Shown here: one piece after another, positions 1-54,519 of the stretch
Position numbering within the stretch: position 1 is the stretch's first letter
Layout: each line of letters starts with the position of its first letter
Origin: Saprospiraceae bacterium
GTDB lineage: Bacteria > Bacteroidota > Bacteroidia > Chitinophagales > Saprospiraceae
Direction: 5' to 3'
Assembly: GCA_020846655.1 (NCBI GenBank)
Contig: JADLDL010000201.1
Coordinates: forward strand, 1-54,519
DNA length: 54,519 bases
Notes under the pieces: model-generated
Seen by the model: only the letters and a program-made list of their open reading frames with translations
The model's database searches: none
What the model was told of the DNA's origin: nothing
Position numbers and translations under genes: made by a program

Positions 1-180
1 ACGCCAGACCCCCGCTTTTCTCGCGAAAACCTGTTTAATCTAACTGTATGTCAATGAACTACGTTTTTCAATTCTTTTTGTCGACTCATGCCGTTAAAAC
101 TTTATGGCGCACGGCAACCTTCTAACCGTCTAACCTTAATTTGGAGCAGAATTTCATATTGGCCTTTTTTTTGTATGTAT

Positions 181-211
181 AAAAACGACTGCCGTTGGCC
201 GGCGTTTTTTT
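181..211 (+). terminator. Possible Rho-independent terminator
   Basis: AAAAACG (181-187) pairs with CGTTTTT (203-209) around a GC-rich 15-base interior, and a run of seven T follows the last G. It would end a transcript entering from the left edge. The stem is short and A/T-heavy, so this is tentative. Confidence 0.35.
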
Positions 212-236
212 AGCCGCGTGGGGAGCAAAAAAACCG

Positions 237-244
237 TAGTTTTG
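237..244 (+). promoter_or_regulatory. Bacteroidota -7 box for the HU/SPOR-mce pair
   Basis: TAGTTTTG matches the TAnnTTTG consensus of the Bacteroidota primary sigma factor. It lies 81 bases before the start at 326. I see no clear -33 TTTG at the expected spacing. Confidence 0.4.
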
Positions 245-325
245 TGGCGTTTTCAATGAAATATCAGCACCTGCCGAACCGAATGGCCCCATCCCTTTTC
301 ACCGATCAACAACCCGATTTCAGCC

Positions 326-1507
326 ATGCAAATTGACATTGCTGCTCATATTGAGAAATTACTTTTTCTACACGATACCTTGACCATCCCGTCGTTTGGA
401 GGATTTACGGCGATGCGTACACCTGCTGGCGTCGATTACGCCGGCAGCACCGTCACCCCGCCATCGAAAACCCTGGCATTCAACGAAAATCTTTCCGTAG
501 ACGATGGTTTGCTGGCCGATGATATCGCCCAGGAACACGGCATCAGCGCTGAAGAAGCCCGTACGGCCATTCAGCAGTTTGTTGAGCAGATTCAGGCGCA
601 ACTCAACCAACGCGAAATCGTCACCCTGCCCGGTGTGGGTCGCTTGTACAAAAACTACGTCCAGAAAATTCAGTTTTTGCCCGACGCCACCAATTTCCAC
701 GCCGGCTCCTACGGCCTGCCGCCACTCCAATTTTCGCCCATCGCCCGGTCGCGGGAGGTCGCCGAAAAGCCAGCAGCCAGCAACCCGGAACCCAACGGCA
801 GCAGCCAAAGCGCCGCCGTGCCGGCCCCAGCAGCCCCCCCCGCCAAAGCCAGCAACCAGGCCCCGCCGCCCCTGCCGCCGCCGCCCGCTTTTATCAATGA
901 CCCCTACACTCCGCCGCGTTCGTCTTCCGCCCGTTTGGGCACCGGCATCGCGATCGGGCTCCTGCTCTGCGCCGTAGCCTTCAGCGCCTGGTGGTGGCAA
1001 CACAAACGCGGCCTGCCCGACGACGCCCAACTCACCGAACTCCTCGAAGACTCGGATGAAAAACCGGTGGTGCAGGACCCTGTTTCGGGTGGTATTGCCG
1101 AAATCGCCAAACTGGCCGAAAAAGACAACAAAACGGACGATAAAAAAACGGCCAGCCCAACGGACAAAGAAGACCAGGACCTGGGCGACGAGGTCAGTGA
1201 CGCCGCCCGCGACAAAGCCGAAGTCATCCGCCGGCAAAATGAAGCCCCCCGCACCACCAGCGCGCCCCTGCCCGCCGAGGGCGCCAAAGAGTGTATTCTG
1301 CTCATCGCCACCCTCCAGGACCGCAACAACGCCGACCGCCTAATCGCCAAACTCAAAGGCGGCGGCTATGAGGTGTATTACCGGCAGGTCCGCGGCCACC
1401 AGATCGGTATTCAGTTCAACTACACCGACGCCTGGGAAGTAGAGCAGAAAAAAGCCGACCTAATCCGTTTCACCGGCGAAAAAGGCATAGTTGTAAAAAA
1501 GAAATGA
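326..1507 (+). CDS. Membrane-anchored HU (CCDC81-type)/SPOR domain protein
   Basis: A 393-residue protein of three parts. Residues 1-135 resemble the tandem prokaryotic HU-like domains of the CCDC81 family (IPSFGGF near 21-27; a second block with LPGVGRLY near 101-108). Residues 140-200 are a Pro/Ala-rich linker, followed by one membrane helix at about 204-224. A charged periplasmic linker leads to a C-terminal SPOR domain (about 320-390; ILLIATLQDRNNADRL), a fold that binds denuded peptidoglycan. Inference: the N-terminus is cytoplasmic and the SPOR domain periplasmic, so the protein could link a DNA- or protein-binding module to the septal wall. The gene overlaps the next by four bases (ATGA), which indicates translational coupling. 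The family is widespread in Bacteroidota; its exact role is not established. Confidence 0.85.
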   Translation: MQIDIAAHIEKLLFLHDTLTIPSFGGFTAMRTPAGVDYAGSTVTPPSKTLAFNENLSVDDGLLADDIAQEHGISAEEARTAIQQFVEQIQAQLNQREIVTLPGVGRLYKNYVQKIQFLPDATNFHAGSYGLPPLQFSPIARSREVAEKPAASNPEPNGSSQSAAVPAPAAPPAKASNQAPPPLPPPPAFINDPYTPPRSSSARLGTGIAIGLLLCAVAFSAWWWQHKRGLPDDAQLTELLEDSDEKPVVQDPVSGGIAEIAKLAEKDNKTDDKKTASPTDKEDQDLGDEVSDAARDKAEVIRRQNEAPRTTSAPLPAEGAKECILLIATLQDRNNADRLIAKLKGGGYEVYYRQVRGHQIGIQFNYTDAWEVEQKKADLIRFTGEKGIVVKKK

Positions 1508-1902
1508 TCCGAATCGACCATATCGGCATTGCCGTCCGCAACCTGGCCGACAGCAACGAGCTGTTTCGCAAATTGCTCGGCGAAGCCCACTACAAAATCG
1601 AAAACGTCGACAGCGAAAAGGTGTCGACCTCGTTTTTCCACATCGGCGAAAGCAAAATCGAACTACTCGAAGCCTCCGACCCGGAAAGCCCGATCGCCAA
1701 ATTCATCGACAAACGCGGCGAAGGCATTCACCACATCGCCTTCGAAGTCGACGATATCCGCGCTGAAATCGAACGCCTGGAAGCAGAAGGTTTTGTACCG
1801 CTCAACCGAGAGCCCAAACGCGGCGCCGATCACAAACTCGTCGCGTTTTTGCACCCCAAATCAAGCAACGGGGTGCTGGTCGAACTCTGCCAGTCGATCT
1901 AA
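1504..1902 (+). CDS. mce: Methylmalonyl-CoA epimerase
   Basis: The 132-residue product is a complete vicinal-oxygen-chelate fold protein of the methylmalonyl-CoA epimerase family. It interconverts (R)- and (S)-methylmalonyl-CoA in the propionyl-CoA/succinyl-CoA route. The metal-ligand positions of the two beta-alpha-beta modules are visible: IDHIGIAV near the start (His6), GIHHIAFEVDD in the second module, and a terminal Glu in LVELCQSI. The length is normal for the family. The start ATG lies within the stop of the HU/SPOR gene, so translation is probably coupled, although the two proteins have no obvious functional link. Methylmalonyl-CoA mutase genes are not in the window. Confidence 0.93.
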   Translation: MIRIDHIGIAVRNLADSNELFRKLLGEAHYKIENVDSEKVSTSFFHIGESKIELLEASDPESPIAKFIDKRGEGIHHIAFEVDDIRAEIERLEAEGFVPLNREPKRGADHKLVAFLHPKSSNGVLVELCQSI

Positions 1903-1997
1903 GCCTCCGCTCCAAAGGCTGATCGAAACGTAGCCGCGTTCCCGGGAAATTCTCTACTATTGTAGCGATATTGTGCCCAGGACCACCCTCGACCAGC

Positions 1998-4900
1998 ATG
2001 ACACCGCTCCACCAACGCAACGCCGAATTCCTTGCCCTGCTCAATACCCTCAACCCGGCCCAACGCCAGGCGGTGGAACAAGTAGAAGGCCCTGTGTTGG
2101 TCATCGCCGGGCCCGGCACCGGCAAAACCCATATCCTGGCCGCCCGCATCGGGAAAATCCTGCTCGATACCGATACCCGCCCGCAAAACATCCTCTGCCT
2201 CACCTTCACCGACGCCGGCGTGCATGCCATGCGCAGCCGCCTGCTCGACATGATCGGCCCCGATGCCTACCGCGTACCCATCAGCACCTTCCACGGGTTT
2301 TGCAACCGGGTGATCCAGGAAAACTCCGAACTCTTTGGCAAAGGCCGCCTCGAACCCGTCAGCGAACTCGAACGCATCGAACTCGTGCGCCAGTTGCTGG
2401 CCAAACTCCCCACCGACCACCCGCTCCGCAACGGACAAAAAGACGTTTTTCAATACGAAAACCACCTGCGCGACCTTTTTTCCAACATGAAAAAAGAACG
2501 CTGGACGCCCGGTCAAGTCCGCCGCAGCGCCGATGAATTCCTCCGTGGACTGCCCCAAAACCCGGATTTTATTTACCAAAAAAATACCAAACACGCCCCC
2601 AAAGGCGCCCCAAAAACCGCCCAGGTCCAGGACGTCACCGAACGCCTCCAGCGCCTGAAAGCCGCCGCCGACCTCTACCCCAAATACCTGAACGCCATGG
2701 CCCAAGCCGGCCGCTACGAATACGAGGACATGATCCTCTGGGTGCTCAAGGCTTTTGCCGACAACGAAGCCCTGCTCCGCAGCTACCAGGAACGCTACCT
2801 GTACGTCCAGGTGGATGAATTTCAGGACACCAACGGCGCACAGTACCAACTGCTCCAACTCCTGCTCAACTTCTGGGACATCCCCAACGCCTTTATCGTG
2901 GGCGACGACGACCAGAGCATCTACGAGTTTCAGGGCGCCCGGCTCGAAAACCTGCGCCATTTTCACCAACACTACCACAATGGCCTCCATACCATTGTGC
3001 TCGACCAAAACTATCGCTCCCACCAGGCCATTCTCGACGCCGCCGGCCGGGTCATTGTCCGAAACGAAATCCGGGCCGTCCGCCAACTGGACGAACCGCT
3101 TGACAAAAACCTGCACGCCAACACCCCTGCCGGCATCGCCCCACGCGTGCTGGTGTATGAAAACCGCCTACACGAACTGACCCAGGTGGTCCGGCAAATC
3201 GAAGCCCTGGTGCAGGCCGGCGAATCGCCCGATACCATCGCCGTGCTCTATGCCCGCCACAAACAGGCGACCCGCCTGATGGAGTTGCTGGGCAAAAAAG
3301 GCATCCCGTTCCAGACCAAACGCCCGGTCAACATCCTCGAACTGCCACTCATCCAGCAGTTTCGCGAACTGCTGCGCTACCTCCAGGAAGAGTCGGCGCA
3401 GCCCTACTCGGGCGAGCACCGCCTGTTTCGCCTGCTACACGCCGATTTTTTCGGCTTGCCGGCCGGCGACCTGGCCCGAATCGCCATAGCCGCCCAATCG
3501 CCATCGCCCGCCGCTTCGAGCCGCTACGATACCCCCGGCGCTGCGCACCAACCGACCCGCCACGGCTATTGGCGCTTCGCCCTCAGCCACCCGGAGTACC
3601 TGCAAAGCCTGCCCCTGGCAAAACCGGAGGCCTTCGAGCCGGTCAGCCGCCGCCTGGAAGAGTGGATTGCCGCCGTCCACAACCTGCCCTTGCCGCAACT
3701 CCTCGAGCGCTTGTTTACCCAATCGGGTCTCTTGGCTTGGGTACTCGGGCAGCCCGACAAGTTGTGGCACCTGCAAGCGCTGTACACCTTTTTCGATATG
3801 GTCCACGCCGAGGTAAACCGGCACCCGCGCGCGTTTGCGCCCATGGCCGGAAGCGGCGGCCTGCTTCGGCTGCTGGCCCTGCTCGACAGCATGGACGATA
3901 ACCGCCTGCCCCTGTTGCTGCGTCAATCGGTGCAGTCGGGCCCCGGCGTGCAATTGCTCACCGCCCACGGCGCCAAGGGCCTGGAGTTCCGGCACGTGTT
4001 TTTGTTCGATTGTGTGGAAGAAGCCTGGGAAAAAAATTCGGGCGGCAACCGGGGCCGTTTTGCCCTGCCGCCGGCCCTGACGCTGTCGGGCGAAGAAGAT
4101 GCCCTCGAAGCGCGCCGCCGCTTGTTTTATGTAGCCATGACCCGCGCCAAAACACAACTCCAGATTTCCTGGTCCCGCACGGGCGAAGACGGCAAAAATC
4201 TGCTCCAATCTCGTTTTGTGGAAGAATGCGGCCTGCCGGCCGAGCCGGCTCAAGTATCGGAACACGAGCTGTTGCACACCCAGGCCTTACTCCTGCTCGA
4301 TCCGGAGCCCCCCATTGTGACACTGCCCGAGCCCGAGGCTTTCCGGGCCTTGCTGGCCGATTTCACCCTGAGCGTCACGGCCCTCAACCGCTATTTGCGC
4401 TGCCCCTTGGCCTTTTACTACGAAGATTTTTTGAAAATACCCGGCGCGATGAGCGAAGCGGCAGCCTACGGCGTAGCCATGCACGGCGCGTTGCAGCAGT
4501 TTTTGTTAAAAATGAAATCGGATCAAAAAGGGCAGTTTCCGGGGGTGGAAACGCTGGTCCGGCTGTTTGGCGCCGAAATGGAGCGGCAACGCGCACATTT
4601 TTCCGACAACAACTACGCCCAACGGCTGGCCCTCGGCCGCGAAAACCTCCGCCGCATCCACCTCGAACAGGTGCCCTACTGGCGGCGGCGCGCCATTGTG
4701 GAGCGGCGGGTCGACCGGGTCGAGTTCGACGGTATCCCGCTGGCCGGGGTGATCGACAAACTAGAATGGCTCGACAACGGCACCCTGCGGGTAGTGGATT
4801 ACAAAACCGGCGCGCCCGATCTCAAAAAAACTGCGCCGCCCGACGACAAACAGCCACTGGGCGGCGACTACTGGCGCCAACTGGCGTTTTACAAAATCCT

Positions 4901-5186
4901 GCTCGACGAAGCCCGGCTCTACCCGGAGCCTGTGGGCAAAACTGCCATCGCCTGGCTTGAGCCCGACAAACGCGGAACCTTCCCGATCGTAGAAATTTCG
5001 TTTAGCGCAGCCGATCTCCAGGTGGTAGGCACCTTGATCCGGGACACTTGGGCCAACATTCAGGCCGGGCACTTCAGCCCGGGCTGCGACCGCGAGGACT
5101 GCCCCTGGTGCCGCATGCACCGCTGGAAAGAACCTCCGACGGAAACACCAGAACGCCCGGAAGAGGAAATGGACGATGTAATGTAA
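1998..5186 (+). CDS. UvrD/PcrA-type helicase fused to PD-(D/E)XK Fe-S nuclease
   Basis: A 1062-residue superfamily 1A helicase with a C-terminal nuclease. The ATG at 1998 is chosen because it places the Q-motif (NPAQRQAVE) at the usual distance; the nine upstream in-frame codons look like leader. Helicase motifs are intact: Walker A GPGTGKT (38-44), Walker B DEFQD (273-277), GDDDQSIY (302-309), a TAHGAKGLEF motif, and RRLFYVAMTRAK (about 707-718). The nuclease has Asp920 in the GVIDKLEW strand and D934-Y-K936. C802 and the C-terminal trio C1030, C1035, C1038 match the four-cysteine iron staple of AddB-type nucleases. The protein thus combines a working motor with a nuclease, unlike AddB, whose helicase is degenerate. 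A role in recombination, repair or DNA degradation is inferred. It ends at the stop codon where a repeat element begins. Confidence 0.88.
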   Translation: MTPLHQRNAEFLALLNTLNPAQRQAVEQVEGPVLVIAGPGTGKTHILAARIGKILLDTDTRPQNILCLTFTDAGVHAMRSRLLDMIGPDAYRVPISTFHGFCNRVIQENSELFGKGRLEPVSELERIELVRQLLAKLPTDHPLRNGQKDVFQYENHLRDLFSNMKKERWTPGQVRRSADEFLRGLPQNPDFIYQKNTKHAPKGAPKTAQVQDVTERLQRLKAAADLYPKYLNAMAQAGRYEYEDMILWVLKAFADNEALLRSYQERYLYVQVDEFQDTNGAQYQLLQLLLNFWDIPNAFIVGDDDQSIYEFQGARLENLRHFHQHYHNGLHTIVLDQNYRSHQAILDAAGRVIVRNEIRAVRQLDEPLDKNLHANTPAGIAPRVLVYENRLHELTQVVRQIEALVQAGESPDTIAVLYARHKQATRLMELLGKKGIPFQTKRPVNILELPLIQQFRELLRYLQEESAQPYSGEHRLFRLLHADFFGLPAGDLARIAIAAQSPSPAASSRYDTPGAAHQPTRHGYWRFALSHPEYLQSLPLAKPEAFEPVSRRLEEWIAAVHNLPLPQLLERLFTQSGLLAWVLGQPDKLWHLQALYTFFDMVHAEVNRHPRAFAPMAGSGGLLRLLALLDSMDDNRLPLLLRQSVQSGPGVQLLTAHGAKGLEFRHVFLFDCVEEAWEKNSGGNRGRFALPPALTLSGEEDALEARRRLFYVAMTRAKTQLQISWSRTGEDGKNLLQSRFVEECGLPAEPAQVSEHELLHTQALLLLDPEPPIVTLPEPEAFRALLADFTLSVTALNRYLRCPLAFYYEDFLKIPGAMSEAAAYGVAMHGALQQFLLKMKSDQKGQFPGVETLVRLFGAEMERQRAHFSDNNYAQRLALGRENLRRIHLEQVPYWRRRAIVERRVDRVEFDGIPLAGVIDKLEWLDNGTLRVVDYKTGAPDLKKTAPPDDKQPLGGDYWRQLAFYKILLDEARLYPEPVGKTAIAWLEPDKRGTFPIVEISFSAADLQVVGTLIRDTWANIQAGHFSPGCDREDCPWCRMHRWKEPPTETPERPEEEMDDVM

Positions 5187-5482
5187 AATGTAAGATGTAA
5201 AATGTAAAAGTCAAAAGGGTGTTGGCGGTGTCGGACTGAAGGAATAAGGCTTTTAGCACCTCATAACTGACATAAATAAACCCACAAATCAGCCCCGCCC
5301 CTCCAACACTCTTTTGACTTTTACATTTTACATCTTACATTAGAAAAGGGTGTTGGCGGTGTTGGACTGATGAAATAAGGCTTTTAGCACCTCATAACTG
5401 ACATAAATAAACCCACAGACCAGCCCCGCCCCGCCATCACCCTTTTACATTTTACATCTTACATTTTACATTTTACATTTAA
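5187..5482. repeat. Two tandem copies of an ATGTAAA-ended palindromic element
   Basis: This fills the gap between convergent genes. Unit A (about 5213-5343) and unit B (about 5344-5480) are direct repeats with a period of 131 bases and only scattered differences. The left arm at 5192-5226 and the right arm at 5303-5337 are nearly perfect inverted repeats of about 34 bases; they carry ATGTAAAATGTAAAAG and CTTTTACATTTTACAT. The core contains GGCTTTTAGCACCTCATAAC. The stop codons of both flanking genes (TAA at 5184-5186 on plus, TAA at 5481-5479 on minus) lie at the edges of the ATGTAAA array. A diverged copy lies at 11337-11504. The region can form strong hairpins on both strands and may also act as a two-way terminator. 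Confidence 0.9.
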
Positions 5483-6393
5483 AAAATCGACTCTCCGCTC
5501 AACGTGGTGAGTAGTTCCAGGGCTTTCATGCCCCGCACGGAATTGCCGTGGCGGTTGATTTCGGGGCTCCACACGGCTACCGCCCAACGACCGGGCATCA
5601 GGGCAGCGATACCGCCCCCCACGCCACTTTTGCCCGGCAAGCCTACCCGAAAGGCAAACTCACCGGCTTCATCGTAAAACCCGCAACTGAGCAGGATGGC
5701 GTTCAGGCGTTTGGCCTGGCTGGCGCTGAGCAGGCGCTCGCCCGTAGCCGGCAGCACGCCGTGGTTAGCCAGGAACAAAAAGGAGCGGGCTAATTCGACG
5801 CAGGACATCGACAAGGAACAGTGGTGAAAATAGGCATCCAGCACCTGATCGACGTCGTGGTACAGGTTGCGGTGGCTCTTCAGGTAATTGGCCAGGGCAG
5901 CGTTGGTGAAGCCGGTTTGGCGCTCCGAGGCCGCTACGGCCGGGTCGTATTGAATCGTTGGTGTGCCACTCAGGCGACGGACAAAATCCAGGACAGCGGC
6001 CTTGGCATCGGGCTGGTGGCGCATCAGTTCGTCGGTCACAACCAGGGCGCCGGCGTTGATAAAGGGGTTGCGCGGGATGCCTTGTTCGTATTCCAACTGG
6101 ACGAGCGAGTTGAACGGGTTACCAGATGGCTCCTTCCCGACGCGCTCAAAAAGCCGTTCGCCAATGTGCTGAATGACCAGGCTGAGGGTAAACACCTTGG
6201 AAATACTTTGAACGGAAAAGCGCTCGTGTGCATCGCCGGTGGTATACAGGCGCCCATCCAGCGTAATCAGGGCCATGCCAAAATGCCCGGGTGGCACCTT
6301 GGCCAGTTCGGGAATGTAGGAAGCCACCTTGCCGGCGCCGGCCAGGGGCGCCACTTCCCGGGCGATGTCTTCCAGGATTTGCTGATAGGGCAT
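5479..6393 (-). CDS. glsA: Glutaminase
   Basis: A 304-residue serine-dependent beta-lactamase-fold glutaminase that hydrolyses L-glutamine to glutamate and ammonia in the cytoplasm. The S-x-x-K nucleophile motif is S63-I-S-K66 in RFSVQSISKVF. Other family signatures are GNPFNSLVQLE, NPFINAGAL, the YHHCSLSM-like segment and the C-terminal GKSGVGGGI. Length and order match E. coli GlsA/YbaS. It is the last gene of a probable minus-strand operon with the alpha/beta hydrolase (22 bases upstream) and the DUF4199 protein. Its TAA stop is embedded in the ATGTAAA repeat. Confidence 0.96.
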   Translation of the reverse strand: MPYQQILEDIAREVAPLAGAGKVASYIPELAKVPPGHFGMALITLDGRLYTTGDAHERFSVQSISKVFTLSLVIQHIGERLFERVGKEPSGNPFNSLVQLEYEQGIPRNPFINAGALVVTDELMRHQPDAKAAVLDFVRRLSGTPTIQYDPAVAASERQTGFTNAALANYLKSHRNLYHDVDQVLDAYFHHCSLSMSCVELARSFLFLANHGVLPATGERLLSASQAKRLNAILLSCGFYDEAGEFAFRVGLPGKSGVGGGIAALMPGRWAVAVWSPEINRHGNSVRGMKALELLTTLSGESIF

Positions 6394-6415
6394 CGGAAAT
6401 CGAATTTGGGTGTAC

Positions 6416-7423
6416 CTAAAAGCGGCCTTCGAGGAAGGCTTCTACGTCGGCAGCCGATTCGGCTGCATTTTCTTCCTGGGGCCAGTGGCCCGTATTTTGG
6501 TAAATTTTCAACAGCGCTTTTCTGATGTTCCGGTGAAACTCATAGGCGTATTCGGGCGAAATACGGGTGTCTTCGGCGCCCCAGAGGATAAGCGTCGGCA
6601 CCGAAATTTGTTCGATCAGGGTGGCCGGCGGGCGGTTTTCACTCACCTGCGCCCGGTCGGTAAAGGCCTTCCGGTTGCCGGGCCGCAGCAGCAGGTCCAA
6701 ATGGCGCTGTACCAGGGCGTCGGTCACTTTTTGGTCGTCGGAATACACGTCTTCGAGCATAAGCCGGATGAAGGCGCGGGGCGTTATTTTCCGGATCACC
6801 TGGTTGAGCACAGGGGTGCTGGCCAGCCACTGTATGGCTGTGCTGCTTTTTTCTTCAAAACCCGGCGCATCGAGCAGGATGAGCTTGCGGAGCCGCTCCG
6901 GGTGTTCGGTAGCATAAAACCAGGCGATCTGGGCGCCCAAGCCGTTGCCGGCCAGGTGGAAGGGGCGCAGGTTGAGGCGTTCGACAAAGCGGTGGAAAAA
7001 TTCGGCATACATAAAAGCGCTGTAACTCCCCTGCGGGTGCGGTCCGGTGAGGCCGAAACCCGGCAAATCCAGGCTGATGACCTGGTAGTGGCGGGCCAGC
7101 GAATCGGTCCAGCCCACCCAGGTGTGCAGCGAACTATTGGCGTCGTGCAAGAGCAGCATGGGTTCGCCGCGGCCCGTGACGCGGTAGTGGATCGTCATGC
7201 CGTCCATTTCCAGGTAGCGGGAGTCGGGGAAGGTATAGCGCTCCACCAGTTGGTTCACGGGCAAATCTTCGTGCCAGTTGGCGTACAGCCAATAGATCCC
7301 GACCAGGTAAACAGCCCAACGGAGCAAGCGGGAAATACTGAGGATACCCAACCATTTTTTGATGGTCGAGGGGGTGTCGGGCGGGGCAGCCGGTTTGTCC
7401 GGATTACTGAGGTTTTCTTCCAT
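6416..7423 (-). CDS. Alpha/beta hydrolase-fold protein lacking the nucleophile serine
   Basis: A 335-residue alpha/beta hydrolase with an N-terminal membrane anchor (about residues 28-48) and a typical fold: LLLHDANSSLHTW around the oxyanion region, LDLPGFGLTGPHP, a cap, LILWGAEDTRI (acid loop) and the histidine in NTGHWPQEE. At the nucleophile elbow the sequence is A-G-N-G-L-G rather than the family's G-N-S-L-G, so Gly (residue 161) replaces the catalytic Ser. The codon is GGC, one base from AGC. Either this is a single-base change in a real pseudoenzyme or a sequencing error. The ATG at 7423 is preferred to a TTG four codons upstream. It sits 15 bases after the DUF4199 gene and 22 before glsA, suggesting one transcript. 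No substrate can be assigned. Confidence 0.8.
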   Translation of the reverse strand: MEENLSNPDKPAAPPDTPSTIKKWLGILSISRLLRWAVYLVGIYWLYANWHEDLPVNQLVERYTFPDSRYLEMDGMTIHYRVTGRGEPMLLLHDANSSLHTWVGWTDSLARHYQVISLDLPGFGLTGPHPQGSYSAFMYAEFFHRFVERLNLRPFHLAGNGLGAQIAWFYATEHPERLRKLILLDAPGFEEKSSTAIQWLASTPVLNQVIRKITPRAFIRLMLEDVYSDDQKVTDALVQRHLDLLLRPGNRKAFTDRAQVSENRPPATLIEQISVPTLILWGAEDTRISPEYAYEFHRNIRKALLKIYQNTGHWPQEENAAESAADVEAFLEGRF

Positions 7424-7438
7424 AGCACAGGGCAAAAC

Positions 7439-7963
7439 TTAATCCGATGAACGAAGCAACGCGGCGATACCGGCCGACAACCCGAAGCCACCCAATGCGC
7501 CCATCGCCATCCGGGTAATAACCGGCCCCCGCGGCTGCACCGGGTGCTCCAGCGCATGCTCCACCTCCAGTATGCGTTCGCGGAGCTGGTTGGCTTGCTG
7601 CGGGTCGCCGGTGCCGCCCAGCAACTGGCTTTGGTACAGCTGTTTTTCAGCCAGTAGTTCCAGGCGTAGCAATTCAGTGTCAGCCAGGTGCAGGCCATAG
7701 TAAAACAGCCAGTACCCCAGGTTGATCAGGATGAACACCACGAAGGGCGTGCGCAGGATTTCTCTGAAATCGCGTTGGGTGCCGTTGGCGGCGCAGTCTT
7801 CTTTGGCGGCCCGGTACATGAACAGCAGGTAGACCAGCATGGGCGCCCATTGTACGATGTTGTTCAGAAACAATTCGCGCCGGATGGTGTACATCAGAAA
7901 ATAAAACAGCACGACCACCACTGCGCCCAGCAGCCCGTAGCGAACACCCGTATTTTTTATCAT
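7439..7963 (-). CDS. DUF4199-like integral membrane protein
   Basis: A 174-residue membrane protein with an N-terminal helix at about 8-27, a second around 37-50, a third near 72-94, and a C-terminal hydrophobic Gly/Ala-rich segment. A charged helical loop (EKQLYQSQLL to VEHALEHPV) separates the last two. This pattern fits the DUF4199 family common in Bacteroidota, whose function is unknown. The next gene upstream (8027-8581) is a second protein of the same kind, so the pair may be old duplicates. It has its own -7 box (7987-7994) and leads the operon with the hydrolase and glutaminase. Confidence 0.65.
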   Translation of the reverse strand: MIKNTGVRYGLLGAVVVVLFYFLMYTIRRELFLNNIVQWAPMLVYLLFMYRAAKEDCAANGTQRDFREILRTPFVVFILINLGYWLFYYGLHLADTELLRLELLAEKQLYQSQLLGGTGDPQQANQLRERILEVEHALEHPVQPRGPVITRMAMGALGGFGLSAGIAALLRSSD

Positions 7964-7986
7964 TGGATCAAATTCAGTTGTACCGG

Positions 7987-7994
7987 CAAAAGTA
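7987..7994 (-). promoter_or_regulatory. Bacteroidota -7 box upstream of the DUF4199-hydrolase-glsA operon
   Basis: On the minus strand TACTTTTG matches TAnnTTTG exactly, 24 bases before the start codon at 7963. No clear -33 element is seen. Confidence 0.45.
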
Positions 7995-8026
7995 CAACGA
8001 GGAGCCGCAATGCCGGACCCGAATTT

Positions 8027-8581
8027 TTATTTCAAGGGTTTGTCGCGTTTCATGATGGCCGCAGCGATCAAACCTCCAATCAGCCCCAAAATGACGGCGG
8101 CAAAAACACCGTTGCTCAGGATAGTGCCCAGTTCACCGGATTGGTCAAATTTTGTCATGGTTTCTTCCATGGCCTCCGCTGGCATACTGTCGCCCCAGGT
8201 TTCAACAAATTTTTCTTTCAGGTTATCGACGTAACCGGGGTCAATGAAATTGATCAGAATATAATTCCAAATGCTGGAGCCTACAACACCCAAGGTGATG
8301 GTGATCGCTCCAATCAATAATGCCCGGCCAAAATTAATAAACCCGCCGTCGAGGCGATCGCGTTGAAATTGAATCGCCATGGCAGCAAATCCAACCGCCA
8401 ACAGAATGCTCAGGACAAAATTGATAGCCATGCCGGAGAGGGACATCATGTTGAAGTCCGTCAAATAAAAAACCAGGGACAAAACCACCAGGCCCAAGGC
8501 AAAAAAGCCGCCAAAGCGGAGTATAGTTTCCCAGAACGGGGCGAGTTTTTTCGGTGCGCTTACATTGTCTAAATCAGCCAT
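8027..8581 (-). CDS. DUF4199 family membrane protein
   Basis: A 184-residue protein with four membrane helices: about 22-42, 52-70, 88-108 and 160-178, with a hydrophilic 45-residue loop between the last two. The helix pattern and the FINFGRAL segment fit DUF4199. The N-terminus (MADLDNVSAPKKLAPFW) is short and cytoplasmic with no signal peptide. It precedes a second DUF4199-like gene in the same direction; 63 bases with a -7 box separate them, so they may be separate transcription units. No function is known for the family. Confidence 0.7.
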   Translation of the reverse strand: MADLDNVSAPKKLAPFWETILRFGGFFALGLVVLSLVFYLTDFNMMSLSGMAINFVLSILLAVGFAAMAIQFQRDRLDGGFINFGRALLIGAITITLGVVGSSIWNYILINFIDPGYVDNLKEKFVETWGDSMPAEAMEETMTKFDQSGELGTILSNGVFAAVILGLIGGLIAAAIMKRDKPLK

Positions 8582-8696
8582 AACGTCTTGTTTTAAGTTG
8601 AAGGTTTTGAATCAATGCTTAAAACTACAGCAGATTTCGGGATACGCTTCCGGCTCTCCCGACCAAGTCCGACTATTTGCCGACCAAGCCCCCACA

Positions 8697-9341
8697 TCAG
8701 TCCGGACCAGGCAACGCAGCCTCCCACAGCACCGGCGGGTTTACCACCTGATAGCGCACATCGAGCAGGGACGCATTGATAAACAAGGTGCCGTTTTCGA
8801 GCCGCTGGCCGTAGCCTTCGTGGATATGGCCAAACACATGTACGCGGGGCCGGATTTCCTGCACCCGCCGCAGCAAATCGCGGCAGCCGACGGGCCGCGG
8901 GTCGCGGAGCACCTCATCGAGTAAGCCATAGGGCGGGCCGTGGGTGATCAACACATCCGTCTGCTCGGGGATGGCCTCCCAATAGCGGCGGATCTCGGCG
9001 CCCCGCTGCCGGTTGAAAGCCCAGTCAAAAAACCAGGGCGTGATCGGGCTGCCCCATAGCCGGATGCCTTCGATCTCGATCCCGCTGTTTTCCAGGTACA
9101 GCACCCCCTCGGGCAACAGGGCGCGGAAGAGGCCGGGATCGCGCTCGGCTATAAAATCGTGGTTGCCCGCCACCAGAATTTTGTGCCGGAACGGCTGTTG
9201 GGCAAACCAGTGGAGAAAAGCAGCGGCCTCTTCGGGCGTTCCCCGGCGGGAAAAATCGCCCGCATGCACCAGCACATCGCCGGGCGGCAGTTCGACCTGC
9301 TCGTGCTTCAGGTGGGTGTCGGAGATAAAAACGAATTTCAC
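8697..9341 (-). CDS. Calcineurin-like metallophosphoesterase
   Basis: A 214-residue cytoplasmic phosphoesterase. I take the GTG at 9341 as start because the family's first strand (KFVFISDTH) begins immediately after it; the longer in-frame extension reads as non-conserved leader. All metal-binding motifs are present: D8-x-H10, G28-D29, GNHD (59-62), ITHGPP and VFGHIHEGYG. It resembles the small metallophosphoesterases (YkuE/MPPED-like) whose natural substrates are mostly unknown. A TATTTTTC sequence ends just upstream of the GTG, which would make the transcript leaderless or nearly so. It is divergent from the ABC exporter gene. Confidence 0.85.
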   Translation of the reverse strand: MKFVFISDTHLKHEQVELPPGDVLVHAGDFSRRGTPEEAAAFLHWFAQQPFRHKILVAGNHDFIAERDPGLFRALLPEGVLYLENSGIEIEGIRLWGSPITPWFFDWAFNRQRGAEIRRYWEAIPEQTDVLITHGPPYGLLDEVLRDPRPVGCRDLLRRVQEIRPRVHVFGHIHEGYGQRLENGTLFINASLLDVRYQVVNPPVLWEAALPGPD

Positions 9342-9572
9342 GTGCGAAAAATAAACCGGCCAACATTGCCTGCGGCAAAAAAATTCCAGAACCGGTCGCT
9401 GTAGCGTTGCCTTTTTTTGGAAAGAAAAAAGCGGGATCGCGGGTTTTACCCGAACTTTGGCGGCCCTTTTGGGTTTAAGCCCCTTACCAACCTGTTGCAA
9501 GCCTGCTGCCCGCCCGTTCCGGCCGTTTCCGCCGGCTTGCCCTTTTGCCTGTTGTCAACCCGCCTGCTGACT

Positions 9573-11339
9573 ATGTCCGATGCTTCGCAAAAAATAAGTT
9601 TTTCCCTGTTCCGGCAGGTTATGTCAATGGTCAAGCCCTACCGGGGGACGTTCTACTTCACGGCCGGGCTCACCGTCGTATTGGCCCCGCTGGCCATTCT
9701 GCGCCCCAAGTTGCTGCAAACCATGGTCGACGACTATGTGTTCATCCAGGACGTGCAGGGCATGACCTTCCTGGCGCTTGCTATTTTCGGGGTGCTGCTG
9801 CTGGAAGTAGTGTTGCGCTACCTGTTCCTGTACTATGCCGAATGGATTGGCCAGGCCACCATCCGCGATTTGCGGGTGCGGGTGTTCAACCACGTGACCC
9901 GCCTGAACCTTTCGTATTTCGACAAAACCCCCATCGGGCAAAGCACCACCCGCACGATCAACGATATCGAGGCCATCAACACCATTTTTTCCGAAGGCAG
10001 CGTCACCATCCTGGCCGATTTGCTCACCCTGGTCGCCGTGATGGCCATGATGTTTTATACTTCCTGGAAACTCACGCTGGTGGTGTTGTGCGTTTTCCCG
10101 CTGCTCATCTGGGGCAGTTATGCTTTCAAAGAAAGTGTGCGCAAGAGTTATGAAAAAGTGCGCAACCACATCGCCACGATGAATGCGTTTTTGCAGGAAC
10201 GCATCACCGGCATGCGCATCGTCCAGATTTTCAACGCAGAAGGCCGGGAAGCCGAAAAATTTCGCCAGATCAACCGCGACTACACCGGCGCCAACCTGCG
10301 CTCCATCCTGGCCTACGCGATCTTCTTTCCGGTGGTCGACATTATTTCCGCCCTCTCGCTCGGCCTGATGGTCTGGTATGGCGCGCGCGGCGTACTATCG
10401 GAAGAAGTGACCATCGGCACCATGGTGGCGTTCCCGCTGTACATCAGCATGTTGTACCGCCCCATCCGGATGCTGGCCGACAAGTTCAACACCCTGCAAA
10501 TGGGCCTCATCGCTGCCGAACGGGTCTTTAAATTATTGGAAACCAAAGAAACCCTGCGCAACACAGGCACCCGGGTGCCCGCCAGCGAGCAGGGCGAGGT
10601 GGCGTTTGAAAACGTGTGGTTTTCGTATAGCGGCAACGCCGAAGAATCGGTCCTGAAAAACGTGTCGTTTCACATCAAACCCGGCGATACGCTGGCCATT
10701 GTGGGCAGCACAGGCAGCGGCAAAACCACCATCATCAGCCTGCTCAACCGGTTTTATGAAATTCAAAGCGGCAGCATCCGGATCGATGGCCACGAACTGC
10801 AGGAATACGAACTGCACGCGCTGCGCCGGCGTATTGCCGTGGTCCTGCAGGATGTGTTTCTGTTTTCCGGAACGGTCATGGAAAACATAACGCTGCGCGA
10901 CTCGGGCATCAGCGTAGCGGAGGTGATCGAAGCCGCCAAACTCATCGGCGCCCACGAATTTATCGCCAAACTGCCCGGCGGCTACCAGTACCAGGTCCGC
11001 GAGCGCGGCGCCACCCTCTCCATGGGTCAGCGCCAATTGATCTCTTTCGTGCGCGCCCTGGTGTTCAACCCCGAAATCCTGATCCTCGACGAGGCCACCT
11101 CCTCCATCGACCCCGAAACGGAAAGCGTGATCCAGTATGCCATCGAACGGCTGATCGCCCGGCGTACCAGCATCATCATCGCGCACCGCTTGTCGACGAT
11201 CCGCCACGCCAACAACATCCTGGTGCTGGAAAAAGGTGAAGTAAAAGAATTCGGCCCGCAGGAAAAACTCCTGACCATCGAGGGCGGTCGCTACCGCGAA
11301 CTGTACGAAAAACAATTCCTACAGCCCGAGAAAATGTAA
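9573..11339 (+). CDS. MsbA-like ABC exporter (fused permease and ATPase)
   Basis: A 588-residue homodimeric-type ABC exporter. The ATG at 9573 (MSDASQK) is chosen since the 52 upstream in-frame codons are low-quality leader. Residues about 1-330 hold the six-helix type IV membrane domain. The nucleotide-binding domain carries Walker A GSTGSGKTT (378-386), signature LSMGQ (482-486), Walker B with D506-E507, and the switch His538 in IIAHRLST. Family members move lipids, peptides or drugs out of the cytoplasm; sequence alone does not separate MsbA from multidrug exporters. The gene ends GAG AAA ATG TAA, and the TAA is the first unit of an ATGTAAA repeat. Confidence 0.92.
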   Translation: MSDASQKISFSLFRQVMSMVKPYRGTFYFTAGLTVVLAPLAILRPKLLQTMVDDYVFIQDVQGMTFLALAIFGVLLLEVVLRYLFLYYAEWIGQATIRDLRVRVFNHVTRLNLSYFDKTPIGQSTTRTINDIEAINTIFSEGSVTILADLLTLVAVMAMMFYTSWKLTLVVLCVFPLLIWGSYAFKESVRKSYEKVRNHIATMNAFLQERITGMRIVQIFNAEGREAEKFRQINRDYTGANLRSILAYAIFFPVVDIISALSLGLMVWYGARGVLSEEVTIGTMVAFPLYISMLYRPIRMLADKFNTLQMGLIAAERVFKLLETKETLRNTGTRVPASEQGEVAFENVWFSYSGNAEESVLKNVSFHIKPGDTLAIVGSTGSGKTTIISLLNRFYEIQSGSIRIDGHELQEYELHALRRRIAVVLQDVFLFSGTVMENITLRDSGISVAEVIEAAKLIGAHEFIAKLPGGYQYQVRERGATLSMGQRQLISFVRALVFNPEILILDEATSSIDPETESVIQYAIERLIARRTSIIIAHRLSTIRHANNILVLEKGEVKEFGPQEKLLTIEGGRYRELYEKQFLQPEKM

Positions 11340-11504
11340 AATGTAAAATGTAAAAGTCAAAATGTAAAAGGGTGGCTGCGGCGTTGGGAGGACTTGTGGG
11401 GCTATTGAATATCAAGTATACTGTATCTAAAAGCCCTGATTCAACATCCCAACGCCGCAGCCACCCTTTTACATTTTACATTTTACATTCTACATTTTAC
11501 ATTA
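11337..11504. repeat. Single ATGTAAA-ended palindromic element
   Basis: Between convergent stops. The left arm 11359-11389 and right arm 11447-11477 are perfect 31-base inverted repeats (AAAATGTAAAAGGGTGGC... pairing with ...GCCACCCTTTTACATTTT) around a 57-base core. Both arms are extended outward by further ATGTAAA units. The core contains CTAAAAGCCCTGATTC, which matches, in reverse orientation, CTAAAAGCCTTATTCC in the repeats at 5187-5482. These are therefore members of one family. The TAA stops of both flanking genes lie within the array. The hairpin would be very stable in RNA from either strand, so a bidirectional terminator role is plausible. Confidence 0.9.
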
Positions 11505-12857
11505 AAACACGACTGCGCCGCCCACGCGGAAGTTCACCGCCGAGGAGCCGTAGGGGGTCACCGCGTTGAGGGCATTGTCCGACAAAAGATAGACCTGCAC
11601 CGGGCCGGGTTTCAGCACCAGGCTGAGGCCCAGGTTGGCCGCCGATTGGTCGTTGACGCTATACATCGCACCGACCGACAGCCAGCGGAACGGTTCCCAT
11701 TGGGCATTGACGCCCACCGAAGTGGCGCTGCGCCGCTCGCTTTTCTGGTGGTGCACCACGGCGCCGAGTGTCCAGCGCTCGGTCAGTTTGAAACTGCCGC
11801 CCAGGTAAAACCGGGTGGGCAGGTCCGAGGTAAATGTGGTAGCCGATTTATAAAACTGGAGCACGTCGTTCAGGGAGTCCAGGGCTGCGGCAAAATCGAG
11901 GCTGTCGGTAGTGCCGTTGATGATATCTGTGCCGGGTATCTCGATGCCCTCGTAGTTAAAGGTGCCCTTGCTTTGGAAATAATTGGTGTTTTCTTTCCAC
12001 TTGATACTGCCGCCCAGGTCCAGCACACTCGCACTGAGGGTCAGCCGTTCGCCCAGTTCCAGCCGGGCGCCCAGGTCGAAAGCCCATCCGGTGTTGTCCG
12101 AAAAGCCGCTTTTGAATTGGTTGCGCACCAGGTCGAAACCCAGGCCTGCGGTATCGATGGCCGAGATGGTCCGCGAGGAATGAAAGGCATAGTCGGTGAT
12201 CACGGTGATTTGGTAAATGTCCGGGCTGGTGAACACGCTGAGTTGTTTATGATCGTCGTCCGTCTTCAGAGAACTGATCCCGGAGAGGTATTTGGCACGA
12301 GCGGCCAGGGTCAGGTGTTTGCCCAGTTGTTTGCCGATGCCCAGGCTCAGTTCGTTCCAATCGAAAGTGGTGGTAGAAAAACCCACTTGCTGGTATTGCC
12401 CGATGTAGGGGGCATTGCCGTTCCAGAATAATTCAGCCAGGGAGCGCGGATAATTGACGGTGGCGGTCAGGCGGACGGCGTGGCCGGCCTGCACAAACCA
12501 GTTGCGGGGCAGCCGCAAGCCCAGCGAAACCGTTTCAAAACGTTGATCGTAGTGCACTTCATTCTCCGGCTCCAGTTTGGCAATGGCGTTGCCGAGGTTG
12601 AGGATGGTACGGTCGCCTTGTTTGCTCAAAATATCATTGTAGGTGATATCGCCCGAATGCGCGGCATCCAGGCCAAAGGAAGGCAGGCCGATGGCAATTT
12701 TTTTATCCTTCGGAAAAAAGGCTGGGTGGGTGGAAATGGAGTGAAAAAGGCCGTGTTGCGGGTGCAGTTGGAGTTCTTGCTGGGCATTCAGGGCCGTTGC
12801 GACACAGCAAAACGCCGGCGCCAAAAGAATATAGTGAAACAAACGGGATAGCGTCAT
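11502..12857 (-). CDS. DUF5723-type outer-membrane barrel protein
   Basis: A 451-residue exported protein. The ATG at 12857 gives a clean signal peptide (hydrophobic about 8-25, cleavage near ALNAQQEL). The rest alternates short polar loops with aromatic-rich amphipathic strands, ending in VNFRVGGAVVF with the terminal Phe typical of outer-membrane barrels. The fold, the early conserved HSISTHPAF-like segment and the LGARLELGERLTLSASV repeats fit DUF5723, a Bacteroidota family of unknown function. A near-consensus -7 box (TACTTTTC, minus strand, 12880-12873) precedes the gene. It follows a lipoprotein gene and a second barrel protein in the same direction. Its TAA stop is inside the ATGTAAA repeat. 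Confidence 0.7.
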   Translation of the reverse strand: MTLSRLFHYILLAPAFCCVATALNAQQELQLHPQHGLFHSISTHPAFFPKDKKIAIGLPSFGLDAAHSGDITYNDILSKQGDRTILNLGNAIAKLEPENEVHYDQRFETVSLGLRLPRNWFVQAGHAVRLTATVNYPRSLAELFWNGNAPYIGQYQQVGFSTTTFDWNELSLGIGKQLGKHLTLAARAKYLSGISSLKTDDDHKQLSVFTSPDIYQITVITDYAFHSSRTISAIDTAGLGFDLVRNQFKSGFSDNTGWAFDLGARLELGERLTLSASVLDLGGSIKWKENTNYFQSKGTFNYEGIEIPGTDIINGTTDSLDFAAALDSLNDVLQFYKSATTFTSDLPTRFYLGGSFKLTERWTLGAVVHHQKSERRSATSVGVNAQWEPFRWLSVGAMYSVNDQSAANLGLSLVLKPGPVQVYLLSDNALNAVTPYGSSAVNFRVGGAVVF

Positions 12858-12905
12858 CCGGATGTGGTATGTGAAAAGTAACGGTTGGAGGTGTGAAAGC
12901 AATAT

Positions 12906-12953
12906 GCCAGCACCGGCAGCCCGGCGCGTGGGCCATTGGCTGTCGGTGCTGGC
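12906..12953 (-). other. 16-bp stem-loop after the lipoprotein gene
   Basis: GCCAGCACCGGCAGCC (12906-12921) pairs with GGCTGTCGGTGCTGGC (12938-12953) with one G-T position. On the minus strand it begins 8 bases after the lipoprotein stop. The sequence that follows is not T-rich, so an mRNA 3' end stabiliser or Rho-assisted stop is as likely as intrinsic termination. Confidence 0.6.
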
Positions 12954-12960
12954 GATCAGG

Positions 12961-14541
12961 CTAATACCGGGTTTTCACCTTTAGGCCCAGTTTGATGGCA
13001 GTACTTTGAGTAGCCAGGAGTTTAACCGGCGTCGTGCCGCCGTTGGCGGTGGTGAAAAAGGTGCGCAACAGCAGTTTTTCACTCTGCCGGACGCGATCGA
13101 AACGGTCAATATCCATCGGCACGAAGGTCTCTGTGCGGGTTTGGCCGGTGGCGATACCGTCGGCCCCTACCGGAGCGGCTTCCATGATGGCCCGGGGGGC
13201 GCCGATGAACAAAGAATCGAGCGACACGCCACTGCTATCCTGGAAATACAACTGCAAGGCAGCGCCGATGGGCGTAGCGTTTTCAGTGACCAGTTTAAAT
13301 TCCACCGCTTCGATATGCGAGGTGTCAATGTCGGCGTAGTCGCCAAAATTGAGGTTCAGGGTCTGTTCGGCGCCAAAATCCTGCGCCGAGCCTTCGAGCA
13401 CCAGTTCGACGCTCATGTGCAGCGCAATCGTGCTTTTATCGGTTAGAAACCCAACAATTGTGGGGTCCTTTTTGGCATTGGAAATACCAGACACCTCGTA
13501 AATCAGGCGGACAGGCTGGGCATTGAAAATTTCAGCAATGTTCGAATTCGTGCCGTCCAGCACCACATGGGTAAATTTCGTTTGCCCTACCTCGCCGGCA
13601 GCCAGGGAAGGATAGGCAAAGTCGATACTGTCGCCGTTGAACACGGTGCTTTCCAGTTTGTATTCCTTGCCGTCTTTGCCCAGGAAACTCAGGTATTTCA
13701 CCACGCCCCGGGTCGGGAAGCCCCAGGAATTGGACACGGTCATGGTCACTTTTGGGTCTTTTACCTGCACGTTGCCCTTGAGGCTGGTGTTGTTGATGTC
13801 GATGTCGATCGTGTCGCGGGTGAGGTCGTATTCCGAATTGCCCCAATACCCCTCGACATACGACAGGGTGAAACCGCTCAGCAACACCCCCACCCCCGGT
13901 ACACCGGGAGAGGATTCCGGGATTTGCACACGGGTGCCGTCGGGCAGGTACGCCTCGTAGCGAAATTGCAACTTGTTGTTGTCCGACAGCAGCAGGTAGC
14001 CGGCCAGGTCGAACTGTGGCGAAATGGACAAGGCGCCGGCTGCAATGGCGAAGGGGTATTTGAACACCACCCCGTTTTTCGACATCTGCGGGATATAAAA
14101 AGCGCCGGTAATGGGCTCCGTAAAGCCGTTTTTGATCACGACATTCATCTTGCCTGCGGCTACGTCGGCCCGGCGGATGAATACGGAATCCGGCACCGTC
14201 AGCGGAAAATCATAGAGGGTATCCGCTACGGGGATCGGCGCATCCGGGAATTTGAAGAATTCGAAAATATCCGTCGCCGGCTTCTCCGCCACATCCCCGC
14301 TGTAGTAGAGGGTCATGGTGTTGTCGGGATTGACCACGATGGTATCGCCGCCCAGCGTATCGTTGAGTATCTCAAACATGAGGTCGCGGAGGTTCAGCTG
14401 GGTCGACATCAGCGGAAAGGCATATTCTGCCGTGTGTTCGGCCAGTTCTGCGTCGTTCAGGTTGTTTTTTTGGCAAGCAAAAAACAGACTGCCCATGACC
14501 AGCAAGGCGAACAGCAGACGTGTGCAAGGTAGATCACGCAT
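12961..14541 (-). CDS. Large predicted lipoprotein of unknown function
   Basis: A 526-residue protein with a lipoprotein signal: basic start, hydrophobic stretch and Cys23 in GSLFFACQKN. ATG at 14541 is used because it places this signal at the N-terminus. The mature part has several hundred residues of beta-rich sequence with repeated short strands (for example DTIDIDINNTSLKGNVQV and VELVLEGSAQDFG). This suggests Ig-like or beta-sandwich modules; I recognise no named domain and no catalytic motif. It is likely tethered to the outer membrane. The gene lies between two barrel-protein genes on the same strand (77 bases after the upstream one), so it may act with them at the surface. Confidence 0.7.
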   Translation of the reverse strand: MRDLPCTRLLFALLVMGSLFFACQKNNLNDAELAEHTAEYAFPLMSTQLNLRDLMFEILNDTLGGDTIVVNPDNTMTLYYSGDVAEKPATDIFEFFKFPDAPIPVADTLYDFPLTVPDSVFIRRADVAAGKMNVVIKNGFTEPITGAFYIPQMSKNGVVFKYPFAIAAGALSISPQFDLAGYLLLSDNNKLQFRYEAYLPDGTRVQIPESSPGVPGVGVLLSGFTLSYVEGYWGNSEYDLTRDTIDIDINNTSLKGNVQVKDPKVTMTVSNSWGFPTRGVVKYLSFLGKDGKEYKLESTVFNGDSIDFAYPSLAAGEVGQTKFTHVVLDGTNSNIAEIFNAQPVRLIYEVSGISNAKKDPTIVGFLTDKSTIALHMSVELVLEGSAQDFGAEQTLNLNFGDYADIDTSHIEAVEFKLVTENATPIGAALQLYFQDSSGVSLDSLFIGAPRAIMEAAPVGADGIATGQTRTETFVPMDIDRFDRVRQSEKLLLRTFFTTANGGTTPVKLLATQSTAIKLGLKVKTRY

Positions 14542-14617
14542 CGGTAACAAATTTGGGTAGTGGTTTGGAAAAATAACGGACGGGCGGGATTACACCTGAA
14601 CAGGATGGCCTGTGGAT

Positions 14618-15487
14618 TTAAAAACTAAAACCGACCGAGGCCTGGATCACTACGTTGCGGTCTTTGTCGTCGCGAAACAGCAGGTTTCCATTATCCGTGC
14701 GGCCTTTGCTCAGGTCAGCCTCGCTTTTGGTGATGTCTGCCAGGCCATATTGCAAGCGCACGCCGGCATACAGAGAGCGGCTGAGGTAATACGTCAGGCC
14801 GGCCACCAGGCCATAGTCCAATGAATTGTACAGCCTGCCCTTGTCTTCCGGATAATCATAGTAGGCGCCCAGGGTTTTGGGCAGTTCGAGGGTTTTGGCG
14901 TCTACTTTTACCACCACGGTTTGGTCGGTTTCGCCGCCCAGGGGGTCGTCTTTCCGGTAGTTGTGGTTGAGGTTAAACTCCAGGTCGCTGATGCTGTTTT
15001 GCAGCGGCACCGTGCGTCCGCCGGTAAAACTCAGCGAGCCGTCGCCGGTAGATTGGATCAGAAGTCCAACGTATCCGCCGGCCGATAGTTCAAAATCTTT
15101 CCAGCGACCGTAGGCCACAATGGGCAAATCAACGTAGGCATTGGTAATATTGATGAGGTAACGGGAGCGGCCGGTAGCCTGTGTGCTTCCGCCATCATAG
15201 CGAAAAATGCGGTAGGAATCGCCCTCAAAGGTGTACTTAGCGCCTCTTTTGGTGTAAAGGAGCTCTCCGCGTACGCCGAAATAGTCGTTTACTTTATAGC
15301 CCAAAGACAGGCCGATATGAAAACCGGTGATGGATTTCCAGTTTTCCAGGTTTTCCCCGGCAGTATTTACCTCCGAGGGGCCATCCATACGGGCAAAATT
15401 CAAACCCGTTTTAAAACCATAGCGCAATTGCGCCTGCGAAGAAAAAGCAAAAAGAATCAGCGCAGCTGTGCCGAACCAACGAATCAT
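14618..15487 (-). CDS. PorT-like outer-membrane beta-barrel protein
   Basis: A 289-residue exported protein with a short signal peptide (cleavage near FSSQAQLRYG). It then has regularly spaced amphipathic strands: YGFKTGLNFARM, HIGLSLGYKV, FGVRGELLYTKRG, VDLPIVAYGRW, GLVAGLTYYL and the terminal VVIQASVGFSF ending in Phe. This matches the PorT/outer-membrane-beta-barrel family abundant in Bacteroidota. A PorT role in type IX secretion cannot be claimed from this alone because many unrelated paralogues share the fold. A consensus -7 box lies at 15545-15552 in the space shared with the divergent paaB gene. Confidence 0.75.
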   Translation of the reverse strand: MIRWFGTAALILFAFSSQAQLRYGFKTGLNFARMDGPSEVNTAGENLENWKSITGFHIGLSLGYKVNDYFGVRGELLYTKRGAKYTFEGDSYRIFRYDGGSTQATGRSRYLINITNAYVDLPIVAYGRWKDFELSAGGYVGLLIQSTGDGSLSFTGGRTVPLQNSISDLEFNLNHNYRKDDPLGGETDQTVVVKVDAKTLELPKTLGAYYDYPEDKGRLYNSLDYGLVAGLTYYLSRSLYAGVRLQYGLADITKSEADLSKGRTDNGNLLFRDDKDRNVVIQASVGFSF

Positions 15488-15544
15488 ATGTGTACAAATT
15501 TATTGAGTGGTTAGTTTTTGTGTTCGGAAACGAAAGCAGGCCGG

Positions 15545-15552
15545 CAAAAGTA
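15545..15552 (-). promoter_or_regulatory. Bacteroidota -7 box for the barrel-protein gene
   Basis: TACTTTTG on the minus strand is a full TAnnTTTG match 58 bases before the start at 15487. On the opposite strand TATTTTTA (15605-15612) is a weaker candidate for paaB. Confidence 0.45.
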
Positions 15553-15641
15553 CATTTTTCTCCGACAACTATCCCGTCGCGCATGGCATCCCGCCACAAG
15601 GCGCTATTTTTACGCATTCATTTTTTTAAAATTATACTCGT

Positions 15642-15920
15642 ATGAAAGACTGGCCACTCTGGGAAGTATTCATTCGCTCCAAACAAGGTCTCAGCCACAA
15701 ACACGTCGGCAGCCTGCATGCCGCCGATGCGCAAATGGCGATCGAAAACGCCCGTGATGTGTATTGCCGGCGCAACGAGGGCATCAGCATTTGGGTCGTA
15801 GAATCCAAATACATGCATGCCTCCACCGAAGATGCCGAGGCTTTTTTCGATCCTGCCAACGATAAAATTTACCGGCACCCCACGTTTTACGACCTGCCCG
15901 ACGAAGTAAAACACATGTAA
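15642..15920 (+). CDS. paaB: Phenylacetyl-CoA epoxidase subunit PaaB
   Basis: The 92-residue product matches PaaB, the small non-catalytic subunit of the PaaABCE ring-1,2-phenylacetyl-CoA epoxidase. Characteristic stretches are WPLWEVFIRSKQGLSHKHVGS, the H-A-A-D-A-x-M-A-I-x-N-A-R-D helix and SIWVVESKYMHAS. The length is normal. paaC follows after 51 bases. In most organisms paaB lies directly after paaA, which encodes the catalytic diiron subunit; here the upstream neighbour is a divergent barrel-protein gene and no paaA, paaD or paaE is in the window. The gene looks intact. The oxygenase can work only if PaaA is encoded elsewhere. Confidence 0.95.
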   Translation: MKDWPLWEVFIRSKQGLSHKHVGSLHAADAQMAIENARDVYCRRNEGISIWVVESKYMHASTEDAEAFFDPANDKIYRHPTFYDLPDEVKHM

Positions 15921-15971
15921 CCCGTTCTTTATCAATCACCGAAAAGCCTGTTGCCAACAGGCCCGTTGCGT

Positions 15972-16724
15972 ATGGACAATCTGCGCTTTCAGTATGTGCT
16001 TCAATTGGGCGACAATGCCCTCATCCTGGCCCAGCGCCTTGGCGAATGGTGCGGCCACGGCCCCGTTTTGGAACAGGATATCGCCCTCACCAATATTTCC
16101 CTCGATTTGCTGGGCCAGGCCCGCCTGCTGCTGAGCTATGCCAGCGAACTCGAAGGCAAAGGCCGCTCAGAAGATGATCTGGCTTTTTTGCGCGACGAAC
16201 ACGAGTTTCGCCCCGTTTTGCTGGTCGAACAACCCAACCAGGACTGGGCCTTCACCATCGCCCGCCAGTTCTTTTTCGACGCCTTCAACTATTACAATTA
16301 CCAGGCCTTGCTCGGCAGCTCCGACGCCCGCTTGTCGGCCATCGCCGAAAAAGCAATCAAAGAAGTGACGTACCACCTGCGCTTCTCCAGCGAATGGATG
16401 ATCCGCCTCGGCGACGGCACCGATACCAGCCACCGCAAAATCCAAACAGCGGTCGATGAGCTTTGGATGTTTACCGGCGAACTGACTACCCCCAGCGCCG
16501 TGGATCGCCAGGCGGCCCAGGAAGGCTACGGCGTGGACCTGAACAGCATCAAGCCCCAGTGGCAAGAGAAAGTCCGCTCCGTGTTGCAGGAAGCCACCCT
16601 GCGCCAGCCGGCAGACGGCTGGATGCAATCGGGTGGCAAAGACGGCCGGCATACCGAATACCTCGGCTTTATGTTGGCTGAAATGCAACACTTGCCGCGC
16701 AGCTACCCCGGGCTGGAGTGGTAG
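15972..16724 (+). CDS. paaC: Phenylacetyl-CoA epoxidase subunit PaaC
   Basis: A 250-residue ferritin-like structural subunit that pairs with PaaA in the phenylacetyl-CoA epoxidase. The length matches E. coli PaaC. Signatures include GDNALILAQRLGEWCGHGP, EDIALTNISLDLLGQAR, FLRDEHEFRPVLLVEQPN, KEVTYHLRFSSEWMIRLGDGT and the C-terminal EYLGFMLAEMQ. The ATG at 15972 is chosen over an in-frame TTG seven codons upstream. The paaB-paaC pair ends at a convergent LD-carboxypeptidase gene, so paaD and paaE, which normally follow, are absent here. Not a remnant: both reading frames are full length. Confidence 0.95.
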   Translation: MDNLRFQYVLQLGDNALILAQRLGEWCGHGPVLEQDIALTNISLDLLGQARLLLSYASELEGKGRSEDDLAFLRDEHEFRPVLLVEQPNQDWAFTIARQFFFDAFNYYNYQALLGSSDARLSAIAEKAIKEVTYHLRFSSEWMIRLGDGTDTSHRKIQTAVDELWMFTGELTTPSAVDRQAAQEGYGVDLNSIKPQWQEKVRSVLQEATLRQPADGWMQSGGKDGRHTEYLGFMLAEMQHLPRSYPGLEW

Positions 16725-16784
16725 TCCAGCGTATCGCTTTGCGGTCCTGAATGTTTTGTTTGCCCATGGGCAGCGCCAAAAAGG

Positions 16785-17828
16785 CTATCGCACGCCTTCT
16801 TCCAAAAATGTCAGCGTCCTGGCGTCAGCATCCATCCGCACCCGGATGCCATACGGGAATGTGGCCTGTTGTGGCACATGGCCAAACGGCAGCCCGTAGA
16901 ATACCGGCATACCCAGCCCTCCCAGGCGGTCTGTCAGGGTTTCGGGCAGGGTAAAGGAAAATTCCATGTTTTTGGCAGCGCAGTCGGCGAATACCCCCAG
17001 CACGATGCCGGCTGCCCTCGACAAATCTGTAGCCTGTAGCAATTGCGTGAACAGGCGGTCCAGGCGGTAGGGCTGCTCGCCTACATCTTCGATAAACACG
17101 ACTTTTTTCCGAAAGGAAGGCTGGTAGGGCGTACCCGCCAAGGCGGTGAGCAAGGATAAATTGCCGCCGGTCAGCGCGCCTTCTGCCACGCCAGGCCGCA
17201 GGGTAAAGGGCTTGAATTCTTCGCCGCCGAGCTCGTCGGACACTGCCGGCGCTGCAATGGCATAGGGCGCCGTCGGGCGCATGAGGGCTGTCTGAAAATA
17301 CCGCAGGGTATCCTCCGGAAAATCAGAAGCGGCTACCGGCCCGTGAAACGTGCTGAGCCCGGTTTCTTGGCCGATGGCCAGGTGCAGGGCCGTCACATCG
17401 CTGTACCCGATAAACGGTTTGGGGTGTTGCCGGATCAGGGCATAGTTGATGTGCGGCAACAAGCGGGTGGTGCCGTAGCCGCCGCGCACACACCACACAG
17501 CGTCCACTTCCGGATCGGAAAAAGCCCAGTGCAAATCGGCCAGGCGCGCTTCGTCGGTGCCGGCCAGGTACCCGTGGCGGCTACGCAGGGCGCGACCTTC
17601 CCGGACCCGGAAGCCGAGCGCAGCCAGGTTGGCCAGGGCCTTGTTTATTTTTTCATCGGAGGCCGGGCTGGCCGGCGCGATGAGGCCGATCGTAGCGCCT
17701 TCGCGCAAACGCCCGGGTTTGTGCCACCGGGGAGTGGCCAGGGATGGAATTGCTTTCGTCATAGTTGGAAAAACCAGCGATGCCAGGGCACCGAGACCTA
17801 CTTTTTGAAAAAACAAACGGCGATACAT
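16785..17828 (-). CDS. LD-carboxypeptidase (peptidase S66, LdcA/MccF family)
   Basis: A 347-residue serine peptidase that removes the terminal D-alanine from murein tetrapeptides, or acts as an MccF-like deacylase. The catalytic triad of the family is visible: Ser143 in the GYSD nucleophile motif, Glu247 in FIEDVGE, and His317 in LPFGHVP. The start carries basic residues followed by a hydrophobic stretch (VGLGALASLVF), which suggests export to the periplasm rather than the cytoplasmic location of E. coli LdcA. Early motifs IGLIAPASP and WCVRGGYG are also typical. It is convergent with paaC and stands alone on its strand. Confidence 0.93.
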   Translation of the reverse strand: MYRRLFFQKVGLGALASLVFPTMTKAIPSLATPRWHKPGRLREGATIGLIAPASPASDEKINKALANLAALGFRVREGRALRSRHGYLAGTDEARLADLHWAFSDPEVDAVWCVRGGYGTTRLLPHINYALIRQHPKPFIGYSDVTALHLAIGQETGLSTFHGPVAASDFPEDTLRYFQTALMRPTAPYAIAAPAVSDELGGEEFKPFTLRPGVAEGALTGGNLSLLTALAGTPYQPSFRKKVVFIEDVGEQPYRLDRLFTQLLQATDLSRAAGIVLGVFADCAAKNMEFSFTLPETLTDRLGGLGMPVFYGLPFGHVPQQATFPYGIRVRMDADARTLTFLEEGVR

Positions 17829-18008
17829 GACAAATGGCGATGGTTGGAGGGCGCAGCCGTGGTATTGGCACAGCAGGCGTCAGGTGGACATTTGGTCTGC
17901 AATGTAGGAATCGTTTGGGGCAAAACATATCCGGCAGGCCTACCGATGAGCGACTCTTGTCGGGAATTAATTTCCAGGCCACCCCGGCACACTACCGCCA
18001 ACAGCGGT

Positions 18009-18016
18009 TACCTTTG
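18009..18016 (+). promoter_or_regulatory. Bacteroidota -7 box for the Smr-domain gene
   Basis: TACCTTTG matches TAnnTTTG exactly, giving a leader of about 60 bases to the ATG at 18084. The 250-base gap between the divergent LD-carboxypeptidase and this gene holds no other feature I can support. Confidence 0.45.
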
Positions 18017-18083
18017 CTGGGTAAACACACGCAAATTGAAGCGTGCCTGCCGGGCCACCGGCTTCACCATCGTTCCTAGCAGT

Positions 18084-19139
18084 ATGTTATTTGCCATTGG
18101 TACACGGGTTCGTTTTCGGTATACGGGCGAAAGCGGCGTCATTACAGCACGGCTGGAAGACGGCATGTTGCAGGTTCGGCTCAACAACGACCCGGACCTC
18201 GAAATTCCGGCCTTTGAGGAAGACCTGATCCGCGATTCGGATGCCGAACCGGTATTGCCCGGTGCGAAATTCGTACAGGGCAAAAAAACCTTGCCCCCGC
18301 CGCCGCCGCCCAAACGGGAAATCAAAGGCCAATACATCATTCTGAAAAGCAAAGGGGTGCAGATTGCGTTTGAGCCCATGCCCGGCCGCGACGGGAATGT
18401 GTCGCGCTACAAAGCCTGGCTGGTCAACGACACGGACCACGAGTTTTTGTTCGATGCCGAATTGACCACTTCCACCAAACGCGTCTTTTTGGTCGAAGGC
18501 AAACTGGGCGCCACCACAGCGCTGGAATTAGGCGATGTGCTGTACGACGACCTGAGCGATGCCCTGGAACTGGATATCGTCATCCGGCGCATCACCACCG
18601 AAGGCCCGGAAGCGCCGCTGGAGCGGTTGCTCAAGGTGCGGCCCAAGACGTTTTTCAACAGTTTCCAGACGGTGCCGATCCTCAATGTGTTGTCGTACCA
18701 GTTTCTGTTGTTCGATACCTTTCAGGCGCCGCCGGCACAGGGCAATAACAAGGAAGATTTACGTGACTACACCAAACAAATGGTCCGGGAGCGGCGCAGT
18801 TTTTCGGAACCCGATGCGGTGCCGTACAAGGCCTTTGACGTCAATGAGTTTGCTCATTTCGAACCTGAAATCGATTTGCACATCGAGCACCTGAACCCGG
18901 GTTACGCCCGGCTGGATCGCGGCGAAATCGTGCGGATACAGTTGCAGCATTTTCACCGGTTTATGGAAAAAGCCATTCGCCTGGGCGTGCCCAGGGTGTT
19001 TATCATTCACGGCGTGGGCGAAGGCAAACTACGGGATGCCATTTCGGATTACCTGCGGCATGAGCGCGCAGTGGTCAAATTCAAAAATGAATTCCACGCC
19101 AAATACGGATACGGCGCCACGGAAGTGATTTTCCACTAG
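18084..19139 (+). CDS. DUF2027/Smr-domain protein
   Basis: A 351-residue cytoplasmic protein. The first 60 residues look like a small KOW/SH3-like beta module (GTRVRFRYTGESGVITARLEDGMLQV), similar to the start of Bacteroidota DUF2027 proteins. A Pro-rich linker (PPPPPPK near 73-78) follows, then a beta-sandwich-like middle part. The C-terminal 85 residues form an Smr domain with the E-I-D-L-H-I start and the IHGVGEGKLRDAI motif. Smr domains in MutS2 and related proteins nick DNA or RNA, so a nucleic-acid role is inferred. No MutS ATPase is present. ATG 18084 is used because everything upstream in frame is antisense to the neighbouring peptidase gene. Confidence 0.85.
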   Translation: MLFAIGTRVRFRYTGESGVITARLEDGMLQVRLNNDPDLEIPAFEEDLIRDSDAEPVLPGAKFVQGKKTLPPPPPPKREIKGQYIILKSKGVQIAFEPMPGRDGNVSRYKAWLVNDTDHEFLFDAELTTSTKRVFLVEGKLGATTALELGDVLYDDLSDALELDIVIRRITTEGPEAPLERLLKVRPKTFFNSFQTVPILNVLSYQFLLFDTFQAPPAQGNNKEDLRDYTKQMVRERRSFSEPDAVPYKAFDVNEFAHFEPEIDLHIEHLNPGYARLDRGEIVRIQLQHFHRFMEKAIRLGVPRVFIIHGVGEGKLRDAISDYLRHERAVVKFKNEFHAKYGYGATEVIFH

Positions 19140-19165
19140 ATTGGCAGAGGGAACGGGCCAAAAAG

Positions 19166-19207
19166 AAAAGGGGAACAACACCGGCATACCGGCATTGTTC
19201 CCCTTTT
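19166..19207. terminator. Bidirectional intrinsic terminator between Smr gene and gldN
   Basis: AAAAGGGGAACAA (19166-19178) and TTGTTCCCCTTTT (19195-19207) form a perfect 13-bp stem, with an inner CCGG/CCGG pair in the loop. On the plus strand TTTT ends the stem; on the minus strand it is followed by TTTTCTTTTT. It serves both convergent units. Confidence 0.85.
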
Positions 19208-19236
19208 GTATTGTCAGGAGCAGGTATTACCCTGTC

Positions 19237-20115
19237 TTAATATTGCCACAAATCGTGCTCGAAGTTGAAGATGGCATTTTTGATGCGATCCGACTCCCAG
19301 AGGGCGTCAACACCCCGGGCATAGTCTTCGATACGGCGGTCGTACACGTTGGATTCTTTGATAATGAAACTGGCGAAATAGCGCATTTCAAAGAGGTCTT
19401 CCCAGGAGACGGTGGCATTGGTGTTGCCGCCCAGGGTAAACACGCGGCTACGGGCAAACAGTTCACGTGCTTGCGGGTAGTACACCCAGAACATGGCTTT
19501 TTCGTAGCGGAAGTTGCCTTCGCTGTCTTTCACGTCGATCAGCGGGGCGATACCCAGCAGGCGCACCTGCAATTGGGAGGTTTCTTTGTCGAAGAACCAG
19601 ATTTCTTTGAGGCGGAAACGTTTTACGTCGGCCCAGTTGATGTCGTTGCGGACGATCTGAATTTTTTCTTCGTAGGTTTCCGGGTCGAAGGTAACGATGG
19701 TATCCGTTTTGGACAACATCGACAACACGTCGTCGGTGCTCAGACGCTTGGTGAATTTATCGTCGTCGACCGAGTACACCGGCATTTCGCCTTTGGAGGC
19801 GGCGTCAGCCAGGATTTTGAAAAACGGCGCTTCCGGGTAGGCGAAAGGAAGGTTCATTTTTTCACGGACGTCGATGATGCGCCACACCCGTTTTTCCCAG
19901 AAAATATCGCTTTCGCGAATGGGTTGGTAGGGCAGCACGCGGCGTTCGGACATGATATCTTTTTTCACCACGTCGTCCAACGGTGCTTCTCCGGTATCTT
20001 CCGGTTCGCTGACTTCCGTTTTCACTTCGATTTCTTCAGGGTCTTGTGCTAGCAAAGCGGTTCCGGAAGTGAACAGCAAGAGGCACAAGCAAGTCCATTT
20101 AATAAAAGTATGCAT
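19237..20115 (-). CDS. gldN: Type IX secretion/gliding protein GldN (PorN)
   Basis: The 292-residue exported protein is the periplasmic GldN/PorN component. With the GldK lipoprotein it forms the outer-membrane-associated ring of the type IX secretion system. A signal peptide (hydrophobic about 5-22, cleavage near LLAQDPEE) is followed by an acidic segment and then the conserved family core, including EKRVWRIIDVREKMN, FDPETYEEKIQIVRNDINW, WFFDKETSQLQVRLLGIAP and YPQARELFARSRVF. Gene order gldK-gldL-gldM-gldN is the standard one. A 13-bp hairpin separates it from gldM and may reduce its transcription. Confidence 0.95.
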   Translation of the reverse strand: MHTFIKWTCLCLLLFTSGTALLAQDPEEIEVKTEVSEPEDTGEAPLDDVVKKDIMSERRVLPYQPIRESDIFWEKRVWRIIDVREKMNLPFAYPEAPFFKILADAASKGEMPVYSVDDDKFTKRLSTDDVLSMLSKTDTIVTFDPETYEEKIQIVRNDINWADVKRFRLKEIWFFDKETSQLQVRLLGIAPLIDVKDSEGNFRYEKAMFWVYYPQARELFARSRVFTLGGNTNATVSWEDLFEMRYFASFIIKESNVYDRRIEDYARGVDALWESDRIKNAIFNFEHDLWQY

Positions 20116-20164
20116 GGCTCGCAGTCGGATTGATTAAGGTGAATGTTTAGCAATTTCTAAAAAG

Positions 20165-20199
20165 GCTTCCGCCGGCGCTAAGATAACGCCGGCGGAAGC
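20165..20199 (-). terminator. Attenuator-like hairpin between gldM and gldN
   Basis: GCTTCCGCCGGCG (20165-20177) and CGCCGGCGGAAGC (20187-20199) form a perfect 13-bp stem with a 9-base loop. On the minus strand it follows the gldM stop by 14 bases and is followed by CTTTTTAG. This is strong enough to cause partial termination or to protect the gldLM mRNA end. Confidence 0.7.
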
Positions 20200-20213
20200 A
20201 CATTATTCAGACT

Positions 20214-21752
20214 TTAACGAATTTTGAAAACCAGGTCACCCAATTTACGACCGGCTTGGTCGCCAGGGCATTTGGCTTTGATATCGAGGAAGTAGTACAC
20301 GTCGCCGGGAGCGGCTTTTTGTACCATATCCTGTACATCGGAGTTGTAGCGGGCGCCGGTGTTCGGCTTTTCGATAACGTCGGCGCGTTTTTTCTGGTAA
20401 GCCACGGTGTAGCCTACTACGTCGCATTTGGCATCGAAGTCGAAGTTTTCCAGTACGGCGGCGATACCGCTTTGTGCTTTAAACGTACCGTTCGGGATTG
20501 CGCTGGGGTACTTTTGGGCGCCGAGCAGCGGAATCGGGTCGGGGATACGTTTGACTTTGTAGGTGAATTTCGTCGGGGGCAAGCCACCGCCGGAAAGCGT
20601 AATGGTTGCTTCGCCGGGCGTGCTGGCGCGAACGGTGTACTTCGAACCGCCGGCGGAGGTCAGGTTTACACCCGAAGCGCTCACTTTCAGATCGTTGGTA
20701 GACACCCCGGCAGCAGATACTGTGATCGGGTTGTCCACACCGATGTAGAACACGTTCATTTTGTCCAACTGAACAGAGCAGGAACGTTGGCCTACTTCGT
20801 ATTGGAATTCTTTCGTATACGGCTTGTTTTCGCCTGTCAGCGGGTTTTTAACGTTGATGACGACCTTATACGATTTTGTGCCCGTGGAACTGGTGCCCGT
20901 TTCAAATTTGGCGATACCATCTTTGAGCGGCAGCGAACGACCGTCAACCGAAATGCTAATGTTGTCTGCCTGAGTGCTGTAGGCGCTCAGGAAAACATCG
21001 GCTTCGTATTTATCGCCGGCAATTACATAACCTTTTGGCGCGCTGATAGCCGGTTGGAAGGCATCAAATTTGATGTCTTCACCTGCCACTTTCTTCAGGC
21101 AGTAGTTCAACACTGCTGCAGAAGAGGTTTTGGCGTCGCTTTGGATTTTACCCAGGATCGGGAAACAAGCGGCAACCGGCATTTGGCGGAAACGAAAATC
21201 AGCCCAGCTGGTTTTGTCCGAGCCTTTTGGAATTTCTTCAAGGGCCAGCGGAAAGGAAGCAGCTACATCCGGGTTATTGTCGGCAAGCGCCAACAGTTTC
21301 TCCCGGGTCTCTTTGACCTTGCGTTCAATTTCGAAACCCAAGCCTTGTTTTCCATTTTCACCCAATACAAACATCCGGGTCGTTACGTCTTTGTTCCGGA
21401 TGTCTTTGGGAATGAGTGGGTCTTTTTTGGAAGGACCACCTGCTTTCGCAAACAATTCCGTACGAATGCCATCAATGAATTGCGAGAATTCATTAGCAAT
21501 TGCAATTGCTTCCTTAGCATTGGAGCGGTATTTTTCGTTATCTGCAGTTTTATATGCATCTGCCTGCTTGTTGATGTTGGTCATCACCACTTCATTACTG
21601 GCCTCAACGATTTTCCGGCTGCCGGTAAGACCCCGGTCCAGCGAGAAAAATGCGTTCATCACCTCAGCAGATACGTTTAGCGCGAGCAGTGCGGTCAACA
21701 CCAGATACATCAGGTTGATCATTAACTGTCGCGGCTCCTTTGGTATTGACAT
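20214..21752 (-). CDS. gldM: Type IX secretion/gliding motor protein GldM (PorM)
   Basis: A 512-residue protein with one N-terminal membrane helix (about 12-32, in MINLMYLVLTALLALNVSAE, with the conserved short cytoplasmic lead SIPKEPRQ) and a long periplasmic region of four domains (D1-D4). GldM spans the periplasm as a dimer and transmits rotation of the GldL-GldM motor to the GldK/GldN ring. Recognisable blocks include the helical D1 (EAIAIANEFSQFIDGI), the D2/D3 Ig-like segments (GYVIAGDKYEADVFLSAYS) and a C-terminal domain ending GRKLGDLVFKIR. Length is typical. It starts 51 bases after gldL. Confidence 0.96.
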   Translation of the reverse strand: MSIPKEPRQLMINLMYLVLTALLALNVSAEVMNAFFSLDRGLTGSRKIVEASNEVVMTNINKQADAYKTADNEKYRSNAKEAIAIANEFSQFIDGIRTELFAKAGGPSKKDPLIPKDIRNKDVTTRMFVLGENGKQGLGFEIERKVKETREKLLALADNNPDVAASFPLALEEIPKGSDKTSWADFRFRQMPVAACFPILGKIQSDAKTSSAAVLNYCLKKVAGEDIKFDAFQPAISAPKGYVIAGDKYEADVFLSAYSTQADNISISVDGRSLPLKDGIAKFETGTSSTGTKSYKVVINVKNPLTGENKPYTKEFQYEVGQRSCSVQLDKMNVFYIGVDNPITVSAAGVSTNDLKVSASGVNLTSAGGSKYTVRASTPGEATITLSGGGLPPTKFTYKVKRIPDPIPLLGAQKYPSAIPNGTFKAQSGIAAVLENFDFDAKCDVVGYTVAYQKKRADVIEKPNTGARYNSDVQDMVQKAAPGDVYYFLDIKAKCPGDQAGRKLGDLVFKIR

Positions 21753-21803
21753 ATGGCTTTGTCTTTTTAAGTTAAGAAAAAAGGAGTTCTAACCGCACTG
21801 GTC

Positions 21804-22397
21804 TTATTGGCGACCGATGTTGGACATTGCTGCCAGCATGTTGCCATAAACCGTGTTGAGAGAGCCCAGGTTCTTGTTCAAGGAAGCCATTTGATCTTTG
21901 TAAGCACGTACGTCTTCAGCCGACTTAGCCATATCGGACATGGCTTCGTTCAGTTTCGTGTAGAAGTTGCTCATCGATTTGATTTGCTCTTGCGTACCGG
22001 AGAAGTCCACTTCCTGGAGGGCTTTGAGGGCGCCGAGGCTTTTGGACATCGATTGCAGTTCGGTCAGCATACCACCCAGTTGGCGCTCCACCACGTCGCC
22101 GTGCAGCGGGGCTACATCGGGCATCGTTTGGCTGGGGCCAGCCGTGAGGGGTTGCATGCGGGAGTTGTAGTCATCGAGGCCGGGGTACAGTTTGTGCCAG
22201 TAGTAGTCGGGTTCTGGTCCGAGAACACCGAGCAGCAAGAAGATAACGGCTTCCATGCTCAGGCCGAAGATCAGCATTTCGGAGGCACCTTCCCAGCTTT
22301 CGAGTTTGAACAGGGCGCCCATCAACACGATCGCAGCACCCACACCGATGAGGAGGTTTTTGGCGTACTTAAATGACTTGGTTTTGACGAAACTCAT
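21804..22397 (-). CDS. gldL: Type IX secretion/gliding motor protein GldL (PorL)
   Basis: The 197-residue inner-membrane protein has two helices (about 13-30 and 40-58) and a C-terminal cytoplasmic coiled-coil tail. GldL is the proton-conducting stator-like partner of GldM. Glu49, in the second helix (LSMEAVIFLL), sits at the position reported as essential for proton use in Flavobacterium GldL. The KLESW segment between the helices is also conserved. The tail (about 95-197) is rich in heptads (MLTELQSMSKSLGALKAL). A perfect -7 box upstream (22475-22482) gives gldL-gldM its own promoter. Confidence 0.96.
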   Translation of the reverse strand: MSFVKTKSFKYAKNLLIGVGAAIVLMGALFKLESWEGASEMLIFGLSMEAVIFLLLGVLGPEPDYYWHKLYPGLDDYNSRMQPLTAGPSQTMPDVAPLHGDVVERQLGGMLTELQSMSKSLGALKALQEVDFSGTQEQIKSMSNFYTKLNEAMSDMAKSAEDVRAYKDQMASLNKNLGSLNTVYGNMLAAMSNIGRQ

Positions 22398-22474
22398 TGT
22401 GAAAAACTTTTTAGCAGTTTACAAAAAAGGTTGAACTGATTTGAAATTTGTTAGTAGGGTTGCAAAAAACGTCG

Positions 22475-22482
22475 CAAAGGTA
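22475..22482 (-). promoter_or_regulatory. Bacteroidota -7 box for gldL-gldM
   Basis: TACCTTTG on the minus strand, 78 bases before the gldL start. A full consensus match, suggesting transcription of gldLM independent of gldK. Confidence 0.55.
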
Positions 22483-22634
22483 GCAATAGACCCTAGAATT
22501 CACCGAAGAATATTTTGGGCCAACTGCGTGTTTGTTCTGTTAATTGTCCGCTGCTAGCAAACAATCACAAAACTGTGTGTATAAATACTGATATGAATTG
22601 GTCGTGGAACACAAAATTGGAACTGGGCAAAAAA

Positions 22635-22706
22635 CAAAGGGCAAAACGCAAGAACTCGTGCAAAATTTTATTCGCACTAAATTTTTTCTTGCTTTTTTGC
22701 CCTTTG
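22635..22706 (-). terminator. Long stem-loop downstream of gldK
   Basis: CAAAGGGCAAAACGCAAGAA (22635-22654) pairs with TTCTTGC (22686-22692) and GCCCTTTG (22699-22706), with an inner GTGC/GCAC pair. On the minus strand it begins 24 bases after the gldK stop. Probably a terminator for gldK. Confidence 0.6.
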
Positions 22707-22729
22707 CATTAGAATTATTCTTCTTCTAT

Positions 22730-23980
22730 TTAGAAGTCGTTGATCGACCGGCCCAGGAAGGTCAATATGCAACGGAAGCCTACGTAGCACTTGGTAGTGT
22801 CCTGATATTCGAACGAGCGTGTGCCCGTTTGGAGGAAGAAGGCGATGTCTTTCCAGGAGCCACCGCGTGTTACTTTGCGTTTGGCTGTGATCGGATCTTC
22901 GTCTTTGGCATCATACCGGATATCCGGGTTCAGGTCGTGCATGAAGGAGTAGGCATTTTCGTAGTATGCCGTTTCCGTCCATTCGGCCACGTTGCCAGCC
23001 ATGCAGTACAGGCCGTAGTCGTTGGGGTAGTACCCATCGGCTTTTACCGTGTACAGGCCACCGTCTTCCGGGTAGTTGCCGCGGCCAGGCTTGAAGTTGG
23101 CCAACAGGCAACCCTTGGCGTTGCGGGTGTAGTATGCACCCCAGGGGTACGGCGCTGCGTCGCGGCCGCCGCGGGCAGCGTATTCCCATTCGTGCTCCGT
23201 GGGCAAGCGGAAGTCTTCCGTATTGATCTGGTCGACGGAATACATATCCCATACTTTAGCGCGCCAGTAGCAGAATGCTTTGGCCATTTTCCAGTTTACG
23301 CCAACTACGGGGTAGTCGTCGAATGCCGGGTGCCAGAAGTAATTCCGCGTCATGGGCTCGTTGTAGGAGTACGCGTAGTCGCGTACCCAGCAGAGCGTAT
23401 CGGGATAGATTTTGATTTTTTCCTTGTGGATGAAGCTGGTACGGTTGCTGTTGCGATCATGCGCAGCGCGTTGCCAGTCATACCATTGGAATTCAAAGAC
23501 AAATTTGCTGACATCCAGCTCTTTGCGGCCAGCAAACCGTTCGTTCCCCTGGTAGTAGAGGTCCTGTAGTTCTTCGGCGCTTTCTTCCCAGTCGACTTCC
23601 TGTTCCCAGTCGATCAACTGTTTGTCGGCATCGCCACCATCATCTTCCTGAAAATGCTGGAGCGTTTCGTGGGCCAGCGAGTCGCGTACCCACACGACAA
23701 ACTGACGGTACTCGTTGTTGGTGATTTCCGTCTCGTCCATGAAGAAGCCCTGAATAGAGATGGACTTGGGACGAGAAACCAGTTGTTTGCTTAAATCTTC
23801 ATCCCCTACACCTACATGCAACGTGCCGGACGGAACGTAGAGCATGCCATAGGGGTTGATGCCCTTCCATTTCGGACGGTCAAGAACCCCAACGAGGTCG
23901 CCGGATTGTTTCCGGCCGCAGGAGGCGACAACTGCCGCGAAGAAGAGTAAAAGCAGGAGCGATTTCTGTAGTTTTTTCAT
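22730..23980 (-). CDS. gldK: Type IX secretion/gliding lipoprotein GldK (PorK)
   Basis: A 416-residue lipoprotein with a lipobox ending at Cys21 (FFAAVVASCGRKQ) and a formylglycine-generating-enzyme/sulfatase-modifying (FGE) fold. Family signatures include GMLYVPSGTLHVGVGDED, FFMDETEITNNEYRQFV, YPVVGVNWKMAKAFCYWRA, FRLPTEHEWEYAARGG and VTRGGSWKDIAFFLQ. In the type IX system GldK builds, with GldN, the ring under the outer membrane; the fold has lost sulfatase-activating function. A near-consensus -7 box (24032-24039) lies upstream. A terminator-like hairpin separates it from gldL, so it may be transcribed alone. Confidence 0.96.
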   Translation of the reverse strand: MKKLQKSLLLLLFFAAVVASCGRKQSGDLVGVLDRPKWKGINPYGMLYVPSGTLHVGVGDEDLSKQLVSRPKSISIQGFFMDETEITNNEYRQFVVWVRDSLAHETLQHFQEDDGGDADKQLIDWEQEVDWEESAEELQDLYYQGNERFAGRKELDVSKFVFEFQWYDWQRAAHDRNSNRTSFIHKEKIKIYPDTLCWVRDYAYSYNEPMTRNYFWHPAFDDYPVVGVNWKMAKAFCYWRAKVWDMYSVDQINTEDFRLPTEHEWEYAARGGRDAAPYPWGAYYTRNAKGCLLANFKPGRGNYPEDGGLYTVKADGYYPNDYGLYCMAGNVAEWTETAYYENAYSFMHDLNPDIRYDAKDEDPITAKRKVTRGGSWKDIAFFLQTGTRSFEYQDTTKCYVGFRCILTFLGRSINDF

Positions 23981-24031
23981 GTTAACACCCGTGTTTTCCT
24001 ACTTAATTGTTCGGTTTGGAAAAAGTGGTCG

Positions 24032-24039
24032 TAAAGATA
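24032..24039 (-). promoter_or_regulatory. Candidate -7 box for gldK
   Basis: TATCTTTA on the minus strand (7 of 8 consensus positions), preceded by TTTG at a 17-base spacing, slightly short of the usual 19-21. It lies 52 bases before the gldK ATG. The rest of the 285-base gap to porP holds nothing else I can support. Confidence 0.4.
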
Positions 24040-24265
24040 GAGGATTAAATCCGATGCAAAAAAGATTCCCAAACAAAATTGGCTGATTCAGTGTTTTCTC
24101 CAACCGGAGCAGCAGCATGCAAACGGTATTTTAACGCGCGCTGGTATTGCCGGCCGAATTTTTTTTCGAAGGATTTCAGGGTCTACCAAACATATCCAAA
24201 TTCTCCTACAGGCCGATCCATGGTCAGCAGCCTATATTTTTTTTCCGGAGCACACGGATTTGTTT

Positions 24266-25246
24266 TCAAAAAAATCGGGGATTGTAAATTATCGGGGGCA
24301 ATTTGCCTGTTCCGATCGGTTTATTGAGCTCGTAACGGAGCAGCAATTCATGGCTTCCACGGTTCGCTGCTTCCAAGGCTGAGAGGGGAATATCAAAGGA
24401 ATAAGCCAGGGTGGTTCGTTCGTTCAGGCGTAATCCACCCAGCAAAACGACGGCATCGCGGGCTGAATTTGACATCCCCCTGAGCGAAGCGCCCGCAAAT
24501 ATATTTTCTCGCCAACGAAATACAGCTGAAATTTCTGTTTGTGTCTCAATAAAGTCAGTTTTAACTAAAACTGCCGGCCGAAGGGCCAAATTTTCGCCAA
24601 TTTCGACCCGATAACTGGCCATCGCCAGGTAGTGCCGGGCCGGTTTCAGCCGAAATGCCCCATTGGTTTGCGTCTCCAACACCGGCGCAAAGGCCGGTTG
24701 GGTAGCCACGCCCAGGCCCAACTCTTTCCACTGCAAATACAAGCCCGCCTCCACCACTGTTGTGCCTGCCTGCACTTTTCCCTCCGGCAAATTAGGGTCA
24801 TTGTGGCTAAACACGCCCGCATCCGCATAGATCCCTTCCGGCGCCCTCAGCTTGTCGCCATCCAGCCCGTATTGCAGATACCCGCCGCTGATACCGGCCG
24901 ACAGCGTCGCCTGCCGCCCCAACTCCAGGTGATAACTAAAACTCAGCAACGCCTGCGTACTGCGGTGGGCGCCAATGGCGTCGTTTTCTACTTTCAGCCC
25001 CACCCCACTGCTGATGAAGTACAGCGGCATATGGATGTTGAGGTGCTGGGTTTCCGGCGCGCCTTTCAGGTTCGACCATTGCTGCCGGTACACGCCGGTG
25101 GCGACCAGGGTATTTTCCGTGCCGGCATAAGCCGGGTTGTAGGCATAGGGATTCAGTTGGTAGAGGCTGTATTGTGGCGTTTGTTGGGCATGTAACGCAC
25201 CGCAAACGCTTGCCACTACTAATATAGGTGTAAACAATTTTCGCAT
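24266..25246 (-). CDS. PorP/SprF family type IX secretion membrane protein
   Basis: A 326-residue outer-membrane barrel protein of the PorP/SprF family. The signal peptide (cleavage near ALHAQQTPQ) is followed by the family hallmark: the YSLYQLNPYAYNPAYAG block, then VATGVYRQQW and the INIHMPLYFISSGVGLKVENDAIG-type strand pair. PorP is the outer-membrane anchor that binds the type IX PorE or cargo; SprF is the paralogue needed for the SprB adhesin. Its place immediately upstream of gldK on the same strand reproduces the porPKLMN order of Porphyromonas, so I lean to a PorP role. It begins 30 bases after the DUF255 gene. Confidence 0.9.
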   Translation of the reverse strand: MRKLFTPILVVASVCGALHAQQTPQYSLYQLNPYAYNPAYAGTENTLVATGVYRQQWSNLKGAPETQHLNIHMPLYFISSGVGLKVENDAIGAHRSTQALLSFSYHLELGRQATLSAGISGGYLQYGLDGDKLRAPEGIYADAGVFSHNDPNLPEGKVQAGTTVVEAGLYLQWKELGLGVATQPAFAPVLETQTNGAFRLKPARHYLAMASYRVEIGENLALRPAVLVKTDFIETQTEISAVFRWRENIFAGASLRGMSNSARDAVVLLGGLRLNERTTLAYSFDIPLSALEAANRGSHELLLRYELNKPIGTGKLPPIIYNPRFF

Positions 25247-25276
25247 ACTCCTGAAATTGAGTCGAGGTAAAAAGGG

Positions 25277-27370
25277 CTAAATAGTTTGAATCAGGTCCTT
25301 GAATTCCGCCAGGGTTTGCACCGGTTTTTGGCAGGTATAATCCCGGCACACATAGATCAATGCCTCCTCGTCGCCCGGTTTTCCGGCCAGCAGGGGAAGT
25401 GTCTCTCCAAGCCCCGAGCCAGCGGCAATGACTTTATGGGGGATACATTGCTGTTGGAGGCTCAGCGCTTTTTCTACTGCATTTGTGCCCAACACCGCAA
25501 TTTCCAGCATCGGATACGCCTCCTGCAACATGGCCATAGCCCAGCGTTCGAACGACAAAGGATAGCGCGTTACCGGTTCTTTCAGGATCAGCAGCATGTT
25601 GGCCGCCTGCTCCCGCCAGTCGCGCCGGTCGAGCAAAATACCCAGCCGTTGCAGGTTGTGCACCATGGTACTGTTGCCCGAAGGCGTGGCATTGTCGTAC
25701 AGTTCTTTTTTCCGAAGGAGAATATCCGTCTGGCCGGCCGCCGTAAAAAAGAACATGTTCGATTCGGCGTCGTGAAAATAACTTAAAACTTGTTCGGTGT
25801 ATTTTTCCGCCCATGTTAAATACCTGGAATTGAATGTTATTTGCCAAATATCCACCAGCGCCGCAATCAAAAAAGCATAATCGTCCAGCACAGCAGCGTA
25901 CTGCGCGCGGCCGTCTTTCCAGGTATGCAACAATTCCAAGGGCGCATCTGCCCGCAGGTTTTCCAATAAAAAATCGATGTTTTGCACGGCGGCCGTCCGG
26001 TATTCTTCCCGGCCCAAGGCCGTGTAGGCCGCTGCATACGCCGAAACCTGGAGGGCATTCCAGGCGAGCAGCACCTTGTTGTCCAATCCGGGCGGGATAC
26101 GCTGGCGGCGCAGGTCAAACAAGGTCTCGCGGCTGGCCCGCAGCCGGCGTTTCAACACTGCGGTTTCCAGGCCCTGCTCCGCCGCAAAGGCGCCGAAGGC
26201 CTGCGGCCGCCACAGAATATTGGTGTGCTCCCAGTTGCCGGCATCCGTCACCCCGTAAAAGGCGCAAAACAACGCGGCTTCATCCCCCAGCGACTGTTCG
26301 ATTTCAGGCTTGGTCCACACATAAAACTTGCCCTCCACGCCTTCCGAATCGGCATCCTGCGCCGAAAAAAACGCGCCCGTCGTGTGGGTCATTTCCCGAC
26401 CGATGAAGTCCAGTGTCTCTTCGATGGTGTCGCGGTACAGGGCAGCCCGCTCCTGGTCGGCCGCCGTTGTTCCGGTCGATTGTAGCAACTTGTAGGCCTC
26501 CGACAGCACCGTCACGAGCAGGGCGTTGTCGTACAGCATTTTTTCAAAATGGGGAATCAGCCACTCGCGGTCGGTAGCATACCGCGCAAATCCGCCGCCA
26601 AGTTGGTCGTAAATGCCGCCCTGGATCATCTTATCGAGCGATAAAAATGCCTGCTCCCGGGCTTCCGGATGGCCGGTAAACCAATGGTAGTGCAGCAAAA
26701 AATGAATGGCCATGGTCGACGGGAATTTGGGCGCCCCGCCAAAGCCCCCGTCTACCCTGTCGAAGCGCTCGCGCATCTGGTAAAACAGGTTTTCGAGCGT
26801 ACCGCCCCACTCGCCATCCGGGTGAAAAACCGGCGCTGGGGCCGTTTCCGGCGCTTGACGCAGAAACAGGTCGTCGTTGCGGCGGATATGGCTCAGCAGT
26901 TTGTCGGCCTGCGCAAGCGCCGTTTCGCGCTGGGTATCCCAAACCCCCACCAGGTGCTGAAGGATCTGCAGCCAGGAGGGCCGGTTGTAGGCCGGTCGGG
27001 GTGGGAAATAGGTGCCGGCGTAAAAAGGTTTGGTATCCGGCGTCAGGAAGCAATTCAGTGGCCAGCCGCCACCGCCGGTCAGGATCTGGCAGGCCTCCAT
27101 GTAAATTGCATCCACATCGGGGCGTTCTTCGCGGTCTACCTTGATGTTGATGTAGTGCTCGTTCATGTAGGCCGCCACATCGGGGTTTTCGAAAGATTCG
27201 CGCTCCATGACGTGGCACCAGTGGCAGGTGGAATACCCGATACTAACGAGGATAGGTTTGTTTTCGGCGCGGGCGCGCTCGAAGGCTTCGGGTTTCCAGG
27301 CATACCAGTCTACAGGGTTGTGGGCATGCTGCAACAGGTAGGGAGAGGTTTCGTATTGAAGACGGTTCAT
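25277..27370 (-). CDS. DUF255 thioredoxin-domain protein (YyaL/SPATA20-like)
   Basis: A 697-residue protein. The N-terminal 160 residues are the DUF255 thioredoxin-like domain, with the motif C49-H-W-C52 in [14 protein letters not shown], and signatures [28 protein letters not shown] and [14 protein letters not shown]. The remainder is an (alpha/alpha)6-barrel like those of glycosidases or epimerases ([28 protein letters not shown]). The whole matches the YyaL/SPATA20 family, which occurs in all domains of life and has no settled biochemical function; a redox or carbohydrate-linked role is inferred. It starts two bases after the mscS stop codon and is almost certainly cotranscribed with it. 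Confidence 0.92.
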
Positions 27371-27372
27371 GT

Positions 27373-28284
27373 TCAGGCGTGCCCCGGAAAGTCATCGGGC
27401 AATTCCGGGATGTTATCGACAAATTTTTCGCGGCCGCTGATGATTTCCACCAAGCGGCGGATGGTTTTGCGCCGGATGGCGCGTTCCAGTTCTTTGTTGG
27501 GTTCTTTCAGGATGTATTGAAATTTCATGGTCACGCTGCCGCGGTTCACTTCGGCCACGCGGAGGTAGTAGCTGTTTTGTTGAATCAGGTCTTCAAAGGG
27601 CTTGAGCGTTTCGACCAGGTTGCGTTCCATTTCCTCCACGGTGACCAGGTATTTCAGGTCAATTTCAAATTCGATACTCGTGCGCTTGATCTGCCGTTTG
27701 GTGTAGTTGACGATGTCTGTGAGCATCACCACGTTGTTGGGAATGTAAATGACATCGTCGTCGTCGTTGATCAGGTGGATGTTTTGTAGGGTGATGTCCA
27801 CAATTTTCCCCCGGTGCGCACCTATTCGAACATTATCACCGATACTTAGTTCACCTGAGAAGGTCAGAATCATGCCATTGATCATATTGGCAATATAATC
27901 TTTGGTGAGCAGGACCAGGCCGGCAAAAATGATGGACAAGGAGGTGAGCACCGTCCGCACTTCGATCCGGAACAAGGACAGCAGGCCCAATGCCAGGCCG
28001 GTGACCAAAATAATGGAATACAATTGGCCGATGCCCACGATAAAATTGTCCTCGCCCCGCACCTTGTGGCGGCGGCGGTAGAACCACACCACAGAAAACT
28101 GGATAAAATCGAGCAGGATCAGGAAAATTGCAATGCCAGCCAGCACATCCACATAATATTCCATGGCCGAGCGGAGCCGGTATTTCATGCCCGCAAACAG
28201 CGTTGAAACATCAATCACCCCGACGTACAGCAAGGTAAGAAAAACCAGTATCGCAGCTTTGATGGCTAAAACCAGGTACTTCAT
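27373..28284 (-). CDS. Small-conductance mechanosensitive channel (MscS family)
   Basis: A 303-residue membrane protein. ATG 28284 is chosen because the 34 upstream in-frame codons are non-conserved. Membrane helices lie at about 4-24, 45-68 and 84-104, followed by the pore-lining stretch ending ANMINGMIL. The MscS beta domain contains [24 protein letters not shown] and IPNNVV. The C-terminal part forms the cytoplasmic cage ([18 protein letters not shown]). MscS channels release solutes on osmotic downshock. It lies downstream of ald after an intrinsic terminator and directly precedes the DUF255 gene. Confidence 0.9.
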
Positions 28285-28392
28285 GGGCGGGTAGTTTGTT
28301 GCTCCGGACAAAGTTGCCGAAAGACCGAGACTTACCCAAGTTTCCGGCATAAAAGGAACAGACAACCAAACTGGTCGCTGCCCCAAAACAAA

Positions 28393-28427
28393 CAGCGGCT
28401 TTCTCCGAAACCCGGAAAAAGCCGCTG
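28393..28427 (-). terminator. Intrinsic terminator after alanine dehydrogenase
   Basis: CAGCGGCTTT (28393-28402) pairs with AAAGCCGCTG (28418-28427), extended by an inner TCCG/CGGA. On the minus strand it follows the ald stop and is followed by TTTGTTTTGGGG. Confidence 0.75.
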
Positions 28428-28453
28428 CGTCAGTATTTTTTCGGCACTTCGAA

Positions 28454-29569
28454 TCAGGCCAGTCCGGTTTCTACGGCGTGCATCGGCAAGCCGAATGCGT
28501 CGGCTACGCCCTGGTACACCACCTTTCCGTTGACCACGTTCAGGCCCAGTTTCAGTTCTTTATTGTCCTGGCAAGCCTGTTGCCAGCCTTTGTTGGCCAA
28601 TTGCAAGTCATAGGGCAGGGTCGCATTCGTGAGCGCTACGGTAGAGGTGAACGGCACGGCGCCCGGCATGTTGGCTACGCAGTAGTGCACCACATGGTCG
28701 ATGATGTAGGTCGGGTTGTCGTGCGTGGTGGGTTTTGTCGTTTCGATACAGCCCCCCTGGTCGACGGCTACGTCGACGATCACCGTGCCCGGGCGCATGA
28801 GTTTGAGCATGTCGCGGGTGATGAGCTTGGGCGCTTTGGCGCCGGGGATCAAAACGGCCCCGATGACCAGGTCGTGCGTTTGCACCAGGCGGCGGATGTT
28901 GTACTCGTTCGAGTGCATGGTGATCACGTTGGCCGGCATGATATCGCTCAGGTAGCGGAGGCGGTTGAGGCTCACGTCCAGGATGGTGACCTGGGCGCCG
29001 AGGCCGGCGGCCATTTTGGCGGCTTGCATACCGACGATACCGCCACCGATCACCAGTACTTTACCAGGCTCCACACCCGGCACGCCGCCCAGCAATACGC
29101 CGCGGCCTTTGACGGGTTTCTCCAGGTATTTGGCGCCTTCCTGTACGGCCATCCGGCCGGCCACCTCCGACATCGGAATGAGCAGCGGCAACTGGCGATC
29201 CGTGGTTTCCACCGTTTCGTAGGCCAGGCAAATGGACCCGCTTTTGAGCATCGCATGGGTTAGTTCTTCGCTGGAGGCAAAGTGAAAATAGGTGAAGATC
29301 AACTGGTCTTTCCGGCAGCGGCCGTATTCCACCGCGATCGGTTCTTTCACCTTCATGATCATTTCGGCGATCTGCCACACCTCATCGGCTGTAGCCAATA
29401 TCTTGGCACCCGCTTCGATATAGTCTTCGTCTTCAAAACCACTGCCGACGCCGGCGGTGCTTTCCACGTATACCGAATGGCCGCGTTTGGTAAACTCCAG
29501 GGCCCCGGCAGGCGTGAGGGCTACGCGGTTTTCATTCGTCTTGATTTCCTTTGGTACGCCAATAATCAT
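28454..29569 (-). CDS. ald: Alanine dehydrogenase
   Basis: A 371-residue NAD-dependent alanine dehydrogenase, interconverting L-alanine with pyruvate and ammonia. The ATG at 29569 places the conserved MIIGVPKEIKTNENRVAL start at the N-terminus; a longer in-frame extension is non-conserved. Catalytic residues fit the family: Lys75 in MKVKEP and His96 in YFHFASSEELT. The Rossmann motif GGGIVG is at 175-180. Length equals that of characterised bacterial enzymes. A consensus -7 box lies at 29632-29639 and an intrinsic terminator follows the gene, so it is probably transcribed alone. Confidence 0.97.
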   Translation of the reverse strand: MIIGVPKEIKTNENRVALTPAGALEFTKRGHSVYVESTAGVGSGFEDEDYIEAGAKILATADEVWQIAEMIMKVKEPIAVEYGRCRKDQLIFTYFHFASSEELTHAMLKSGSICLAYETVETTDRQLPLLIPMSEVAGRMAVQEGAKYLEKPVKGRGVLLGGVPGVEPGKVLVIGGGIVGMQAAKMAAGLGAQVTILDVSLNRLRYLSDIMPANVITMHSNEYNIRRLVQTHDLVIGAVLIPGAKAPKLITRDMLKLMRPGTVIVDVAVDQGGCIETTKPTTHDNPTYIIDHVVHYCVANMPGAVPFTSTVALTNATLPYDLQLANKGWQQACQDNKELKLGLNVVNGKVVYQGVADAFGLPMHAVETGLA

Positions 29570-29631
29570 GGATTTGATTTGATTTTGGTGAAAAAATGGC
29601 CAGTTGGCTAGGTGGCAAATAAAAAATCGGG

Positions 29632-29639
29632 CAAAGATA
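29632..29639 (-). promoter_or_regulatory. Bacteroidota -7 box for ald
   Basis: TATCTTTG on the minus strand is a full TAnnTTTG match, 63 bases before the ald start. No clear -33 box. Confidence 0.5.
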
Positions 29640-29707
29640 GAAAGGAATGGCGAAACCGGATTCCGGAAAAAAGACGGGCGGCAACAGAGACCGGCACCAA
29701 TAAAAAA

Positions 29708-29729
29708 AGCGCGTGACGTTTCACGCGCT
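29708..29729 (-). terminator. Intrinsic terminator after mqnD
   Basis: AGCGCGTGA (29708-29716) pairs perfectly with TCACGCGCT (29721-29729) around CGTT. On the minus strand it is followed at once by TTTTTTTATTGG, a textbook U tract. It lies 80 bases beyond the mqnD stop. Confidence 0.9.
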
Positions 29730-29809
29730 CCGAATTTTTTCAATTCTTAAACAATACTTACACACGTATTAAGTATTTTCCAAAACCGTGCCAGAAATGA
29801 TTTTTTTCT

Positions 29810-30640
29810 TTAATTTATAAAAAAATCTGTATTGTAATCAGGTATAATTTGTTTCGCCCGGGCTATCCGGAACATTTGCGCCACGGCCTCCCGTCCCCGG
29901 GGACCCAAATCGGCGGTAAAGTCCGTCACATACAAGCCGATATGGGCCTGCATCACGGCATCTTCCATCGACTGGGCATGGGCCCGCACAAAGGGCAATA
30001 CGGCCTCCGGCTGCGCAAAAGCATACTCCACGCTGCGGCGCATAACGCGGTTGACGGCGCGTTGCAGGTCCGCTTCCAGGTCGCGGCGCAGCACGATGCC
30101 CCCTAGCGGGATGGGCAGGCCGGTGCTGCGTTCCCAGTATTCGCCGAGGTCCATGAGTTTGACCAGGCCTTTTTGGGCGTAGGTGAAGCGGTTTTCGTGG
30201 ATGATCAGGCCCGCCGCCACTTCGCCGCGCAACACCGCTTCTTCGATATCCGAAAACAGGGTTTCGACTTTGTTTTGGGCGGCCGGGCAAGCCAGGCTGA
30301 GCAGGAAATTGGCGGTGGTCATCTTGCCGGGAATGGCAATCGGCCCCTTGTCGATAGCCGCCGCATCCAGGGGCTCGCGGGCGACCAGCAGCGGACCGCA
30401 GTTGTTGCCCAGAGCGCTGCCCGCGTCGAGCAGGGCGTAGCGGTGGGTGAGGTAGGCAAAGGCGTGGTAACTGAGCTTGGTGATGTCGATGTTGCCGGCA
30501 AAGGCCCGCTGGTTCAGCGCTTCCACGTCGGCGATGACCGGCTCGAAGCGCAGGCCTTCGGTGTCGATTTTGCCGTGGAGCATGGCATCAAAAATAAAGG
30601 TGTCGTTGGGGCAGGGCGAAAAACCGAGAGAAAGTGTCAT
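29810..30640 (-). CDS. mqnD: 1,4-dihydroxy-6-naphthoate synthase (futalosine pathway)
   Basis: The 276-residue product is MqnD, which cleaves cyclic dehypoxanthine futalosine to 1,4-dihydroxy-6-naphthoate in the futalosine route to menaquinone. It has the periplasmic-binding-protein-like fold of the family, with the signature start LGFSPCPNDTFIFDAMLHG, then DVEALNQRAFAGNIDITKLSYHA, GSALGNNCGPLLVA, IPGKMTTANFLL and LIIHENRFTY. The ATG at 30640 is preferred to one three codons upstream because a perfect -7 box (30647-30654) overlaps the upstream one. The mRNA is thus probably leaderless. Other mqn genes are not in the window. Confidence 0.95.
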   Translation of the reverse strand: MTLSLGFSPCPNDTFIFDAMLHGKIDTEGLRFEPVIADVEALNQRAFAGNIDITKLSYHAFAYLTHRYALLDAGSALGNNCGPLLVAREPLDAAAIDKGPIAIPGKMTTANFLLSLACPAAQNKVETLFSDIEEAVLRGEVAAGLIIHENRFTYAQKGLVKLMDLGEYWERSTGLPIPLGGIVLRRDLEADLQRAVNRVMRRSVEYAFAQPEAVLPFVRAHAQSMEDAVMQAHIGLYVTDFTADLGPRGREAVAQMFRIARAKQIIPDYNTDFFIN

Positions 30641-30646
30641 GGGCTG

Positions 30647-30654
30647 CAAAAGTA
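30647..30654 (-). promoter_or_regulatory. -7 box abutting the mqnD start
   Basis: TACTTTTG on the minus strand ends six bases before the ATG, so transcription should start at or within a base or two of the start codon. This predicts a leaderless or near-leaderless message and excludes the alternative upstream ATG. Confidence 0.5.
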
Positions 30655-30784
30655 GTCACCCAACCGGGATGTGCCGATTGGAACAGCAGCCCAATAAATG
30701 GGTTTAGGAATTTTTACAGTAAATTTTGCTGCCGGCCCTTGCCCAATACGCTGCTGAATACACCAGCCCGCAAGTATTGTTTTT

Positions 30785-33700
30785 TCAAAACACCACCAGT
30801 TTCCCAATCCCTAGTATTTTTCCGCCTTCCGACACCTCAAACACATACATCCCCGCAACCCCTGTCTCCGTATTGAACAGAACGGTGTTGTCGGTCACCG
30901 CTGCCCGGAATACCAGCCGCCCGGTCAAGTCACGCAACACAAAGTCGCCCTGCGGCACAGGCGTGCCCTCCAACTGCAAGAGCGTTCCCGCGCCGGCCGG
31001 GTTGGGCGATATCCGGATCGAGGTAGGGCTCGCGGGCTCGGCCGGCACTTCCGCACGCGGCACAGCCGACCCGGCTTCCAGGCCTACCGGGCAGTTAAAC
31101 GTATTCAAATAGGCTTCCACATACCCGCCATTGAGCAGCCGCGCCGCTACGTGGATGTAGGAAACCCCTGTTTGGGCCGGCAAAACATAGCGGAATACCG
31201 CCGATTGACCGGCTGCCAGCCCGCCGGAAACCGGCTTGAAACGCAGCGAATAAAACGGCGAAAAATTGGGGCTCCGCAAGGCATATTCCCCCCCGCCGGG
31301 GCTTGTATACAGGCCGGCGCCATCCGGTTCGATGGCCGAGATGCCCTGTGGCAGCCCGAGGTACACAAATTGAACAGCACTGTTGCAGTGGGGGGTCACC
31401 CGCACCCGGTACACCCAGTTTTGCGCCGCGTCGCGGCTCACTTGCAAGAGCTCGAAATCCAGGCAGCCGGCCGTTTTGCTGTCGCAGGCCTTTGTGTATA
31501 GTTGTTCGTCCACACGGATCTCAAAACAACAGGTATCCCGCAAGCCACAGGCGTTGGCTGCTTCGTAACATACCGTATGTGTTCCAATCGGAAAAGGTTC
31601 GCCCGATGCCAGGCCCTGAATCCGGTTTAGAACAACCGAGCCATCCGGGCAATCGGTAACGGCCGTGGGCAAGGCATATACCACTGACACAGCGCTTGTA
31701 TTGGCTGGCGCGACTACCGAAATATCGGCCGGGCATTGCAGCGTGATCTGGGAACTGAGCAACTCCAACTGGTAGGTGAGGATCGAGTCGCAGCCCCCCG
31801 GAGCCGGCCTGACGACCGTCACCACCGCGGGCGCCGTATAGGATTGCCCATCCAATACCACGGCTTGTCCGGGGTACAAGCCGATCTGTTGGTTGGTCAG
31901 TATGTCCGAACAGGGCAGTTTGCAGCTCGCGCAGGCGGTTACAAAAGGCGGCAATTCATCCGACACCACATTGCGCATCGGCGCCGTGAGGTTCCGGTTC
32001 GGCGGAATACGGATCAGAATAATGGGCTGCAAGGTGGTGGTTTCATCAAAAACCTGCACCGGTACATCCTCCTGTCCTGAGCAGGCGGCATCGATCCGGC
32101 CGGACAAATCCGTTTTGCCAAACCACATGCCATCGCTGGAGGAAGGAGTGCGCGAATACGTGGCTGCAAAAAACAAGCCGTCGCCCTGTGCGGCCAGCGT
32201 TTGCCGAAGGCTCAGGGAACTTCCGTTTCCAGTGTTTTTTAACTGCCTGGCCCATTGCAGGTCGCCCTTCAGGTTAACTTTCAGGAGGATCATCGATTTA
32301 TTGCCATCCGCCAGTGTGCTGAACCCTGCAACGACGTAGCCGTCGGGTTGGATGCAAAGCGACGCGCCCGCAAACCCCAAAAATAAGGAAGCCGGCACTT
32401 CGTAGCGCCGCAGCCACTGCACGGACCCGTCGAGATTGGATTTTTGTATCCAAAGGCGACCGCCGTGGTTGGCGATGGCGACGAGCGCGCCTTGCTGATC
32501 CAAGCGAATGTCCTGCCCTTCCAGGCCGACCGTGTTCGTTTGTGAAAACTGGGTCCACAGGTGTGCGCCGGTGGTGGCATCAATCTTGGAAATGCCCAGC
32601 CCGGGCTGAGCCGTAAACGGATCGGCATACAGCCCCGTGGCGAAAAAGGCGCCGTCGTGGACAAATCCAGCCCGCATTTGCACTTTCGTATCGTAGCGCC
32701 ACACCCGGCCGGCGACTAAAGTACCCGTTTGCCGGTCGAGTTGCCAAATTTCCGAATTGGAGGTATTGGCATCCGGCTGGACGTAATCGCAGGCCAGGAA
32801 ATTTCCTCCGGGGGCCATTTCCGCCAACCAGGAAGCGGTGCAGTGCTGGTTGGCCGCAAAGTGCTGAAACCACAGCAACTGGTTGGTCGCAGGGTCGTAC
32901 CGGAAGGCATACATCTGGTTGTCCTGGTCACTGCTGCCGGAATAGTTGCCAAAACCCACGAGGCGTTGCTCCGAATCTTCAATCATTGAAAAATTATAGG
33001 GCAGGTCGGGGGCCAGAAAATCGAGGCGGCGCGTCCACAGTACATGGCCATCGACATCAACTTTCATCAGTTTCGGGGAAGTAAGGCTGCTTTGGATATA
33101 GCCGAAGAGATACAGGGTGCCGTCTGATGCCGGCACCAGTATCCTTGAGCCCGTGGGGACAAAGTTTTTTTGGTATTTCTTTAAAAAGGAAACGGATTGC
33201 GCACAGGCCAGCGAATCGGGCAACAACACATACGTCGCCAGTGTATCGCAGCCGCCATCTGAAGCAGGCAGCCATACTTCGACCGAGCCGGGCTGGGTGT
33301 ACACGGTGCCGGCAATCGTCACTGCGTCGCCAGGACCGATATAGGCCGTTTGTTGCACGGTGGCTTGTGGTTTGAACTCGAGGACGAAGGTTGCCAGCGT
33401 ATCGCAGCCCATGCCGGTTGATGCCACCTTCAACAGCACAGTTGTGGGTTGGGTATAGCTGCTGTCGCCCAACACGACCGCGCTGCCCGGACAAAACCGG
33501 ATGGTGTCGGTCCGTACCGGTTGGTTGTAACTGCAAAAATCGCTGCTTTGGGCATTGCCCTCCCCTTCAACAGCCTCCTGAAAGGGCTGCATATTTTCAA
33601 AGGCTTCGTTGCTGTATGCCTGTGGCAGCAGTTCGGCCAGGCGATCGGTGACGACGACATCCAGGTTGGCGACACAACAGCCGTCAACAATGCCCATCGA

Positions 33701-34843
33701 ATCTGTTTTCAGAAAAATGGCCTCCAATGGTTCCTGTACCATTGCGCTGTTGATGTATCCAACGGCTATCAGTCCGCCGTCGGCAGCGGGCGCTATCCTG
33801 CTGAGGAAGCCGAACCCACCGTTGTTGCCAAAGGACCTGGCCCACAGCACATTGCCTGCCGGGTCGATTTTGATCAGCCCGAGTTGAAACGTTCCATTGT
33901 TACCCCAGGGGTAAATACTCAGGCCCATCACGACACTGCCGTCCGGCAACACGCAAGCGGTGCTCAAGGTATTGGTAATGTTCACCTTATACGATTTGGA
34001 CCAAAGCACTTGTCCACTGGGGCTCATTTTTTGAAGCCAGCCGTCCAATCGACCCAGGCCGGGCGTATAGGTACTGACGGTACCCACCAGGAGTTGGCTG
34101 CCATCTGGCAAGGCGCGCAAAACTTGCACCCAACTATTGGTATCCACCCGGTATTCCTGCGAGCTCAGGATGTTTCCATTGGCTGGATCCATCATCCGGC
34201 GGCAACCCAGGTCGTTTACTGTACCAGCCAGGTACAGCACGCTGTCTGCCAGGTATTGCACCTTCAAAGCATTGTACCCATCGGAAGGTGTAAACCGGCT
34301 CCACTGGGTTTCACCGGCGTTGTTGACCCGCACGACAAAGGTTTGCGAGTAGCCAGGCTTGGTTTGGGTACCCGACAAAATATACCCGTCGGGCATCGGT
34401 ATGATTTCGGAGAGCCCAGTTTCATTAAACCCCGGCTCGCCGATGGTTTTTTGCCAAAGCAGCTGACCGGCATCGTCCACTTTTACCAACCAGGCTTCCC
34501 AATGGCCCTGATTGGTCCGGTGCATATTGCCCCAGGCGATAAAACCGCCGTCATTGGCTGCCGCTACCTGGTTAAAACTGGCGTCATCCTGCCCACCATA
34601 TGTTTTTTGCCACAGGACCTGACCCATCCCATCCGTCCGGGTCAAGGTAGCCAGTGCAAAATGGGTATTCGGGTCCGGGGTCGTGCCAACGATGATATAC
34701 CCGTCGGCGATGGCCAGGATATCGTTGGCCCGCTGGCCGGCCGTTGACGTGATGCGCTTTTGAAAGGTAAGGGATTGCGTAAAACCAGGGCTGGAAAGGC
34801 CTATTGCCAGGGCAATGGCGAAGAAAATGCGGGCAAAAAACAT
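30785..34843 (-). CDS. Large secreted protein with type IX C-terminal sorting domain
   Basis: A 1352-residue exported protein. A signal peptide (cleavage near PGFTQSL) is followed by two beta-propeller-like regions (about 25-430 and 560-960) built from repeats of the LWQKTYGGQDD / GGLIAVGY type. Between and after them are three related modules of about 50 residues with the pattern G-x-A-V-x-I-x-G-x-x-YTxP and ending GCDTLATYVL or GCDSILTYQLEL. A HYR domain follows (CPADISVVAPANTSAV to CCFEIRV). The last 80 residues are a type A sorting domain: SIRISPNPAGAGTLLQLEG, DFVLRDLTGRLV, then GMYVFEVSEGGKILGIGKLVVF. It is a probable substrate of the type IX system encoded 6-10 kb away. The function at the surface is unknown. 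Confidence 0.88.
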   Translation of the reverse strand: MFFARIFFAIALAIGLSSPGFTQSLTFQKRITSTAGQRANDILAIADGYIIVGTTPDPNTHFALATLTRTDGMGQVLWQKTYGGQDDASFNQVAAANDGGFIAWGNMHRTNQGHWEAWLVKVDDAGQLLWQKTIGEPGFNETGLSEIIPMPDGYILSGTQTKPGYSQTFVVRVNNAGETQWSRFTPSDGYNALKVQYLADSVLYLAGTVNDLGCRRMMDPANGNILSSQEYRVDTNSWVQVLRALPDGSQLLVGTVSTYTPGLGRLDGWLQKMSPSGQVLWSKSYKVNITNTLSTACVLPDGSVVMGLSIYPWGNNGTFQLGLIKIDPAGNVLWARSFGNNGGFGFLSRIAPAADGGLIAVGYINSAMVQEPLEAIFLKTDSMGIVDGCCVANLDVVVTDRLAELLPQAYSNEAFENMQPFQEAVEGEGNAQSSDFCSYNQPVRTDTIRFCPGSAVVLGDSSYTQPTTVLLKVASTGMGCDTLATFVLEFKPQATVQQTAYIGPGDAVTIAGTVYTQPGSVEVWLPASDGGCDTLATYVLLPDSLACAQSVSFLKKYQKNFVPTGSRILVPASDGTLYLFGYIQSSLTSPKLMKVDVDGHVLWTRRLDFLAPDLPYNFSMIEDSEQRLVGFGNYSGSSDQDNQMYAFRYDPATNQLLWFQHFAANQHCTASWLAEMAPGGNFLACDYVQPDANTSNSEIWQLDRQTGTLVAGRVWRYDTKVQMRAGFVHDGAFFATGLYADPFTAQPGLGISKIDATTGAHLWTQFSQTNTVGLEGQDIRLDQQGALVAIANHGGRLWIQKSNLDGSVQWLRRYEVPASLFLGFAGASLCIQPDGYVVAGFSTLADGNKSMILLKVNLKGDLQWARQLKNTGNGSSLSLRQTLAAQGDGLFFAATYSRTPSSSDGMWFGKTDLSGRIDAACSGQEDVPVQVFDETTTLQPIILIRIPPNRNLTAPMRNVVSDELPPFVTACASCKLPCSDILTNQQIGLYPGQAVVLDGQSYTAPAVVTVVRPAPGGCDSILTYQLELLSSQITLQCPADISVVAPANTSAVSVVYALPTAVTDCPDGSVVLNRIQGLASGEPFPIGTHTVCYEAANACGLRDTCCFEIRVDEQLYTKACDSKTAGCLDFELLQVSRDAAQNWVYRVRVTPHCNSAVQFVYLGLPQGISAIEPDGAGLYTSPGGGEYALRSPNFSPFYSLRFKPVSGGLAAGQSAVFRYVLPAQTGVSYIHVAARLLNGGYVEAYLNTFNCPVGLEAGSAVPRAEVPAEPASPTSIRISPNPAGAGTLLQLEGTPVPQGDFVLRDLTGRLVFRAAVTDNTVLFNTETGVAGMYVFEVSEGGKILGIGKLVVF

Positions 34844-35114
34844 GGCTGAAAATGGATTGAAAAACGAACATCAATAGCGCAGCGGCACAATCGGAAGTGC
34901 CGGGGCGACAGTGTTTGGAATGCAAACCGGTTTTCAGAAAAATATGGCGTCAGAACGGAAGGGACGAAAAACCTGGTGGCGATGTCCTGGCAAATCGTTC
35001 AACTGTTATTGACACCAGACCAAATGTATTCGTTCAACAGCATTTACCATTCCAAAAATAGGATACTGTCAGCCAGGGTACAGTTGCCGAAGGCCAGCGC
35101 CTTCGGGCCGGGCT

Positions 35115-35636
35115 TCATTTCCGCAAAATCTTCCTGCCCCGGCTCCGAAATGCCGCCGAAGCGTGGGGCAGGTGTTCTTCGATGAGCAAGCGCAATTCAG
35201 GCCGGAGTTCGGGCACTTGTTCACAAATTTTATCCAGCACGGTCATCGAAAACGCCCGGATGGCCACGGCTTCCTGTGGGTCGGCCAAAAACCGGAAACA
35301 CAGGTCGGCCAGATCGCCCAGCAGGGCTTCGGGGATGTCGACGTCCTCCAGAATACGCACCACGTTGCGTTTGACGGCGTCGTGCACGCCGGGTTCGCCG
35401 GCTTTGGCCACCATCCGGGGCAGCCAGGGCTCCAATAGTTGCGGATGGTACTGGCCGACGTACATGAGCACCCAGGCCGAGCGCTGGTTGAGCCGGTAGT
35501 TAGGGCCCAGGGCAATGTCGAGCAGGGCGGCCAGGCGATCCGGGTCGGCGCCGACCCAGTGGGCCAGCCGGAGGGTCTGGGCTTTGGAGTGTTCGAGCAG
35601 CAGTTGCTCGGTCAGGAAAGTCTGGTGGGTGTTCAT
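35115..35636 (-). CDS. Alpha-helical HEAT-like protein, unknown function
   Basis: A 173-residue soluble protein with no signal peptide, almost entirely helical. Repeated units such as RSAWVLMYVGQYHPQLLEPWLPRMV, DAVKRNVVRILEDVDIPEALLG and VAIRAFSMTVLDKICEQVPELRPEL look like HEAT-type repeats. Such proteins act as binding scaffolds. The ATG at 35636 is chosen since a consensus -7 box lies 19 bases upstream (35655-35662), inside the longer in-frame extension. The 271-base gap downstream holds a small CCGAAGG/CCTTCGG hairpin (35087-35106) and nothing else I can support. Confidence 0.7.
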   Translation of the reverse strand: MNTHQTFLTEQLLLEHSKAQTLRLAHWVGADPDRLAALLDIALGPNYRLNQRSAWVLMYVGQYHPQLLEPWLPRMVAKAGEPGVHDAVKRNVVRILEDVDIPEALLGDLADLCFRFLADPQEAVAIRAFSMTVLDKICEQVPELRPELRLLIEEHLPHASAAFRSRGRKILRK

Positions 35637-35654
35637 GGCCGGAAAAGCAGGCCA

Positions 35655-35662
35655 CAAAGGTA
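35655..35662 (-). promoter_or_regulatory. Bacteroidota -7 box for the HEAT-like gene
   Basis: TACCTTTG on the minus strand, full consensus, 19 bases before the ATG at 35636. It supports the shorter start. Confidence 0.5.
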
Positions 35663-35716
35663 CGGCCGGGCAGGCATTTTCAGGGATTGAAAAATACCGC
35701 CCGGCCGCGCCCCTGG

Positions 35717-36148
35717 TCAATACCGCTCGGGCAATTTTTTGAAATACGGGCCGAGCCATTCGTGGGTGAAGGCCAGCGTCCAGCGCATGTCGGCCGGTAC
35801 GAGGTAGAGGTCGGCCATACCGACCGAGGCGAGCAAGGCAGTGAAAAAACGCTTGGAGGAATAGCAGCGCAGGCCCCAGTCGCCAAACTGCTCGAACAAC
35901 AGCACTTCCGTAACGTTCTGGCGCTTCGCCATTTCCACTGCCAGCGGGCCCTCCGTTTTTTCCACGAGGTTAAAACTGTAAATATGCCACAAGAACGACG
36001 GCGGCGGCACCCGGCCTTCCCAAAAATGCGCTTTCCAGTCTTCTTTCAATTGGCGGACGGCTGCCACATCCAGGCGTTCAAAAGACACGTTGTGCGCGGT
36101 CAGGGCCAGTTCGAGCGGATTTTGGTACGCAGAGGGTTTGAATTGCAT
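35717..36148 (-). CDS. Hypothetical cytoplasmic protein
   Basis: A 143-residue soluble protein that I do not recognise. Features: no signal peptide or membrane helix, a mixed alpha/beta pattern, and an aromatic-rich C-terminus (RWTLAFTHEWLGPYFKKLPERY). The segments LKEDWKAHFW and SFLWHIYSFNL are the most distinctive and faintly recall small DUF4275-type proteins; this is weak. The ATG at 36148 gives a natural start. Codon use matches its neighbours, so it is likely a real gene. It is followed after 80 bases by the HEAT-like gene on the same strand. Confidence 0.6.
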   Translation of the reverse strand: MQFKPSAYQNPLELALTAHNVSFERLDVAAVRQLKEDWKAHFWEGRVPPPSFLWHIYSFNLVEKTEGPLAVEMAKRQNVTEVLLFEQFGDWGLRCYSSKRFFTALLASVGMADLYLVPADMRWTLAFTHEWLGPYFKKLPERY

Positions 36149-36274
36149 GGCGTTGATGGTTGAGCAGCCCAAACGCGGCTGTCAGGCAATCCGTTCCGGG
36201 ATGTGCAACAAACTTGGTTCTACCCCCGGGCTTGCTGCCTGATTTTTTGTTCTTTTATCCCCAAAAAAAGAATC

Positions 36275-36586
36275 ATGTCGAAAACTACACTTGTCCTGTT
36301 TTGGGCCATTTGGCTCCTGGATGTGCTGCTGGCTCTGTTTGGCTACCGCGAATTTATCCAGGGCGTCTTTGGCCGCTACGCCGCCCCCAACTCCAAATAT
36401 ATTTTCCTGTGGCTCATCCTGTTTGCCGCCATCCTGCTGATCCTGTGCGGCAGTTTGTATTTCAAAAACTACGGGCACCCCGGCATGGCCATGAGCGTAG
36501 TGTCGACGCCGCTGGTGCTGGCCTTGCCGTACGTCCTTTGGCTGGCGGTCATCTTAATCAGCGGCAAAGGCGCGCGTTGGAACTAA
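36275..36586 (+). CDS. Small three-helix membrane protein
   Basis: A 103-residue integral membrane protein with helices at about 5-25, 42-60 and 75-95 and a short basic C-terminus (GKGARWN). No known domain. The ATG at 36275 is used; upstream in-frame codons are low quality. A second small membrane gene follows 45 bases later on the same strand, and both are of similar size, which suggests a two-gene unit. Function unknown. Confidence 0.65.
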   Translation: MSKTTLVLFWAIWLLDVLLALFGYREFIQGVFGRYAAPNSKYIFLWLILFAAILLILCGSLYFKNYGHPGMAMSVVSTPLVLALPYVLWLAVILISGKGARWN

Positions 36587-36631
36587 GCGCGCTGCTTCGC
36601 CTCCCTGTTCTCCTTTCCTAACTCCCTGATT

Positions 36632-36931
36632 ATGTATTTTATACACTATATTTTCATGAGCCTGTACATCGGTGTCTATGTCTATTTCCAAATCATAGAA
36701 GCGCCTTTGCCCGCCTTTTTACCGCAGGTGAATACCTGGGTCAACTGGGGTTTGCTGCTCTGGGCTGGCTACCAGTCCGGCAAAATCATAGTCGATTGTG
36801 TGCAGTCGCACGCCAAAAATCAAATGACAACGGATAATATGTGGAACGGCATTTTGTTGGCCTTGCTGCATGCCTTGCCCACTGTACTGATGGCCCTGTT
36901 TATGCTGCGGGAGGGGTTTGTTGGTAAATAA
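36632..36931 (+). CDS. Small membrane protein
   Basis: A 99-residue protein with three probable helices (about 2-20, 33-52 and 72-92) and a short polar loop carrying DCVQSHAKNQMTTDN. It has no recognised domain. It follows another small membrane gene. Its TAA stop lies inside an A/T hairpin (AAATAA at 36926-36931 pairs with TTATTT at 36939-36944) that also contains the stop of the convergent zinc-ribbon gene, only eight bases away. Confidence 0.65.
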   Translation: MYFIHYIFMSLYIGVYVYFQIIEAPLPAFLPQVNTWVNWGLLLWAGYQSGKIIVDCVQSHAKNQMTTDNMWNGILLALLHALPTVLMALFMLREGFVGK

Positions 36932-36939
36932 TATGTCTG

Positions 36940-37542
36940 TTATTTCTCCTGCAACTGCCCGATCAACTTGAGCAGAGCCGCCCGGTTGCCGGCCTTGGTC
37001 ATAAACGCGGGCAGGCGACTCACCATGGCGCTGCTTTTCCGGATGGTGTTGCGGGGCGTGATGCCGCGTTCGCGCAGTTGGGCGCCGATGTATTGCCGCA
37101 GCCACTCCAGGTGCTCGTGGTGGTAGGCCCAAAACAAATCGCCGCGGAATTCTTTTTGCAGCCACAAGGGCAGCCCGAATACCGGATCGGTCATTTGGCC
37201 TTCGTGCAGGGCATGTTTGGTGATGCTCGCCTCGTACTCGCAGTTGTCGCCGCAGGCCAGGCAGCGGGTGCCGAGTTTTTTCCAAACGCCGTCCCAGGGC
37301 GCGCTGTGCCGGATCGGGGCATGGCATTCGCGGCATTTGACCGACACGTAGGCCGTGCTGCTGCCGTACCAATGACCCGGTTGTTCGACATGAAAACAGG
37401 CCGTGCACGTGAGCCGCTGGTCGCGGCCGATGAGTGCGCGCTGGGCGCATTTGGGGCAGTGTACCACAAAATGCGTGGCCAGGTCGCTGAGGGCCAGGCC
37501 GGGGTCGGCAAAACGAGGGTTGTCGGGTTGCATGTGCTGCAT
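36940..37542 (-). CDS. Zinc-ribbon protein of unknown function
   Basis: A 200-residue soluble protein with four C-x2-C knuckles in the first half: CPKC, CTAC, CREC and CLAC. These would bind two zinc ions as two ribbons. The second half is helical (LWLQKEFRGDLFWAYHHEHLEWLRQYIGAQLRERG) and ends in a basic stretch. A role in binding nucleic acid or protein is inferred from the ribbons only. The ATG at 37542 lies two bases after the stop of the DUF5916 gene, so the two are probably translated from one message; another ATG is nine bases further on. It is a compact gene convergent with the small membrane protein gene. Confidence 0.7.
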   Translation of the reverse strand: MQHMQPDNPRFADPGLALSDLATHFVVHCPKCAQRALIGRDQRLTCTACFHVEQPGHWYGSSTAYVSVKCRECHAPIRHSAPWDGVWKKLGTRCLACGDNCEYEASITKHALHEGQMTDPVFGLPLWLQKEFRGDLFWAYHHEHLEWLRQYIGAQLRERGITPRNTIRKSSAMVSRLPAFMTKAGNRAALLKLIGQLQEK

Positions 37543-37544
37543 AT

Positions 37545-39713
37545 TTAAACGCTCCACCAATACGTCAGTTTCACTACAAACGCCCGGCTCACGATGCCGA
37601 AGCCCTCGGGCAGGTAGTTGTCGGTGTACACCAAGTACAGGTCGGATGCCGGAGCATAGCGCCACTGGAAGCGGGTGTTGAGGTTGACGTTGTTGGTTTG
37701 CTGGTTGTATTGCAAAAAGGTGGTGAAATAGATTTTTTTGGTAAAGGTCACGTCCACGCGCGGCCCTACGAGCCAAAACGCGGAGTTTTTCAGGCCGAAG
37801 GCATTGTCCTGCGGAAACTGGATATCGTTGTATTCGGCAGCCAGCGCAATGCTGCCGTAGGGCTGGAGGCGATAGGCCGTATTGGCAGCGAGCCGGAGCC
37901 GGGTGCCGCCGGCGTAGTAGCCGCCGTAGCGGGTTTCCCAGCCGAAGGTAAAGAGGCGTTGGGGCTTGGAGGCGAAACTGGTACCAAAGGAGTTCCAGAT
38001 ATGTTCGGTGCCCACGGGGAGTTGGATGCCGGTGCGGTTGGTGGGGTCGAAGGGCTGGAGGAGTTTTACGTAGTCGTTGGCGATCCAGACGCTGAACACG
38101 GCGTTGGTCCGGAAATTAAAGCCATAGGACAGGTAGTTTTCGTTTTCCACGCTGTTCACCAGGCGGTCGAGGTAGTTAAACCCGCCGAAATTGGGTCCGT
38201 GGGTGAGCAATGGACCGGCCTTGGGGAAAAACAGGTAGGCCGCATTGTAGGAGGTTTTGTGGTAGCCCCGGCGGGGCAAAAAACCGACTTCGGGGTTGTA
38301 GCGGTCGGCCACGTATTCCTGCGTGATGCTGAAGTTGAAATGGCGGTTGTTGTAGCGCAGGCTGGCGGCGGCGGCATAGTCTTTGCCTTGAGCGCCGGGG
38401 TCGAAGGACTTGTAGTACAGGAACTTGCCGCGCCAGAGGTCGTTTTTGGTGGCCAGGTTGTATTCCAGGCCGGCATTGCGGTTGTAGGCCGGTTGGCTGG
38501 GAAATCTCTCGCTGTCGAAGGATTGTTTGTTGATAAAAAAACCGGTCACGTTGGAGCGGCTGAACACGCGGCGCTGGAGGGTGAACACGCCGAAATTTTG
38601 GGCGGGCGCGCCGCTGTCGTCGGTTTCGCCGGTTTGGATGTCGAGCACACCCAGGCGCCAGTCTTTGTTGATGCGGCCGCTGAGGCGCGCGCCGGCGCGG
38701 ATGGGCGCCGTGAGACCTACCCGCCGGGAGAAGAAGGGGCGCAGGTTGCTGAAGCCAAGGTTGTTGAACAGGTCGCTGTTTTCGAGGAAAAACTGCCGAC
38801 GTTCCGGGAAAAACAGTTCGAAGCGGTCGAGGTTGGTTTGCTGGCGGTCCACTTCCACCTGCGAGAAATCGGGGTTGATGGTGGCGTCGAGGTTGAGCGA
38901 GGAGCTGAGGGCCACCTTGACGTCGAGGCCGGCGTCGAAGCGGGTATCCAGGGGCTTGCCGGGGCGGTACACCTTGCTGGCGCCGCCGAGCAGGTAGGGG
39001 ATGATGGACACGTTGCTGCCGGCGCGGGGTGGCGGAGCATCCCATTGGAGCACGCCGGTGTAGGCCAGCGAGGCGGTGGCCATTTGGCGGGGCACGGGCG
39101 CCCAGGCCGATTTTTCGGTGGTGGTGAGGTCGTTTCGGCTAAAATTGACACCCCAGCGGGTGATGTCTTTTTTGTAACGGAGGGTTTTGAAGGGGATAGC
39201 GGCCTCGAAGATCCAGCGGTCGCTGTAGCGTTTGACGGCCGAGTACCAGCGGTTTTCCCAGTTGAGGTCGGCTGAGCCGCCGTCGTATTGCTGGCCGTCC
39301 CATTCGGCGCCGGCGGCATTGGCCCCGAAGGTGAAGCCGTTGGTTTGGTCGTCGAAGGGGTCCATGAAAAAGATGAAGTTGTCGTTTTTGCCAAAATTCC
39401 AGTCGCGGCGCAAGGACTCGACCACCACGGGGTGCGTCTGGTAATTGACGGCCGAGATGTACAGGAAGCGCTCGTCGTAGGCCATGCGGACCTCCGTTTT
39501 GAGCCGGGCACGGGAGGTGTCCATGGGCAGCACCATAAAAAAATCGGTGGCCAGTTCGGCGGCTTTCCAGGTGTCTTCGTCCAGTTCGCCGTTGACGGTA
39601 ACGGGGCCGTCGGTACAGCGGATGGGGTACTGGTAGGCGGCGTTTTTCTTTTGGGCGAAGGCGGGCGCGGCGGCGAGCAGCGCGAGGAGGAGGAGGATTT
39701 GTTTCACGGACAT
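37545..39713 (-). CDS. DUF5916 protein with CBM9-like domain
   Basis: A 722-residue exported protein of the DUF5916 family. The signal peptide (cleavage near APAFAQKK) is followed by a carbohydrate-binding family 9-like domain: CTDGPVTVNGELDEDTWKAA, TEVRMAYDERFLYISAVNYQ, FFMDPFDDQTNGFTFGANAAG. The rest is the DUF5916 outer-membrane barrel, with VDLRQQTNLDRFELFFPERRQFFLEN-like and FFSRRVG segments and a final strand ending in LTYWWSV. The family is common in Bacteroidota next to proteases or TonB receptors; the ligand is unknown. The zinc-ribbon gene follows after two bases. Confidence 0.88.
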   Translation of the reverse strand: MSVKQILLLLALLAAAPAFAQKKNAAYQYPIRCTDGPVTVNGELDEDTWKAAELATDFFMVLPMDTSRARLKTEVRMAYDERFLYISAVNYQTHPVVVESLRRDWNFGKNDNFIFFMDPFDDQTNGFTFGANAAGAEWDGQQYDGGSADLNWENRWYSAVKRYSDRWIFEAAIPFKTLRYKKDITRWGVNFSRNDLTTTEKSAWAPVPRQMATASLAYTGVLQWDAPPPRAGSNVSIIPYLLGGASKVYRPGKPLDTRFDAGLDVKVALSSSLNLDATINPDFSQVEVDRQQTNLDRFELFFPERRQFFLENSDLFNNLGFSNLRPFFSRRVGLTAPIRAGARLSGRINKDWRLGVLDIQTGETDDSGAPAQNFGVFTLQRRVFSRSNVTGFFINKQSFDSERFPSQPAYNRNAGLEYNLATKNDLWRGKFLYYKSFDPGAQGKDYAAAASLRYNNRHFNFSITQEYVADRYNPEVGFLPRRGYHKTSYNAAYLFFPKAGPLLTHGPNFGGFNYLDRLVNSVENENYLSYGFNFRTNAVFSVWIANDYVKLLQPFDPTNRTGIQLPVGTEHIWNSFGTSFASKPQRLFTFGWETRYGGYYAGGTRLRLAANTAYRLQPYGSIALAAEYNDIQFPQDNAFGLKNSAFWLVGPRVDVTFTKKIYFTTFLQYNQQTNNVNLNTRFQWRYAPASDLYLVYTDNYLPEGFGIVSRAFVVKLTYWWSV

Positions 39714-39781
39714 GTCAGTTGTGGTGCTAAGGTCCGGAGTTGGCGGGAGTTTTGGGGTGGGATTTTTCAGTGCCCCCTACC

Positions 39782-40123
39782 CTACCCCTTTTTACTCGAC
39801 TTGGCCTTCGGATTGAAGGCCAGGCAACGTTCCAGCCACCACTCCAGTTCCAATTCAGTATCAATGCCCTCGGGTTCCACGAAGGCGTAGCCCTTCAGAG
39901 GCCGGCCGGTGAAGTCCATTTGCCGGGCGCCGGGGCGTTGGAGGGCTTCGTTGAAGCCCTCGGGGCCGACGCGGGCCATGAGTTTGTCGCCCACTACGCC
40001 GGCGCACATTTTGTCGTTGACCAGGAAACAGAGGCCGCCCATCATTTTCTTTTCTTCGAAACGGGCGTTTTGGTCGCGAAAGCCGCGGCGGATACGGTCG
40101 GCAAGCAATTCGTTGTAAGCCAT
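39782..40123 (-). CDS. TfoX N-terminal domain protein
   Basis: The 113-residue product has a TfoX_N domain only (MAYNELLADRIRRG, EKKMMGGLCFLVNDKMCAGVV, LMARVGPEGF, GRPLKGYAFVEPEGI). It is the stand-alone form found in many bacteria; unlike the competence regulator TfoX/Sxy it lacks the C-terminal half. Its function is not known. A consensus -7 box lies 29 bases upstream (40152-40159), and a CTGCAAA-rich tandem array begins right behind it. Confidence 0.88.
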   Translation of the reverse strand: MAYNELLADRIRRGFRDQNARFEEKKMMGGLCFLVNDKMCAGVVGDKLMARVGPEGFNEALQRPGARQMDFTGRPLKGYAFVEPEGIDTELELEWWLERCLAFNPKAKSSKKG

Positions 40124-40151
40124 TTTTATATCAATAAGGTATTGCTTTTTA

Positions 40152-40159
40152 CAAAGATA
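40152..40159 (-). promoter_or_regulatory. Bacteroidota promoter of the TfoX-N gene
   Basis: TATCTTTG on the minus strand, full consensus. A TTTG (40185-40182) lies 22 bases upstream and belongs to a repeat unit of the adjoining array, so the array may supply the -33 box. Confidence 0.55.
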
Positions 40160-40161
40160 CA

Positions 40162-40282
40162 ACCACCGCCTCCTGCCCCTGCAAACTGCTCCTGCCTCCT
40201 GCCCCTACAAACTGCTACTGCAAACCGCCCCTGCAAACTGCTACTGCAAACTGCTACTGCCACTGCAAACTGCAAACTGCCA
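40162..40282. repeat. CTGCAAA-type tandem array between TfoX-N gene and mfd
   Basis: About 120 bases of irregular short repeats on the plus strand: CCTGCCCCTGCAAACTGCT, CTACTGCAAACTG and ACTGCAAACTGC. There are nine CAAAC/CAAACC units spaced by 6-15 bases. It runs from the TfoX-N promoter to the base before the mfd stop codon (TAG at 40285-40283). It contains no coding potential and no inverted-repeat arms, unlike the ATGTAAA elements. Confidence 0.9.
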
Positions 40283-42694
40283 CTACCCCACCACGCCCAG
40301 CACCATTTCCAGCGTCCCCTTTGCCTGTTTCATGCTCCGGATTTCATCCTGCACCAGGATCAGTTCTTTGTTGGTCTGCTTGAGGTGCAGGCCCATCACC
40401 CGGCCTTTTTCGCCGATCAACTTGACGATCCGCTGGAACTGCTCGGTTTCAAAAAACGAGGACTGCGGGTCGCTCACAAAGTAGCAGCGCAATTTGCCGC
40501 CCTTGAGGATCAGCCGTTCGAAGCCCAGTTTTTTGCAAATCCAACGCAGGCGCAGCGCCTCAAACAGGAAACTGACCTGCTTGGGCAGTTTACCAAAACG
40601 GTCCTGCAACATGTTGGTGAACACCTCGATGCCGGCCTCGTCTTCGATTTCGTCGAGTTGGGTGTAGAGGCTGAGGCGCTCGTTGGTGTTGGACACATAC
40701 TCGTCGGGGATGAGCATTTCGACGTCGGTTTCGATGGTCACGTCGCGCACGTAGGCGCCTTTTTGGGCAAGTTCGTCTTTGAACAGGTCTTTGAAATCGG
40801 TTTCCTTGAGTTCCTGGATGGCTTCGTCGAGAATTTTTTGGTAGGTTTCGTAGCCGATGTCGGCGATGAACCCTGATTGTTCGCCGCCGAGCAGGTTGCC
40901 GGCGCCGCGGATGTCGAGGTCGCGCATGGCCACCTGGAACCCTGAGCCCAGGTCGCTGAATTCCTCGATGGTGCGTAGGCGTTTGCGGGCTTCCTGGGTG
41001 AGCACGCTCATGGGCGGCGCCAGCAGGTAGCAGAAGGCCTTGACGTTGGAGCGGCCCACGCGGCCGCGCAACTGGTGCAGGTCGGATAGGCCGAACATGT
41101 CGGCGCGGTTGATCAGGATGGTGTTGGCGTTGGGGATGTCGAGGCCGGTTTCGATGATGTTGGTGCACACCAGCACGTCGTGTTTGCGGTCGATAAACTC
41201 CACGAGAACCTTTTCGAGGTGGTCGGCCTCCAATTGGCCGTGGGCCATGGCAATGTCGACATCAGGGCAGATCCGGCGCAGGAGTTCGACCATTTTGGGC
41301 AGGTCGGTCACGCGGTTGTGCACAAAAAACACCTGCCCACCGCGGTGGATTTCGTAGTAAATGGCGTCTTTGACGAGGTCTTCGTCGAACACACGGATTT
41401 CGGTGTGGATCGGCTGGCGGTTGGGCGGCGGCGTGCGCAGGATGCTCATGTCGCGAGCAGCCATGAGGCTGAACTGGAGCGTGCGCGGGATGGGGGTGGC
41501 GGTGAGCGTGAGCGTGTCGACGTTGACTTGCAGGGCGCGCAGTTTTTCTTTGGCGGCTACGCCAAATTTTTGCTCTTCGTCCACCACCAGCAAGCCGAGG
41601 TCTTTGAATTTAGCCTCTTTGTTGAGCAGGGCATGCGTGCCGATGACGATATCAATTTGGCCGGCGGCCATTTTTTTGAACACCTCGGTTTTCTCTTTGG
41701 CAGAGCGGAAGCGGTTGAGGTAGTCTACCGTGACGGGGAAATCCTTGAGGCGTTCGCTGAAGGTTTTCCAGTGCTGAAGGGCCAGGATGGTGGTGGGCAC
41801 CAGCACGGCGGCCTGTTTGCCATCGGTCACGGCTTTGAAGGCGGCGCGGATGGCCACCTCGGTTTTGCCGAAGCCTACGTCGCCGCAGATGAGGCGGTCC
41901 ATGGGATATGCTTTTTCCATGTCGGCCTTCACGTCGGCGGTCGATTTGACCTGATCGGGGGTGTCTTCGTAGATAAAACTGGCTTCGAGTTCGTTTTGGA
42001 GGTAGCCGTCGGGCGGGAAGGCGTGGCCGGGCGCGGCGCGGCGCTTGGCGTAGAGTTTGATGAGTTCGGCCGCAATGTCCTTGATTTTCTTTTTGGTGCG
42101 GGCCTTGAGTTGTTTCCAGGCTTCGGAGCCGATTTTGGAGAGTTGGGGTGCTTCGCCTTCTTTGCCGACGTACTTCGAAATTTTGTGCAGCGAGTGGATG
42201 CTGACGTAGAGGATATCGTTGTTTTTGTACACCAGCCGCACGGCTTCCTGGGTTTGGCCGCCGATTTCGATTTTTTGCAGGCCGGAGTATTTGCCGATGC
42301 CGTGGTCGATGTGGGTCACGAAATCGCCGGGCTGGAGTTCGCGGAGCAGCCGCACGTTGAGCGATTGTTCTTTGGTAAAACCGGTGCGGAGTTTGAAGGC
42401 GTGGAAGCGCTGGAAAATCTGGTGGTCAGTGAAACAGGCGATTTTGAGGTCTTCGTCGATGAAGCCGGCCGAGAGGGCGGTTTCGACGGGGTGCCACTCG
42501 ATTTTGGCTTTCAGTTCCTTGAAAATAGACTGTAGGCGGGCGAGTTGTTTGGGATTGTCCGAGCAGATAAAAATTTCATAGCCGTTGGCCTGCCACTCGT
42601 GCAGGTTGCGCAGGAGCAAGTCAAAATTTTTGTTGAACGAAGGCTGAGGTTTGGCGTGGAAAGCCAAACTGCGGATACTGCCGGAATGCGTCAT
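40283..42694 (-). CDS. mfd: Mfd (transcription-repair coupling factor) lacking its N-terminal UvrB-homology module
   Basis: An 803-residue translocase homologous to Mfd from domain 3 to the C-terminus. The start MTHSGSIRSLAF leads directly into FHAKPQPSFNKNFDLLLRN, which is domain 3. The RNA polymerase-interacting domain follows (FVTHIDHGIGKYSGLQ), then the two RecG-like motor lobes: Walker A GDVGFGKT (271-278), DEEQ, TATPIPRTL, QLRGRVGRS, and the translocation TRG segment. Domain 7 is present to the end. E. coli Mfd has Walker A near residue 630 and 1148 residues in total, so about 350 residues (domains 1a, 2 and 1b) are missing. That module binds UvrA. A perfect -7 box lies 21 bases upstream of the ATG, so the short form can be expressed. 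Motor residues are all intact, so it is not a decayed gene. Confidence 0.85.
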   Translation of the reverse strand: MTHSGSIRSLAFHAKPQPSFNKNFDLLLRNLHEWQANGYEIFICSDNPKQLARLQSIFKELKAKIEWHPVETALSAGFIDEDLKIACFTDHQIFQRFHAFKLRTGFTKEQSLNVRLLRELQPGDFVTHIDHGIGKYSGLQKIEIGGQTQEAVRLVYKNNDILYVSIHSLHKISKYVGKEGEAPQLSKIGSEAWKQLKARTKKKIKDIAAELIKLYAKRRAAPGHAFPPDGYLQNELEASFIYEDTPDQVKSTADVKADMEKAYPMDRLICGDVGFGKTEVAIRAAFKAVTDGKQAAVLVPTTILALQHWKTFSERLKDFPVTVDYLNRFRSAKEKTEVFKKMAAGQIDIVIGTHALLNKEAKFKDLGLLVVDEEQKFGVAAKEKLRALQVNVDTLTLTATPIPRTLQFSLMAARDMSILRTPPPNRQPIHTEIRVFDEDLVKDAIYYEIHRGGQVFFVHNRVTDLPKMVELLRRICPDVDIAMAHGQLEADHLEKVLVEFIDRKHDVLVCTNIIETGLDIPNANTILINRADMFGLSDLHQLRGRVGRSNVKAFCYLLAPPMSVLTQEARKRLRTIEEFSDLGSGFQVAMRDLDIRGAGNLLGGEQSGFIADIGYETYQKILDEAIQELKETDFKDLFKDELAQKGAYVRDVTIETDVEMLIPDEYVSNTNERLSLYTQLDEIEDEAGIEVFTNMLQDRFGKLPKQVSFLFEALRLRWICKKLGFERLILKGGKLRCYFVSDPQSSFFETEQFQRIVKLIGEKGRVMGLHLKQTNKELILVQDEIRSMKQAKGTLEMVLGVVG

Positions 42695-42714
42695 TGAACG
42701 AGTGGATTCTGCGG

Positions 42715-42722
42715 CAAAAGTA
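42715..42722 (-). promoter_or_regulatory. -7 box for the short mfd
   Basis: TACTTTTG on the minus strand matches TAnnTTTG. It sits 21 bases before the ATG at 42694, immediately next to the repeat cluster, and would give a leader of about 14 bases. Confidence 0.5.
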
Positions 42723-42727
42723 AGTTC

Positions 42728-43240
42728 GTTTTTCGTGTTTCGTGTTTCGGGGTGCGGGGTGCGGGGTGCGGGGGGCGTGTTTCGAGGTGCGTGAAGGTTT
42801 TGCTTCTTCAAAATCCTTGGCCAGTTATTGTTTAAATACCCTCTGCGCCCTCGTAGTCCTCCCCTTGCCCCCTCCAAAGGGGGAAATTTTGACTGGCTAC
42901 GCCAGCCAAAACCGCGTTAAATGGAGCGTAGCGACATAACATTTCCCCCTTTGGAGGGGGCTGTCGATTACCCACAAGTTGATCTGAAAAAATCGCAACT
43001 GACCTCTCCGAGGTCATCCTCAAAGCGAACCTATTCTTTTGATTTTCAATATCATTTAGTTGGCAATCTCTTTTATCAACTTGTGGGTAATCGGGAGTGG
43101 AGGGGGCAGGGGAAGGACTACGGGCGCAAAAAAAACACAAAACATCCTGTACAACCATACCGTGTGCCTATTTACAAAACACACGCACCCCGAAACACGC
43201 GCCCCGAAACACGCGCCCCGAAACACGAAACACGAAACAC
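42728..43240. repeat. Nested inverted-repeat cluster upstream of mfd
   Basis: About 510 bases with no gene. The outer arms are GTTTCGTGTTTCGGGGTGCG-type repeats (42730-42796) and their inverse CGCGCCCCGAAACACGAAAC (43181-43240), both built of short tandem units. Inside them lie further inverted pairs: 42846-42876 with 43098-43127; CCCCCTCCAAAGGGGGAAAT (42868-42887) with its exact inverse (42941-42960); GATTACCCACAAGTTGAT (42966-42983) with its exact inverse (43075-43092); and a small GACCTC/GAGGTC hairpin at 43001-43015. The left end touches the mfd promoter and the right end touches the stop codon of the TPR-like gene (TAG at 43242-43240). Confidence 0.9.
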
Positions 43241-43887
43241 TATTTCCCCTTCGCCATATCCAGAATATACGCGTTGGCGCTTTTGCCCCAGGCCGGGTGG
43301 ATCGAGGAAGCCGGCTTGAAGGTGTCAAACTTTTGTGCGGCCGTTTCCATCAATTCCTTGCCTTTTTCCGGACTGCCGCCCCACTGCGGCGGCGTGAAAT
43401 AAATCCCGATGCCTTTTTGCATGTAGGCCCGCGGGTTTTCCGGATCCAGTTGCAGGGCTTTGTCGATCAACATCCCGGACAGCGGGCCGTATTTCTGGCC
43501 GTTCACCATGGGATTAAGGCGAATACGCATCCCGGCAGCCATGCTTCGGAGCACGTACACTTCCGAGTTGTTGGGGTTGAGCGAATCGGCCAGGGCAAGA
43601 AACTTGTCGGCCTTGTCGCACAAAGGCTCGTGTTTGCTCACATCCTGATCCAGGTTAAAAATCATGGACTGACACAAGCCCACGTAGTAAACCGGCAGCC
43701 ATTCGCCGGGTTCCTTTTGGGCGATCCGTTCAAACATATTGGACTTGGCAAGCCACTGTTCGGGGGTTTTCATCGAGTCGAGGCCGGCCAGGGCCTTTTC
43801 CATGGCTTTTACAAATTTGTCATTGGCCTGCGCCGAAACGGCGAGCGCCAGACTCAGAAACAACAGAGAAAGCAATCCTTTTTTCAT
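43240..43887 (-). CDS. Exported TPR-like protein
   Basis: A 215-residue protein with a clear signal peptide (MKKGLLSLLFLSLALAVSAQA) and no lipobox. The mature part is helical with TPR-like units (about 28-90 KALAGLDSMKTPEQWLAKSNMFERIAQKEP... and 90-160 KADKFLALADSLNPNNSEVYVLRS), and a conserved GIYFTPPQWGGSPEKGKELM segment near 160-180. Similar periplasmic proteins of unknown function often sit beside SusC-like or TonB receptors in Bacteroidota. It begins 32 bases after the TonB receptor gene on the same strand, so cotranscription is likely. Its TAG stop is shared with the end of the nested-repeat cluster. Confidence 0.75.
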   Translation of the reverse strand: MKKGLLSLLFLSLALAVSAQANDKFVKAMEKALAGLDSMKTPEQWLAKSNMFERIAQKEPGEWLPVYYVGLCQSMIFNLDQDVSKHEPLCDKADKFLALADSLNPNNSEVYVLRSMAAGMRIRLNPMVNGQKYGPLSGMLIDKALQLDPENPRAYMQKGIGIYFTPPQWGGSPEKGKELMETAAQKFDTFKPASSIHPAWGKSANAYILDMAKGK

Positions 43888-43919
43888 AGTGCAATGGGTT
43901 GATATGGTGAAGTAGTCTT

Positions 43920-46091
43920 TTAATTTTGATTGTCCAGCACTTCCTGCCGCCGGTCGATCCCCCAACTCATGAACGCCCCGACAAACACAAAACGTTTGGC
44001 CGCCGGCGAAATGGCCGTGCGCATGGCACCATCCGGCGAGTAGCGGTACCCAAAAATTTGCTCCTGCCCCAGGGCATTGCTCACGCCGAGTACAAACACT
44101 GTGAAAGCGCCCCGGATCATGGTGAGGTAACTGGCGTTCAGGCTGAGGTTGTGGTAATCGGGGGTGCGGTCGGTCAGGAACGCCGCTTCCGGCTGGTTGG
44201 GGTTGAAATAGGGCCGGCCGGTGGCGTAGTTGTACGTGAACCCAAAACTGGTCCGAATCTTTGGAAAATAGTGTTTGGCCACCAGCGAGGCGACGTGGTT
44301 GGCGGCAAACGTGGGCTGGGCTTCCAACGGATACCACTGGAATTTCCGTTTGGTGTCGAGCCAGGAGTACGATACCCAGAAGTCGGTGTTTTTTAATGAT
44401 TTTTTGTCCCGAAAAAACAATTCCAGGCCTTGTGCATAGCCCGAGCCGTCGTTTTGCAGGCTGCCCAGGGTCGTGACGAGTTGGTCATATTTTTTATAAA
44501 AACCCTCCACCCGGAAGGTCCGGTCGGCAAGGATGTATTGATAGTTCAGGATAAAATGCTCGGCCCGCTGAAAGCCGGGTACTGCCGCGTACTGGTTTTG
44601 CCAGCGCAACAGGCTGTCGCCTTTTTGGTAAAAGTGCCCCCAGGCAAACGACACCTGGTCGGCATCGCCCAGTTTGTAGGCCAGCGATGCCCGGGGCGAC
44701 AGCCGGCCGGCGTCCAGCAACGACGAGTGTTCGGCACGCAGTCCCAAACGGGCCACCAGTTTGGTCGTCACGTACAGGTCCGTTTCGGCGAATGCCGCCG
44801 AATAATTGTCGCGCAGGGTGGATACGCCAAAATACTGGTTGTCAAAGGCATCGGTCGAGTACTGGTATTCGGCGCCGAAGCGCAGCGACGTGAGCCGACC
44901 GAAAAACCGTGTAGCCACGGCGCGCACTTGCGCCAGGGAGTTGTACAGGCGGAAGGTGTCGGGCAGGATAGCGCCCGTGTTGTACGAACTCCGGATGTTG
45001 TTCCAGTCGCGGGCGTAGGAGCTGCCGAGTTTCAGTTTCCATTGCTCGCCGAGCAGGCCGGACCAACTCAGGTTGGTGTACACGTTCTGGTTTTTTACCG
45101 CAAATCCAAATTTGCTGCCGTCGGGCGCCACGGTGTTGAAGCCCACGTTGCTGTAGTTGTAGTAGCCGTAAAACTTGAGCAGGCCTGTTTTGCCCGTTTG
45201 CTGGCGGAAAAACGCCTCTGTACCGACCGATTCTGGCTTGTGCGTAAACTCCGGCGTTTGTTTGACCAGCCAGAAATAGGGCGCCAGGTTGGAATAATTG
45301 ACGTTGCCGCCGATGGCGCGGCCCTTGTCTTTCCAGAGTTTTTGCTGCCCAAAGCCCAGGCCCACGCAGGACAGGGCCAGGGTGCCGGCCGAGCGCTCGG
45401 GCAGGTCCTGCGAATCGAGAATCAGGGCCGAGGACATGCCCTGGCCGTACTGCGCCGAGTAGCCGCCGGTACTGAACACCGTGCCTTTGAACAGGAAGGG
45501 GTTGAAACGCCCGCGCGAGGCGAAATCGGGGGTATTGGCAAAAAACGGGTTGCGCACCAGCATGCCGTCGATGAAGGTCTGGGCTTCGGTGCCCGAGCCC
45601 CCGCGCACAAACAAGCCTTCCTGGTCGCCGGTGGATACCTGTGCGCCAGGCAGGGTTTTGAGCGCGCCGTAGGTGTCGCCGCCGGCAGAGGCGGTGGTCA
45701 CGATGTCGAGCGGTTTGAGTACCGTCACTTTTTTCTCGTCGCTGGCCTCGAAGGCGCCGGCCGAGATGACCACCACTTTCAGTTCGTTGAAGGCTTCGCG
45801 CAGGACGGGGTTGAACGCGAAGGTGCCGCCTGAGAGCGTCACTTGCTGGACCAGCGAATCGAAGCCCAGAAACGTGACCTGGAGGATTTGGGCGCCGCTT
45901 TCCTCGGTTTCAAACTGAAAATTGCCTTCCGCATCGGAGGTGGCGCCGTCGTAGGTATCGCGCAGGAAAATGTTGGCGCCGGGCAGGCCGTTTTTGGAAG
46001 GGTCCGTAACCCGGCCTTTGATGAGGGTAGTTTGGGCAAATGCCGACAGTGCGCCGACACAGCAAAGACAAAGGAGTAGTTGTTTTTTCAT
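43920..46091 (-). CDS. TonB-dependent receptor
   Basis: A 723-residue outer-membrane receptor. Signal peptide (cleavage near SAFAQTTL); carboxypeptidase-regulatory-like domain at about 20-110 (IKGRVTDPSKNGLPGANIFL, GATSDAEGNFQFE); plug domain with GGDTYGALKTLPGAQVS and GLFVRGGSGTEAQTFIDG; then a 22-strand-type barrel of about 500 residues. The ATG at 46091 is chosen because 88 upstream in-frame codons lack coding character. Substrate unknown; no SusD is adjacent, so it may import a small metal complex or vitamin rather than a glycan. The TPR-like gene follows. Confidence 0.92.
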   Translation of the reverse strand: MKKQLLLCLCCVGALSAFAQTTLIKGRVTDPSKNGLPGANIFLRDTYDGATSDAEGNFQFETEESGAQILQVTFLGFDSLVQQVTLSGGTFAFNPVLREAFNELKVVVISAGAFEASDEKKVTVLKPLDIVTTASAGGDTYGALKTLPGAQVSTGDQEGLFVRGGSGTEAQTFIDGMLVRNPFFANTPDFASRGRFNPFLFKGTVFSTGGYSAQYGQGMSSALILDSQDLPERSAGTLALSCVGLGFGQQKLWKDKGRAIGGNVNYSNLAPYFWLVKQTPEFTHKPESVGTEAFFRQQTGKTGLLKFYGYYNYSNVGFNTVAPDGSKFGFAVKNQNVYTNLSWSGLLGEQWKLKLGSSYARDWNNIRSSYNTGAILPDTFRLYNSLAQVRAVATRFFGRLTSLRFGAEYQYSTDAFDNQYFGVSTLRDNYSAAFAETDLYVTTKLVARLGLRAEHSSLLDAGRLSPRASLAYKLGDADQVSFAWGHFYQKGDSLLRWQNQYAAVPGFQRAEHFILNYQYILADRTFRVEGFYKKYDQLVTTLGSLQNDGSGYAQGLELFFRDKKSLKNTDFWVSYSWLDTKRKFQWYPLEAQPTFAANHVASLVAKHYFPKIRTSFGFTYNYATGRPYFNPNQPEAAFLTDRTPDYHNLSLNASYLTMIRGAFTVFVLGVSNALGQEQIFGYRYSPDGAMRTAISPAAKRFVFVGAFMSWGIDRRQEVLDNQN

Positions 46092-46310
46092 CGCTTTCGA
46101 GTACAAATCTGTTGTTTTTTTTGCAAAATCAGCGCTTGTTCGTGGTTTCGAGGGGCATAGTTGCAGGCATTTGGCCCGGTCTGCACCAACTAATCTCCGA
46201 ACATCCGGGCGCAACCGACGGAGGTCCGGAATTTGGAGCCCGGATGTAATTTTCAGGCAGCAGCGGATTTTCAGGCCGGCAAGCGGAAACAGGGAACCAA
46301 GGGGGTTCCC

Positions 46311-46318
46311 TACCTTTG
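46311..46318 (+). promoter_or_regulatory. -7 box abutting hutU
   Basis: TACCTTTG matches TAnnTTTG exactly and ends 9 bases before the ATG at 46328 (18 before the next in-frame ATG at 46337). The message would have almost no leader. Confidence 0.5.
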
Positions 46319-46327
46319 TGCAAACAA

Positions 46328-48412
46328 ATGGATCGCATGCCCACCCTGACCACATTTCAAGCCCTTCTCTGCGAAGGCATCCCCGCTACCCTTCCCGAGC
46401 CCCAAGCCCTCGACCCCCAGGTGAGCCACGCGCCGCGCCGGGTGATCGACGGCGTGTTGTCGGCCGATGAAAAAATACTGGCCATCCGCAATGCCCTGCG
46501 CTACTTTCCGCCGCAATGGCACGCCACCCTGGCCCCCGAATTTGCCGACGAACTGGAGCGCTACGGCCGCATCTACATGCACCGCTTCCGGCCCCACTAC
46601 GCCATGCACGCCCGGCCCATCGCCGAGTACCCGGCCCGCTGCCGGCAGGCTGCCGCTATCATGCTGATGATCCAGAACAACCTGGACCCCAAGGTGGCCA
46701 AGCACCCGCACGAACTCATCACCTACGGCGGCAACGGCGCGGTGTTTCAAAACTGGGCCCAATACCGGCTGGTTATGAAATATTTGTCGGACATGACCGA
46801 ACACCAAACCCTGGTGCTCTACTCCGGCCACCCGCTGGGTCTGTTTCCCAGCCACCCGGAAGCCCCCCGCGTGGTGGTCACCAACGGCATGATGATCCCC
46901 AACTATTCGCGCAAGGAAGACTGGAACCGCTTCAACGCCCTGGGCGTCACACAATACGGCCAGATGACGGCCGGTTCGTTTATGTACATCGGTCCGCAGG
47001 GCATCGTGCATGGCACGACCATCACACTGCTCGGCGCCGGGCGGCGCATGGGCCTGGGCAGCACCGACCTGCGCGGCCGGGTGTTTGTGACCAGCGGCTT
47101 GGGCGGCATGTCGGGCGCACAGGCCGGCGCGGCCGTGATCACCGGCTGCGTGGGCCTCATCGCTGAGGTGGACGGCGACGCCATCCGCCAGCGGGTAACA
47201 GACGGCTACATTCAGCAAAAAAATGTGTTTTCGGACCTGGCTGCGCTCATCGTCCGGCTGGAAGAATGCCGGCGCAACCGCGAGGCGGTGGCCTTGGTGT
47301 ACCACGGCAACATCGTGGACCTCTGGGAGCGGTTTGTGCAGGACGGGGTCTCTATCGATCTCGGCTCCGACCAAAGCTCCTGCCACAACATCCACGACAT
47401 GGGCTATTGCCCGGTGGGCTACACCTTCGACGAAGCCAAGGCCCTGTTGGTGGCCGACAAGCCCCGTTTCCTGGAGGCGGTGGCCGAATCGCTGCGCCGC
47501 CACGCAGCGGCCGTCAACGCGATGACCGAGCGCGGCATGTATTTCTGGGACTACGGCAACGCCTTCCTGAAAGAAGCCGGCGATGTGGGCGCTGCGGTGT
47601 TCAAAACCGGCCGCCTTCCCCTGGCGCCCGGCGAAATCAGCGTGATCGACTCGCCCTACCGCTACGCTTCCTACGTGGAAGACATCATGGGCCCCCTGTG
47701 TTTCGATTTCGGGTTCGGGCCCTTCCGCTGGGTGTGTTGTTCCGGCGATCCGGCCGATTTGCAAAAAACAGACGCCATTGCCGGGAATATTTTAGAAGAA
47801 ATGTTGGCCACAGCGACCGAGGATATTCGCGGCCAAATCAACGACAACCTGCTCTGGATCCGCTCCGCGCAACAAAACCTGCCCGTAGTGGGCTCTTATT
47901 CGCGCATTTTGTACGCCGACGCCGAGGGCCGTATGCGGATCTCCAAGGCATTCAACGATGCCATCGCCCGTGGCGAACTGGCCGGCCCGGTAGTGCTGGG
48001 GCGCGACCACCACGACGTGAGCGGCACAGACTCGCCCTACCGCGAAACCGCCAACATCTACGACGGCTCGCGCTATACGGCCGATATGGCGGTACACAAC
48101 GTGATCGGCGACAGTTTCCGGGGAGCCACCTGGGTGAGCCTGCACAACGGCGGCGGCGTGGGCTGGGGCGAGGTGATCAACGGCGGTTTCGGCATGGTGC
48201 TCGACGGCAGCCCGGAGGCCGACCGGCGCCTGCACGCCATGTTGTTTTGGGACGTCAACAACGGCATCGCCCGACGGGCCTGGGCCCGCAACCCGCATGC
48301 CCTGGCAGCCATCCGGCGTGCTATGGAAGCCTACCCGGATTTGCAGGTGACCGTGCCGTATGTGGCAGAAGATTCGGTGTTGGAAGAGATATTGGGGAAG
48401 ATCAGCCGGTAG
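46328..48412 (+). CDS. hutU: Urocanate hydratase, long form
   Basis: A 694-residue urocanase that converts urocanate to imidazolone propionate in histidine breakdown, using tightly bound NAD as electrophile. Signatures include TYGGNGAVFQNWAQYRLVMKYLSDM, VVVTNGMMIPNY, GLGGMSGAQAGAAVITG, SDQSSCHNIHDMGYCPVGYTFDEA and GPFRWVCCSGDPADL. It is about 140 residues longer than the 555-residue HutU of Pseudomonas, due to extra sequence in the middle; long forms are known in Bacteroidota and spirochaetes. An alternative start is the ATG at 46337. No hutH, hutI or hutG is nearby, so the histidine genes are scattered. Its stop is followed at once by a GATATTGG array. Confidence 0.96.
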   Translation: MDRMPTLTTFQALLCEGIPATLPEPQALDPQVSHAPRRVIDGVLSADEKILAIRNALRYFPPQWHATLAPEFADELERYGRIYMHRFRPHYAMHARPIAEYPARCRQAAAIMLMIQNNLDPKVAKHPHELITYGGNGAVFQNWAQYRLVMKYLSDMTEHQTLVLYSGHPLGLFPSHPEAPRVVVTNGMMIPNYSRKEDWNRFNALGVTQYGQMTAGSFMYIGPQGIVHGTTITLLGAGRRMGLGSTDLRGRVFVTSGLGGMSGAQAGAAVITGCVGLIAEVDGDAIRQRVTDGYIQQKNVFSDLAALIVRLEECRRNREAVALVYHGNIVDLWERFVQDGVSIDLGSDQSSCHNIHDMGYCPVGYTFDEAKALLVADKPRFLEAVAESLRRHAAAVNAMTERGMYFWDYGNAFLKEAGDVGAAVFKTGRLPLAPGEISVIDSPYRYASYVEDIMGPLCFDFGFGPFRWVCCSGDPADLQKTDAIAGNILEEMLATATEDIRGQINDNLLWIRSAQQNLPVVGSYSRILYADAEGRMRISKAFNDAIARGELAGPVVLGRDHHDVSGTDSPYRETANIYDGSRYTADMAVHNVIGDSFRGATWVSLHNGGGVGWGEVINGGFGMVLDGSPEADRRLHAMLFWDVNNGIARRAWARNPHALAAIRRAMEAYPDLQVTVPYVAEDSVLEEILGKISR

Positions 48413-48448
48413 TAAGATATTGGATACTGGGATATTGGGATATTAATA
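48410..48448. repeat. GATATTGG-type tandem array after hutU
   Basis: The TAG stop of hutU runs straight into AAGATATTGGATACTGGGATATTGGGATATTAATA: four imperfect 9-base units. It separates convergent genes and ends six bases before the stop of the next one. Too short to be more than a weak spacer; the position is what is notable. Confidence 0.7.
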
Positions 48449-48453
48449 GGGGC

Positions 48454-48954
48454 TTATTGGACCTGAGGGGTTTTGCGGCTTTTCTTGTGTTTTTTGTTGA
48501 GGGGCGTGGATTTGCCAGTTGCGGGTGGCGGATCTTCCTCCGTATCAAAACTCACCCGTTCTGTTTTGCCGGGCGGCGGCAGGTGTTCCTCGTCGAGCAG
48601 GGGCGTTTTGTATTCTTTGACTACTACCCTTTTCATATCCGGACTGAATTTGAGGCGCAGGTCCAGTTCATGGCTGGTGTTGGGGCGCACGCGGATGTCC
48701 GGTATGTTTTGCGTCACACAACCCGCGTACATGACTTCCAGGGTATAGGTGCCCGGCTCCACCGGTATTCGGTAGGTGCCGTTCACATCGGAGATATTTC
48801 GGCCGACAAGAATTTCCCCCTGATACACTTTCAAGGTAGCGCCGACCACTTTTTCGCCATAGTCATCGGTGATCTTGCCGGTAAGTACGGAGGGTTGGGC
48901 GGGCAAATGGGCGGCGGCACAGAGCAGCAGCAAGGAGAGGAGGTAATTTTTCAT
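48454..48954 (-). CDS. Exported carboxypeptidase-regulatory-domain protein
   Basis: A 166-residue protein with a signal peptide (cleavage near AHLPAQPSV) and one carboxypeptidase-regulatory-like domain (about 23-105: LTGKITDDYGEKVVGATLKVYQG, DVNGTYRIPVEPGTYTLEVMYAGC). The tail of about 60 residues starts VVVKEYKTPLLDEEHLPPPG and becomes polar and basic. Its first 125 residues are clearly paralogous to the N-terminus of the upstream VWA protein, which has LSGKVVDDNGEALIGAAVKV, DYNGEYRLTLDPGTYDVEFSYTGY and VVVTQYKVPLVQQD at the same positions. It looks like a duplicated copy cut off before the VWA part. Function unknown; a hairpin terminator (48996-49033) separates the two genes. Confidence 0.8.
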   Translation of the reverse strand: MKNYLLSLLLLCAAAHLPAQPSVLTGKITDDYGEKVVGATLKVYQGEILVGRNISDVNGTYRIPVEPGTYTLEVMYAGCVTQNIPDIRVRPNTSHELDLRLKFSPDMKRVVVKEYKTPLLDEEHLPPPGKTERVSFDTEEDPPPATGKSTPLNKKHKKSRKTPQVQ

Positions 48955-48995
48955 AACGCCGTCGGCAAAAGAACAGATTCGGAAAAAGGTTAAGG

Positions 48996-49033
48996 CAGTC
49001 GGGGTTTCGCGCAGTGCTGCGAAACCCCGACTG
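48996..49033 (-). terminator. Terminator hairpin after the VWA gene
   Basis: CAGTCGGGGTTTCGC (48996-49010) and GCGAAACCCCGACTG (49019-49033) form a perfect 15-bp stem. On the minus strand it starts 7 bases after the VWA stop and is followed by CCTTAACCTTTTTCC. Confidence 0.75.
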
Positions 49034-49040
49034 GGCAAAG

Positions 49041-51203
49041 TTACGTCCGCGCCGTTTCCGTAGCGGCTAAAAGCCGTGCCTTTTCAATTAAATCGCACAA
49101 TTCTTTGCGGTAGCCGCTGGTGTCGCTGGCAGCGGCTTTTTGCGCCAGCGCCAGGGCTTGCTCATACGTTGCGTGGTCTTTGTACGAAGAGTTGCGCAGC
49201 AACAAGCCGAATTCGGCGGCAGCGGCGGCCAGGGTAAAATTGAGGCTGGGCGCTGGCGTCAGTTGGTCGGTCACCGTGGTTTGAATCAGGTCGCTGGCTG
49301 CGCCGGCTTTGGGCTGTTTGTAGCGCAACTTGAGCGTCATGAGTTCATCCGAGCCGGCGGCAGCGGTCGCTTGGGTTTGCTGGTAGCGCATTTCGCCATT
49401 TTTAACACCCAGCGGTAAGGGTTGGCCGGCCGGCACGATTTCATAGAGGGCCGTCACGCGGTGCCCGGCGCCCAATTCGCCGGCGTCTTTGGCGTCGTCG
49501 TCAAAATCCTCTTTGGCCAGCAGCCGGTTTTCGTAGCCGATCAGCCGGTAGCCAGCCACGCGCGAGGGATTGAATTCGATCTGGATTTTCACATCTTTGG
49601 CGATAGCAAACAGCGTCCCGCCAAACTCCTTGACGAGCACTTTTTTGGCTTCCTCTATCTGGTCGATGTAGGCGTGGTTACCGTTGCCTTTGTCGGCCAG
49701 TTGCTGCATTTTGGCGTCCTGGTAGTTGCCCATACCAAAGCCCAGTACGGTGAGGAATACGCCGCTTTCGCGTTCTTTTTCAATGAGTTTGACCAACTCA
49801 TCGTCGCTGCTCATCCCCACGTTGAAATCGCCGTCGGTGCAGAGCACCACGCGGTTGTTGCCGCCTTTTGCAAAGTTTTTGCGCGCTACCTCGTAGGCCA
49901 GTTGAATACCCGCCGCGCCCGCCGTGCTGCCCCCAGCGGAGAGGCGCTCAATGGCCGCTTTGATGGCCGGCTTGTCCGAGCCTGGCGTGGAAGGGAGCAC
50001 CAGTCCGGCAGCGCCGGCGTACACCACCAGCGCCACGCGGTCTTCGGGCCGCAACTGCTCGGTCAGCAGGCTGAGCGATTGCTGCACGAGTGGGAGTTTG
50101 TTGGGGCTGCTCATGCTGCCGGAAACATCCACGAGGAACACAAAATTGCTGGGCGGCAATTGGCCGGTTTCGATTTGCCGGCCTTGCAGGCCAACGAGCA
50201 GCAGCCGGTGCTGGGGGTTCCAGGGGCAGGCAGCCAGTTCGGTATGGGTAGCAAAAGGCACGCCGCCGGTGGGTGGCGCGTATTGATAATCGAAATAATT
50301 GACAAATTCCTCAATCCGCACCGCATCGGCCGGCGGCAGTTGGCCTTGTTGTATAAAACGGCGGGCATTGCTGTACGAAGCGGCGTCCACATCGATGGAA
50401 AAGGTAGAAACGGCGTTGGACTGAGCGGCCAGGAATGGGTTTTCGTGGATGGTGGCGTAGGTTTCGGTGTTGGATTCTGACGGTTGGGGGATCGAATCGG
50501 CAGGGGTTTTATTCGGTTGATGTGCCCTGGTCTCATCATCCAGTTGGTCGATCTCCTGTACGGGCGGCACACCGCCGGAAACCCGGACCCCGTCGACATA
50601 ATAATTTGTCGTATTCGAACGCGAACCTTTGATGTTTACGGCACCTCCATCGATGGATGTCGTACCTGCTGTGGTCGCAACGATCGTGTTGACGCTACGG
50701 GTAGGCAGGTTTTTTGCTTGATCGGAGCTCAGGGTCTGGCTGCGTTTACCAGCCTTTTTCTCCTTCCGCCTGTTCGATGGGGCAGGCGATGGTTTGCGGC
50801 CCAGGGCGATGGTTTGGCCGCTACTGGTCTGATCTTGTTGGACCAAGGGTACTTTGTATTGAGTAACGACAACTTCCTGCAGCACCTGCCCGGTATTGAG
50901 GGTAGCGTCCAGGGTATTGATTTGATTGGCGAGCACCACTAGGCTCGTGACCTTGTGAGTGGCGTATCCGGTGTAACTGAATTCCACGTCGTAGGTGCCG
51001 GGGTCCAGCGTGAGGCGGTATTCGCCGTTGTAGTCGGTGATGGTGCCGCGCACCAGATCGGCGCCATGCAGCACTTTTACGGCGGCGCCGATGAGGGCTT
51101 CGCCATTGTCGTCTACTACTTTTCCAGACAAAACAGTGGTATGTGTGGGCCAATAAAAGGCTGTGGCGCAGAGCCCCAGCAGCAAAAACAGGTAGGTTTT
51201 CAT
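49041..51203 (-). CDS. Chimeric VWA protein with TonB-plug-like segment
   Basis: A 720-residue exported protein. Order: short signal peptide; carboxypeptidase-regulatory domain (about 25-108); basic linker (KKAGKRSQ); a segment at about 165-210 (SVNTIVATTAGTTSIDGGAVNIKG, YYVDGVRVSGG) that closely resembles the TonB receptor plug; polar linker; a conserved vWF_A_N block (SIDVDAASYSNARRFI); a VWA domain with MIDAS residues D359-V-S-G-S-M and TDGDFN; and a YfbK-type C-terminal region. There is no barrel. The VWA part binds divalent metal and a protein ligand in other systems. The gene is followed by a truncated paralogue of its own N-terminus. Similar multi-domain VWA proteins occur in Bacteroidota; a role in envelope protein interaction is inferred. 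Confidence 0.85.
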   Translation of the reverse strand: MKTYLFLLLGLCATAFYWPTHTTVLSGKVVDDNGEALIGAAVKVLHGADLVRGTITDYNGEYRLTLDPGTYDVEFSYTGYATHKVTSLVVLANQINTLDATLNTGQVLQEVVVTQYKVPLVQQDQTSSGQTIALGRKPSPAPSNRRKEKKAGKRSQTLSSDQAKNLPTRSVNTIVATTAGTTSIDGGAVNIKGSRSNTTNYYVDGVRVSGGVPPVQEIDQLDDETRAHQPNKTPADSIPQPSESNTETYATIHENPFLAAQSNAVSTFSIDVDAASYSNARRFIQQGQLPPADAVRIEEFVNYFDYQYAPPTGGVPFATHTELAACPWNPQHRLLLVGLQGRQIETGQLPPSNFVFLVDVSGSMSSPNKLPLVQQSLSLLTEQLRPEDRVALVVYAGAAGLVLPSTPGSDKPAIKAAIERLSAGGSTAGAAGIQLAYEVARKNFAKGGNNRVVLCTDGDFNVGMSSDDELVKLIEKERESGVFLTVLGFGMGNYQDAKMQQLADKGNGNHAYIDQIEEAKKVLVKEFGGTLFAIAKDVKIQIEFNPSRVAGYRLIGYENRLLAKEDFDDDAKDAGELGAGHRVTALYEIVPAGQPLPLGVKNGEMRYQQTQATAAAGSDELMTLKLRYKQPKAGAASDLIQTTVTDQLTPAPSLNFTLAAAAAEFGLLLRNSSYKDHATYEQALALAQKAAASDTSGYRKELCDLIEKARLLAATETART

Positions 51204-51367
51204 GCCTTTCAAGTTTGAGGGTGAAAAAAGGGATTGGGTACGGACGTCCAGGCAGAGTGATGTTTCTGCCGGGAAATATGCATACCTAGCCCGCACTTTT
51301 TTCTGTTCAACTTGTAAGTACTACTGCCAGCCGGGTGAATGCCCGGCGTCGATACCTGAATGCCAGT

Positions 51368-52375
51368 CTATTTTTTGCGCAGCCACTCGACGGCGCGCCG
51401 CAGCGCCGGGTCGTTGTCGGGCGCCGCATCGGGCACAAAGTCGAAGGGCTCATCCACATCGACGAAGGTTTTGTACACCCGGCCTTGCCGGTCGGCATAG
51501 TAACTGGCGGCCACCGACATGGTAACCCCGGCGGGCAATACCTGCCAGTGTGTTTCGGTAGTAAACCCAGCCGTGTGCTCGCCGAAAAACCGGGTATTGG
51601 GTCGCCCCTTGAAGGCCACGGCCACCACTTCGCCGGCGCTCACAGTGTAGCGGCTGGTGAGCACGGCTACTTTGGGCAATTCGGGCAGGAGACATTTGTC
51701 TTCCATCTGATTGCTCAGAAAATCATCGTAGTACACATCGCCGTCTTTGATGGTCCAGGTAGAAAAACGGTTGCCATCGCCATCCATGGAGCCGCCCACT
51801 TCGCCGTCGCCGAGCAGGTTGCCAAGGGCGCCCAACATGGCGTGCATGTTGCCGCCGCCGTTGTAGCGCAGGTCCAGCACCCAATATTTGGCGCCCCGGC
51901 GCAGGAAGCTGCAAATGGTATCCTGGATAGGGGCGGCCAGTCGGCGATTGTCGCCCGTGGGCATAGCCACAATGCGCAGGTAGGCTGTTTCGCCGTCGAG
52001 CAAGGCCGATTGGAAAGGGTGTTTGCCCGACTGGATCATGGCCCAGACCTTGGGGTCGATGCTCTGCTGGTAGGGTTCCGGCTTGCCGTGGTACCAGGCG
52101 ATGGGTTTGCCTTGCAGCAAAAACCGGCCATGCGAATCGTGCAGGGCTTCTAGCAGGTAGCGGAAGCCCGGGCGCAGGTCGAGCGGGGTTTGGGCAGTGG
52201 CTACTTTTTGCAGCAGGGTATCGCGCAGGGGCTCCCAGTTGAGGTGGTTGCGGCGGATAGCGAAGCGTTGGGCGTGGGAGAGCGCACTGTCGACGCAGGC
52301 CAGGAGGCTGTCGGGCAATTGGGCGGGCAGCGACACGGTGGCCAGGAGCAAGGCAAACAAAAGGCTGTGTTTCAT
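51368..52375 (-). CDS. S41 family peptidase
   Basis: A 335-residue exported protease (signal peptide ending near SLPAQLPD) of the tail-specific peptidase S41 family. The fold signature DLRYNGGGN is at 168-176, and the catalytic serine is in TSRYTVSAGEV (Ser246, with Glu249 three residues later). There is no recognisable PDZ domain, so it belongs to the short forms. Substrates are probably periplasmic or surface proteins. It lies between the VWA gene and a two-component pair, all on the same strand but separated by 164 and 88 bases, so a common operon is not certain. A near-consensus box (CACCTTTG on minus) lies near its start. Confidence 0.9.
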   Translation of the reverse strand: MKHSLLFALLLATVSLPAQLPDSLLACVDSALSHAQRFAIRRNHLNWEPLRDTLLQKVATAQTPLDLRPGFRYLLEALHDSHGRFLLQGKPIAWYHGKPEPYQQSIDPKVWAMIQSGKHPFQSALLDGETAYLRIVAMPTGDNRRLAAPIQDTICSFLRRGAKYWVLDLRYNGGGNMHAMLGALGNLLGDGEVGGSMDGDGNRFSTWTIKDGDVYYDDFLSNQMEDKCLLPELPKVAVLTSRYTVSAGEVVAVAFKGRPNTRFFGEHTAGFTTETHWQVLPAGVTMSVAASYYADRQGRVYKTFVDVDEPFDFVPDAAPDNDPALRRAVEWLRKK

Positions 52376-52463
52376 AGCGGAGAAAACGCAAAGGTGATCG
52401 GTTTTTGTGCGAAACCGGTTTGGTCAAGACCTTATTTTTTGCGCATTCGCTGCCGGTACTTTT

Positions 52464-53207
52464 TTATCCGCCCAGCCAGGTTTTGAATTCACCAGCCCGC
52501 TCGCGGCTCACAAACACCTCTTCCGGCGCAGCGGGTTCGGTGTCAAGTTTGAGGCGCCCGTTGAGGTGCGGGTGAATTTTCCGAATCGAATTGATGCGCA
52601 AGGCGACGGCCCGGCTGACGCGGAAAAAGTGCCGGGGGTCGAGCAGGCGATCCAACTCGTCGAGGGTATGATCGACGAAATATTTTTTTCCGGAAAACAA
52701 ATACGCCTGCGTCAGGCCGTCGGAAGAGCGGAAAAAAGCAATATCGTCGGCAGCGACGAAGGTCATGTAGGCGCCGCTTTTGACCAAAAACCGGTCTTTG
52801 TAGGCGGTTGGCGGCTGAAAATACCGCACCAGGGTTTGCAGGTCGGGCGGCGCCTGGCGCTCGCCGAGGCGGTGGAGGGCTTTGCCCAGTTCTTCGGGGT
52901 CGACGGGTTTCAGTAAATAATCCACGGCATTGACCTTGAAGGCCTGCACGGCATATTGGTCGAAGGCGGTGGTAAAAATGACCGGCGCGGTCACATTGAC
53001 CTGCCGGAAAATATCGAAACTCAGGCCGTCGGCAATTTGGATGTCCATAAACACCAGATCGGGCGGCGGAAAGGCGCGCAGCCAGCGCACCGAGCCTTCC
53101 ACCGTGTCGAGGGTTTCGAGGATTTGGCAGCCCGGGCGTTGGGCCTGCAACAACTTGGTCAGTTGGCGGGCGGCGGGCAGTTCGTCTTCGATGAGCAGGA
53201 TTTTCAT
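52464..53207 (-). CDS. LytTR response regulator
   Basis: A 247-residue response regulator. The receiver domain has the acidic pair E7/D8, phospho-acceptor Asp55 in LVFMDIQ, the Thr/Ala region FTTAFDQYAV and Lys100 in LLKPVDPEEL. The C-terminal LytTR DNA-binding domain (about 150-245) contains AYMTFVAADDIAFFRSSDG, DHTLDELDRLLDPRHFFRVSRAVALRINSI and LDTEPAAPEEVFVSRERAGEFKTWLG. It starts 46 bases after the histidine kinase gene, forming a standard pair. Target genes are unknown; the S41 peptidase gene just downstream is a candidate. Confidence 0.94.
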   Translation of the reverse strand: MKILLIEDELPAARQLTKLLQAQRPGCQILETLDTVEGSVRWLRAFPPPDLVFMDIQIADGLSFDIFRQVNVTAPVIFTTAFDQYAVQAFKVNAVDYLLKPVDPEELGKALHRLGERQAPPDLQTLVRYFQPPTAYKDRFLVKSGAYMTFVAADDIAFFRSSDGLTQAYLFSGKKYFVDHTLDELDRLLDPRHFFRVSRAVALRINSIRKIHPHLNGRLKLDTEPAAPEEVFVSRERAGEFKTWLGG

Positions 53208-53253
53208 ATCAAATCAGTTTTCAACAGCAACACATAGTTTTCGACAACACGTT

Positions 53254-54327
53254 TCACCTCGTATCACGCCCCATCGTCTCCAATTCGCTAAGCTGAACCA
53301 TTGGCAGCAGCACGGTAAAATACTCGTGCGACACGATCACGTCCACCTCCTGGTTGGTGAGCATGCGGTAACGGGTACGGATGTTGCCGAGGCCCACGCC
53401 GGTGGAGTCCATGACCTGGTTTTTGCGTTGCAGGGTGTTGCGCACCACCAGGTGGCCGTTTTCAGCGAACACCTCGATGCTGAGTGGTTTTTCGGTAGAA
53501 ATGACGTTGTGTTTAATCGCGTTTTCAAACAACATCTGCAACGTAAGAGGCACGATACCCTGGCTGGCATTGCCGTTCAGGTAACTGAGGTTGACCCGCA
53601 GGTTGTCGCCAAACCGTTCCTGGAGCAAAAAAACATAGGCCTGCAAAAACTCCAGTTCGTCCTGCAAGGGGATGATCCGCGCTTCGCGGCTTTCCAGCAC
53701 ATAGCGGTACACTTTGCTGAGTTGCTGCACGAAACGAATGGCTTTGTCCGGGGCTTCCGGTATGAGGTACACCAGGGTGTTCAGGCTGTTGAACAGGAAG
53801 TGCGGGTTCACCTGGTTGCGCAAGCCTTCGAGTTGCGATTCGATGTTCTGGCGCTCCAGTTCGGCTTTTTCAGCCACGGCGCTTTCCAGTTGGAGGTAGA
53901 ACGAGAGGGCTTCGTAAATGGCAATCACCAGCGCCGAGACCAGCAGGGCCGAAATCAGTTTGAGCACCGGGTTGGGCTGGCTGTGGTGGTCCGGCGCCAG
54001 CCAGGCAAACAAACTGCCCAACACGAGATTAATAGCCAAATAAATCAACACAAACGCCAGCAGCAACCAAGCCAACCGTTTGCCCAGCTCACGCGTGCCC
54101 GGAAACCGAATTTTCAGTTGGCAATAAGACCAACGCAAGGCATACCAAAACGCACCGGTGTACACAAAGGACATGGGAATGCATACGCTGAGAAACGGCC
54201 AATTGCCCTGTTCGTAATAGTTGTAAAATAAGAGCAGCGAAATCAACATACTGGCCAGCGGCAAGCCCCCCAGGATCACCCAGCGGTCGTCGAAACCCAT
54301 TACCTCGCGAAAGCATTTTTTACTCAT
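53254..54327 (-). CDS. LytS-type sensor histidine kinase
   Basis: A 357-residue membrane sensor kinase. The ATG at 54327 (MSKKCFREVM) is chosen because the 35 upstream in-frame codons are made of an octamer repeat. Helices lie at about 16-34, 43-62, 84-108 and 122-146. A short coiled coil leads into the His_kinase domain with His176 in NQVNPHFLFNSLNTL, followed by a GHKL ATPase with N-box LLFENAIKHN and G-box STGVGLGNIRTRYRML. This class partners LytTR regulators like the adjacent one. The signal sensed is unknown since there is no periplasmic domain. Confidence 0.93.
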   Translation of the reverse strand: MSKKCFREVMGFDDRWVILGGLPLASMLISLLLFYNYYEQGNWPFLSVCIPMSFVYTGAFWYALRWSYCQLKIRFPGTRELGKRLAWLLLAFVLIYLAINLVLGSLFAWLAPDHHSQPNPVLKLISALLVSALVIAIYEALSFYLQLESAVAEKAELERQNIESQLEGLRNQVNPHFLFNSLNTLVYLIPEAPDKAIRFVQQLSKVYRYVLESREARIIPLQDELEFLQAYVFLLQERFGDNLRVNLSYLNGNASQGIVPLTLQMLFENAIKHNVISTEKPLSIEVFAENGHLVVRNTLQRKNQVMDSTGVGLGNIRTRYRMLTNQEVDVIVSHEYFTVLLPMVQLSELETMGRDTR

Positions 54328-54350
54328 GGTATGGTTGGTATGGTTAGAGG

Positions 54351-54398
54351 GGTTGGAAGGTTGGAGGGTTGGAGGGTTGGAGGGTTGGAGGGTTGCCG
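54351..54398. repeat. GGTTGGAG octamer array in the kinase leader
   Basis: Six consecutive copies of GGTTGGAG (first one GGTTGGAA) lie 24 bases upstream of the histidine kinase ATG. On the transcribed strand this is CTCCAACC repeated. Copy number could vary by slippage and alter the 5' untranslated region. The remaining 120 bases to the window edge hold no gene. Confidence 0.85.
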
Positions 54399-54519
54399 TC
54401 CGCCATAAAGGTTTGAGATTCACTTCAAACATATGACTATCAGTTACTTAAGCATATTTTTCGTCTTCTTGGCCAAATTTTATCAAAGTAGAGCCAAACT
54501 AAACCATCATTTAGTTACA

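Follow-up and report, generated by a model that had tools for sequence, protein, structure and literature searches.

The Mfd protein of E. coli (TRCF; PDB 2eyq / 6x26) is one polypeptide, and studies of Mfd treat it as one chain, in which the UvrA-binding module is joined to the motor by a tether, is covered by domain 7 (D7), and becomes accessible only once Mfd has loaded on a stalled polymerase. According to PMC3025350, domain 2 (D2) packs on D7, which covers the UvrA surface and keeps the motor in check. The same paper describes Mfd without domains 1a, 2 and 1b (D1a-D2-D1b) as deregulated in both its ATPase and translocase activities, with most of the repair strand bias gone. Residues R165 and R181 of E. 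coli Mfd serve both in UvrA binding and in the contact with D7, according to PMC3025350 and PMC7385628. On loading, D1-D3 swings off and the UvrA surface is exposed, according to PMC7864632, which also names R929, R953 and Q963 as residues of the TRG motif.

Here, the window is a stretch of 54,519 nucleotides from a Saprospiraceae bacterium (contig JADLDL010000201.1), in which the gene recognizable as mfd encodes complete Mfd domains 3-7, has its own promoter-like box, and is without the UvrB-like module. The features of interest are as follows.

40283 to 42694, minus strand: mfd motor half (domains 3-7), with its ATG at 42694 and its stop ending at 40283, 803 amino acids
40454 to 40726, minus strand: TRCF domain (D7), from a profile match and residue alignment, including the DRF motif equivalent to E. 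coli D1048/R1049/F1050
41048 to 41365, minus strand: Helicase_C motor lobe (D6), query residues 445-550
41477 to 41902, minus strand: DEAD motor lobe (D5), query residues 266-407
42167 to 42337, minus strand: RNA polymerase-interacting domain (RID, D4), PF02559, residues 121-177 of the 804-residue query
42715 to 42722, minus strand: promoter box of the -7 type, TACTTTTG, its first base 28 nt ahead of the ATG
42735 to 42793, no strand assigned: dispersed heptamer-type repeat ahead of the motor half, also found directly after the stop of the N half on contig C146
43182 to 43240, no strand assigned: inverted copy of the heptamer-type repeat, 388 nt further on
35117 to 35759, minus strand: family 93 gene, 214 amino acids, about 4.5 kb downstream of the motor half

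The reading that we favor, with a probability of roughly 0.8, is that the window gene is the C-terminal subunit of an Mfd split by recurrent fission in the D1b-D3 linker, and that the product would be a two-subunit Mfd in which the D2-D7 clamp forms in trans; the docking of the two subunits is what we infer from E. coli Mfd. The domain order of the two halves together is the same as in the E. coli protein, and the RID, the motor, D7 and the D2 residues R165, R181 and F185 are all matched in the split halves, the difference being that D1a-D2-D1b and D3-D7 are here two gene products. The motor half alone is equivalent to the laboratory construct Mfd deltaBHM, which is without domains 1a, 2 and 1b (as described in PMC3025350); whereas that construct lacks the module altogether, the split genomes encode it as a second gene. 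Other Saprospiraceae have a conventional Mfd, for example the one at L079, which has 69% identity in the motor half and is a single frame of 1,130 amino acids. The 978-residue Mfd chain of PDB 6m6a, from Thermus, has fewer residues ahead of the aligned region (residue 302 of the window protein aligns with residue 175 of the chain), but it too is a single chain, as against two genes here.

The identity of the motor half is clear from profile searches. TIGR00580 (mfd) gives 913.2 bits against a cut-off of 800, and the Pfam domains each score above their own cut-offs: RID (PF02559) 65.2 bits with a cut-off of 23, the two lobes of an SF2 RecG-like motor 78.1 bits (DEAD) and 79.9 bits (Helicase_C), and the TRCF domain (D7, PF03461) 88.1 bits. 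Walker A, GDVGFGKT, starts at residue 271. UvrB_inter had no match in this frame in the Pfam search, so that the UvrB-homology module is not in the same polypeptide as the motor; nor was there any trace of the N half elsewhere in the window by tblastn (best E 0.31). The fused Mfd of a congener, G030 (a frame of 1138 amino acids), matches the window motor half from its residue 335 onward, starting at residue 12 of the latter, and the stretch missing from the window protein is therefore about 320 residues, comprising D1a-D2-D1b. The original prediction, made from the letters alone, described the gene correctly as an Mfd that starts at domain 3, in the position of Walker A, in the presence of a -7 box just upstream and in which domains are absent. 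A longer frame of 864 amino acids with a TTG start was considered and judged unlikely, because it crosses the intergenic repeats, and the ATG and -7 box are better placed.

The box was read against the Bacteroidota consensus. The pattern TAnnTTTG occurs 25-30 nt ahead of the start in 11 of the 25 split motor genes tested, five of these 11 genomes belonging to one subclade, compared with a background of 2.1% in 20,000 random 60-mers drawn from all fetched DNA rather than from intergenic DNA alone.

The original prediction had proposed a search of the genome for a separate UvrB-like polypeptide of domains 1a-2-1b, and such a polypeptide is present. The genome of the window (G000; 6.44 Mb, 398 contigs, 96.7% complete) was searched with PF17757 (UvrB_inter), which exceeded its cut-off in two places: contig C57 has a frame of 685 amino acids that is regarded as UvrB, and contig C146 has a second, separate frame. 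The latter (C146:6613-7653, GTG start, 346 amino acids) scores 90.7 bits, and the UvrB-homology module is thus encoded in the same genome. The protein begins with D1a, continues with D2, and ends just past D1b; it is not a full UvrB with helicase domains, since the gene stops there. When compared by phmmer with solved structures, it matched the E. coli Mfd N-terminal structures best, 2b2n and then the D2 structure 4dfc. The AlphaFold2 model has a mean pLDDT of 88.7, and its D2 superimposes on that of 4dfc (the core UvrA/TRCF complex) with a TM-score of 0.94 by target and an rmsd of 1.0 Å. The top-ranked Foldseek match of the model is 7egt, a UvrB N-terminal structure. Domains 1a-2-1b of UvrB do indeed fold like the N half; the N half differs in being without the further UvrB domains and in having Mfd structures ranked first by sequence. 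The C146 protein is accordingly predicted to fold as domains 1a-2-1b. The genome also contains uvrB, uvrC, and two full-length frames plus one fragment of uvrA.

Two local features of the N halves are worth recording. In G000 there is a tandem Ser-Gly insert at residues ~117-139 (L145 ~6961-7023), encoded by a repeat spaced at 12 nt, and over part of it the pLDDT of the model falls below 50. The N halves of G001, G006, G013, G016, G027, G031 and G035 have in common an extra C-terminal tail, KxFPxLF, after the D1b strand, the G001 version being KNHPALF; this tail is possibly a docking or degradation peptide.

The residues through which D2 and D7 would meet are well conserved. Every one of the 30 N rows (split or unclassified genomes) has the equivalents of R165 and R181, and 27 of the 30 have that of F185, with leucine instead in G011, G019 and G036. 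On the other side, the D7 motif DRF (D1048, R1049, F1050) is found in all 28 motor rows (again split or unclassified genomes), the window motor half among them, and is kept in fused relatives too; the equivalent of E1045 is not conserved, fused relatives included. UvrA binding alone may account for the conservation of the D2 residues.

Purifying selection acts on both halves. For the N half, dN/dS is 0.030-0.137 in 11 of 15 non-fused pairs, the other four being saturated, and 0.124 and 0.167 in two fused pairs; these values are rough, because many dS exceed 1 and the pairs share genomes. Whether the genome is split or fused, the N half changes at a higher rate than the motor half. The median N/C distance ratio is 2.26 over 231 pairs from 22 non-fused congeners, and for fused proteins it is 2.52 (6 congener pairs), 2.5 (45 same-family pairs) and 2.18 (325 outgroup pairs), so that over all pairs the rate is not clearly raised. 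Among seven independent split pairs the median is 2.72 with a range of 1.09-4.19, three of them exceeding the fused-pair range (at most 3.4), and given that these pairs reach 4.19, some relaxation of the N half in some lineages is possible. The N and C distances of 22 split genomes are correlated (r 0.83), with none of 2000 permutations as high.

The split is widespread in the genus. Of its 42 genomes in the collection used, including that of the window, 34 are split, 4 are fused, and 4 were left unclassified. The original prediction had asked whether the short form is clade-wide, and it is common among relatives without being universal. A short motor gene whose 5' end is visible and free of N sequence is seen in 31 of the 42, and the split therefore does not rest on one assembly. 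G207 was scored as split by frame length alone, and G208 and G211 through records with identical start coordinates; G010, G017 and G027 were scored by the N gene's own stop, with no motor match found there. The fused genes of G005, G014, G030 and G033 are each one frame, of 1128-1182 amino acids. The unclassified genomes are G024, G025, G209 and G210; in G025 a junction resembling the fused form lies where a contig ends.

N sequence is present in 37 of the 42 genomes, four of those being the fused ones; of the 34 split genomes, 30 have a separate N half. Genome searches did not find an N half in G018, G028, G034, G207 and G210, where the best remaining matches are UvrB-like frames of 688-737 amino acids with 24-27% identity. 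The first four of these are the split genomes in which no N half was found (4/34). The genome of G028, which is 97% complete, has a short motor frame that is intact. Some irregular genes were also seen: the N half of G017 (L050, G017:C386) has an in-frame stop mid-gene, from decay or read error; the motor half of G018 (L133, G018:C106) is in two overlapping frames; and G020 has a second frame of 167 amino acids (L011 4563-5064) with a 73% match to the last 52 residues of the motor half, perhaps a partial duplicate.

Outside the genus, the single gene is general. In a family sample of 150 genomes from 112 genera (3 genomes being from the genus of the window), no convincing split was seen among the listed matches from the 111 other genera. 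Several matches are partial, and those listed that span the whole motor lie in frames of 1,078-1,341 amino acids, except in G097. The 869-residue frame of G097 was considered as a second split lineage and rejected, as it leaves the contig end and contains N sequence. A strong Mfd match was not obtained in eight genomes of this sample (G067, G068, G069, G086, G109, G112, G191 and G194). In other families of the order, 21 of 23 genomes (20 families) have a single frame of 1,089-1,218 amino acids, the exceptions being G046, where the gene is cut between contigs, and G050, without a match. In the class sample there is an Mfd match in 132 of 139 genomes, a few of them cut or broken; at G331:C145:8868-11075 there is an Mfd frame of 839 amino acids, shorter than those of its relatives. 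Among named records, the nearest carry the titles of Saprospiraceae, Chitinophagales or Bacteroidetes MAGs, and one that of Thermoanaerobaculia. The record with this last title, L071 (JAKLJF010000311.1), has an Mfd 92% identical to that of the window and the same coordinates as the G208 match, and its name is probably wrong. No description of a split mfd was seen among the papers listed in the literature searched, most subscription journals being outside it. The naturally split Mfd is a real and uncommon feature.

The break site is the D1b-D3 linker, and matches the position of the linker in fused relatives. In split genomes the stop of the N gene is directly past the 'VFLEK'-like strand of D1b, and the nearest motor-half ATG (GTG in G012) is 9-21 residues ahead of 'PQP' in the PQPSFNKNF motif. 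By eye, the N tail of G000 looks like the linker in the fused protein of G030, and the N tail of G032 like the one in the fused protein of G033. A structure model of the fused G033 protein, in which the break stretch is a loop between two strands, is poor (pTM 0.47), too poor for judging the D2-D7 interface. The arrangements of the two genes are graded. In G008 both halves are in one frame, parted by TAG, then CAC, then ATG. In G004 the N stop overlaps the first of two possible motor ATGs as ATGA, and in G032 there are 102 nt from the N stop to the motor ATG. The halves are 51-68 kb apart on one contig in G007, G009 and G012, and in the remaining 21 split genomes with both halves found, including that of the window, they are on different contigs.

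Within the genus, fission took place repeatedly or was undone several times, and the fused members are scattered. On the best motor tree, and likewise on the best N tree, fused and split states require a minimum of 4 changes (unclassified rows omitted), and the well-supported branches of the motor tree alone force 2 changes for the fused label. Several independent fissions, or one ancestral fission followed by several re-fusions, are both compatible with the trees; re-fusion would be easy given adjacent pairs in the same frame, such as that of G008, and unlikely where the halves are dispersed. Neighboring genes give some further indication. A family 25 gene is upstream of the N half in G000, of the N-C pair in G032 and, with one intervening frame, of the fused mfd in G030. 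A family 2 gene, acetyltransferase-like by eye and from a family that may hide paralogues, is upstream of the N-C pair in G032, of the N half in G007, G009, G021 and G026 and, again with one intervening frame, of the fused mfd in G014. From these positions, the N half tends to retain the old upstream neighbors. In G030 the fused mfd is followed immediately downstream by a homologue of the family 93 gene. Most neighborhoods are otherwise unlike between subclades, and the use of neighbor genes to gauge the number of motor-half moves was dropped, because synteny decays too fast across subclades.

In the genome of the window the halves were probably parted through dispersed repeats. Contig C146 ends 250 nt past the N gene, within repeats. 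The repeat core CGTGTTTCGGGGTGCG (a 16-mer) has 84 exact copies on 31 of the 398 contigs of G000, often in tandem arrays, and its reversed control has none in that genome. By eye, no comparable repeat pair was seen at the break in the other genomes displayed; G006 and G031 have other short repeats ahead of the motor half. The same intergenic stretch of the window also holds a 36-nt inverted repeat of the CCCTCCAAAGGGGGAAAT type (42867-42961).

The repeats do raise the question of whether an intact mfd was broken at the repeat cluster at 42.7-43.3 kb in assembly. With the N contig ending in repeats, and the same repeat ahead of the motor half, the far separation in this particular genome could be a mis-join. 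For the split itself this explanation is very improbable: the N gene is closed by a stop of its own ahead of the repeat, the motor half likewise has a separate start and box, three genomes hold both halves on one contig 51-68 kb apart, and 34 of 42 genomes of the genus are split. A full truncation without a partner is ruled out by the N half on C146. The original prediction had gone further, stating that D7 has no partner, that the motor is released from autoinhibition, and that it is unable to call in excision repair. The first is wrong or unsupported, given the N half on C146 and the D2-contacting DRF kept in D7; the second is probably wrong, as the missing module is a separate gene; and the third is likewise wrong or unsupported, since 30 of the 34 split genomes have an N half, which keeps its UvrA-binding residues and is under purifying selection.

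It could still be that the short protein is by itself a translocase of RNA polymerase, derepressed and no longer coupled to excision repair, the N fragment being irrelevant or decaying. Such behavior would be in keeping with the deregulated E. coli protein with little repair strand bias (PMC3025350), with the four split genomes in which no N half was found, and with the internal stop in G017. A deregulated, repair-blind motor is nevertheless less likely than a two-subunit Mfd, and we regard it as quite improbable, in view of the many separate N halves with low dN/dS, the N/C rate not clearly raised over all pairs, the conserved interface residues and the confident fold of the N half. Alternatively, the N half might have a job of its own, for example regulation through UvrA binding in competition with UvrB or D7, without assembling on the motor. 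The halves are usually apart, and because R165 and R181 serve in both UvrA binding and the D7 contact, their conservation suits either role. This too is improbable: the D7 residues that face D2 are kept in 28 of 28 motor rows, though in fused relatives too, and adjacent pairs persist in G004, G008 and G032.

For the favored two-subunit Mfd, a mechanism can be suggested by analogy with the E. coli protein. The UvrB-homology module (D1a-D2-D1b), supplied by the second gene (C146:6613-7653), would dock on the motor subunit via the D2-D7 clamp and so restrain the motor. Once the motor loads on a stalled RNA polymerase, the N subunit would be exposed or released for UvrA binding. Transcription-coupled repair would then be carried out by a two-protein Mfd whose UvrA adaptor is able to dissociate and is dosed separately. 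With the clamp open, the N subunit would be held near the polymerase by non-covalent contacts alone, and UvrA recruitment may therefore depend on its abundance.

A more far-reaching proposal can be offered tentatively, at slightly less than even odds: that this is a natural two-subunit Mfd with a freely dissociating UvrA adaptor under its own promoter, by which the cell sets how often RNA polymerase is cleared without repair relative to clearance with repair, and that about four independent cuts hit this one linker in the genus. If the linker was indeed cut independently about four times, the covalent tether between adaptor and motor would be dispensable for Mfd. The genus gives a graded series of bacterial gene fission, and with fused, adjacent and dispersed mfd side by side it offers a ready test of the need for the tether and for the choreography that goes with it.
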